Below are positions 1 through 31,790 of a stretch of 31,790 nt of DNA, piece by piece. How positions within the stretch are numbered: position 1 is the first letter of the stretch; each line of letters starts with the position of its first letter. The notes under the pieces are model-generated. The model was not told the DNA's origin and did not search any database. It was given only the letters and a program-made list of their open reading frames with translations. The stretch covers positions 1 to 31,790 of IMG/VR virus record IMGVR_UViG_3300030106_002678; one strand, written 5' to 3'. Both the position numbers and the translations under genes were made by a program. The stretch is from a virus.

Positions 1-98
1 TCTTATAACTTCCAAATTGTTCATCATAACCTTCAGAATGGCAAGGCATCTTCTCTATCTTCGTTTTGGTCTGCTAATTGCAATTCTTTTTTTAACTC
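1..98. repeat. Left copy of 98-bp terminal redundancy
   Basis: Bases 1-98 are identical to 31692-31789; only the very last base of the window differs from base 99. Genes continue in frame across the join: the DUF3310 gene starts in both copies (ATG at 49 and at 31740) and overlaps the end of the SSB-like gene. This is what a circular assembly, or a circularly permuted/terminally redundant phage genome, looks like. A repeat this short is more likely assembly overlap than a packaged terminal repeat. Confidence 0.93.
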
Positions 99-371
99 TG
101 CTTTTTCTATTTTCCAACCCTGAATTGAATTGAAAAACTTTTTTTGGTTGTGATTGTTAATCCACTCTCTGCCTTTGATATTGATGCCGATTGTTACACC
201 ATCATCTTTTTTGTAATTGTCTAACACTTGACATTTATCCTGTACAAATTCTATCAATACCTTTTGTGGATATTGTTCATCTGTAGATAAAACTAATTCT
301 CTTTTCTTAAAGTTGTTAGACCCATATTCTTTTGTTGTGCCTATTTGTAATATTGTACCTGTTAATTCCAT
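33..371 (-). CDS. SSB-like OB-fold protein (DUF3127 type)
   Basis: A 112-aa protein starting MELTGTILQIG, with the pattern of the DUF3127 family: an OB-fold-like core (residues about 1-90) followed by a charged linker and the C-terminal tip EDALPF. An acidic tail ending in PF is the hallmark of bacterial and phage single-stranded DNA-binding proteins, which use it to recruit replication and repair partners. I infer that it coats ssDNA during replication or recombination. The ATG at 371 is chosen over an upstream TTG because it falls 1 nt after the stop of the preceding gene. Its end overlaps the start of the DUF3310 gene by 17 nt across the circle junction. Family call fairly sure, function inferred. 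Confidence 0.7.
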   Translation of the reverse strand: MELTGTILQIGTTKEYGSNNFKKRELVLSTDEQYPQKVLIEFVQDKCQVLDNYKKDDGVTIGINIKGREWINNHNQKKFFNSIQGWKIEKAELKKELQLADQNEDREDALPF

Positions 372-372
372 T

Positions 373-768
373 TTATTTATCAATTATATTAAAGTATTTA
401 TTTGTTAATGTTCCCACTTCATCTTGAGTTATTTTACCTGCAATATATGCTTGTGATGCTTCTTTAAAAGCAACCTGCAGTAAAATACTTCTCCCTGTGT
501 CTAGTCTAGCCCCTGTTTGTTCTTGTTTTGTATAGTTGCTATACATAGATACTTTTTTTATGTCTTTGTATTTGTAGCCGTTCTTTTGTTGTATGTATTC
601 ATACTCGACCTCGTCTCCTACTTTAAATTTAAGATTCTCAGCAGAAGATACAGGTGCATAAACAAACCCCTCTGAGTGTGCTCCTGTTGTTATTATATAT
701 GTGTAGATGCCATCGCCAAAAGGTGCTTTATCTACTTTGTGTATAGTTTTTATTATTGATTTACTCAT
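373..768 (-). CDS. Conserved phage protein of the replication block, unknown
   Basis: A 131-aa soluble protein with no signal peptide or membrane segment. Residues about 1-75 are rich in beta-forming residues with a GDEVEYEY stretch that would suit a small OB- or SH3-like barrel; residues 85-131 look helical (RSILLQVAFKEA...). It starts with an ATGA overlap with the upstream 57-aa gene and ends 1 nt before the SSB-like gene, so it is translationally tied to both. Position next to the SSB-like gene hints at a single-strand DNA or recombination role, but I do not recognise the family. Confidence 0.6.
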   Translation of the reverse strand: MSKSIIKTIHKVDKAPFGDGIYTYIITTGAHSEGFVYAPVSSAENLKFKVGDEVEYEYIQQKNGYKYKDIKKVSMYSNYTKQEQTGARLDTGRSILLQVAFKEASQAYIAGKITQDEVGTLTNKYFNIIDK

Positions 769-938
769 CTTTTCAAATTTTTGTCTTTGTATTCTTCTAA
801 TTTAATATTTTTATTTTCAATGATCCGATTCAGTATGGTCTCATCATATTCTCTAATATTTCTTTGCAGACTTCGTAATTGTCTTAAAAGTGCTCTTTTA
901 TCTTTTTGTAATTGTTTTGCTTTTTGTTTATAATCCAT
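765..938 (-). CDS. Small charged helical protein, unknown
   Basis: A 57-aa frame from ATG at 938 to TGA at 765, starting MDYKQKAKQLQKDKRALLRQ. It is lysine/arginine/glutamine-rich and probably one long helix or coiled coil. Its stop overlaps the next start as ATGA, the same coupling seen at most gene joints in this genome, which supports it being real. Nothing in the sequence reveals the function. Confidence 0.55.
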   Translation of the reverse strand: MDYKQKAKQLQKDKRALLRQLRSLQRNIREYDETILNRIIENKNIKLEEYKDKNLKR

Positions 939-940
939 AA

Positions 941-1177
941 CTATTTATTTATGTGGTATTCAAAGATTTGTTCTCTTAAAAATTCTAAATCTTCTTGTGT
1001 AAAATTGTTTGTGATGTCAAGATTATCTTCCAATATACGATTTATTGTAACACCATCAAAAGTACCTGTGCCCTCAAAATAATCTAGTTCTGATGATGTA
1101 AAGTCATACTCTATAGTTATATATCTATGCTCGTAGATTGTATCGTATATGTTGGATTCTTGATTGTATCTAGTCAT
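941..1177 (-). CDS. Hypothetical acidic protein
   Basis: A 78-aa acidic protein (many D, E, N, T) starting MTRYNQESNIYDTIYEHRY. It has no Cys, no membrane segment and no recognisable motif. It overlaps the tail end of the 43-aa gene upstream and lies 2 nt before the 57-aa gene, so it belongs to the same early operon. Small acidic early phage proteins often act as inhibitors of host enzymes, but that is only a guess here. Confidence 0.55.
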   Translation of the reverse strand: MTRYNQESNIYDTIYEHRYITIEYDFTSSELDYFEGTGTFDGVTINRILEDNLDITNNFTQEDLEFLREQIFEYHINK

Positions 1178-1301
1178 AATACTTGTCTATTATCATTTGA
1201 ATACATTCTAGTAATTCATCTCTATCCCATACAGCATCAGAATTTCCAAATAAATCTCCTATTTCTTCGTAAGCGTATCTATTCTTATGTCTATTCTTCA
1301 C
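1170..1301 (-). CDS. Small protein with GTG start, unknown
   Basis: A 43-aa frame from GTG at 1301 to TAG at 1170: starts KNRHKNRYAYEEIGDLF after the initiator and ends DKYYD. The stop overlaps the next ATG by 8 nt. The basic head and acidic amphipathic tail could form a helix-turn-helix-sized fold (YEEIGDLFGNSDAVWDRDELL resembles a small HTH), but 43 residues give too little to claim it. Confidence 0.4.
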   Translation of the reverse strand: MKNRHKNRYAYEEIGDLFGNSDAVWDRDELLECIQMIIDKYYD

Positions 1302-1322
1302 TGTTATTTTTTAAATGATTTT

Positions 1323-1586
1323 TTATTCAATAATTTCTTTTACATCTTCTTTCTTAAAACGAGCCACATATTTTCCTGAAGCGATAGCATCAATCTCCCA
1401 ACGTCTATACTGATAATTCAATTCAGCAATCCAACCGCACTGTAATGTGTACACAATTCCCCAAGGGGATGTGGTTTTCTTTATCACTTCACGTTTTAAA
1501 TTATTTTTCCACTCATTTACGTTGTTTGCTGGTAATAGCAAAAACATTTTTTTACTTGTGTTTTCGTTTTTTATAAAATTTTCCAC
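1323..1586 (-). CDS. First gene of early operon, unknown
   Basis: An 87-aa protein from GTG at 1586; an in-frame TTG at 1610 would add 8 residues. The GTG is preferred because the 13 bases before it (AAAAAACAGAACA) are nearly the same as those before the ATG of the 96-aa gene at 9905. The protein has a basic N-terminus, a hydrophobic strand (MFLLLPA) and a Trp/Tyr-rich middle with one Cys. It is the promoter-proximal gene of the replication operon, where phages often put host-takeover or regulatory proteins. Family not recognised. Confidence 0.55.
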   Translation of the reverse strand: MENFIKNENTSKKMFLLLPANNVNEWKNNLKREVIKKTTSPWGIVYTLQCGWIAELNYQYRRWEIDAIASGKYVARFKKEDVKEIIE

Positions 1587-1606
1587 TGTTCTGTTTTTTA
1601 TTACAG

Positions 1607-1635
1607 CCAAGTTAATTAAAAAATGTTAATATCAA
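1607..1635 (-). promoter_or_regulatory. Bacteroidota-type promoter of the replication operon
   Basis: On the minus strand: TTG (1635-1633), 18 bp, then TAACTTGG (1614-1607), close to the Bacteroidota housekeeping consensus TTG / TAnnTTTG with 17-23 bp spacing. It starts inside the T-tract of the lysis-operon terminator and leaves a leader of roughly 15-20 nt before the GTG at 1586. No box of the kind found at 9992 or 23010 is present. It would drive the early genes leftward through the junction. Confidence 0.5.
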
Positions 1636-1662
1636 AAAAAAAAGAGGAGAAAATTAATCCTC
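1634..1662 (-). terminator. Intrinsic terminator ending the late/lysis operon
   Basis: Minus strand: GAGGA (1662-1658), 9-nt loop, TCCTC (1648-1644), then ten T (1643-1634). It lies downstream of the NinG-like gene, the last gene of the long late operon, and immediately precedes the early promoter. A second small inverted repeat, CTTACC/GGTAAG (1681-1698), lies just before it. Confidence 0.8.
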
Positions 1663-1700
1663 CCCTTAAAAAACAAAACTCTTACCGAAGATGGTAAGGG

Positions 1701-2105
1701 CTATAAAGATAATCTTTTATTTTCAATATCAAGTTTTTTTTTGTATTTATCTATAAGTTCTTGTAGGTCTGCTATGCTATACTTTACTGTTTGTTTGGAA
1801 AGATTATATAGATGTTTAGGTAAACCTTTTTTTTTCTTTTCAAGTGCTAATGAATATATATATTGATTGCCGTATCTAAATCTATTCTCAAAACGACTCT
1901 GCGCCCATACATTATCCTCGTGCCACCTAGTTGCCATTTCTTTACGAGATATAAAATGTCCTGCATCTACTTCTGAATAGTGATATTTTTTGCTAGATGT
2001 TATACATTTAACAAAACCTTTTTTATCTGCATCTCTCTTTCTTATATATTCTGAAAATATCCTGTCTAGTTTATTTATGAGTGTTTTTCTTTTAGGTTTT
2101 TTCAC
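1701..2105 (-). CDS. NinG/Rap-like recombination nuclease
   Basis: A 134-aa protein from a GTG start. The order of motifs fits the phage lambda NinG (Rap) family, structure-specific nucleases that act on recombination intermediates: an N-terminal LDRIFSEYIRKRDAD helix, then VDAGHFISR (residues 47-54), then TRW..DNVWAQ and YGNQYIY. Of the cysteines that family members use to bind zinc, only C34 remains; the CxTC motif reads CITS and the later CN motif reads EN, so the metal knuckle appears degenerate. It lies last in the lysis operon, an unusual place for a recombination gene, and is followed by a terminator. Confidence 0.75.
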   Translation of the reverse strand: MKKPKRKTLINKLDRIFSEYIRKRDADKKGFVKCITSSKKYHYSEVDAGHFISRKEMATRWHEDNVWAQSRFENRFRYGNQYIYSLALEKKKKGLPKHLYNLSKQTVKYSIADLQELIDKYKKKLDIENKRLSL

Positions 2106-2277
2106 GTTATAAATATATCTAAATACAAAAGAAAAAGAAAAGAAAAGAACAAAAGAAAAGAAAAAGAAAAAATCCCTCTCAAAAAAACAAAACTAAATTT
2201 ATCTGATCCAAGTGCCTTCCGACTTTATTAGGTTGCACAAGTTTTGCTATAAGCAAAGGCAAATATAAAAAAATATT
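2106..2277. other. Gene-free gap with purine tract
   Basis: 172 bp between the 44-aa gene and the NinG-like gene. It holds a 46-bp purine run on the plus strand (2127-2172, built from GAAAA units, broken by a single C at 2150), a TATATTTG box on the minus strand (2267-2260) that matches the Bacteroidota -7 consensus but has no TTG at the right distance, and a 5-bp hairpin TTTGC/GCAAA (2243-2257). I see no gene. It may be an untranslated leader for the NinG-like gene or a decayed gene. Confidence 0.45.
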
Positions 2278-2412
2278 TTATCTACCCTGACCTTTGTACC
2301 TTTTTAAATAATTCTTGCTTGATTTTACTTTACTGCTTTTTGTTTTAGAATGTATGCCTTTGCGTTTTCTGGTATTACTTTTGTATATATGTACGCTTGT
2401 TTTTCTAGCCAT
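2278..2412 (-). CDS. Small very basic phage protein (GQGR tail)
   Basis: A 44-aa protein, MARKTSVHIYK... ending YLKRYKGQGR, with over a third Lys/Arg. Tiny Lys/Ser-rich proteins ending in KGQGR or RGQGR are, to my recollection, common in marine phages of different hosts, although no function is known. The charge suggests nucleic-acid binding. The start overlaps the stop of the preceding small membrane protein by 8 nt (ATGGCTAG), which supports translation. Confidence 0.6.
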   Translation of the reverse strand: MARKTSVHIYKSNTRKRKGIHSKTKSSKVKSSKNYLKRYKGQGR

Positions 2413-2533
2413 TCTTTGAAAGGTAATATAATAAATACCCACTTACATAAGCAGATACAAAAAATATGATGATATGATAAATGTTTATGTGGGATTCTCC
2501 ACAAGTTCCTAGTAAGTGATTTAATAAATCCAT
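2405..2533 (-). CDS. Small single-pass membrane protein
   Basis: A 42-aa protein starting MDLLNHLLGTCGES with one hydrophobic segment (residues about 18-38, IYHIIIFFVSAYVSGYLLYY). It begins 2 nt after the holin stop and overlaps the next gene, so it is part of the lysis cassette. Size and placement fit an accessory lysis or antiholin-like membrane protein, but there is no specific motif. Confidence 0.5.
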   Translation of the reverse strand: MDLLNHLLGTCGESHINIYHIIIFFVSAYVSGYLLYYLSKNG

Positions 2534-2535
2534 AA

Positions 2536-2973
2536 TTATTTTTTTATCTTTTCAAAACTCCTGCCTCCAAAATATGCAGATATGACGGTAATCAATGTGA
2601 GTTGTAATAAATCAACCCAAGAATCTTTGACCTCAAACGATACTACACCAGCATCAATAAAAATCATAAGCACAGTTGAAACAATCAAAAACAATAATAC
2701 CAGTGGTCTTACATTTCTTGACAACCAACTTCCTTTATTGTCTGAAATCCATCTAGCACTAATTTCTTGCATCTCTTTGGATTGTTGCTCAAACAACATT
2801 TGTTGTAGTTGAATTTTATCTTGTGTTGGTATCTTTGCTTTTCCTATTTCTGCAATTGCTTCTTTTGGACTGGTGACACCTTTTAGAACATTTGCTAATG
2901 TAGGATTCACAACTGCTGCTGCACCAAATAATAATTTTCCTACTGTACTTTGTGCGAAAGGTTTTTTAGACAT
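2536..2973 (-). CDS. Holin, 3TM GTA type
   Basis: A 145-aa protein with a hydrophobic N-terminal segment (about 12-22), a central amphipathic helical region, the motif WLSRNVRPLV (83-92) leading into a transmembrane helix (90-110), and a second one (119-136) followed by YFGGRSFEKIKK. This architecture matches the holin family first described in gene transfer agents (PF11351). A holin permeabilises the inner membrane and triggers lysis. It begins with a TAATG overlap immediately after the M15 endolysin, which confirms its place in the lysis cassette. Confidence 0.75.
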   Translation of the reverse strand: MSKKPFAQSTVGKLLFGAAAVVNPTLANVLKGVTSPKEAIAEIGKAKIPTQDKIQLQQMLFEQQSKEMQEISARWISDNKGSWLSRNVRPLVLLFLIVSTVLMIFIDAGVVSFEVKDSWVDLLQLTLITVISAYFGGRSFEKIKK

Positions 2974-3431
2974 TATGTGATGTTAATATATTTTACTTTA
3001 CCTTGGTCTCTTACTGCCTTTAATATGCGTTTTCTGTTCTTTTCTAAATCCACATAACTTATATGGACCCAATCAGGATTATCGCCACTACCAAACTCCC
3101 AAATTAAAGTATCAAACTCTAAATTATCTTTTATGTAATCAAACATCTCAGCGTTCGTTTTGTGTCCGTATATGTCATCAATATCTATTGCTTGACCTTT
3201 ACAATGTTGTGATGTCTTACTCCCACCGATTGCTTCGTTTAGTTCTGTGCTTCTATACATTGATGTAATCTTTATCGGACCACCTACCCACTCTCTCAAT
3301 GGCTCAAAGACATTTGCTGCTAATGTTTTCATATTGTTATAAGAATTGCCGTTTGGTGTATTGTCAATGCCTAATCTCAAAGCGGTTATGCTTTTTGTTG
3401 CCTCTTTGTCTGAAATATGTTTTGATATCAT
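2973..3431 (-). CDS. Endolysin, M15-type D,D-peptidase
   Basis: A 152-aa protein with the peptidase M15A signature: SQHCKGQAID at residues 74-83 gives zinc ligands H76 and D83, and WVHISY (121-126) gives H123; the WEFG motif at 111-114 carries the likely catalytic acid E112. Such enzymes cleave peptidoglycan cross-links between or next to D-alanines. It has no signal peptide, as expected for a holin-dependent endolysin. ATGA overlap joins it to the outer-membrane protein gene upstream and TAATG overlap to the holin gene downstream. Confidence 0.85.
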   Translation of the reverse strand: MISKHISDKEATKSITALRLGIDNTPNGNSYNNMKTLAANVFEPLREWVGGPIKITSMYRSTELNEAIGGSKTSQHCKGQAIDIDDIYGHKTNAEMFDYIKDNLEFDTLIWEFGSGDNPDWVHISYVDLEKNRKRILKAVRDQGKVKYINIT

Positions 3432-4603
3432 AATCTAAAGTTTATACCTACTTTGCTATTCAAAATTTCTGAATCCCAAAATTTTATATATTCTCCCTCA
3501 ATAAATAACCCAAGTCGTTTACCGATTTTAACACCCAAAATTAAACCTGCTTGATAGTCTTCCCACTGTTCTTCTTGTGCATCTTTTATTAATCCACCTT
3601 TGCCAAAATTGTTTCTGTGCAAGTATGAATAATCCTCATCGCCTTTTATGTAATGATGATAAGGCAGTATATAGTTTCCGTATGCGTGTAACCAAAACTT
3701 TGAACGATAATGGTAAAAGTCAAAACCTACTATCGGTGCAACCTCTGCAAATGGATCAATCAAATTCCATTGTTCACGATTGTATCTGTTCATCAATCCA
3801 CCAAAAACCCTATCCCTAAAATCTCTATCTCCATAAGCAACAATATCTCCATCCTCGTTTCTCCATATCCAATCATAAAAACTTTCTCCTGTTTGGATGT
3901 TAACATATTGTGTAAGTTCATCTGTATAAGAATAATAATAACCTAATTCGTACCATCTGTTTTTGGGAACTTCTTGGTTGTTTATTACTTGTGTTTCATT
4001 CAACCATATTTCTATAGGATTGTAGCCGTATGCTTTCTGATGGCTTCTCGCTATTGCACCTGCACTGATGCTGAACTTTTGTCCGATAGGTAATCTAAAT
4101 CTAACCTCTGCACTTTGATACTGAAAGTTTACGTTACCCTGTTTTCTTGATTCAAATTTTACAATATGATATTTGCCTGTGTGTCTTATAAAATATCTTG
4201 TGTTATCAAACTCTTCACTTCTTTCTCTTTCTCTTTCATAGTGAAATAAATACTCCAATCCTTTTACTGCTGCAGTTGGTGCTGACAATCCAATTAAGTT
4301 CTCTGACCCATCAATATAATTCTGTCTGACCTCATAATTAAATCTTGCAAGTTTTCTAATACCAATTCCAACGCGATAATCAAAAGGATGATATATTGTT
4401 TGGTCAATGACATCAGGTATTGCATAAAGGTCATCTGGGTTTGTTCTTATAAAATAATCAGGGTACTGTGTTTCGTATGCCTCACGCATATCTCCTGCTA
4501 CATAAACTGTTGCATACTTAAATATACCATCGTATGCTTTTTTAAAAAACTGTGCGTTTACATTCAGTGTAAATAATAATGCTAATAATAAATATTTTTT
4601 CAT
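3428..4603 (-). CDS. Secreted beta-barrel outer-membrane-like protein
   Basis: A 391-aa protein with a clear signal peptide (MKKYLLLALLFTLNVNAQ, cleavage before Q18 or F19 in Bacteroidota style). The mature part is rich in Tyr, Phe and Arg with alternating polar/nonpolar strands (for example VNFQYQSAEVRFRLPIGQ and YELGYYYSYTDE) and ends in a strand finishing GINFRL, the usual look of an outer-membrane beta-barrel. No catalytic motif is visible. It sits inside the lysis cassette, between a thioredoxin-like secreted protein and the endolysin. It could change the host surface (block superinfection), help breach the outer membrane at lysis, or be a virion protein; the sequence does not decide this. 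Confidence 0.6.
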   Translation of the reverse strand: MKKYLLLALLFTLNVNAQFFKKAYDGIFKYATVYVAGDMREAYETQYPDYFIRTNPDDLYAIPDVIDQTIYHPFDYRVGIGIRKLARFNYEVRQNYIDGSENLIGLSAPTAAVKGLEYLFHYERERERSEEFDNTRYFIRHTGKYHIVKFESRKQGNVNFQYQSAEVRFRLPIGQKFSISAGAIARSHQKAYGYNPIEIWLNETQVINNQEVPKNRWYELGYYYSYTDELTQYVNIQTGESFYDWIWRNEDGDIVAYGDRDFRDRVFGGLMNRYNREQWNLIDPFAEVAPIVGFDFYHYRSKFWLHAYGNYILPYHHYIKGDEDYSYLHRNNFGKGGLIKDAQEEQWEDYQAGLILGVKIGKRLGLFIEGEYIKFWDSEILNSKVGINFRL

Positions 4604-4605
4604 AA

Positions 4606-4956
4606 TTAAAATCTATCTTCTAAAAGTTTGTCAATTTGTTTTTGAAATTCTACCTCGTAATCTTCTGGCAATCTTAATGTGATTCCTGCCTCTACCCTAT
4701 AAATTTCTTTGCCATTATTGTATAAAATAATAGTCGGCAAAAACTCTATGGATTCATCTGTAAAATAATCCTCGTGTTTACTGTTTTCAAAGTCAAAGAT
4801 ATGTGTGTTGTGTTCTTTATATTCTTTTAGGCTAACATCCTCTACGAACGATGCTTTAAACAGAACAACACTAATATTATCTTTATAATATTGACTACTG
4901 ACAGTTGAAACAAATAGGACAGTTAATAGGGCACATATTTTAATCTTTAAGTTCAT
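4606..4956 (-). CDS. Secreted thioredoxin-like protein without CxxC
   Basis: A 116-aa protein with a signal peptide (residues 1-22, ending VSSQ). The mature part follows the thioredoxin fold order: strand VVLFKASF (31-37), strand THIFDFEN, then FLPTIILYNNGKEIYRVEAG (72-91) in which P74 is the cis-proline of thioredoxins. The active-site CxxC is absent and there is no Cys at all in the mature protein, so it cannot do disulfide exchange. I infer a binding or chaperone role in the periplasm, perhaps for the barrel protein encoded 2 nt downstream. Its start lies inside the end of the coiled-coil gene upstream (17-nt overlap). Confidence 0.55.
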   Translation of the reverse strand: MNLKIKICALLTVLFVSTVSSQYYKDNISVVLFKASFVEDVSLKEYKEHNTHIFDFENSKHEDYFTDESIEFLPTIILYNNGKEIYRVEAGITLRLPEDYEVEFQKQIDKLLEDRF

Positions 4957-5239
4957 ATACTCTTTCTTCTATTTTCTCAACAACCTCTTTGATTTCCTTT
5001 ACATCTTCTTGAATGTTCTCTACTTGTTGCTGAGTTAAATCTATTTGAGAACGTATGAGTTTGTCTTTAAATTCTGCTTCTTTTTCTGATACTATTGGTT
5101 TGGGTAATTCCTTTGCCTCTGCAATATCTGACTGCATCACAAAGTACATTGATGCAAGTGATATACAACCACCTACAATGATACCTATTGTTTTTAAATC
5201 TAACTTAACCTGTGTATTTTCATTTATTGTCTTACTCAT
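4940..5239 (-). CDS. Membrane-anchored coiled-coil protein (spanin-like)
   Basis: A 99-aa protein: short cytoplasmic N-terminus, one membrane helix (residues about 17-35, TIGIIVGGCISLASMYFVM), then a long charged helix with heptads (VENIQEDVKEIKEVVEKIEERV). An inner-membrane anchor with a periplasmic coiled coil, inside a lysis cassette, is the architecture of an inner-membrane spanin subunit. No lipoprotein partner is visible, so the outer-membrane function might be met by the beta-barrel protein. The coiled coil could equally be a phage structural or tail-tip accessory protein. Confidence 0.5.
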   Translation of the reverse strand: MSKTINENTQVKLDLKTIGIIVGGCISLASMYFVMQSDIAEAKELPKPIVSEKEAEFKDKLIRSQIDLTQQQVENIQEDVKEIKEVVEKIEERVYELKD

Positions 5240-5483
5240 CTTTCTCTACTTTTTGTATAGAGCCATCCGCTAAATTGATATTTACTTTGCCATATTTATT
5301 TTCTAGCCTCTGCATTTTCTTGCTAAAATCTTTTTTGCATTGGTCTATTTTTTTAATAGCATCTGCAATTTTGGCATCCGAAATAAGTTTGTTGTAGTGT
5401 GCTTTGCCCACCTCAACATAGTATCTTGTTTCATCATTTAACAATTCTTGTATGTACTCTAATTCTGATTTTTCTATTTTCAT
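5232..5483 (-). CDS. Coiled-coil protein of the lysis region, unknown
   Basis: An 83-aa helical protein with a single Cys (DQCKKDF) and a C-terminal stretch LENKYGKVNINLADGSIQKVE that I associate with small conserved proteins of marine phages. No signal or membrane segment. It overlaps the start of the spanin-like gene by 8 nt. It is the first gene after a possible internal promoter at 5498-5505, so it may open the lysis operon. Confidence 0.55.
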   Translation of the reverse strand: MKIEKSELEYIQELLNDETRYYVEVGKAHYNKLISDAKIADAIKKIDQCKKDFSKKMQRLENKYGKVNINLADGSIQKVEKDE

Positions 5484-5497
5484 AATATATTTTTTTT

Positions 5498-5505
5498 CAA
5501 ATATA
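5498..5505 (-). promoter_or_regulatory. Possible internal promoter before lysis cassette (-7 box only)
   Basis: Minus-strand TATATTTG is an exact match to the Bacteroidota -7 consensus TAnnTTTG and lies in a 28-bp gap, 14 nt before the ATG at 5483. No TTG is seen about 19 bp upstream, so the -33 half is missing and the call is weak. Confidence 0.3.
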
Positions 5506-5511
5506 TAAATT

Positions 5512-5832
5512 CTACCATTTAGGTTTTAATATAACATCTGTTGGTGTTTCTTTAACTGCAATCTTTTCAGATAATTTTTTTTGCATTTTAGCAACATCTA
5601 ATTTTTTTTCTAGCCATCTAATGACATCACTCTTTTTTAAATCTGCGTATTCAATAAAAGAATCTGCATTGTATTCAACAAAGTCAGACCCATTGATATC
5701 TGCATTGTGGTTGCCTTTATTTGCTTTGTAACACCAATGTATTTTATATATGACATTGTCTTTACTATCTTGGTTTATCTTGGCATCAAAACCATATATG
5801 TACCAACTATAACTAATTTTTGTCTTGCCCAT
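5512..5832 (-). CDS. Tail fibre-associated small protein, unknown function
   Basis: A 106-aa protein. The middle region (HWCYKANKG... then SFIEYADLKKSDVIRWLEKKLD) and the C-terminal PTDVILKPKW resemble a small family often found beside fibre genes in marine phages (I believe DUF7936). It follows the fibre gene by 4 nt. Position suggests a fibre accessory or assembly protein. The family resemblance is from memory and moderate. Confidence 0.5.
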   Translation of the reverse strand: MGKTKISYSWYIYGFDAKINQDSKDNVIYKIHWCYKANKGNHNADINGSDFVEYNADSFIEYADLKKSDVIRWLEKKLDVAKMQKKLSEKIAVKETPTDVILKPKW

Positions 5833-5836
5833 TTTT

Positions 5837-6775
5837 TTATCCTGCTGATATTTTTAACGTTCCACTATCATTATATAATTGTCCTGCAACAGATGGATTT
5901 GATGTAGGCAGATTTGACATAAAAATCTTTACTGTTTCGATTTTTGTTGCCACCTCACTACCATCTAATAAGATATAAGTTGTGACACTTCCACTACCAT
6001 CATCACATCTAAAAAATATATCTTTGTCATCTGTATGTTGTTCTATTTGTAAATCTCCAACAAAATTCTGCATAAAAGAGTTCGTGCTATGAAAAAACCT
6101 CAAATCTGCGCCACTACTACCAATTCTTAACTCAACACCATCTTCAAGTTCAATAGGTTTACTAACTATTATATCACTGTTATCCCCATTGCATCTAAAA
6201 TATTCTGTTACTCCGCCTGAGCCATTGTCGCATTGAAAAGAAATATCTGCATCATCTGCGTGTTGTTGTAAAACCAAGTTACCTGTATAATTTTCCAACT
6301 CTGTTTGACCGCCTGAATGAAAAATTTTTAAATCATTGCCTGTCCCAAATATTACTTCGAGGTCATCGGCTAATGTTATATTTTTTGAAGCAACAATAGT
6401 TGTTGTACTTCCATCAAGAGTCAAGTATGCTGTAGTGCCACCACTGCCATCATCGCTTTGTAGTATTACATCCCCATCATCAACTGTGTTTACTATCGTA
6501 AGATTACCGCTAGCATTTGTAATTGTAGAGCCGTCTATTGTAATATTATCAACAATAAGGTCTCCTGTAACTAAAACGTTACCTGTAACATCTAATTCTT
6601 TGCCTGATGCTGCTGCAGCACCAATACCAACACCAGCCGTAGATAAAAACATAATACTGTTATTACCTGAGCCATCAGTTATTTGTTGGGCAGTAGATGT
6701 TAAGACTGTATTAGCACTTGTTTTTAAGAGCCCTACATACGTTACTGATATTTGTGTATTTGTTAATGTTGCCAT
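5837..6775 (-). CDS. Repetitive beta-structured tail fibre protein
   Basis: A 312-aa Gly/Ser/Thr/Asp-rich protein with three degenerate repeats of about 70 residues (starting near 93, 168 and 241), each with a core such as ADDADISFQCDNGSGG followed by a strand, IELEDGVELRIGSSGADLRFFHS-like. Such repeats build trimeric beta-rich fibre shafts. The C-terminus NPSVAGQLYNDSGTLKISAG-like ending is common in marine phage fibres. It probably binds a host surface receptor. The first residues (MATLTNTQISVTYVGLLKT) likely attach it to the virion. No peptidase or chaperone domain is visible at the C-terminus. Confidence 0.65.
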   Translation of the reverse strand: MATLTNTQISVTYVGLLKTSANTVLTSTAQQITDGSGNNSIMFLSTAGVGIGAAAASGKELDVTGNVLVTGDLIVDNITIDGSTITNASGNLTIVNTVDDGDVILQSDDGSGGTTAYLTLDGSTTTIVASKNITLADDLEVIFGTGNDLKIFHSGGQTELENYTGNLVLQQHADDADISFQCDNGSGGVTEYFRCNGDNSDIIVSKPIELEDGVELRIGSSGADLRFFHSTNSFMQNFVGDLQIEQHTDDKDIFFRCDDGSGSVTTYILLDGSEVATKIETVKIFMSNLPTSNPSVAGQLYNDSGTLKISAG

Positions 6776-6829
6776 TGACTTTTAAATATGTTATTAATTT
6801 TTCAATATTTTTTTTCTTTACCTTATACT

Positions 6830-7330
6830 TCATAATACCCAACCATTGAAAAGAGCATCTTTATCAGGATGTATGTCATCATTAGTATTGCTTGTATATT
6901 CTGGAAACAAACTCTGATTAAAACTCATATAATCAATAAATCTTCTTGTATAATATTCTGCTATGTCTCTGTGTTTTTCTATTAGGTAATCTACTTCCTC
7001 TTTGCTTACAGATTCACTATTTTCGCTTGTATGTTTATACAAGCCACCGTTTTTAAGAGTATATGCTGCAAAAGGTAGATAGTCCACCATCGCAAAATGA
7101 ATCAACATAGGTTGTATAAAATCGTTGACAAGATTTAAATAATTACCTGCCAAACTGCCTGCAATAATATCAGCACTTATTTTATTGTATAAATCCGTAC
7201 CAAGATAATTTCTAATGTGTATTTGCTGTGCAATCTTGACAAATCCAATGAACTTATCCACATCAACATTGCCATCAATGATTGAGTTTCTTTTTAGGTC
7301 TATCGGTTTTATGAATAATGCTACTGCCAT
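6830..7330 (-). CDS. Head-tail connector-type protein (DUF6712-like)
   Basis: A 166-aa mainly helical protein. The pattern VKIAQQIHIRNYLGTDLYNKI followed by a conserved hydrophobic helix (MLIHFAMVDYLPFAAY) is that of the small DUF6712-like proteins which lie after portal genes in Bacteroidota phages and are thought to be head-completion adaptors at the portal. It starts 3 nt after the portal stop codon. The connector role is an inference from family and synteny. Confidence 0.55.
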   Translation of the reverse strand: MAVALFIKPIDLKRNSIIDGNVDVDKFIGFVKIAQQIHIRNYLGTDLYNKISADIIAGSLAGNYLNLVNDFIQPMLIHFAMVDYLPFAAYTLKNGGLYKHTSENSESVSKEEVDYLIEKHRDIAEYYTRRFIDYMSFNQSLFPEYTSNTNDDIHPDKDALFNGWVL

Positions 7331-7333
7331 CTC

Positions 7334-9169
7334 TTAATTTTTAAATCCCATTTTATTCCAATATGCAGATGTGTAACCTTTGTTTGCCATATTACGAGGG
7401 GCTATTGATACTTTCTTTGCATTTTTCTCAGGTCTAAATCCTTTGTTTATTGCTTGATTTGTACTTACTGTATTTCCTAATGATTTGTTACCTTCTTTTC
7501 GTGCGTATATTCTTCTGGTCCATCTATGCGAACATCTAGCGCCACCTTTATAAAGCCATATAGAATACGTGCTTGCACCATTCTTACCAAATCCTGCATT
7601 AACAACTTTGTTATCCATTGCCTTTATATCTTCTTTACGATAAACTTTTTTTGCGTTCATCATCTTAATACAAAATTCTCTTGACTTACCTTTTCTTGTT
7701 TTATATCCAGCACTATAAGGTGTGTACATATATCTTACCAAAAAGATGACATCTTCTTGTCCTTTCTTTTTTGACTTGCCATCTTGTTTACTGTCTCTGT
7801 ATGGTTTTGCACTTCCTGTGTTTGCGAGTTCTGTCTTTTCGTTCAATTCTGAAATTTTATGATCCAACTCGTTTTCTGTTTCGTAATCTACTTCAAACTC
7901 ATCTATGAGATCATATTTTTCTAATAACTCGTTTTCATCTTCTCCCAAATCTATCAAAGCATCTGCTACATCATTGTCTATGTATTTGTCTAAATCACTG
8001 CCTAAACTAACGCAACAAGCCTCCTCGCTTAATTTAACGCCTGTTTCCTCCTCTTTCGTTTCTTCATCCTCTACATTCTCCAAGTCGGTAAATTCGAGCG
8101 GTTGTAGGGTCTTAAAATAAAGATTTAGAGAAATCTTGTTGTATGCCAATATTTTATCAAAGCAGTCAATCAGTAAATGTTGGAAAGGTCTGATAACTGT
8201 ATTGTCTAATAATATAGATGCAGTTTTTAATTCATCTGCATTGTTTCCTAATCCTGATTGGTCTTTGATACCAATAAGCATAGGAGATACAATACGATGT
8301 GCTACCATTATCTTTCTTGTACTTTCTTCACTCAAGAACTGATATTGTTGGTGAGCATCTGATAATTGAACAGGGTCGATACTTGCCGCTGTTTCTGCAT
8401 TGTCATTGAAAGCAAGAATGAATTTACCAGCATTAGAACTGCCAGAAAACTTTTGTGATATTCTTTGTTCAATAAGTTCTCTTTCCTCTTCATTTGGCAC
8501 GCCATTGTTGAAATTAATCAACATACTTGGACTCATACCATTCATAATATTATTTAAATGGAAATTACCTACTTCTTCTTCTAGTTCTGCATATTGCAAA
8601 CCACCCTGATAATCTACAGGACTATAATAATGATAACCTGCTCTATAAGGTTTTATATATAATATTTCTATTGATTCGTTACTCTTGCTGAACGCAGGTA
8701 TTCTTTTTAGTTTGCTTTGTGGTTTGTATTCTGCCCAATCGTGAAAATAATAATAAGCATTTATTTCTCCATCCTCTCCAGACTTTTCTGCTCTTAATGT
8801 TTCTACAGGAAAATGCTCTATTTGTGCGATTGTCTTTCTGTCTTTAGAATAAATAATTTGTATTGAACATTGTCCCATTAATTTCAAATCATAGCAAAGT
8901 TTTCTTATACAATCATTATTAAATAAAGAGACCATCTTAGCATACTCTTCAGGCTTTCTGCTACTGTCTGTAGCATCCAAACCTTTGCCAAAAATCATTG
9001 CGGAAATCGCGTTTATAATCGCGTTGTTTGTTGGACTGCCGTTGTATCTGTCTATAAGATATTTAAAGTAGTTGTTGTCATCTCCATATCCAATCCATTC
9101 TTTGTTCTTGTATTCAACAACTTTAGGTGTGGTGTAACTGCTTAAATTTATAACTCTTAAATCGTTCAT
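7334..9169 (-). CDS. Portal protein with extra C-terminal domain
   Basis: A 611-aa protein. Residues 1 to about 390 have the HK97/PBSX-type portal order: a cap region with NAIINAISAMIFGKG (49-63), a wing, the stem-like EEVGNFHLNNIMNGMSPSMLINF segment and the SPMLIGI-plus-acidic linker. The portal is the dodecameric ring through which DNA enters the head. After an acidic linker comes a domain (about 480-611) with SREFCIKMM, VYRKEDIKAM, VNAGFGKNG, YSIWLYKGGARCSHRWTRR. In other Bacteroidota phages I recall this domain attached to prohead-protease proteins, so its fusion to the portal is unusual. ATGA overlap with the gene upstream. Confidence 0.75.
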   Translation of the reverse strand: MNDLRVINLSSYTTPKVVEYKNKEWIGYGDDNNYFKYLIDRYNGSPTNNAIINAISAMIFGKGLDATDSSRKPEEYAKMVSLFNNDCIRKLCYDLKLMGQCSIQIIYSKDRKTIAQIEHFPVETLRAEKSGEDGEINAYYYFHDWAEYKPQSKLKRIPAFSKSNESIEILYIKPYRAGYHYYSPVDYQGGLQYAELEEEVGNFHLNNIMNGMSPSMLINFNNGVPNEEERELIEQRISQKFSGSSNAGKFILAFNDNAETAASIDPVQLSDAHQQYQFLSEESTRKIMVAHRIVSPMLIGIKDQSGLGNNADELKTASILLDNTVIRPFQHLLIDCFDKILAYNKISLNLYFKTLQPLEFTDLENVEDEETKEEETGVKLSEEACCVSLGSDLDKYIDNDVADALIDLGEDENELLEKYDLIDEFEVDYETENELDHKISELNEKTELANTGSAKPYRDSKQDGKSKKKGQEDVIFLVRYMYTPYSAGYKTRKGKSREFCIKMMNAKKVYRKEDIKAMDNKVVNAGFGKNGASTYSIWLYKGGARCSHRWTRRIYARKEGNKSLGNTVSTNQAINKGFRPEKNAKKVSIAPRNMANKGYTSAYWNKMGFKN

Positions 9170-9531
9170 ACTATTATATAATCATTATCGTGCGAGCCTG
9201 ATGTTTCATCAAACGTGAACTGTCCATTATTGATATCGTAATGATTGTTGTTCGCTTGATTAATTGTTTGGTCTGTGCAAAATACTTTGTCTTTGTACAC
9301 CGTTGCACTGCCACTCAACAAATTCAGATCATAATATCTACCTTCTTTAAGCACAGGGCTAAAAGTTGCAGACAATCTTTTAAAATTGCCAGAATCAGAA
9401 GCACTTACAGTCGATGAAAATACTTCTTTGTTCTTGCTTGTATCTCTTAATTTTAAAGTATATGATGATGCGTATGTTCTGGGTATCACATCAATATTCT
9501 GTGCAGAACTACTTGTTGTCAAAACCTTCAT
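9166..9531 (-). CDS. Structural-module protein of Bacteroidota phages
   Basis: A 121-aa beta-rich protein (MKVLTTSSSAQNIDVIPRTY, SYTLKLRDTSKNKE, YYDLNLLSGSATVYKDKVF). An in-frame upstream ATG at 9573 would add 14 residues, but the ATG at 9531 is chosen because an A-type promoter ends exactly 3 nt before it. This small protein is typically found next to the portal gene; I do not know its function (possibly a head decoration or collar protein). It is the first gene of the last late transcript and is followed by the portal with ATGA coupling. Confidence 0.6.
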   Translation of the reverse strand: MKVLTTSSSAQNIDVIPRTYASSYTLKLRDTSKNKEVFSSTVSASDSGNFKRLSATFSPVLKEGRYYDLNLLSGSATVYKDKVFCTDQTINQANNNHYDINNGQFTFDETSGSHDNDYIIV

Positions 9532-9534
9532 ACT

Positions 9535-9562
9535 TATATATCGAAATATTAAGGCGATTTTG
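9535..9562 (-). promoter_or_regulatory. A-type phage promoter 1
   Basis: Minus strand: CAAAA (9562-9558), 14 bp, CGATATATA (9543-9535), then AGT and the ATG at 9531. One of five copies of the same bipartite element; the distance from CAAAA end to the TATATA hexamer is 17 bp. It lies just after the terminator at 9572-9598, so it restarts transcription of the portal-fibre-lysis block. Confidence 0.7.
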
Positions 9563-9571
9563 TATAGGTGC

Positions 9572-9598
9572 AAAAAAAAACCCCCTACAATGAGGGGG
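9572..9598 (-). terminator. Intrinsic terminator, island 2 (copy of 10011-10036)
   Basis: Minus strand: CCCCCT (9598-9593), loop CATTGT, AGGGGG (9586-9581), then nine T (9580-9572). It ends the 96-aa gene. The 26 bases 9573-9598 are identical to 10011-10036, the terminator of the RNA island upstream. Confidence 0.88.
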
Positions 9599-9614
9599 AT
9601 ATTTATTTTGAGGA

Positions 9615-9905
9615 TTAAACTGTAAATCGTTTTCTGTCAGCCCAGTTGTCTTCCCACAATTGATTGTGATACACTTCTAATATATCATAAGCAACATTAT
9701 CAATTTCGCCATTGTAGTAAAGGTTTTGTAAATAGTCAACGAAATCATTTTTTTTATCTGAAGGTTTAAAATTTTCATCAAAGATTTGATTAATATATAT
9801 TTCAAATAAATCCGAACACATAACTGCGTTTAATTTATTGGTCTTACAGGTAAATTCGATTAATAATTTGGCTAATTTTTTGCCGTATTTTGTAGTTTTT
9901 TTCAT
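9615..9905 (-). CDS. Moron-like gene product, unknown
   Basis: A 96-aa soluble, mostly helical protein (starts MKKTTKYGKKLAKLLIEF; ends WEDNWADRKRFTV) with two Cys. No motif recognised. It stands alone between its own host-type promoter (9929-9961) and its own terminator, inside the structural gene region, and is flanked by two identical 26-bp terminator copies. That is the anatomy of a phage moron: a gene expressed independently of the lytic program. Its leader shares 13 nt (AAAAAACAGAACA) with the first gene of the replication operon. Confidence 0.6.
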   Translation of the reverse strand: MKKTTKYGKKLAKLLIEFTCKTNKLNAVMCSDLFEIYINQIFDENFKPSDKKNDFVDYLQNLYYNGEIDNVAYDILEVYHNQLWEDNWADRKRFTV

Positions 9906-9928
9906 TGTTCTGTTTTTTAATTATACCA

Positions 9929-10000
9929 CTAAGATAATAAAAATATTAATACAATTAACAATTTTCAATAAAATATTTGTTTTTTTTTTCTCTACCTCTG
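9929..10000 (-). promoter_or_regulatory. Boxed host-type promoter, island 2
   Basis: Minus strand: box CAGAGGTAG (10000-9992), A-tract, TTATTGAAAATTGTTA segment, TTG (9961-9959, 22 bp spacing; a second TTG at 9954 gives 15), and -7 box TATCTTAG (9936-9929), with a TATAAT run just after it. The same box, A-tract and -7 box recur upstream of the RNA island and of the 78-aa gene, with box to -7 distance conserved at 54-56 bp. Confidence 0.55.
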
Positions 10001-10010
10001 GATATTTGTC

Positions 10011-10036
10011 AAAAAAAACCCCCTACAATGAGGGGG
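10011..10036 (-). terminator. Intrinsic terminator of the RNA island
   Basis: Minus strand: CCCCCT (10036-10031), loop CATTGT, AGGGGG (10024-10019), then eight T (10018-10011). It marks the 3' end of the proposed noncoding RNA and is a duplicate of the one at 9573-9598. Confidence 0.88.
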
Positions 10037-10224
10037 CTCTCTTACTCGAGTCGCTCATATTTAATCTGTTTCCCTTATACAGGTACTCTAAATAGCGGTG
10101 CGCTTCCGTAATTGAAAATATCAGGAAATAGATACAGGGCATTTCGTGCGTGGCATCTGCCCCCTGATGTTTTAAATATTTTAAAGAACGTAAATACTTC
10201 AAATACCTATTCTATTTTCTTACA

Positions 10225-10279
10225 TTGAGGTGGTTTACACTATATTATGTTTCAAATTTTATGATGTGTCTTGCAACTC
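10225..10279 (-). repeat. RNA module copy 1
   Basis: A 22-bp left arm (10225-10246) and 25-bp right arm (10255-10279) are identical to copy 2; the 8 bases between them differ. In RNA sense, GUUG (10277-10274) can pair with CAAU (10227-10224) and ACAC (10269-10266) with GUGU (10240-10237). The centre lacks the GC-rich hairpin seen in copy 2. Confidence 0.75.
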
Positions 10280-10382
10280 AATCAATGAACTTTCAAAGTG
10301 CTCCGGAGTGTTAAGAGTATTACTACACTTAAACATTCTTGGAGTTTCATACTACTAGAAAACAATTCAATAAAGGCTTTCG

Positions 10383-10439
10383 TTGAGGTGGTTTACACTA
10401 TATTGGGCTGTCCCAATTTTATGATGTGTCTTGCAACTC
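10383..10439 (-). repeat. RNA module copy 2
   Basis: Second copy of the module: identical arms (10383-10404 and 10415-10439) around a different 10-base centre. In RNA sense GUUG pairs with CAAC, ACAC with GUGU, and the centre forms a perfect AUUGGG/CCCAAU hairpin with tetraloop ACAG (10417-10402). The outer pair changes from G-U in copy 1 to G-C here, a compatible change that keeps the pairing. Confidence 0.75.
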
Positions 10440-10515
10440 GCTAAGCATCATTATTCCTTCTTGCTTGTCGGTATTTTCAGTATTTCAATGAACGTTTGTA
10501 ATTGTTATTACATAG

Positions 10516-10588
10516 CTAATATACGAAACTTTTTAATATAATTGACATTTTTTAATAAAAATCGTAATATTTTTTTGCTCTACCCCTG
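10516..10588 (-). promoter_or_regulatory. Boxed host-type promoter, RNA island
   Basis: Minus strand: box CAGGGGTAG (10588-10580), A-tract, TTATTAAAAAATGTCA, then -7 box TATATTAG (10523-10516). The -33 reads ATG rather than TTG (22 bp spacing), so it may be weak or need an activator. Transcription would begin near 10510. It is homologous to the promoters of the 96-aa and 78-aa genes. Confidence 0.5.
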
Positions 10589-10620
10589 TAAAATATTTTA
10601 AAAAAAATAAAAAAAACACA

Positions 10621-10643
10621 AAAAAAAAGGGGCAAATGCCCCT
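10621..10643 (-). terminator. Intrinsic terminator after tail tube gene
   Basis: Minus strand: AGGGGCA (10643-10637), loop of 2, TGCCCCT (10634-10628), then T-tract (10628-10621). It ends the capsid/tail-tube transcript and isolates it from the RNA island. Confidence 0.88.
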
Positions 10644-10666
10644 ATTTTCTTTACCATAACTCTATC

Positions 10667-11185
10667 CTAATTTGGTTGAATTGGCGAACTCGCATCATCT
10701 GATGGAGATGCTGCACAGAAGAATGGTGGATTTGTTTCTTGTGCAGTCAATACTATCGTAAATCCTGACAATTCTTGCATCCCTGATCCCGTGACTATTG
10801 TTCCCCCAGTGACATCACATCCGTGTATCTTACCTAATAAGAAAGCATTACCATTGTAATCCTCTACAACTACTTGTGGTCTACCGTGAGCAAGTAATTT
10901 AATCTGCTCTTGTGTAGCCTTATCTAAAAATTGTAATGTGACGTTCAATGTGCTTTCGTAGAAAGTTGTTCCATTCTCTCTTGAAGAGTTTATGGTTGTT
11001 TCTAAAGAAGAGTTACCTTTTAAGTCATATCTGAAAAAATCAACAGAGCCATCAAGTGTTACCTCACCATCTGAAACTGCTAAATCTCTTGTCGTATTAC
11101 TGTAGTTTGAGAAGAAAATATATCTCAATCCACCTACTCCTGACTTACACGCTAAGCCTCTTCCGTTTGTTATATTACAAGCCAT
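10667..11185 (-). CDS. Major tail tube protein
   Basis: A 172-aa beta-rich protein starting MACNITNGRGLACKSGVGGLRYIFFSN. A head of the form MAC.xTNGRGLxCKxxVGGL is typical of the major tail (tube) proteins of Bacteroidota siphoviruses and myoviruses. The rest alternates strands and ends in a Pro/Ser-rich tail. It would polymerise around the tape measure to form the tail tube. It lies after the major capsid gene and before a strong terminator, which fits a highly expressed structural gene. Call from family recognition. Confidence 0.65.
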   Translation of the reverse strand: MACNITNGRGLACKSGVGGLRYIFFSNYSNTTRDLAVSDGEVTLDGSVDFFRYDLKGNSSLETTINSSRENGTTFYESTLNVTLQFLDKATQEQIKLLAHGRPQVVVEDYNGNAFLLGKIHGCDVTGGTIVTGSGMQELSGFTIVLTAQETNPPFFCAASPSDDASSPIQPN

Positions 11186-11210
11186 AAATTTAATTTTTTA
11201 ATAATAAAGA

Positions 11211-11264
11211 GGGTAGGTATTTTATCTTGCGTTTCTAGAAAACTTCTCTCTCTCTACTCTACCC
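11211..11264 (-). promoter_or_regulatory. Long-arm inverted repeat before tail tube gene
   Basis: The 101-bp gap between the capsid and tail tube genes contains GGGTAG (11211-11216) and its complement CTACCC (11259-11264), 42 bp apart, and a 10-bp palindrome TTTCTAGAAA (11232-11241) between them. In the RNA this can form a bulged stem before the tail tube start. It could be an RNA stability or attenuation element; no T-tract follows, so it is not a normal terminator. Confidence 0.35.
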
Positions 11265-11286
11265 AACTTTATTATGTTCAACAATA

Positions 11287-12183
11287 TTACGAATACAATA
11301 CTATATCTGAGCCGATACCGTGTTGTACTCCTGCACTTCCTCTTAAGACAACTCTTACGTTTTGTGAGCCATCAATGTCTGCCATATCAATCAACTTAAC
11401 TTCTTGCCAGTCATTTAATAGACCTGTTCCGAAGAATAAGTTAGATGATTCAGCTGCAACCATTTTGTCATTTGCTAGACCCGGTGCAGTGAATAATGGA
11501 ATCCCCTGAAAGTTCATATCTGTTTTACCAACGTGATATAATTCTCTATAACCTAATGCTGCTTGTGCTTGAATATAAAACTTTGCTGCACTTGTAGGAA
11601 TATAAATCTTTAAATCCTCTTTGTTGTACACTCCACTAGGAATAGCCGAGACCACCTTATTGAGCTCCGCAATAATATTGCTGGCTGAAAGTGTAGTACC
11701 AGAAACATCAACAACATCACTATCTGCTGTTAACAATGCTTGAAAGCCGTCAAACTCTCCTGCATTTGCAGTAGCACCCTGCCAAATGTTTTGTTCTACT
11801 TTTTCTGCAACTTTTGCAGCAACTTGTGCAATTAAGAAATCAGAAAACTTTCTTGGTAGGTTGTCATATTGACTGAAGCCCATAGATGCACTTTCCCAAT
11901 CCTGTCTGAAATCTTTTTTACAAAGTTGTAGGTTTACTTGAAATTCCTCTGGTTGTAAGATTCTTTCTGTTAATGTTACGTTAGAGGTTGGGTCAAAATC
12001 ACAACTAGCATCTTTTAGAATACTATCTAATGCTAATTTTTTGATTACCTCTTTAAATTTAATGTTAGGTTTAATACTAACTCCCCCCTCTGATAATGTA
12101 ACTCCACTCAATAGAGCAGCAGCGATATATTCGCCAGCAAACTCGCCTGCATATGTGGTTGTTATACTAGTTGTAGTAGCCAT
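11287..12183 (-). CDS. Major capsid protein
   Basis: A 298-aa protein. N-terminal ATTTSITTTYAGEFAGEYIAAALLSG and the segments CDFDPTSNVTLTERILQPEEFQVNLQLCKKDF and LKIYIPTSAAKFYIQAQAALG are characteristic of the HK97-fold capsid proteins of Bacteroidota phages. It would form the icosahedral shell. It lies in the expected place: protease, scaffold, decoration protein, capsid. No cleavage delta-domain is obvious because the scaffold is a separate gene. Confidence 0.75.
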   Translation of the reverse strand: MATTTSITTTYAGEFAGEYIAAALLSGVTLSEGGVSIKPNIKFKEVIKKLALDSILKDASCDFDPTSNVTLTERILQPEEFQVNLQLCKKDFRQDWESASMGFSQYDNLPRKFSDFLIAQVAAKVAEKVEQNIWQGATANAGEFDGFQALLTADSDVVDVSGTTLSASNIIAELNKVVSAIPSGVYNKEDLKIYIPTSAAKFYIQAQAALGYRELYHVGKTDMNFQGIPLFTAPGLANDKMVAAESSNLFFGTGLLNDWQEVKLIDMADIDGSQNVRVVLRGSAGVQHGIGSDIVLYS

Positions 12184-12211
12184 ATCTTTTTATTTATTTA
12201 TTTATTAATTA

Positions 12212-12631
12212 TTAACTTGGGTCTGTTGCTGTAATTGAGCCTGATGCGTTTCCGATTCCCCAAACATACCACTTGCTACCATCTGACCAGATGTCGATAA
12301 AATCGCCAACTGATTCTGCTGATGCTACAAAGTTAATTTGGTCTTCTCCTGAAGCCGCTACAGATGCACCATTTACTACTAAAATCCCATCTATATTATC
12401 TCCTTCTGCACTATCAATTATATAATTTGATGTATCAAATGCGTTTGCTACAACAAATCTAAAATTAAGTCCAGATTCTACTGCTGGTAATGTAACCGTA
12501 ACTCCTGCTGATGCAGCAAGTTCGTACCATTTACCGCTGTCTGCTGATGTAAGAGTAACTTGTGCTGATACTGCATCAACATCATTTTTAATTCTTACAA
12601 CATCATTATTTACGTGCGTTAAAACTGCCAT
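12212..12631 (-). CDS. Head decoration-type protein
   Basis: A 139-aa small-residue-rich protein (Ala, Ser, Val, Asp) with predicted beta strands: WYELAASAGVTVTLPAVESG, then a long strand-rich region ending DIWSDGSKWYVWGIGNASG. This last motif is common in small marine phage surface proteins with a fibre-head or trimeric decoration fold. Placed between scaffold and capsid genes, a capsid decoration protein is most likely, although a fibre-like protein is possible. Confidence 0.5.
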   Translation of the reverse strand: MAVLTHVNNDVVRIKNDVDAVSAQVTLTSADSGKWYELAASAGVTVTLPAVESGLNFRFVVANAFDTSNYIIDSAEGDNIDGILVVNGASVAASGEDQINFVASAESVGDFIDIWSDGSKWYVWGIGNASGSITATDPS

Positions 12632-12643
12632 AATTATTTATAT

Positions 12644-13258
12644 TTATTTATTTATTATTTGTTCCATTACTCTATCCAATGTAGACATCCTTCTGTTTTG
12701 TGCAAACTTGAATCCTCTACTAGTCTTTTCTTGTTCAGGACTGTGTTTGAGTGGCTCAGCAGCAGGTTGAGATAACTCTTGTTTTAGAGCCTCTTTTTCT
12801 TCTGCTTCGCTATTCAAAACTTCCGTTACTGCTAAAGATACCTTTTCTTCTAAATCACTAGACATTTCTTCTTTGTCTTTGTGGTCCATCATCTTATTGA
12901 TATGCTCTTTTAATTCATCCATTTCTTTTCTGAACTCCTCTCTTGTTACATATCTAGCATCCACTTTTTCTTCTTCTTCTTTATCATCTTCTTTGTCATC
13001 CTCGTGTTCTGCATTCTTGATTTCTTTAATCATACCTTCTTCCTCAACAACAAGAACTCTAGCATCCTCAAGTTCGTACTCTCCTACAGGTAGAGCAACT
13101 TTTTCATCTTCCGTTTTAATAAAAACTTCTTTGCCTGATTCGAAAACTTCCGCTTCCAAAACAGTTCCATTCTCTAACTTGAGTTCTGCTAATTGAATAT
13201 CAGACAACTCAACTCCAAGAATGTTTTTTACTTGTTTCAATACTTCTGTCGCTTTCAT
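12644..13258 (-). CDS. Head scaffolding-like protein
   Basis: A 204-aa highly charged protein. Residues 1-80 could form a small beta domain (EVFESGKEVFIKTEDEKVALPVGEYEL); residues 85-165 are Glu/Lys/Asp-rich coiled coil; the C-terminus is basic with the hydrophobic tip LDRVMEQIINK, the usual capsid-binding end of a scaffold. It directly precedes the decoration and major capsid genes. An A-type promoter ends 3 nt before its ATG. Confidence 0.6.
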   Translation of the reverse strand: MKATEVLKQVKNILGVELSDIQLAELKLENGTVLEAEVFESGKEVFIKTEDEKVALPVGEYELEDARVLVVEEEGMIKEIKNAEHEDDKEDDKEEEEKVDARYVTREEFRKEMDELKEHINKMMDHKDKEEMSSDLEEKVSLAVTEVLNSEAEEKEALKQELSQPAAEPLKHSPEQEKTSRGFKFAQNRRMSTLDRVMEQIINK

Positions 13259-13261
13259 AAC

Positions 13262-13289
13262 TATATATCGCTTTTTAAAATTTATTTTG
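13262..13289 (-). promoter_or_regulatory. A-type phage promoter 2
   Basis: Minus strand: CAAAA (13289-13285), 14 bp, CGATATATA (13270-13262), GTT, ATG at 13258. It would boost scaffold, decoration, capsid and tail tube expression, the most abundant virion proteins, separately from the upstream genes. Confidence 0.7.
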
Positions 13290-13294
13290 CATTT

Positions 13295-13465
13295 TTATCC
13301 TGTACGTGATACGCCATTTATACTGGCATTACTACCACCTTTCAACGCACCAATGCCCTGTGCGTGAAGTTCTCCTGTGCAACACTCTATTTTGTAAGTC
13401 AGATCATCTTTGCAAAGACAGGCTCTGTTACCACCCTTTGGACTTGTGTAACTAGGTAATTTCAT
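13295..13465 (-). CDS. Small Cys-rich structural-module protein
   Basis: A 56-aa protein starting MKLPSYTSPKGGNRACLCKDDLTYKIECC and ending with a Gly/Ser-rich tail. The pattern ACLCxDxxTYxxxCCxGxxxAQGIG is a small recurrent protein type in flavobacterial phages between protease and scaffold or capsid genes; four Cys (16, 18, 28, 29) could bind zinc. ATGA overlap with the protease gene upstream supports translation. Function unknown. Confidence 0.6.
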   Translation of the reverse strand: MKLPSYTSPKGGNRACLCKDDLTYKIECCTGELHAQGIGALKGGSNASINGVSRTG

Positions 13466-15072
13466 TTCTTCTTACTCTTTGGATGTCCTTTTGGTAACAA
13501 ATCAAAATCGCCTGTGTATTTAGGGTTTTGTGGTCTGCCGTTTCTTACTAAATATAAGTATGCATTTACTCGAGCCTGCGCCCAAGCAGTAGGCGATTGT
13601 ATTCTAGGACTATGTGATACATTGAATGCACCCAATCCTCTTTGGAATACTGCCTTAAGTTGTCCGATTGTTACACCATACCCTAACTTGTCTTTGTATC
13701 TTTTGTTAAAGTCATCCGATTTTTTTTGCAGTGCAGCCTCATCTTTCTTGCTTACCTTTGCACCTCTACTTGTTGAAGCATCTCCCTTTGCCGTTCCTTT
13801 GCCTTTTGGTCTTGGATTCGGTGTGTCTGACTTTGGTGCTTTTGGACTTTTTCTAATGCCTCCTCTTTCGCCAATCTCTGCCATCTTTACGCACTTGTGT
13901 TTTTGATAATCTTTTCTATATCCTTCTGGGCATTTGTATTTTTGAAATTCCTCTGCTGTTAGTGCGTGTTGTTTGCAGGGCATATACCAAGTCATATTCT
14001 CAAACTCGTGTTCGTGTATGCCATCACAACCAATATCTTTGGCAATCTTTTCTGCCATCTCTTTGGATGCATAAGCAAGCCTGTCCATAATAATCGCAAA
14101 ATCATCATTGACCTTTTGACTATATAAATCTAGTTTGCCTAACTCTTTTAATTTTTTCTCTGCATATCTTTTACCTGCAAGACCACCCCACAATAAATAT
14201 GAGATTGTACCACAGGCTTCTTTGTCCTCTGGTTTGTAATATTCCTCTGCTCTTGACAAAAAAGAATACATACGAGATACTGTCTGTTCGCTAATTGCTT
14301 TGCCTTGTGCTAATTGTTGTGCTCTAATTTTTCCAACATCAGTTGCACATTTGTTGTTTACTTTTTTATTTAAGTCAATACCTCTTTTTGCATTGTTCTT
14401 TACTGCATCTGGATAATCACTAAAACTTTCAAATATTAATCTTTTACCTGCTTTGTATCTTTTGTCATTTCTAATAATGCCTTTGACTTGTGATAGTAAT
14501 TCTTCTGCTTCCTCTTCCTCAATCTTTGCTAAGTCGTTTATGGTTTGGTCTTTTGGTCTCTCTGCTTTGTCTGCAAAATAACCCTCTATTGAGAATCCTT
14601 TTACTTTGCCTGTTTTTACAAACTCTTCCCAAATCTTATCGTTGTTTACTTTGACCGCTCCTACCCAAGTACCTACTGGATATTCAAGACCGTATAATGC
14701 AGTCTTATCTTTTTTTGAATCTTCTACAATCCAACTCTCTACCAAAGAAAGACCTTTGATTGTATGTTGGTGTTCTAATGTAGAATTATTTTGATTGCCT
14801 TTTTGTAAATATATTTGTGATGCTTTTCTAACAGTTTCTCTTGAGAAATAAATATAGTATTCTTCATCTTTATTTTTTCTGTAGATGGGTTTGTTCGGTA
14901 CAAGTAAAGCACCTAATAATATCTTCTTTTCTTTATCTACTTCTTTGAGTGTGAGTATCTCTCCTTTGAGTGCAATAAAATCCTCCTCGATTGCAGGATT
15001 CTCTACTATACTTATTGCTTCGATACCTGTTAAATCTTCGTTTTCATCTAGGATTAATTCAACTATCTTCAT
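13462..15072 (-). CDS. Prohead protease (XkdF-type) with two extra domains
   Basis: A 536-aa multidomain protein. Residues about 50-170 resemble the XkdF/S78-like prohead protease: LLGALLVPNKPIYRK, EHQHTIKG (candidate H101 or H103) and GFSIEGYF with S161 as likely nucleophile. Residues about 218-315 (DYPDAVKNNAKRGIDLNKK, SRMYSFLSRAEEYY, YLLWGG) form a separate domain commonly fused in Bacteroidota phages, of unknown role. After a Cys-bearing hinge comes a basic linker and a C-terminal domain (about 450-536: GVTIGQLKAVFQRGLGAFNVSHSP, WAQARVNAYLY) resembling DUF5824. The extra domains may be packaged with or act in the head. An A-type promoter ends 3 nt before its ATG. Confidence 0.65.
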   Translation of the reverse strand: MKIVELILDENEDLTGIEAISIVENPAIEEDFIALKGEILTLKEVDKEKKILLGALLVPNKPIYRKNKDEEYYIYFSRETVRKASQIYLQKGNQNNSTLEHQHTIKGLSLVESWIVEDSKKDKTALYGLEYPVGTWVGAVKVNNDKIWEEFVKTGKVKGFSIEGYFADKAERPKDQTINDLAKIEEEEAEELLSQVKGIIRNDKRYKAGKRLIFESFSDYPDAVKNNAKRGIDLNKKVNNKCATDVGKIRAQQLAQGKAISEQTVSRMYSFLSRAEEYYKPEDKEACGTISYLLWGGLAGKRYAEKKLKELGKLDLYSQKVNDDFAIIMDRLAYASKEMAEKIAKDIGCDGIHEHEFENMTWYMPCKQHALTAEEFQKYKCPEGYRKDYQKHKCVKMAEIGERGGIRKSPKAPKSDTPNPRPKGKGTAKGDASTSRGAKVSKKDEAALQKKSDDFNKRYKDKLGYGVTIGQLKAVFQRGLGAFNVSHSPRIQSPTAWAQARVNAYLYLVRNGRPQNPKYTGDFDLLPKGHPKSKKK

Positions 15073-15075
15073 AAT

Positions 15076-15103
15076 TATATATCGTTATAATTAATCGTTT
15101 TTG
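15076..15103 (-). promoter_or_regulatory. A-type phage promoter 3
   Basis: Minus strand: CAAAA (15103-15099), 14 bp, CGATATATA (15084-15076), ATT, ATG at 15072. The -35-like part lies right after the tape measure stop codon, so the promoter fills the whole 32-bp gap. Confidence 0.7.
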
Positions 15104-15104
15104 T

Positions 15105-16976
15105 CTATCCCAAAGAACTTTCTTGTATAATGTTTCTGTCTAAACTTTGTGCCGTTGATACATCGCCTGCAACTACAAACGCTTTTACAGGTTTTTGTGT
15201 TTGCTGACCTATAGCATCTGCAAGTTGTGTTTGCGGGTCTGATCCGACTATATTAAATGATGGTGCTTGGGGAGTTGGTGTTGCTACACCACCACCTGTA
15301 CCTGCACCTAATAACGCAGGTGGTTGAGGTGTTTTGGTTGATGTAATCTTTTTGACATTTGCCAGACCTGCAGCTATAATTCCTGCTGCTGCTATTCCAC
15401 CAAATATACCACCTTGTGCTATTGCTTTGTTTGCACCTGCGTAAGTATCTTGTATTGCTTGTGCAACTGCTACTGCCTTACCAAAACCACTACTTTGACC
15501 TACAAGTTGAGCAATGCCACCTAAACCTACTAATGTAAGTTCAACCTTTTTCTCTGTAGTCATTTTATCATCTTTAATCTCCTCATCATTTGATTCTTTA
15601 TTTAAAGATGTGATTTTATTATTTTTGGCTTCTTCAAGTTTTGTAATATCTAAACCATTCTTTTTAGCAAGTGCAATTAAGTTATCATAGTGTGCAGTTA
15701 CCTTTTCAATTTCTAATGCTCTCTTTTCATCCTCGCTTACTGCTTCTGCATCCCTGATTTGTTTTTTAAGTTCTGCAAGTTGTTTCTCTGCTGCTAGTTT
15801 TGCATCAGTTGCTTCTTTATCCTTTGCTGCTTTTTCATCATCTATTCTTTTCTGTTCTGCATCTGCTTCTGCTTGTATTCTTTTTCTTTCTGATTCTGCT
15901 TCTCGTAAGTTTGTTGTTATTTCAGCAGTCAATGTTTTTTGTCTTTTTAATCTTTGTGCTTCAAGTTCAATCAATCTTGCTTCTAGTCGTGCTTGTTCAT
16001 CTAAATCTGCTTTTGATGATTCACTCAATTCATTCTCTGCTTTTTTTGTTTCAAACCTTATTCTTGCTGCTTCTATTTCTTTTAACGTTATTTCTTCTTC
16101 AATCCTACCTGCTTCTTTAAGTGCTGCAATTCTATCAGCAATACTTACATTTTCTTTATCTGCTGCTTTCTCTCTTAACTCATTGAATTTTCTTGTTGCC
16201 TCTGCTCTTTCTGTGATTAATTTTCTTTCTAATAAATCTGCTTCTGCTCTCCTGTCTGCTAGTTCCCCTGCTATTGCAATCTCTTTTCTTGTTTCTTCTC
16301 CAAAGTTTTTTATACCGTCTGTAACATCAGAAAGTGCTTTACCTGCTTCTTTAAAGTTTCCTGTAAAGACATTGATAATCACATTACCTAAATCTCCTAA
16401 AATGTCCGTGACATTGCCCACAACGACACCTATTTGTGTCATCAACTTTCTAAATTTGTTTTGACCTGATTCTGAATTTGTAAAAGCAGTTGCGACTGAT
16501 GTTATTGCTATGACCAATGCACCTATACCAGTTCCTATAATAGCAACTCTTAGTAGTTTGAATCCCTGCGTTGCTTTTCCAATACTCCCTGTAAGTCCTG
16601 TAACCCCTGAAATGAGTCCGCCTGTTTGTCTGTCAAGTATTCCAATAACACCTGAATAATCAGCAGTTTGCTTTGTAGAGTTTTGTATTATTTTGTTTTG
16701 TTGTCTCCTCTCTTTGTTTATTGTCTTAATAGAGTTTTTTTCTTTTTCGATTTTGTTTTTTGTTTGTTCTATTTGTTTGTTAAGTTTTATTCTGGAATTT
16801 ATTGCTTTGTCAGATTTGCCAGCTGAGTTATCCATCTCTTTATTAAGTTCAGTTAATTCCTGCTCTAAATCTTTTATCAAATCTTCGGAAGCACTTAAAG
16901 ACTTGTTTAATTCTTCTATGTTTTTCTTTGCTTGTGCTGCAGTTATTTTAACATTTACTACTACTTCTTTTGCCAT
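15105..16976 (-). CDS. Tail tape measure protein
   Basis: A 623-aa protein: long N-terminal coiled coil (about 10-105), a hydrophobic segment LLRVAIIGTGIGALVIAITSVATAF (about 143-167), a second long charged coiled coil (about 225-450) and a Gly/Ala/Pro-rich C-terminus. This is the standard layout of a tape measure, which sets tail length and is delivered with the DNA. At about 0.15 nm per residue it suggests a tail near 95 nm. Its start overlaps a 48-aa gene by 16 nt. Confidence 0.8.
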   Translation of the reverse strand: MAKEVVVNVKITAAQAKKNIEELNKSLSASEDLIKDLEQELTELNKEMDNSAGKSDKAINSRIKLNKQIEQTKNKIEKEKNSIKTINKERRQQNKIIQNSTKQTADYSGVIGILDRQTGGLISGVTGLTGSIGKATQGFKLLRVAIIGTGIGALVIAITSVATAFTNSESGQNKFRKLMTQIGVVVGNVTDILGDLGNVIINVFTGNFKEAGKALSDVTDGIKNFGEETRKEIAIAGELADRRAEADLLERKLITERAEATRKFNELREKAADKENVSIADRIAALKEAGRIEEEITLKEIEAARIRFETKKAENELSESSKADLDEQARLEARLIELEAQRLKRQKTLTAEITTNLREAESERKRIQAEADAEQKRIDDEKAAKDKEATDAKLAAEKQLAELKKQIRDAEAVSEDEKRALEIEKVTAHYDNLIALAKKNGLDITKLEEAKNNKITSLNKESNDEEIKDDKMTTEKKVELTLVGLGGIAQLVGQSSGFGKAVAVAQAIQDTYAGANKAIAQGGIFGGIAAAGIIAAGLANVKKITSTKTPQPPALLGAGTGGGVATPTPQAPSFNIVGSDPQTQLADAIGQQTQKPVKAFVVAGDVSTAQSLDRNIIQESSLG

Positions 16977-17107
16977 TTTATTTCATTTTTTATTTGTTTC
17001 AAACTTTTCTTAAAAGTTCTTGGTAATTCATACTTGCCCTGTGCAATCCTGATATTTTCAGTTTCTCCATTTGCATATTCCAATAATTCTAATATTCCCT
17101 GTATCAT
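16961..17107 (-). CDS. Small tail-module protein overlapping tape measure start
   Basis: A 48-aa frame, MIQGILELLEYANGETENIR... ending KWQKK. It starts in a TAATG overlap with the stop of the large tail protein and runs 16 nt into the tape measure gene. Both couplings, and the sensible amphipathic composition, suggest that it is translated. Function unknown. Confidence 0.5.
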   Translation of the reverse strand: MIQGILELLEYANGETENIRIAQGKYELPRTFKKSLKQIKNEIKWQKK

Positions 17108-19665
17108 TATGATATTGTATTTACTTTGGTTAACAATTCTAAACTACTTTTACCTGTCTGTAAATTTGTTGTGATTTTGTTTATATAAAACTCACTATTG
17201 CCAACTACTATTGTATCACTCAATTTGTATCTCAATAAAAACTTTTGTGGCAATATCGCGTTGACTTTTACTAGTCTCCTATTGTAACTAAATACATCCC
17301 TAATATACTTGCTATAGAAATTTAAAAACAGCGTATTGTTGTCCTCAACTGTTGGTACAAAAGGATTTATTTCTGTACTATAATTTAACGTATTTCCTGT
17401 TGAGACAGTTGTGAATGTTGTCGTAACATTTGATTCATTTGATACTGTAGATGTTCTCAACAAACTGCCTGTTACTAATGGATTAACTGTTGTCGAACTG
17501 TTTGGATTTACAGATACTGTTGCGGTCGCAAAAGTAGTTGGTACAACATATTCAAAACTTACTGCACTTGATTCTCCAGAACTTACTGCAATCACAACAC
17601 TTTGAGTGCCGACTCTGAAATTACTTGCTCTATTATATTGTGTAATACTTAACGGTGTTCCTGCACCTCCCCCATCTTGCATTTGTATTGCTGTGCCTGT
17701 GGTGTTTGCTCTAAAAAACATAAGAGGTTTGTTTATCACAGGTGCTTGATTGTCATCTACAAAATATCCAAATCCTATAGTTGTAGGATCATTGTTGTTG
17801 CCGTCTGTTAGTTTTTCAAAAAACATTTTTTCAAAAGGTAGTTGTACTCTGTAATCTTGTCCTCTGTTTAATCTTGGGTCTCTACCACTACCTGATGTTG
17901 AACTTGCTTTGACACTTCCTAATTGTCTATTATGTAATTTTTCAAAAAAGAATGCACCAAATGTTTTTGGGTCAGCAAACTTAAATTGTATATCGTTAAA
18001 TGGTACACTAAAATTACTTTCACCCTCGCTTGTATCTACAAACTCTGTGATGTCTCTGCTTGTGCCACCTGCATAAAAACTATCTAAGGTTTTTACAACT
18101 ACTTTACCAAAATCATCACTGCTTGGGTCATCCTCAATAAATGCAGTCAGATTGAACATTTTAAATATACCTGTAAGGAATTCTAATATGCCAATGTCTG
18201 GAATATTGTCTTGGACATTAATTGTCTCAACCAAACTATCTGGCTCCACAATACCTGCTGTGATTGTTGCAGAAAAATCTTCACTTGATTCATCTGATTC
18301 TGATACTCTAACAAACTGTAAAGAGTATGTAAGATTCAAACTTGTTTCTGTTGTTTCAATGACAAATTGTATGTTTTGTTGTTCAAAACTACCATTAAAA
18401 CCCTGTTCAAATAATTTACTAAGTGTGACACTTCCAGTTTGTGTATAAGGTTGCTCTGCTACTATTTCTCCTGTATCTGCTTTCCTTAATTTTGCAGTGA
18501 ACTTTTTGCTTGATGTTGCAGGTGTTATAGTCCATATAATCTGCATAGTTTCTTGTTGTATCAAACTGTTTAGTCCTGTACCTACAACAAATCTAAATAC
18601 ACCACCATCAAAAACAGGTACAAAATCAAACTGACCATCACTAAAAAAATCTGTCGTGTCTCCTGTAAAACTTTGAATCTTGTTTATGATTATTTTATTT
18701 ACATCAGTCTCATTGCTTTCTGTTACCCCAATGGCTCCTTTGTTTCTATGCAACCACATATACAAATCTGCAAACAATCCTGTTTCTTGAAAAAAGTCAT
18801 CACTGAATTGTAACTGTATAAATGGGTCCTGTTCTATAACTCTTATAATATCTATTACTCTCAATGCAGGTTTTAGGTCTGTAAATACAAAACCTTTTGT
18901 GCTTCCTAATCTTCCAGTGCTATCAGATTGGCTAGGACTTGATGTATCATAATATAAGTTTCTCGTTGTGCTAGACCTCTCTTGAGTTGTCAATACACCA
19001 CTTGCACCACTATTATAAATAAATCTTTGTGTGTGTGATATTATTGGATATATAACGTGAGCAGTTGTGGCACTTACACTTGTAACGAATGTTTGTACTC
19101 CCTGTCTGACATTTGCCACATCATAAGCGTGGTCAAACTGTGTAAAGTCCAAACTAGACAATGTTTTGTCTTTTAATCTGTCTTTAAGTGTGACTGTTTC
19201 CCCAAAGAATGTAATGTTGTAACTATCAGGCTGATTGTTTTTTAATTTTACACCATTGAGGACTATGTAACCGCTTTTGAATCTTTTGTAGTTGAGTTCT
19301 AGTATTGCTCTTAGTTTTGTGTTTGCATTAAATATAGAATCTGCAACCCTATCCTCTACAATGTCTGACCTGTAATAATGTCTGAACAATAAATTGTTTT
19401 TACTACTTGCAGGTAAACTAAATGATTTACTAAAATCTGTAAATATTTTTTCTATGTCTCTAATGTCTTGTATTGTTTGTGTAAGACTGATCTGTTCATC
19501 TTCAAATAAATCAAGTCTTTGGTAATCAATGTCTGTGATTAATGATATCTCATTCCATTTTCTAAAAGCATTCTCCCAATTTATATTGGTTGTATTCCAC
19601 AAATCCGGATCAGGCTGCGGATTGTCTATTACTATGTCTGGTATTAATAGACTTACTTCATTCAT
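17107..19665 (-). CDS. Large distal tail / baseplate protein
   Basis: An 852-aa protein, the largest in the genome. Residues about 45-180 (TQTIQDIRDIEKIFTDFSKSFSLPAS...) and the segment FSDDFFQETGLFADLYMWLHRNKG (about 288-311) are typical of the big tail-tip proteins of Bacteroidota phages. The remainder is beta-rich with Thr/Ser-rich strands. It probably forms the tail tip or baseplate hub that contacts the host. It has no recognisable peptidase or hydrolase motif. It is coupled to both neighbours (preceding stop at its start; TAATG at its end). Confidence 0.65.
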   Translation of the reverse strand: MNEVSLLIPDIVIDNPQPDPDLWNTTNINWENAFRKWNEISLITDIDYQRLDLFEDEQISLTQTIQDIRDIEKIFTDFSKSFSLPASSKNNLLFRHYYRSDIVEDRVADSIFNANTKLRAILELNYKRFKSGYIVLNGVKLKNNQPDSYNITFFGETVTLKDRLKDKTLSSLDFTQFDHAYDVANVRQGVQTFVTSVSATTAHVIYPIISHTQRFIYNSGASGVLTTQERSSTTRNLYYDTSSPSQSDSTGRLGSTKGFVFTDLKPALRVIDIIRVIEQDPFIQLQFSDDFFQETGLFADLYMWLHRNKGAIGVTESNETDVNKIIINKIQSFTGDTTDFFSDGQFDFVPVFDGGVFRFVVGTGLNSLIQQETMQIIWTITPATSSKKFTAKLRKADTGEIVAEQPYTQTGSVTLSKLFEQGFNGSFEQQNIQFVIETTETSLNLTYSLQFVRVSESDESSEDFSATITAGIVEPDSLVETINVQDNIPDIGILEFLTGIFKMFNLTAFIEDDPSSDDFGKVVVKTLDSFYAGGTSRDITEFVDTSEGESNFSVPFNDIQFKFADPKTFGAFFFEKLHNRQLGSVKASSTSGSGRDPRLNRGQDYRVQLPFEKMFFEKLTDGNNNDPTTIGFGYFVDDNQAPVINKPLMFFRANTTGTAIQMQDGGGAGTPLSITQYNRASNFRVGTQSVVIAVSSGESSAVSFEYVVPTTFATATVSVNPNSSTTVNPLVTGSLLRTSTVSNESNVTTTFTTVSTGNTLNYSTEINPFVPTVEDNNTLFLNFYSKYIRDVFSYNRRLVKVNAILPQKFLLRYKLSDTIVVGNSEFYINKITTNLQTGKSSLELLTKVNTIS

Positions 19666-20789
19666 TATCTTATTGTATTTATCTTATCAAAAGCATATTT
19701 GAACGTCATTGTATAGTTTGCAACTCTATCGTTTATAGATGTCTTAAATGTTACATTTTGGTCTTGTGGAATCACAGGCAAATATTGACTATTTTGAAAT
19801 ATCCAACATCTTTTGCTTGTAAGTATTTGTTCAATCACTTGATTGTAACTATCATCAACATATCCTGTGTTTAGTATGATTGTTTCTCTACTATTTATGT
19901 TTCTGTTTCTATACTGATGATTGTTAACAGAATATGTTGCACCAGTCGTTAATGTAGAGCTTTTGAATTCATCTTTTTGAACACTGACACTTTCTATAGA
20001 TTTTAAGAAAAAGTTTACCTTTTGTAAAGCGCCTGATTTGTTCACAAATACTATTGGTAAGTTTGTAAATTTTTCACAATCTTGTTCCTCTATTTCTATT
20101 GTTTCTGTTGAGCCTCCTGTAACTATATCTACACTTGTAAGTGTTGCAGTTGTACTGGTTGCGTATGCTATCGCATTATTTGAATTATCAACACCTGTTG
20201 CTACTGTCACACTTGACACGGTCGAACTACCATTTTTAAAGTTTACAGTAGTCGCTCCTGTCAATGTATCGCTTCCAGAATTTACACTTAAGTTTGCAAG
20301 AACAGGAATGTACAACACCTCTTGATTTTCTCTAAATATCTTTGTGTTGCTCATCAACTTTGTTACACTGCCTTTATGTCTTGTAAGTGTTTGTGTTGTA
20401 TTGCTATTGGACGTGCTTGTTATATCAAATCCCTCTTCAAAATATCCAACTCCATCAAAAGCCAAATAAATAGAACTTATTGCACTTAAACTTGTGCCTG
20501 ATGAATTTTTAGGTGTTGCCGTTGTTTGTACCCAGACATTTACACCATTACTACCAAACGTACCACTAAAACTATATGCTATGTAATCTTTTATCAGTTC
20601 TCCAATCTCAAATATAACATAGTTGTTATTTGCAACTTCGTTCTTGACAAGTTCATAGGTGCTTGATGGGCTTGCTTGAAACGCACCGCTATATATTGCG
20701 ATTGTTAAATTACAACTTGCCATATCATCAGTTGAGTTTGCTATTTTTAAATAGACAGGACTGTTTATATTTATTTTTTCTATTGCCAT
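19665..20789 (-). CDS. Distal tail (Dit-like) protein
   Basis: A 374-aa beta-rich protein. N-terminal INSPVYLKIANS and the C-terminal half with CEKFTNLPIVFVNKSGALQK, CWIFQNSQYLPVIPQDQNVTFKTSINDRVANYTMTFKYAFDK follow a pattern of flavobacterial tail proteins encoded beside the tail-tip protein. A Ser/Thr-rich middle (about 160-235) may be a surface-exposed insertion. Likely a tail-tip ring or adhesin platform. Start by TAATG overlap with the tail completion gene. Confidence 0.55.
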   Translation of the reverse strand: MAIEKININSPVYLKIANSTDDMASCNLTIAIYSGAFQASPSSTYELVKNEVANNNYVIFEIGELIKDYIAYSFSGTFGSNGVNVWVQTTATPKNSSGTSLSAISSIYLAFDGVGYFEEGFDITSTSNSNTTQTLTRHKGSVTKLMSNTKIFRENQEVLYIPVLANLSVNSGSDTLTGATTVNFKNGSSTVSSVTVATGVDNSNNAIAYATSTTATLTSVDIVTGGSTETIEIEEQDCEKFTNLPIVFVNKSGALQKVNFFLKSIESVSVQKDEFKSSTLTTGATYSVNNHQYRNRNINSRETIILNTGYVDDSYNQVIEQILTSKRCWIFQNSQYLPVIPQDQNVTFKTSINDRVANYTMTFKYAFDKINTIR

Positions 20790-21274
20790 TATAATTCTTT
20801 TTCAAAGTCGTTTACAAATGATGCTATCAATTCTGGAGGTAAGGTTTCAAATCTTTTCTCAAAAGGTTTTGTAAAAAACAAACTAGGTTTTATGCCCTGT
20901 TCAAATATTGATTTTGCAATTACATAATTCAATCCTTTTCTCTTTGCAAACTGACCGCCCTGTTGTCTTGGTGCTATACCTTTTCTTACAGTCCACTTAT
21001 CAAAAGCAGAACTAGGAGGTCTTTTGTTTGTGTATTTAAAAGGAGTGTCATATTTTTTCTTTGTACCACTAACTCCTTGGTCTTGATAACTTCCATATTC
21101 CTCCATTATGAACTCTAATATAAAACCTGAACTGTCATACACAATATCATAATCTAAGGATTCGTAAAGTTTTTTACTTACATTTTTATTGCCTCTTGTG
21201 AGATTACTTCTAGATTCCTTAATTACATATTTTGCAAAATCATTCAATACTTTTTTAGTGTCTTGTAATTCCAT
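20789..21274 (-). CDS. Tail completion / neck protein
   Basis: A 161-aa basic protein. The motif YQDQGVSGTKKKYDTPFKY followed by PPSSAFDKWTVRKGIAPR is common to Bacteroidota phage proteins in the gp10-like position, involved in joining head and tail. An in-frame ATG at 21325 would add 17 residues, but the ATG at 21274 forms a TAATG overlap with the preceding stop and gives the better start (MELQDTKKVL). Confidence 0.55.
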   Translation of the reverse strand: MELQDTKKVLNDFAKYVIKESRSNLTRGNKNVSKKLYESLDYDIVYDSSGFILEFIMEEYGSYQDQGVSGTKKKYDTPFKYTNKRPPSSAFDKWTVRKGIAPRQQGGQFAKRKGLNYVIAKSIFEQGIKPSLFFTKPFEKRFETLPPELIASFVNDFEKEL

Positions 21275-21744
21275 TAGCAAATACTTATATCGTTTTCTAT
21301 TAATATATCCATAGTACAAGCCCAACCACCTAACCTGTTTTCAAACCTTTCATAAAATGGCTCACATACAGGGTCGCCAGATAATTGATATTTAGATGTA
21401 TATAAAGAGCCTCTTCGTAGTAAATGGATAATCTTATTCAACACTGCAAGTTGCGTATTCAACACATCCTGTTCATTGTCGTTTCCTACAAAAATATCTG
21501 CTGTTTCATCTTTGTATTCATTGACAACATCCATAGCCATTATTGTAATATTAAATACAAGCGCTTGCTCTTGTGCTGTAACTGTATTTACGATAATGTG
21601 AGCAAGAGGAAATATGGTCTGTTTAGATAAATCTATTTCTGTAATATCCCCTGTTGTTACCGTGTTTACGTTCGGATCAGTTAGCAAATTTGTTTTGATT
21701 GTATCTGTCAGTTGGTAAAATCCTCTTATTCCCTGATTACTCAT
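21274..21744 (-). CDS. Tail terminator-like protein
   Basis: A 156-aa protein. The head GFYQLTDTIKTNLLTDPNVNTVTTGDITEIDLSKQ and the end FENRLGGWACTMDILIEN follow a conserved small protein between tail chaperone and tail completion genes of Bacteroidota siphoviruses. Size and position fit a tail terminator, the ring that caps the tail tube. Its ATG overlaps the stop of the -1-frame chaperone product (ATGA). Confidence 0.5.
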   Translation of the reverse strand: MSNQGIRGFYQLTDTIKTNLLTDPNVNTVTTGDITEIDLSKQTIFPLAHIIVNTVTAQEQALVFNITIMAMDVVNEYKDETADIFVGNDNEQDVLNTQLAVLNKIIHLLRRGSLYTSKYQLSGDPVCEPFYERFENRLGGWACTMDILIENDISIC

Positions 21745-22477
21745 TTATATTTCTTTTTTAATTCTCTTGCTTCTATTTCGTTTTTCTCTTTCATAAAGGA
21801 TAACATTAATAAACATTTGTGCAAACCTAATTTAGTGATATCTTCAACTCTTGTAACATCGTATTGACAGAGGTAGTAAATTTGTCCAATCCACCCATAT
21901 TTTCCATTAAAACTTCCAACTGCCGAGAGGGTATCTGTTTCTTGTCCTGAAAATAAGACATCATAACTTGTGATAACTCTATCCCTAAACGATAAAAAAA
22001 AAGCATACTACCAAAAACGACATCTAAGGGCATATCTTTCATCTGCTCTTGTCCTAACCCATCATACTCCTCAATCGTGTATTTAGAGCCAAAAGAGGCA
22101 TCAATAGGGCGATATAAGACAGCCATTGCTTTGTGCATATTATCCCAGCTTGAAATGTAAGTATCTAAATCCACATATTCTCCCAAACTCATATCATCAA
22201 GATTTGGGATAAATCCATACTCAATGCCGTTCATCATAAATCTGTTTTTGAGTTTTGGTTGCTTGTTAAACAAACCAACAAGTATGCTTGTTACTTTTGT
22301 GACATCTCTCAGCTTCATTCTAAAAGATTCTTTATTTGGTATTCCACAAAATATCTCAATCATTTTAGTTGCCAGAAAATTCTCATCTTTATTATCTTCT
22401 TGAATCTTGTGATATTTTTGATATTGCGATAATCTTATTTCTGAAAGTTCTGTAGGAACAGTTAATTTAATCTTCAT
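21741..22477 (-). CDS. Tail assembly chaperone, -1 frameshift (G-T) product
   Basis: A second frame, offset by -1, is open from a TAG just upstream of the T9 run (22002-21994) to a TGA at 21741. It has no ATG, GTG or TTG start before late in the frame, yet encodes protein-like sequence (SGQETDTLSAV, KYGWIGQIYYLCQYD, FMKEKNEIEARELKKK). Slipping at T_TTT_TTT (22001-21995) would join 161 residues of the 0 frame to 84 residues, 245 aa in all. This is the G/G-T arrangement of tail chaperones, which keep the tape measure soluble and recruit tube subunits. The stop overlaps the next start as ATGA. Confidence 0.8.
21827..22477 (-). CDS. Tail assembly chaperone, 0-frame (G) product
   Basis: A 216-aa protein starting MKIKLTVPTELSEIRLSQYQ, with DMSLGEYVDLDTYI and MAVLYRPID motifs shared with Bacteroidota phage proteins at this position. 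The frame is open up to 22549, but the ATG at 22477 is taken because an A-type promoter ends 3 nt before it and homolog-like sequence begins there. The last 55 residues are encoded in parallel with the -1 frame. Placement between terminase and tail completion genes, well ahead of the tape measure, differs from lambda but is usual in this phage group. Confidence 0.65.
   Translation of the reverse strand: MKIKLTVPTELSEIRLSQYQKYHKIQEDNKDENFLATKMIEIFCGIPNKESFRMKLRDVTKVTSILVGLFNKQPKLKNRFMMNGIEYGFIPNLDDMSLGEYVDLDTYISSWDNMHKAMAVLYRPIDASFGSKYTIEEYDGLGQEQMKDMPLDVVFGSMLFFYRLGIELSQVMMSYFQDKKQIPSRQLEVLMENMGGLDKFTTSVNTMLQELKISLN
21995..22001 (-). promoter_or_regulatory. Slippery heptamer T_TTT_TTT for -1 frameshift
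   Basis: A run of nine T on the coding strand (22002-21994), read ATG CTT TTT TTT TAT in the 0 frame. The perfect heptamer T TTT TTT lets both tRNAs re-pair after a -1 slip. The -1 frame opens 4 codons upstream, right after a TAG, so the shift must occur near here. Confidence 0.75.
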
Positions 22478-22480
22478 ATA

Positions 22481-22509
22481 TATATATCGAAATTCAAGAT
22501 TGATTTTTG
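22481..22509 (-). promoter_or_regulatory. A-type phage promoter 4
   Basis: Minus strand: CAAAA (22509-22505), 15 bp, CGATATATA (22489-22481), TAT, ATG at 22477. It starts 2 bp after the T-tract of the terminator at 22512-22541, so it restarts late transcription after island 1. Confidence 0.7.
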
Positions 22510-22511
22510 AC

Positions 22512-22541
22512 AAAAAAAAAGGAGGGCGATTAAACCCTCCT
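22512..22541 (-). terminator. Intrinsic terminator, island 1
   Basis: Minus strand: AGGAGGG (22541-22535), 8-nt loop, CCCTCCT (22526-22520), then T-tract (22520-22512). A 7-bp GC-rich stem. It ends the transcript of the 78-aa and 38-aa genes. Confidence 0.88.
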
Positions 22542-22567
22542 AAAAACAACTAACTAAAATTAAAAAT

Positions 22568-22684
22568 CTACTTCATCTTCTCGCTATACGGACTCTTTGG
22601 AAAGTCCTTACTTAATATAAATTTAAAATAAATTTCTTTACTTACAAATTCTCTTGTCAGTGGATGTAGATATTTTCGGATCAT
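22568..22684 (-). CDS. Small basic protein, unknown
   Basis: A 38-aa frame, MIRKYLHPLTREFVSKEIYF... ending YSEKMK, 7 nt after the stop of the 78-aa gene and just before a terminator. Composition is protein-like, but there is no other support; it might be a 3' untranslated region. A near-palindrome GGACT...AGTCC overlaps its end (22600-22617). Confidence 0.35.
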   Translation of the reverse strand: MIRKYLHPLTREFVSKEIYFKFILSKDFPKSPYSEKMK

Positions 22685-22691
22685 ATAATTT

Positions 22692-22928
22692 TTACTTTAT
22701 TGGATAAGGCATCCTGAGATTCGGTAAAAAATCAAGTATTAGATATTTGTTACCAGTTTCAATCGCTTTCTTAGCCACCTCTAAATATTTCTTATTAGTG
22801 AAAAAGAAAGTGAAATTCCCTACCACTATAACATCAGTTTTGTAGTCGTGGTTTTCTACTCTTACTGTTTGGTTTGACAATCTATCCCATCGTTTTAGAA
22901 TGTCTTGTAATTGATATTTATTTTCCAT
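22692..22928 (-). CDS. Moron-like gene product of island 1, unknown
   Basis: A 78-aa protein starting MENKYQLQDILKRWDRLSNQ, with a strand region (VIVVGNFTFFFTNKKYL) and a helix; no Cys, no membrane helix. It stands between the terminase block and the tail chaperone and has its own promoter and terminator, so it is probably expressed apart from the late program. I do not recognise it. Confidence 0.55.
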   Translation of the reverse strand: MENKYQLQDILKRWDRLSNQTVRVENHDYKTDVIVVGNFTFFFTNKKYLEVAKKAIETGNKYLILDFLPNLRMPYPIK

Positions 22929-22947
22929 TTTGTTTTTATTTATACTG

Positions 22948-23018
22948 CTAATGTAACACTTTTTTAGTTACTGACAAAATTTAATAAGTTTTTTTTAAGT
23001 TTTTTTTTCCTACCTCTG
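22948..23018 (-). promoter_or_regulatory. Boxed host-type promoter, island 1
   Basis: Minus strand: box CAGAGGTAG (23018-23010), A-tract, TTATTAAATTTTGTCA, TTG (22977-22975), 19 bp, -7 box TACATTAG (22955-22948). The TTG-N19-TAnnTTnG layout is close to ideal for the Bacteroidota housekeeping sigma factor. The box abuts the stop codon of the gene upstream. Confidence 0.65.
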
Positions 23019-23129
23019 TTAAAATCTGTTTTTATGTTTTGTTTTTCGTGTATATTTCTTACGATTACGATATACATTTGGTTTCATCGCATCATATATT
23101 TCTCTCATTGTTGCAATTATCTTTTTCAT
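23019..23129 (-). CDS. Small basic protein after terminase
   Basis: A 36-aa frame, MKKIIATMREIYDAMKPNVY... ending TKHKNRF, strongly basic in its second half. The start overlaps the terminase stop (ATGA), the usual coupling in this genome. Function unknown; a nucleic-acid-binding peptide is possible. Confidence 0.45.
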   Translation of the reverse strand: MKKIIATMREIYDAMKPNVYRNRKKYTRKTKHKNRF

Positions 23130-24292
23130 CTTATTGCATATTTACCACGATTCGGATTCTCTAGTTGCATCATAAGTGCGTATCTGGCTGCATCAATACA
23201 GTCAGGATGTATGCCAGTTGGTTTCTGTATATTGTTTCCCTCTTTGTCTTTATCCCAGACATATCCCTGTAATTCTCTGATAAAATTTACTGATCCATTT
23301 GTTACATATATTTCATTTTGATTGATAAGGTTTATTCCATATATAACAGAATCTCTACCCTTTGTTACTGGAAATATTTTATGACCGTAACTCCTAATCT
23401 CGCTAATTGACTTTGGCTCTGCACTATCTGCATAAATGGTTTCTGTAATTTTTTTGTCTTTTAGGAAATGACTGATGTCTCTGTTTAACATACCTTTTCT
23501 GTAAAGTAATTCATCAAATATATATGCATTGTTCCATTTATATAATCTTATATATGTAGATGGGTCGACAGAATATCCAAAGTCAAGACCTGCACAAAGT
23601 AACCGAGCATCACTAGGTATTGTATCTATTGACTTCCAATCTGGAATGCAAGCACCCTCTAAACTTCCTATCTCTCCCAATCCGTAAACCTTCCACCAGT
23701 TTGCCCAGTATGTAGATGTCTTTGATTTTACTTTTGCTTTCTCTATTTCTTTTACAATCGTATCTGACAGGCTCTCGTTGTCTTTGTAAGTCAGTGTAAT
23801 AAAGTCTGTATCTTCTTGGCCTATCAATTCTTTATCTACCCAGAATAAATTAGTAGGATTATAATCAAGCCATATATTGCCTGATGTTCTGACTGCTAAT
23901 TGTTGGTAGGATTCAAAGTCTATATTGTTGCACTCATTAAGAAATAAATCTGACCTTCTTGCACCTCTCAATTTGTCTGGCTGGTCTGTAGAAAAGAACT
24001 CTATATAACTACCATTGCTGAATTCGTATTTTAAGATGCTTCTATTAAACTTTCTTTCATCGTACCTATACGTACCCTTCATAATATTTAAAAAGTCTTT
24101 TAGAGCCCCTCTACGTAAGTGTGGGATGCTTTCTGCTACTACGCTGATTTCTTTGTATTCGTTTTTGATTGCATAATCAATTAGGATCATAAGTATTGCA
24201 ATAGTCTTACCTGCTGAACTACCGCCCCTAATAATCTTAATTCTTTTGTCTAATTCTCGTAATCTATTAACCGCTGTGGTTTTTCTAAACAT
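23126..24292 (-). CDS. terL: Terminase large subunit
   Basis: A 388-aa PBSX-type large terminase. Walker A GGSSAGKT at residues 23-30, a Walker B-like stretch DLFLNECNNID near 115-127, and an RNase H-like nuclease half starting at LCAGLDFGYSVDP (about 213-225) with a later YADSAEPKSI motif. It cuts concatemeric DNA and pumps it into the prohead. The ATG at 24292 overlaps the small-subunit stop (TGATG); a TTG one codon earlier is less likely. Confidence 0.88.
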   Translation of the reverse strand: MFRKTTAVNRLRELDKRIKIIRGGSSAGKTIAILMILIDYAIKNEYKEISVVAESIPHLRRGALKDFLNIMKGTYRYDERKFNRSILKYEFSNGSYIEFFSTDQPDKLRGARRSDLFLNECNNIDFESYQQLAVRTSGNIWLDYNPTNLFWVDKELIGQEDTDFITLTYKDNESLSDTIVKEIEKAKVKSKTSTYWANWWKVYGLGEIGSLEGACIPDWKSIDTIPSDARLLCAGLDFGYSVDPSTYIRLYKWNNAYIFDELLYRKGMLNRDISHFLKDKKITETIYADSAEPKSISEIRSYGHKIFPVTKGRDSVIYGINLINQNEIYVTNGSVNFIRELQGYVWDKDKEGNNIQKPTGIHPDCIDAARYALMMQLENPNRGKYAIR

Positions 24293-24540
24293 CAATCAAT
24301 AAATAATGGCACATCCTCATTGATGTGTATATCTTTTGTTTCTTTTGGTTTGCCAACATAATAATTATAGTACAGTTGAACATACTTGTAATCTTTTTTC
24401 TTCAAACCTTCTTTGAGTGCTTCGTATGCTAGTGGCTCTAGTGGCTTTAATTTCTCTATAAGTTGTAGTTCCTCTGTCTTTGGTTTTCTACCTGCTCTGC
24501 CTTTTGTAGAGTGTCCACCATTGTTTTTTCTTCCATCCAT
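24292..24540 (-). CDS. terS: Terminase small subunit-like protein
   Basis: An 82-aa protein: basic Gly-rich head (NNGGHSTKGRAGRKPKTEE) and a helical body (LEPLAYEALKEGLKKKDYKYVQLYYNYYVGKPKE) ending LFID. This matches small DNA-recognition proteins encoded before terL in Bacteroidota phages. It would recognise the packaging site and deliver DNA to the large subunit. It is the first gene of the late region, with an A-type promoter 40 bp upstream. Confidence 0.65.
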   Translation of the reverse strand: MDGRKNNGGHSTKGRAGRKPKTEELQLIEKLKPLEPLAYEALKEGLKKKDYKYVQLYYNYYVGKPKETKDIHINEDVPLFID

Positions 24541-24542
24541 AG

Positions 24543-24560
24543 AATTAATTTAAATTAATT
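24543..24560. promoter_or_regulatory. 18-bp perfect palindrome in terminase leader
   Basis: AATTAATTTAAATTAATT reads the same on both strands and lies 2 bp before the small terminase ATG, between it and A-type promoter 5. It may be an operator, a hairpin masking the start, or part of the packaging site. In DNA this AT-rich (about 32% G+C by eye) a chance origin is possible. Confidence 0.4.
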
Positions 24561-24579
24561 AATTAATCTTTTGTATATC

Positions 24580-24608
24580 TATATATCGTAAAATTTAATT
24601 AATTTTTG
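24580..24608 (-). promoter_or_regulatory. A-type phage promoter 5
   Basis: Minus strand: CAAAA (24608-24604), 15 bp, CGATATATA (24588-24580). Here no ATG follows at 3 nt; the next gene starts 40 nt on. That shows the element is not merely a start-codon context but most likely a promoter. It abuts the stop of the C5 methyltransferase and opens the late region. Confidence 0.7.
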
Positions 24609-25754
24609 TCACAGTGCTTTTTTTATGTTTTTTGCAACTGCCTCCACGACATCAACTGTGACTGCATTGCCACACATTTTATATCTTTGATTGTCTGATA
24701 TTGTTCCTAATTCTTTTCCTGTCTTTGTCCAATTGTCTGGAAACCCCTGTAATCTTTCACATTCTTTTGGTGTTAATCTTCTTATTATATTTTGTGTTTG
24801 TGCCCCATTTGGATTTGCCGACCTAATGGTAAAGGCATCTTGATTATCTTTACCAATCATTGTTCCGCTTTTATAAGCAAATGTTTTTTTAGACTGCCCT
24901 ATTTGGACGGGGTTTACTACCGCCTGCTCTCCCCCTGCATCTAGTGTTTGTGCTATACCTTTACCTACTCTACCTCTTCTTGTTTTGCTTGGTAGGTTTT
25001 GATAGTTTATCGTATCTCCAGCTCTTGCTATTTCGTACCCTTTATTGTTGTTTGTTTTTATTTTTAATATAGGTGGCATCTTACATAGTACTTTTGCACT
25101 ATTTTTCATAGCCATCAAACAGGGTGTATCGCCATCCTTTCTCGCTCTAAATCCTTCATCATTCCTGTAATCTCCTACAATTATTTCTTGTCCATCAATT
25201 TCGTTTTCAGCAACTTGTCTATTGTTTTCTGTGAAAGGAAATATTTGCTTTCCACTTCCTTTTCCAAGACATCCGACAAGATAGACTCTCTCTCTATTTT
25301 GGGGTAAAAACCACTTTGTATTAAGCAGTTGCCATTCAAGTCTATAACCCCCAATGTTTGCAAAGGCTTGGATAATTGCCCAAAAGTCTGCGCCATTGTT
25401 TGTGGAGAAAGTTCCTTTAACATTTTCCCAGATAAAAAAACTTGGTTTGCATTCCTCGATAAGCCTAATTGCTTCGGTAATAAGGGATGATTTAGCCCCG
25501 CCCATTCCTTTTCTTTTTCCAGCCAAACTAAAATCTTGGCAAGGACTTCCGAAAGTGATGATGTCGATTTTTGGTAACTGTCCTCCTCGAACATCAGTAA
25601 CTGATTTGACATACGTTATATTTTTAAAATTATTTTTATATACATCTATTGCATATTTATCTATCTCCGAGTAGTAAGTATGTTTAATATCAAAAACTCT
25701 TTTGAGCCCTAAACTAAAACCACCTATACCACTAAACAAATCAAGATGATTCAT
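24609..25754 (-). CDS. dcm: DNA cytosine-C5 methyltransferase
   Basis: A 381-aa enzyme with the canonical order: motif I DLFSGIGGFSLGL (5-17), motif IV GSPCQDFSLAGKR (69-81) with catalytic C72, motif VI ENV (110-112), motif VIII NRERVYLVG, a variable target-recognition region (about 185-320), motif IX RRLTPKECERLQGFPDNW and motif X GNAVTVDVV. It transfers methyl from S-adenosylmethionine to cytosine C5. No restriction enzyme is nearby, so it probably protects phage DNA from host restriction. It overlaps the DnaA-like gene by 14 nt. Confidence 0.92.
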   Translation of the reverse strand: MNHLDLFSGIGGFSLGLKRVFDIKHTYYSEIDKYAIDVYKNNFKNITYVKSVTDVRGGQLPKIDIITFGSPCQDFSLAGKRKGMGGAKSSLITEAIRLIEECKPSFFIWENVKGTFSTNNGADFWAIIQAFANIGGYRLEWQLLNTKWFLPQNRERVYLVGCLGKGSGKQIFPFTENNRQVAENEIDGQEIIVGDYRNDEGFRARKDGDTPCLMAMKNSAKVLCKMPPILKIKTNNNKGYEIARAGDTINYQNLPSKTRRGRVGKGIAQTLDAGGEQAVVNPVQIGQSKKTFAYKSGTMIGKDNQDAFTIRSANPNGAQTQNIIRRLTPKECERLQGFPDNWTKTGKELGTISDNQRYKMCGNAVTVDVVEAVAKNIKKAL

Positions 25755-26142
25755 TATTTTTTGTCATTTTATCTACTTGCTTTGCGATTATATGCACATC
25801 TTTATTTTTTAGAAAGTTTACTTTGTGTTTTATAAACTCTTTCTTTGCATCTATATCCCTAAGTTGTCTTGTAATCTTCAGTAACCAACGTTGTATTTTG
25901 TTATTGTATTTGTTGTTTTTTTCAAAACTGTTTATTGAATGCAATACTGTTGTATGATTTCCTGACCTGCCTTTTTCTTTGTATAAGTTGCCTATTTCTT
26001 GCAGTGTCATCTTTTGGTATTTGTATAATATGAATGATAGGAGTGACCGTGCCTCTACTACCTCTTTCTTTCTTGTGTTCTCAAACACATCTACCTTTGC
26101 TATTTCGTTTATTTCTTTTGCTATCTTATCTGCTTTATTCAT
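25741..26142 (-). CDS. DnaA domain IV-like DNA-binding protein
   Basis: A 133-aa protein whose residues about 26-75 match the DnaA C-terminal DNA-binding domain: EVVEARSLLSFILY, MTLQEIGNLY (a helix-turn-helix), and SGNHTTVLHSI (60-70), the DnaA signature. The AAA+ ATPase part of DnaA is absent. Known DnaA domain IV binds TTATNCACA-type boxes; here it may mark the phage origin or regulate genes. The C-terminal 50 residues are basic helices. It lies between an unknown gene and the C5 methyltransferase. Confidence 0.7.
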   Translation of the reverse strand: MNKADKIAKEINEIAKVDVFENTRKKEVVEARSLLSFILYKYQKMTLQEIGNLYKEKGRSGNHTTVLHSINSFEKNNKYNNKIQRWLLKITRQLRDIDAKKEFIKHKVNFLKNKDVHIIAKQVDKMTKNNESS

Positions 26143-26147
26143 ATTAT

Positions 26148-26471
26148 TTATGTATTATTTGATTTTTTTATAGTAAAACTATCGCACACTTCCGCTGCAT
26201 CCCAATGCCTTACGATTTCAATAGGAACATCTAAAACCGTATCAGTTAGTTTTTCGTGCCAGTATTCGTATTCTACTCCGTCGCTGTCTAGATATTCTAA
26301 ATGAGAATCAACATATTTGGATTCTTCAATATCAAATGATTCTTCAACTAAAAATCCATCAGACAATTCTTGAGATTCTGAGTCATTTTTAAATATAACA
26401 TTTCTTAAATGCTTAGCCAATTCTGTTCTGTTGATAAAATATTGTTTGTTTCTAAATTTTATTATTTTCAT
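26148..26471 (-). CDS. Acidic protein, unknown
   Basis: A 107-aa acidic protein (MKIIKFRNKQYFINRTELAKHLRNV... ending SFTIKKSNNT). N-terminal 30 residues look like a small basic domain, the middle is Glu/Asp/Ser-rich, and two Trp occur near the end. It starts inside the methyltransferase stop (ATGA). No function recognised. Confidence 0.55.
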   Translation of the reverse strand: MKIIKFRNKQYFINRTELAKHLRNVIFKNDSESQELSDGFLVEESFDIEESKYVDSHLEYLDSDGVEYEYWHEKLTDTVLDVPIEIVRHWDAAEVCDSFTIKKSNNT

Positions 26472-27187
26472 ATAAATAACCTTTTTTGTTGTTTGTGTGT
26501 GTTAATTCGTTTCTGTGTATTATCAAAATATTCTTTGTCTATTTCATATCCTGTTAATTGATATTTCAAATTATAACAAGCAATGGCGATTGATCCGGAG
26601 CCTAAATGTGTATCAAGTATTTTGTAACCCTCTTTTGCATAATTCATAAGCAACCACTCATATAATTTAACAGGTTTTTGTGTTGGGTGTATTCTTTTTT
26701 CTAAACCTTTACCATAATCATTTATCATTCTGGTATTCATTACTCCTGCCTGAACATTACCACTCCACTGAAAATCAAACATTGTAATTCTATTCTGGCA
26801 ATTTGTAGCAGCAATATCAGCGTGTGAATACGTACTTTTTAAAAAAGGTGTTACTAACTTATTATGTATTATTCTACCCTGCCCAAATAATTTTTGGGCT
26901 TCTCCATAATAATTACATCCCCAAATAATATGCTTTTTAGAAACTCTTAAAACTTCCTTAAAATAATCTATCGTAGGTGGGACTTTATTCCAATCTTTTT
27001 GTTTATGTCCTTTATAAACATAATCTTTTTTGGCTACTGTTTTTAACTTAGCATTAGTTTTAATTCTCTTTCCTTTACTAAAACTTAATCCTATACCATA
27101 AGGGGGGTCAACTATCGCTAAATCATACTCATCATCTGACATATTTTTCATAGCCTCCATACAATCTTGATTATAGATGTTTATCAT
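26468..27187 (-). CDS. DNA N6-adenine/N4-cytosine methyltransferase (beta-class)
   Basis: A 239-aa enzyme: motif IV DLAIVDPPYGIGL with DPPY at 27-30, target region in the middle, then IHPTQKPVKLYEWLL and motif I-like ILDTHLGSGSIAIA near the C-terminus. That order (IV before I) is the beta class. It methylates adenine N6 or cytosine N4 in DNA. The C-terminal 70 residues are nearly the same as those of the 214-aa enzyme at 29931-30575, while the target region differs. No partner nuclease is seen. Confidence 0.85.
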   Translation of the reverse strand: MINIYNQDCMEAMKNMSDDEYDLAIVDPPYGIGLSFSKGKRIKTNAKLKTVAKKDYVYKGHKQKDWNKVPPTIDYFKEVLRVSKKHIIWGCNYYGEAQKLFGQGRIIHNKLVTPFLKSTYSHADIAATNCQNRITMFDFQWSGNVQAGVMNTRMINDYGKGLEKRIHPTQKPVKLYEWLLMNYAKEGYKILDTHLGSGSIAIACYNLKYQLTGYEIDKEYFDNTQKRINTHKQQKRLFI

Positions 27188-27951
27188 AGTATTCCTTCTA
27201 TTATATAATTATCTATGTCTTGTCCCTCTATGAAGAACTTTTCAAATATTTTTATTGCCTCTTTTGTTTTTCGTTCACCTTGTAAGTAAAACTCCTCGCT
27301 ACAGTTCCATATTCCAATATCCAACGAGCCTTTGTCAATGACAACAAACTTGAAATCTAAATATGTTACATTGAACAACTGACAGTATATATAACATTGA
27401 ACATCGTAAGAATATTTCTTTGCTGAATATGGAAAACCTTTTATATCTGTTGTGGTCTTTATATCTACAATGCCATCTTTTCTCAACACATCTGCTTTAC
27501 CTCTAAATGGATAACCTTGTATTGTGCCTATTCCAGATACCTCAAACTCACAATCTGTAATGTGTTTTAATGCGTGTTCATTCTTAAAAAAAGCATCTGC
27601 GATTTTCTCTGCGTTTTCTTTTTCTACTCTTGTATATACCTCACCATATTTTTCTTTTGCCTCTTTGTATGCTTTTGTGTTCTTAGAAGATACGTTTACA
27701 AATATCTGCTCACTGAATTTTTGTGGCTCTAGGATTGCTTGATGTACCAATCTACCATCTCTTAATGGTTGGGTTTCTGGACTGCCATACTGCGTTACAT
27801 ACTTGTAAGTCTTAGGACTTGATAGTAATAGTTTGAGTGATGAACTGCTTAATGCTAATTTGTTTAGTTCTCCATAGTAGTATGAATCATCTACCATTTT
27901 TTTGAGCAATTCTTTCTTGGAGTAATTTTTTCCGTCCAAAAGTTGTATCAT
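27184..27951 (-). CDS. PD-(D/E)XK exonuclease-like protein
   Basis: A 255-aa protein of the RecB-like/RecE-type PDDEXK family (PF12684-like): SSSLKLLLSSPKTY, RDGRLVHQAIL with H70, FRGKADV with D154, VDIKTT with D163 and K165, and YDVQCYIYCQ (Q-x-x-x-Y motif). Such enzymes are 5'-3' exonucleases that resect DNA ends for recombination or degrade host DNA. The upstream gene overlaps by 65 nt if translation starts at the ATG at 27951; an ATG at 27894 would cut the overlap to 8 nt but remove 19 residues. Confidence 0.75.
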   Translation of the reverse strand: MIQLLDGKNYSKKELLKKMVDDSYYYGELNKLALSSSSLKLLLSSPKTYKYVTQYGSPETQPLRDGRLVHQAILEPQKFSEQIFVNVSSKNTKAYKEAKEKYGEVYTRVEKENAEKIADAFFKNEHALKHITDCEFEVSGIGTIQGYPFRGKADVLRKDGIVDIKTTTDIKGFPYSAKKYSYDVQCYIYCQLFNVTYLDFKFVVIDKGSLDIGIWNCSEEFYLQGERKTKEAIKIFEKFFIEGQDIDNYIIEGIL

Positions 27952-28138
27952 TATTTGTTTGTTTTAATATTAATTCTGTTTCAATTCTGTTGGTGTACTT
28001 ATACATCTTGTTGATGCAACTTATAAATAAACCAATTTGCTTTTTTCTTTGTGGGTCTGCCTTTTCAAAAGCAGTCGCCATTGCTTGACCTATATAATTG
28101 AATGCCAATTCAAACTCTTGTTTTTCTTTTATATCCAT
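27887..28138 (-). CDS. Hypothetical helical early protein
   Basis: An 83-aa protein starting MDIKEKQEFELAFNYIGQAMATAF, helical, basic C-terminus (FGRKKLLQERIAQKNGR), one Cys. It overlaps both neighbours. No family recognised. Confidence 0.55.
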   Translation of the reverse strand: MDIKEKQEFELAFNYIGQAMATAFEKADPQRKKQIGLFISCINKMYKYTNRIETELILKQTNNDTTFGRKKLLQERIAQKNGR

Positions 28139-28362
28139 ATACTTATTAATCCATACGCACTCATTGATATTACAAATAATATGAATGCAAGTTTTAATGT
28201 TTGATATGTTTGCTCTTTTTGTCTAGGACTTCTGCCTTGATTGTTTCTGTATTGTTTTTTCATTTCAATATTTTTAAGTTTACTTTCTTTTCTAAGATAT
28301 CCAATTTCGTAAAAATAATTATCATTCAGATAAGTCAGATATTTCTCTTTTTTTGATTTCAT
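28129..28362 (-). CDS. Early membrane protein with C-terminal anchor
   Basis: A 77-aa protein: charged basic N-terminal 50 residues (MKSKKEKYLTYLN..., RNNQGRSPRQKEQTY) and one C-terminal membrane helix (LKLAFILFVISMSAYGLISIWI). The ATG at 28362 is chosen over a TTG two codons earlier. Tail-anchored early phage proteins can act on host membrane processes, but there is no specific evidence. Confidence 0.5.
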   Translation of the reverse strand: MKSKKEKYLTYLNDNYFYEIGYLRKESKLKNIEMKKQYRNNQGRSPRQKEQTYQTLKLAFILFVISMSAYGLISIWI

Positions 28363-28495
28363 ATCCAAGCTGCGCTAATATTATTCTGTTGTCTTTTAGA
28401 AATTGTATTACCCTCTCTTCTTGTATTTTTTTTCTACAATCATTAGTAACTTTATTCTCAATCGGAAAGTGATTATTTTCTGCCATAATTTTCAT
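28322..28495 (-). CDS. First gene of second early operon, unknown
   Basis: A 57-aa frame starting MKIMAENNHFPIENKVTNDC and ending EIKKREISDLSE. It overlaps the tail-anchored protein by 41 nt, more than usual here, so one of the two starts may be wrong. A second ATG lies 3 codons in. A host-type promoter lies about 11 nt upstream. Confidence 0.5.
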   Translation of the reverse strand: MKIMAENNHFPIENKVTNDCRKKIQEERVIQFLKDNRIILAQLGYEIKKREISDLSE

Positions 28496-28505
28496 TTTTA
28501 TACTA

Positions 28506-28530
28506 CAAACATAATAATAATTATTGACAA
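28506..28530 (-). promoter_or_regulatory. Host-type promoter of second early operon
   Basis: Minus strand: TTG (28530-28528), 14 bp, TATGTTTG (28513-28506). The -7 box is an exact TAnnTTTG; the spacing is shorter than the usual 17-23 bp. It lies directly before the first gene of the exonuclease-methyltransferase operon. Confidence 0.5.
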
Positions 28531-28564
28531 TTTATAAAAAAATCTGTACGAAGGAAAATTGTCG

Positions 28565-28675
28565 CTATTCAACTTTCTCAACTTTTTGATGTATTGATAT
28601 GCCAGAGCCCCTAAAGTTCGTTAGAACACTTAAAAAGCGCCTTAGATTCGATTTCTGACTTTTGTATAAATTCAT
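28565..28675 (-). CDS. Possible small basic peptide in intergenic gap
   Basis: The 199-bp gap 28496-28694 separates the two early operons. It holds a 36-codon frame (MNLYKSQKSNLRRFLSV... ending QKVEKVE). There is no coupling with neighbours and no good upstream signal, so it may be an untranslated or noncoding stretch. I see no convincing hairpin terminator in the gap. Confidence 0.25.
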   Translation of the reverse strand: MNLYKSQKSNLRRFLSVLTNFRGSGISIHQKVEKVE

Positions 28676-28694
28676 ATATTTTTGCCTAAAAAAA

Positions 28695-29114
28695 CTACTC
28701 TTTGTGTACAATTGATGCCATATTTTCGGTCAATAAATAGACTTGTTTTAGCTTCTTTTTTTTTGTCCAAAATGTCGTGTCAGGACAGTAAAGTTCTTTA
28801 ACTTCTGGCATCTCTAAATAATTAATCCAATATAAATAAGTGCCTTTCGGATCACTGACAAAATACAGTTTTACAATCTCACTATCCATCTCCATAAGCT
28901 TATCGTACTTGTATTTTTCCAATAATTTTTCTTTATAATATTTGTTTCTAAACTTCATCTCCATCACGCACCTATGCCCTTTTGGTGTCGTGCCTGACGC
29001 ATCATAATGCTCAAACTTACCCTCCGACCATTTTAAGTTCCAATCCTCAAACTCATTCAAGAATTTGACTACGATTCTTTCAAACTTATTTATTGTCTCT
29101 AAACCCATCTTCAT
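28695..29114 (-). CDS. Putative PD-(D/E)XK endonuclease-like protein
   Basis: A 139-aa protein. The stretch FEHYDASGTTPKGHRCVMEMKFRNKYY places D38 and E52-x-K54 as the PD-(D/E)XK-type catalytic set, as in small VRR-NUC or Holliday-junction-type nucleases, with a following KYKYDKLM helix. It likely cuts branched or damaged DNA. Its start overlaps the previous gene by 29 nt. The fold call rests on one motif and spacing, so it is tentative. Confidence 0.45.
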   Translation of the reverse strand: MKMGLETINKFERIVVKFLNEFEDWNLKWSEGKFEHYDASGTTPKGHRCVMEMKFRNKYYKEKLLEKYKYDKLMEMDSEIVKLYFVSDPKGTYLYWINYLEMPEVKELYCPDTTFWTKKKKLKQVYLLTENMASIVHKE

Positions 29115-29325
29115 ATAATTTATTAATGTCTGCTATCCATTGATTCCAAGTTCTTGGCGAACATCCACACGGCAGATAAAAATTATGGTAGAAATATTTT
29201 GAATGTAAAGATGCAATCAGTTCTTGTTCTGCTTTATTAATCTGACTGCTTTTAATTCCTTTGAATTTTGTCCACTTTTGATATTCTTCTTTGTTTAGTT
29301 TTTGTTCTAGTTCTTGTGATTCCAT
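29086..29325 (-). CDS. Conserved small phage protein, unknown
   Basis: A 79-aa protein with a Cys-bearing loop CGCSPRTWNQWIADINKLYEDG. This recalls small zinc-binding or HTH-like proteins in Bacteroidota phages; only two Cys are present. Overlaps both neighbouring genes. Confidence 0.5.
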   Translation of the reverse strand: MESQELEQKLNKEEYQKWTKFKGIKSSQINKAEQELIASLHSKYFYHNFYLPCGCSPRTWNQWIADINKLYEDGFRDNK

Positions 29326-29458
29326 TTAACCAATTTTTTCTTTTATTACATCCGCAATCTTCAAAACCAAGTTTGTGTGCAATCCACTCTGCTATGTCTT
29401 TGCCTTTGCCTAATGTAATGATGTTTATTATATATTCTAATTTATCTCCTAGTTTCAT
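29252..29458 (-). CDS. Small protein with CGCNKR motif
   Basis: A 68-aa protein starting MKLGDKLEYIINIITLGKGKDIAEWIAHKLG then DCGCNKRKNWLN. In related phage proteins I recall, the chain ends soon after NWLN; here it runs on with a basic tail (TRTKTKQRR) and overlaps the next gene by 74 nt, so a frame change near 29325 is possible. ATGA overlap with the sigma-like gene upstream. Confidence 0.5.
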   Translation of the reverse strand: MKLGDKLEYIINIITLGKGKDIAEWIAHKLGFEDCGCNKRKNWLNGITRTRTKTKQRRISKVDKIQRN

Positions 29459-29934
29459 ATAAGTTCTTTGAGTTTCTTTTTTACGTTTCTAAAAGTATTA
29501 TAAAGTGAGTAATAACTTATGCGCGTTTTTCTGGACAGTTCGCTTATGCTTTGTCCATCGCTTACCATATCGTAAACTTGTCTGTTATACCAATGTATCT
29601 CTTTCAATGCTTTTTGTATCTTACCATAAACCTCATCATAGTTTACTGTTGCCTCATCTTCAATTTGTAAGTTGTCTAATGTGGTAAAAGTTACTTTCAT
29701 TTTTTTTCGTAACAGGTCGATGTAAAGACCTCTTAATATTCTGAAACAGTAATAGTAATTAATATCGCAGTCTCCATAACTAAAGTCGATGCCTTTTTGT
29801 GTATTTTTAATGAGCAATAGGTATAGTTCTTGCACTATATCCTCAACCTCTGTTTCTCTCAGGCCTCCAAAACTTCTTGTAATTTCCATCCACTTTTCGT
29901 GCCTATCGTATGCTATCTCTACTTGTGTTTTCAA
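29455..29934 (-). CDS. Sigma-70-like factor
   Basis: A 159-aa protein with a region-2-like N-terminal half (VEDIVQELYLLLI, YYYCFRILRGLYIDLLRKK) and a region-4-like HTH at the end (SISELSRKTRISYYSLYNTFRNVKKKL). This is the layout of small ECF-size sigma factors. It could direct host RNA polymerase to phage promoters. It starts at a TTG that overlaps the methyltransferase stop as TTGA; the next in-frame ATG would lose 15 residues. It lies in the early operon, the right place for a late-gene regulator. A terminase-like DNA-binding protein is an alternative. Confidence 0.6.
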   Translation of the reverse strand: MKTQVEIAYDRHEKWMEITRSFGGLRETEVEDIVQELYLLLIKNTQKGIDFSYGDCDINYYYCFRILRGLYIDLLRKKMKVTFTTLDNLQIEDEATVNYDEVYGKIQKALKEIHWYNRQVYDMVSDGQSISELSRKTRISYYSLYNTFRNVKKKLKELI

Positions 29935-30575
29935 AATAATCTTTTTTGTGATTTGTGTTCTTCTAATCTTTTGATAGCGTCATTGTAATATTCTTTATCT
30001 ATCTCACAAGCAGTTAAATCATAACCAAGATTATGACAAGCGATTGCAATGCTCCCACTTCCTAAATGTGTATCTAATATTTTATCTCCTTCCTTTGCAT
30101 ATTTCATAAGCAGCCACTCATATAATTTTGTATGTTTTTGAGTAGGATGTATTTTTTTTTGATGTTTATAGTCAACATTAATATCTTGTTTGAAACCAAT
30201 TAGATTTCCAATTTGAGTGAATCTTAAAATTGTTGGTTTAAATTTAAATGATGTCCAAGCTAATTCAAAATCGTGCATATTTTCTCTTGGCACACCACCT
30301 TTTGTTAATTTTTTTTCCCTAATGTCGTCATTAAATACTTTATCCCAACATATCCAAGATTGTGTATGGGGTAATACAAAAAAATTACCTCCCCATATTA
30401 TTTGATTTTTACTTACTCTAAATAATTCTGTAAAATATTCATCACTTGGTTTCATATCAATAGAGTCCCATTTTGCTATATCTATACAGTAAGGAGGGTC
30501 AACAATAGCCAAGTCAAAATAATTATCATTATATCTTGCCATCAAGTCCAAGTTATCTTCACAAGTTATTTTCAA
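29931..30575 (-). CDS. DNA N6-adenine/N4-cytosine methyltransferase (second copy)
   Basis: A 214-aa enzyme: DLAIVDPPYCIDI with DPPY at 26-29, a target region (about 40-130), IHPTQKHTKLYEWLL and ILDTHLGSGSIAIAC. Same class as the 239-aa enzyme, with an almost identical C-terminal third. Starts at TTG overlapping the helicase stop (TTTTGA). With the other two methyltransferases it gives this small genome three DNA-modifying enzymes. Confidence 0.83.
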   Translation of the reverse strand: MKITCEDNLDLMARYNDNYFDLAIVDPPYCIDIAKWDSIDMKPSDEYFTELFRVSKNQIIWGGNFFVLPHTQSWICWDKVFNDDIREKKLTKGGVPRENMHDFELAWTSFKFKPTILRFTQIGNLIGFKQDINVDYKHQKKIHPTQKHTKLYEWLLMKYAKEGDKILDTHLGSGSIAIACHNLGYDLTACEIDKEYYNDAIKRLEEHKSQKRLF

Positions 30576-31483
30576 AATGGCATTTTTAATTGTTCTATGA
30601 TGTTTGGTCTGTGTATGTCTTTGTCTCCCAACTTATATCCGACATTGTTCTTTATGCTTTCTAGGATAAGTGGACTATCAAAAGGTGTTGGTTTACAACC
30701 TAAATCGTGGTCTTTAATTTTCTTACAATGCAGTTCTGTATATATCCATCTTGATTCGTGTTGGGTCATTCTGTGAATACAGTAGAAATCATCAGTACGG
30801 TTACCATATACATTGCCAGATTCTACATCAGACATTGCTAAAGGTATTGGATGTCCTGCGTATTCGTGATTATTATTGTATCTTTTCCTAAATGCCTCCG
30901 TGACCGAATGCATTACTAACCACAATCCTTTGTTGTATTTTTTGACAAAGATTCTAAAATCAGTCATCATTTCATAGTTGTATTCAAAAGCATTACTAAA
31001 CTTCATCATTCCTTTATTCTTTCTCAAACTGTTTATTGGGTCGATAATCAAACAATCAAAATCATACTGTGGCATAACCACCTCGCACAAAGATAGTAAA
31101 TCTAAATAATCATAATTTTGCTCGCAATCAACAAACTTAAAATGTTCATATACAAACTCTGTATGTTTATCTAATTCTTCTTTTGATAATTTGTTTATGG
31201 GTTTCTGTGATTTAAATTCGATGATGCGCCTGATTAATGAATGGGGCTCGTTTTCGCTAGAGAATACTAAAAACTTTATCTTATGTTTCATTGCAAAGAG
31301 TAACATAAAATAAATAATGACAGATGTCTTTCCTACGTTTGCGTGTCCTGCAAAACAAGTGAGATTCCTTTTAAATCGAATTACACTATCTATCTCTTCA
31401 ATACCTATCTTTGGTGCTTCATTTAGTTTGCCTGTTCTTATCAGTTCAAGTTTGTCTAAATGATTCTCAAAGTTTATAAGCAT
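30572..31483 (-). CDS. Replicative helicase (DnaB/RecA-like)
   Basis: A 303-aa single-domain RecA-fold ATPase: Walker A GHANVGKTS (46-54), FLVFSSENEP after the first strand, Walker B DCLIIDP (143-149), and later LWLVMHSV and CKKIKDHDLG motifs. It matches the C-terminal helicase domain of DnaB; no primase part or N-terminal DnaB domain is present, so a host primase may be needed. It would unwind the phage replication fork. ATG-to-stop coupled with both neighbours. Confidence 0.75.
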   Translation of the reverse strand: MLINFENHLDKLELIRTGKLNEAPKIGIEEIDSVIRFKRNLTCFAGHANVGKTSVIIYFMLLFAMKHKIKFLVFSSENEPHSLIRRIIEFKSQKPINKLSKEELDKHTEFVYEHFKFVDCEQNYDYLDLLSLCEVVMPQYDFDCLIIDPINSLRKNKGMMKFSNAFEYNYEMMTDFRIFVKKYNKGLWLVMHSVTEAFRKRYNNNHEYAGHPIPLAMSDVESGNVYGNRTDDFYCIHRMTQHESRWIYTELHCKKIKDHDLGCKPTPFDSPLILESIKNNVGYKLGDKDIHRPNIIEQLKMPF

Positions 31484-31740
31484 TATCTGGATAGTTTTTC
31501 TAGTTCAAATTTTAAGTGATTGATTGCTTTCTGTATGTCGCTGTTTGGAGTTTCGTGTTTTTTGTAAGCTCGTAGTATGTAGGTGCAAGCAGTTCCTAGA
31601 TTGTAATTCAGATCAAAGTTTTCTACAACCTCTCTTGCCGTGTAACCATTTGCACCATCATAATACTTTGGAGTTTTTATTTTGGAAACTATCTTATAAC
31701 TTCCAAATTGTTCATCATAACCTTCAGAATGGCAAGGCAT
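31483..31740 (-). CDS. DUF3310 family protein
   Basis: An 85-aa protein. Residues about 25-85 (YYDGANGYTAREVVENFDLNYNLGTACTYILRAYKK, then DIQKAINHLKFELEKL) follow the DUF3310 pattern found in many phages, sometimes annotated as nucleotide kinase-like although the activity is not established. The start codon also lies in the left terminal repeat (ATG at 49), so across the junction it overlaps the SSB-like gene by 17 nt. Confidence 0.65.
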   Translation of the reverse strand: MPCHSEGYDEQFGSYKIVSKIKTPKYYDGANGYTAREVVENFDLNYNLGTACTYILRAYKKHETPNSDIQKAINHLKFELEKLSR

Positions 31741-31789
31741 CTTCTCTATCTTCGTTTTGGTCTGCTAATTGCAATTCTTTTTTTAACTC
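31692..31789. repeat. Right copy of 98-bp terminal redundancy
   Basis: Identical to bases 1-98; the final base 31790 (A) differs from base 99 (T). It contains the start of the DUF3310 gene, so its partner sequence downstream is supplied by the left end of the window. Confidence 0.93.
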
Positions 31790-31790
31790 A

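Follow-up and report, generated by a model that had tools for sequence, protein, structure and literature searches.

How does a phage of Gram-negative bacteria that carries no recognizable spanin get through the outer membrane of its host? According to Kongari et al. (2018; PMC6139136), about 13% of the surveyed Gram-negative phages lack a recognizable spanin, flavobacterial phages included (among them the flavobacterial Croceibacter phages P2559S and P2559Y), and an outer-membrane protein could serve as o-spanin in such phages; no example was given. The IMG/VR virus record analyzed here (the window, i.e. the whole stretch of 31,790 bases) raises this question, as an original prediction had placed an exported beta-barrel and an exported thioredoxin-like protein inside its lysis cassette, and had proposed for them either a new way to open the outer membrane or superinfection exclusion. 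All recognizable genes of the window are on the minus strand. The proteins recognized are terminase, portal, tape measure, DnaB-like helicase, and C5 and N6/N4 methylases; the window proteins that were scanned included no integrase. This 32 kb phage encodes one C5 and two N6/N4 DNA methyltransferases (three in all; positions 24609-25754, 26468-27187 and 29931-30575), along with a DnaA_C-domain protein (25741-26142).

Gene coordinates together with Pfam and PHROG matches (Table 1) confirm that the genes of the 391-aa protein (BARREL) and the 116-aa protein (TRX) are adjacent and lie upstream of endolysin and holin. The signal peptides expected on both proteins are present as well, read from the sequence by a cleavage rule of thumb and not by SignalP: that of BARREL spans approximately residues 1-17 (MKKYLLLALLFTLNVNA^Q), ending in ...NVNA^Q, and that of TRX ends in ...VSS^Q. 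The CC gene overlaps the TRX start by 17 nt, and the endolysin start overlaps the BARREL stop (ATGA). With the genes for CC, TRX, BARREL, endolysin and holin either overlapping or 2 nt apart, the arrangement is consistent with coupled translation.

Table 1. The CC-TRX-BARREL genes of the window and their neighbors (gene, product, position, strand, evidence).
83-aa gene	protein of unknown function, upstream flank of the module	5232..5483	(-)	
CC	99 aa, one-TM coiled-coil protein	4940..5239	(-)	hydropathy, heptad/charge statistics, neighbor of TRX
TRX	116 aa, predicted exported thioredoxin-fold protein without CxxC	4606..4956	(-)	AF2, Foldseek, Pfam
BARREL	391 aa, predicted exported outer-membrane beta-barrel	3428..4603	(-)	AF2, Foldseek/VIA-align, homologs
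endolysin	Peptidase_M15_3 (E 1.5e-16), PHROG endolysin (1e-32)	2973..3431	(-)	
holin	phrog_3427 (PHROG holin, 1.5e-16)	2536..2973	(-)	

BARREL has a conserved N-terminal helix followed by approximately 12-14 strands. The AlphaFold2 (AF2) model, computed from an alignment of 22 relatives, displays about 14 antiparallel strands by DSSP (pLDDT 66.6, pTM 0.62). Structural matches in the PDB (Foldseek, VIA-align) are outer-membrane barrels throughout (Z 10-14), the best of them being 12-stranded: EstA, NalP, NanC, KdgM, OMPLA and LpxR. The likeness to the NalP/EstA translocators, NanC, OMPLA and LpxR is one of barrel fold; sequence identity is about 10%, and no catalytic or passenger domain is recognized in BARREL. 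The Sec signal and the predicted antiparallel barrel, with no sign of a non-barrel fold, make the assignment as outer-membrane beta-barrel well supported; the strand number (12 or 14) and the details of the model are less secure than its barrel nature. No significant match was found in PHROGs, Pfam or NCBIfam. A viral structure library contains a protein of 342 aa (A0A516LKJ4) with 24% identity to BARREL (E 1e-22), which is likely a homolog. Relatives of BARREL occur on no fewer than 245 IMG/VR contigs, some of which exceed 100 kb, and dN/dS values of 0.06-0.09 indicate strong purifying selection. Given these numbers and the conserved gene order, the observation is not due to chance. In one locus (L079:5965-7149) the barrel is encoded as two ORFs (177 and 122 aa), by a frameshift or a sequencing error.

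The prediction of a thioredoxin-like protein without CxxC motif was correct as well. The AF2 model of TRX is a short thioredoxin (pLDDT 85.1), its best Foldseek matches are thioredoxins, and the profile PF00085 is matched by 18 of 31 family members at E values up to 0.01 (best 5e-8). By these models TRX has a thioredoxin fold, and it shares the Pro motif (LPT / APT) with thioredoxins, from which it differs in being exported and in having lost CxxC in all 257 family members. It is most likely descended from thioredoxin, with its redox chemistry lost; a redox or disulfide-isomerase role is ruled out by the missing motif.

CC has one N-terminal transmembrane (TM) segment, followed by an acidic C-terminal coiled coil of about 60 residues. 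Among 207 homologs the TM segment starts at a median residue of 17, the C-terminal 60 residues have a net charge of -5.4, and heptad periodicity exceeds that of shuffled sequences in 97%. This suggests that the coiled coil is probably periplasmic, in an i-spanin-like topology. Its helix would reach at most about 9 nm, and hence CC is probably unable to cross the periplasm alone. The family is present on at least 504 contigs. A second CC variant with the conserved sequence WPRGEMGALPDDAKQDLRIxYLQ occurs near the module in some phages (L026:1761-2063, L036:6170-6472, L203:7506-7835).

Do these three genes belong together? The genes around barrel relatives were clustered into families (more than 200 IMG/VR loci overall). 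The families found in almost all barrel loci are CC, TRX and BARREL, and endolysin and holin come after. Among barrel-seeded loci whose flanks each exceed 3 kb, CC and TRX are each present in 58/58; in the pooled set both are found beside the barrel in 96/96 loci, corresponding to 63/63 clusters at 90% identity and 23/23 at 70%. Because seeding with the barrel might bias this co-occurrence, a control run was seeded with CC. Among these loci with intact flanks, TRX accompanies CC in 46/46 and the barrel in 40/46. CC lies directly upstream of TRX in 254 of 255 cases, some of these loci having been found through CC. The gene orders seen are CC-TRX-BARREL, as in the window, BARREL-CC-TRX, and CC-TRX-BARREL-CC-TRX. 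The original prediction considered the one-TM coiled-coil protein an i-spanin without a partner; CC is instead a member of this module and neighbors TRX obligately. Tree correlations (barrel-TRX r = 0.54/0.56, barrel-CC 0.24/0.42, barrel-endolysin 0.77/0.10) are confounded by co-inheritance and were therefore not used as proof of partnership.

A scan with CC from barrel-less loci yielded 46 loci that have intact flanks and lack a barrel, all of them CC-TRX and most in the order CC-TRX-endolysin-holin. These phages have the same backbone, and the pair has the same place beside the endolysin. No barrel was found anywhere in eight barrel-less records, which may be fragments, although three positive controls were detected. 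The barrel is hence not required by all phages of this kind, and CC-TRX appears as the basic pair, since it occurs without the barrel and no barrel lacking it was seen. TRX subtypes track the arrangement (on the tree, 8 Fitch changes versus a mean of 88 with shuffled labels): one subtype accompanies the barrel, and barrel-less CC-TRX has a subtype of its own. The proposal that TRX is the dedicated periplasmic helper of the barrel thus holds in part, in that one subtype goes with the barrel. TRX is primarily the partner of CC, however, and an exclusive helper role is ruled out by its occurrence without barrel.

The three genes can leave the lysis region together. Three related phages (G001, G002, G004) have the 83-aa gene, endolysin and holin in one place, the homolog of the 83-aa gene directly abutting the endolysin, and CC-TRX-BARREL elsewhere, in the structural block. 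In G001 the module sits exactly between the homologs of the window genes at 21274-21744 and 20789-21325, which are neighbors in the window; the flanks in G002 and G004 read the same. In this one lineage CC-TRX-BARREL has left the lysis region as one block and entered the structural genes, and it is precisely these three genes that were kept together.

A peptidoglycan hydrolase lies within 4 kb in 80 of 96 barrel loci (M15_3 in 70, Amidase_2 in 6, diverged M15 in 2, and PG_binding plus Amidase_2 in 2). As these enzymes are in part of unrelated types, the module keeps its place close to the endolysin position also where an unrelated enzyme has taken over. Of the 16 loci in which none was found within this distance, 6 belong to the relocated lineage, three are related loci, and several others are large genomes.

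The lack of a lipoprotein partner, as originally stated, was borne out. On the coding strand of four barrel-bearing records of about 32 kb (the window, G001, G002 and G004) no conserved lipobox ORF was found, and the scan recovered the lipoproteins of L151, L031, L205 and L206 as positive controls. The window yielded only a lipobox-like Cys inside the TM segment of CC, which is not conserved across the family. These four phages hence look spanin-less by the published criteria. A simple signal-peptide and lipobox scan of eleven records of 29-35 kb returned TRX, and the barrel where present, as the sole exported proteins in most; the additional candidates are a possible lipoprotein and one doubtful protein in G013, and one doubtful protein each in G004 and G018. 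A lipoprotein is also present in 10 of 58 barrel loci.

Based on this dataset, we hypothesize that CC, TRX and BARREL form a late, three-part trans-envelope device that performs the outer-membrane step of lysis, a reading to which we assign a probability of just under one half. The data show the three-gene unit with its conservation, folds, export signals, gene neighbors and movement as a block; from them we infer late expression, a physical complex, its topology and its lysis function. The N-terminal TM segment would hold CC in the inner membrane, from which its acidic coiled coil would extend into the periplasm. TRX would act as a redox-dead docking domain that binds the end of CC and lengthens its reach, and BARREL would be the outer anchor gripped by CC-TRX. 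After removal of the peptidoglycan by holin and endolysin, the linked complexes might gather and either draw the membranes together and fuse them or tear the outer membrane open. Such an action has been proposed for spanins, but here an outer-membrane protein would replace the o-spanin lipoprotein. Phages with CC-TRX only need a separate explanation: either their TRX subtype would have to grip an outer-membrane component of the host, or the pair would do a different job. Besides these phages, the points that speak against the device are the barrel loci with no hydrolase within 4 kb, those that also have a lipoprotein, and the scarcity of Cys for spanin-type disulfides.

How does this compare with known systems? 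Two-component spanins (Rz/Rz1 type) likewise have an N-terminal TM protein with an acidic periplasmic coiled coil beside endolysin and holin, have overlapping partner genes, and would connect the inner and the outer membrane. The orientation of CC, as read from sequence (N-in TM segment, periplasmic domain), matches that of the inner-membrane spanin component, and the window module, unlike that of the relocated lineage, lies in a lysis cassette. In contrast to these spanins, the module has no lipoprotein o-spanin, its outer partner is a beta-barrel, and it has an extra soluble thioredoxin-fold component; a sequence relation was not detected. Intermolecular disulfides have been described as general in two-component spanins (PMC6139136), whereas the module is almost free of Cys, which is absent from 203 of 207 CC homologs, from the window BARREL and from mature TRX. 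Unimolecular spanins (T1 gp11 type) resemble the module in the proposed task only, and no window protein was found to combine a lipobox with a C-terminal TM segment. With no lipoprotein, the module is neither a two-component nor a unimolecular spanin, though its mode of action may be similar. In the spanin-less phages P2559S and P2559Y, the endolysins have no comparable large gene annotated next to them.

Of the two roles offered by the original prediction, the new route through the outer membrane is the better supported, with lysis as its putative function; exclusion is less favored. BARREL might modify or occupy the cell surface and thereby block adsorption of sister phages or loss of progeny on debris, with CC-TRX aiding assembly or providing a link to the inner membrane. 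Phage outer-membrane proteins such as the Lc porin of PA-2, encoded near a lambdoid lysis region, and Llp of T5 act in lysogenic conversion or exclusion, BFVD contains other phage outer-membrane barrels, and the barrel is missing in some close relatives. However, Lc and Llp are by description single genes without obligate partners of the CC and TRX type, and the module is tied to endolysins and structural genes rather than to early or lysogeny genes; the scanned window proteins include no integrase. The long loops of BARREL show roughly the same conservation as several of its strands and are not hypervariable, which together with the purifying selection fits exclusion less well. Exclusion also accounts neither for the obligate presence of CC and TRX nor for CC-TRX standing alone beside the endolysin, and appears unlikely.

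Slightly less probable still is a regulator of lysis timing, with CC as a holin, or partner of a holin, that has one TM segment and a periplasmic domain, TRX as a periplasmic antiholin-like regulator (cf. T and RI of T4), and the barrel as sensor of the envelope state or accessory. The TM region of CC weakly matches a PHROG named holin (phrog_1296, E 9e-4), a recognized holin is present in only 35 of 96 loci whereas CC-TRX is nearly universal, and the pair often immediately precedes the endolysin. Yet the window and many relatives have a separate holin gene, RI is not known to share the thioredoxin fold of TRX, and the barrel is left without a role.

A role in envelope assembly or outer-membrane lipid modification, with CC-TRX escorting envelope proteins and the barrel acting as a channel or an OMPLA- or LpxR-like enzyme, is less likely again. 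BARREL resembles these 12-stranded enzymes at the level of fold (Z about 11), and its strands carry a conserved set of charged residues (D75, R83, R87, E91, E117, K149, E151, R168, R186, D295, H306 and E369, computed on 29 representatives less than 70% identical). However, non-enzymatic barrels match equally well or better, and no catalytic motif is recognizable among the conserved polar residues. Moreover, a lipid-cleaving barrel would itself act in lysis and thus overlap with the trans-envelope device. A virion or tail component, or a virion-associated device, is very improbable, because the position in a structural block in one lineage is set against the Sec-type signals of both BARREL and TRX, the TM segment of CC, the movement of the block as a unit, and structural neighbors that adjoin in the window without the module.

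The trans-envelope device would thus offer a concrete and widespread candidate for the outer-membrane step of spanin-less phages, opens this step to testing with few genes, and provides a functional hypothesis for a barrel family without significant PHROGs or Pfam match. If true, it would mean outer-membrane disruption without lipoproteins. More tentatively, and with some doubt on our side, it may represent a third class of phage outer-membrane disruption in a large group of uncultured marine phages: a lipoprotein-free, three-component machine in which CC grips a barrel via a redox-dead TRX adaptor, and whose CC-TRX-only form hijacks a host outer-membrane protein.

CC-TRX, in many cases with barrel, is carried by hundreds of marine phages that apparently infect Bacteroidota, and the CC-TRX-BARREL gene set is previously undescribed as far as the open-access literature searched goes, in which no barrel-thioredoxin lysis module was found. 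A tblastn search of 50,697 GenBank phages gave no match to the window BARREL, CC or TRX, to a distantly related barrel, or to CC/TRX from barrel-less loci, and the only matches of a third TRX subtype were thioredoxins in unrelated phages; an origin as cultured-phage gene is ruled out within these records. Host origin was rejected also: ten genome matches are in MAG contigs, most of which carry module neighbors and are hence phage-like. Four barrel-bearing phage contigs (L119, L120, L122, L124) are binned into Woesearchaeota and Nitrosopelagicus MAGs, and are most likely mis-binned bacteriophage DNA.

Further exported proteins were observed near the module. In a barrel-less phage that shares the backbone of the window, an 87-aa lipoprotein (L151:6590-6853, MRYLILFLLFTSC...) follows TRX and precedes the endolysin, thereby taking exactly the place of the barrel; this single case is suggestive. 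A lipoprotein family of approximately 125-160 aa (L031:7834-8271 and 22 clustered loci), with the conserved sequence ITHVLAVTxxGDTLKLPI, an Asn/Pro-rich tail and no NCBIfam match, occurs near the endolysins of many BARREL-CC-TRX phages, and possibly acts as o-spanin or has another function. A family of small exported proteins (IPEDKKLHFAAGN...) adjoins the module in larger phages (L029:6842-7252, L031:6842-7252, L186:4422-4751).

Follow-up and report, generated by a model that had tools for sequence, protein, structure and literature searches.

A candidate accessory non-coding RNA gene at an exchange site between structural genes of a marine Bacteroidota phage

When accessory genes turn up at phage hotspots, they are generally taken to encode proteins. 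The moron sites of lambdoid prophages also carry genes for small RNAs, AgvB and AsxR, which antagonize host small RNAs; these are Hfq-bound molecules of 51-60 nt with a conserved 3' part and a variable 5' part (PMC4104026). The phage-encoded RNAs GOLLD and ROOL are long and apparently non-coding, many members of GOLLD exceeding 800 nt (PMC12286853), and RNA-seq of phage ICP1 has revealed an abundant transcript of ~800 nt that contains no open reading frame (PMC7567579).

The locus described here lies in the viral record IMGVR_UViG_3300030106_002678, which was analysed over its whole length of 31,790 bp (the window) and whose genes run on the minus strand. Because the first and last 99 bases (1-99 and 31692-31790) match at 98 of 99 positions, with no exact end repeat, the contig is probably a complete genome of ~31.7 kb that is either terminally redundant or circular. 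The protein content (portal, terminase and major capsid protein) is that of tailed phages of Bacteroidota. The major capsid protein has hundreds of marine viral relatives, and the nearest isolates by protein are the Nonlabens phages P12024L/S, at 30% identity. A sequence-only reading of this DNA had singled out an ORF-free stretch of about 500 nt with a duplicated module, and had proposed that it may encode a large structured RNA of a new class comparable to GOLLD and ROOL. The anatomy that it described is largely right, and a separate non-coding unit of ~500 nt without an Rfam match remains from its interpretation; the large ornate structured class is not supported. An accessory RNA gene fits the evidence better than such a class does.

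An exchange site between structural genes

Relatives were fetched by the capsid protein (80 records) and by a neighbouring protein (another 80), and these gave 75 distinct loci for comparison. The site of interest is flanked on one side by the gene that follows the major capsid gene and on the other by the one that precedes the portal gene. It is empty in 50 of the 75 distinct relatives, where the flanking genes are 40-82 nt apart with one terminator between them, at the position of the window terminator that forms the left border of the insert (Table 1) and followed directly by the downstream gene. The same gap in the window measures about 1 kb and holds two cassettes, one for the RNA and one for a 96-aa protein. 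Some larger gaps in relatives consist of tandem copies of the downstream gene (a group with 482-495 nt and probably another with 205 nt). In some relatives the gene at 9166-9573 is present in tandem copies; its listed TTG start falls within a terminator, and judged from relatives its translation probably begins at the internal Met of MKVLTTSSSAQ.

True inserts occur in ten relatives, most of them with their own promoter and terminator. The occupants include a Cys-rich ORF (L013, L014 and L100), a 44-aa ORF (L078 and L147), other small ORFs (L146, L154, L158 and L167) and, in L015, an apparently non-coding body. Most of the other cassettes at the site code for small proteins. As expected of a moron, few members are occupied at a site that is otherwise empty in close relatives, and the window cassette carries, by its sequence signals, a promoter and a terminator apart from the flanking operon. 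Within the sequences searched, no other phage had the window RNA cassette.

The L015 cassette occupies the same site, and its promoter together with the first ~30 nt of its RNA is 97% identical to the window over 120 nt. Past this common 5' part the L015 body runs for about 450 nt (L015:7658-8145), and only an AT-rich stretch of it resembles the window RNA. The body shows neither coding homology nor a match to Rfam, and its 42-codon frame, which has a neutral codon score, was rejected as a gene for want of codon or homology support. It also contains GGGGGTTAGAGTCCCCC, a look-alike of a tRNA T-arm, in an RNA in which ARAGORN finds no tRNA. Among the coding cassettes, L013 and L100 on the one hand and L078 and L147 on the other have a promoter in common and different bodies. 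Because L015, L013/L100 and L078/L147 all keep promoters with different bodies, the site seems to evolve by body exchange behind a kept promoter.

Anatomy of the two window cassettes

The promoter-like element and strong terminator noted from the sequence alone were both recovered, along with a second terminator that closes the upstream gene (Table 1). In F. psychrophilum, the flavobacterial sigma-A -7 box TAnnTTTG sits at -12..-5 (PMC9723704); when the TATATTAG box (10523-10516) is set at these positions, the predicted +1 is 10511, and the predicted product is therefore an RNA of ~500 nt that opens with the GUAAU-aaca-AUUAC hairpin. The DNA of this hairpin is a perfect inverted repeat and could serve as an operator. 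Exact matches to CAGRGGTAGAG are found at two sites only in the window, and in 1.04 Mb of relatives at the L015 promoter and in one coding match only. In each of the three class-A cassettes (the RNA, the 96-aa gene and L015, there at L015:7582) the element lies upstream of the promoter, and it is a candidate regulator site.

Table 1. Coordinates of features in and around the insert
Feature	Position	Strand	Remarks
Intrinsic terminator at left border of insert, closing the structural gene upstream (10667..11185)	10619..10643	-	same position in insert-free relatives
CAGGGGTAGAG element upstream of RNA promoter	10578..10588	-	exact CAGRGGTAGAG match
Predicted -7 box TATATTAG, flavobacterial sigma-A type	10516..10523	-	one mismatch to TAnnTTTG
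Candidate non-coding RNA, ~500 nt	10011..10511	-	between promoter and terminator; no coding signal; no Rfam match; MFE z -2.5
5'-terminal hairpin GUAAU-aaca-AUUAC, 5 bp	10498..10511	-	predicted; also in L015 RNA
Module copy 1, 57 nt	10383..10439	-	25-nt arm 10439-10415; centre 10414-10405 (GGGACAGCCC); 22-nt arm 10404-10383
Predicted hairpin between modules	10301..10344	-	pair probabilities >0.8
Module copy 2, 55 nt	10225..10279	-	25-nt arm 10279-10255; centre 10254-10247 (TGAAACAT); 22-nt arm 10246-10225
Predicted long hairpin AUCAGG...CCUGAU, 3' third	10120..10168	-	15 pairs with probability >0.8
Strong terminator of the RNA	10011..10040	-	10036-10011 and 9598-9573 identical (26 nt)
Second CAGAGGTAGAG element, upstream of 96-aa gene promoter	9990..10000	-	CAGRGGTAGAG
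Predicted promoter of 96-aa gene, TATCTTAG	9936-9929	-	from sequence
96-aa protein gene, second cassette of same insert	9615..9905	-	codon score +0.16, coding-like
Terminator of 96-aa cassette	9598-9573	-	from sequence

The promoter of the 96-aa gene is 74-75% identical to that of the RNA over 72-92 nt, the CAGRGGTAGAG element included, and the 96-aa protein has no relative in PHROG, Pfam or viral contigs. The terminators of the two cassettes have 26 bases in common, and the 96-aa cassette is therefore bracketed by perfect direct repeats, through which recombination could add or remove cassettes. The type III toxin-antitoxin systems ToxIN and CptIN have the gene order promoter, repeats, terminator and small ORF. 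The similar order here would allow the insert to be read as a pair of that type, a repeat RNA followed after its terminator by the gene for the small 96-aa protein. This is a long shot: the repeats do not follow one another head to tail, a separate predicted promoter precedes the 96-aa gene, and the product of that gene matches no Pfam or PHROG family.

The claim that the stretch contains no ORF holds in substance rather than to the letter. The longest frame has 59 codons from a TTG start (10023-10202, minus strand) and stops within the terminator hairpin. Its codon score of -0.23 is that of non-coding sequence (real genes score +0.05 to +0.49), a frame as long arose in 43 of 500 shuffles, and it was rejected as a gene in view of its codon usage and lack of homologs. 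Two short frames that both end in ELQDTS* have no coding support either and are a trivial outcome of the repeat. The main rival to a functional RNA is a decayed or recombining cassette, that is, a former small-protein moron that has lost its gene and now holds non-functional DNA between a promoter and a terminator. Small proteins in most other cassettes at the site agree with such a history, as does the marginal structure signal described below, and the 42-codon frame of L015 could be a remnant. On the other side, no frame in the window or L015 body resembles any protein in relatives or phage records, the promoter and terminator are intact, and a perfect duplication of arms with differing centres is unexpected for neutral DNA. 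A decayed cassette is a possible but somewhat unlikely explanation.

Sequence comparison confirmed that the module is present twice, with arms that are identical at 47 of 47 bases (25 + 22 nt), whereas the copies diverge in their centres (10 and 8 nt) and at most flanking bases. The copies are 158-160 nt apart, with unrelated sequence in between. Identical arms between differing centres and flanks suggest selection on the arms; alternatively, the identity could reflect gene conversion or a recent duplication of part of the sequence. The modules might also matter as DNA, the RNA being irrelevant, if they were quasi-palindromic sites (GAGnTG....ACAC / GTGT....CAnCTC) for a recombinase or regulator, for example sites that mark cassette exchange. 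The arms are indeed imperfect inverted repeats of one another, with 9 complementary positions, and the site is a cassette-exchange hotspot. However, the modules lie inside the cassette and not at its borders, they are missing from all other occupied sites examined, their centres differ in length by 2 bp, and a scan of window proteins, which covered a subset of the ORFs, recognised no integrase-like gene. We therefore consider a role as DNA sites very improbable.

Folding, homologs and possible targets

The full RNA folds better than its shuffles (MFE z = -2.5). The body without the terminator has z = -1.8 and is matched by 2 of 50 shuffles. Of 12 windows of equal length (474 nt) from the same genome, most of them coding, the values range from z = -1.6 to +1.3, another of them being -1.5. 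The excess folding of the ~500-nt RNA is thus marginal and within reach of coding windows, and the modules folded singly (z = -1.1 and -0.8) are not significant, so the structure proposed by the sequence-only reading was not confirmed as significant. The best-supported structural elements in the predicted fold are the terminator and the long hairpin at 10168-10120, around which a 120-nt window gives z = -1.9. By their pair probabilities, the two module copies are predicted to fold differently: copy 2 makes its own outer stem, and copy 1 pairs with upstream sequence. RNAalifold found 9 consensus pairs for the two copies, none of them changed on both sides. A change from G-U to G-C between the copies had been taken to preserve pairing in the outer helix; it is no proof of structure, since it is one-sided and falls in one of two competing registers. 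The additional 6-bp hairpin reported for one centre (ATTGGG/CCCAAT, 10417-10402) stands as a prediction, its place being the copy nearer the 5' end of the RNA.

No Rfam family reached its gathering score in the window, and the GOLLD, ROOL and OLE models found no match in 9540-10700 even at E values up to 10. The search for homologs yielded none for the body or the module in collections of viral contigs, phages, plasmids and Bacteroidota. Exact module and arm patterns found nothing beyond chance in viral contigs or genome contigs, blastn of the RNA found no homolog in phages and plasmids, and 50 related virus records contained none. Matches of the RNA to 396 Bacteroidota genomes did not exceed chance, and the same was true of a covariance model built from the two copies and run over 297 genomes. 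As for a CRISPR array or an anti-CRISPR RNA that mimics its repeats, no match of the RNA recurred in the 396 sampled Bacteroidota genomes. Several apparent matches were rejected: one to L003 lies inside a DNA polymerase gene, those to L180 and L185 are coding sequence, and those to L170-L174 involve the right arm only. A boxA-like reading of GTTCTTTAAAATATTT (about 10190-10172), an AT-rich stretch on which several Bacteroidota hits fall, was also dropped, as none of the checked loci is at an rRNA operon.

These results bear on the idea that the locus represents a novel class of large phage RNA with an elaborate fold, like GOLLD and ROOL. The unit is about 500 nt long, phage-encoded, apparently non-coding and equipped with its own promoter and terminator, and the z score of the full RNA and the lack of an Rfam match would fit. 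Against this, coding windows come close to the z score of the body (about -1.8), there is no covariation between the two copies, no homologs were found, the RNA is shorter than GOLLD, with its many members of >800 nt (PMC12286853), and ARAGORN found no tRNA in the whole window. Membership in such a class is, in our judgment, quite improbable.

A search for targets within the genome gave a single lead. Positions 10331-10346 of the RNA are perfectly complementary over 16 nt to 13211-13226, codons 11-16 of a scaffold-like gene (12644..13258), a length equalled in 2 of 1000 shuffles. Duplex energies at several other gene starts are similar, the matching segment lies in a predicted hairpin and the match is missing from the L015 RNA. 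Antisense control of the scaffold-like gene was accordingly not adopted as an explanation, and the match serves as a lead only.

A proposed role and its parallels

The reading that we prefer, and to which we would give about an even chance, is that the locus is an accessory (moron-type) non-coding RNA gene at a hotspot of a marine Bacteroidota phage, made during infection and acting in trans, probably directed at the host or a rival. In the simplest version of this model, the host sigma-A-type polymerase would transcribe the RNA during infection, independently of the structural operon, and the transcript would stop at its own terminator. The RNA would then act in trans, probably via the two identical arms, with the two 47-nt copies perhaps serving as equivalent binding sites for a single partner from the host or the phage. 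That partner could be an RNA or an RNA-binding protein, which the RNA would titrate or regulate.

A broader proposal is that marine Bacteroidota phages possess exchangeable RNA-only cassettes, in which a promoter and 5' end stay fixed while bodies of about 480-500 nt are swapped at a structural-gene hotspot, the window RNA being an effector that presents two identical binding sites to a factor of the host or of a rival phage. This is speculative and, as it stands, unlikely. If it is true, surveys based on ORFs only overlook part of the phage arsenal, and the promoter signature (CAGRGGTAGAG plus TATATTAG) offers a handle for finding more such cassettes.

The candidate accessory RNA gene can be set beside several known systems. 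Type III antitoxin RNAs consist of head-to-tail repeats, unlike the two spaced copies in the window, and are followed by a toxin of the ToxN/CptN/TenpN fold. The transcript of phage ICP1 provides a parallel as a long ORF-less unit between phage genes, although it was observed by RNA-seq and the window transcript is a prediction. The window RNA resembles GOLLD and ROOL in being long, phage-encoded and apparently non-coding; unlike them it has neither a sequence or structure match nor a tRNA neighbour (GOLLD and ROOL are often beside tRNA genes), and it was found in one phage only. Compared with AgvB and AsxR, the window RNA is far longer, belongs to a Bacteroidota phage, and has its promoter and 5' end in common with L015 and its body variable. 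Like them, it would be an RNA gene at a phage site of accessory-DNA swapping, with one part shared and the other variable.
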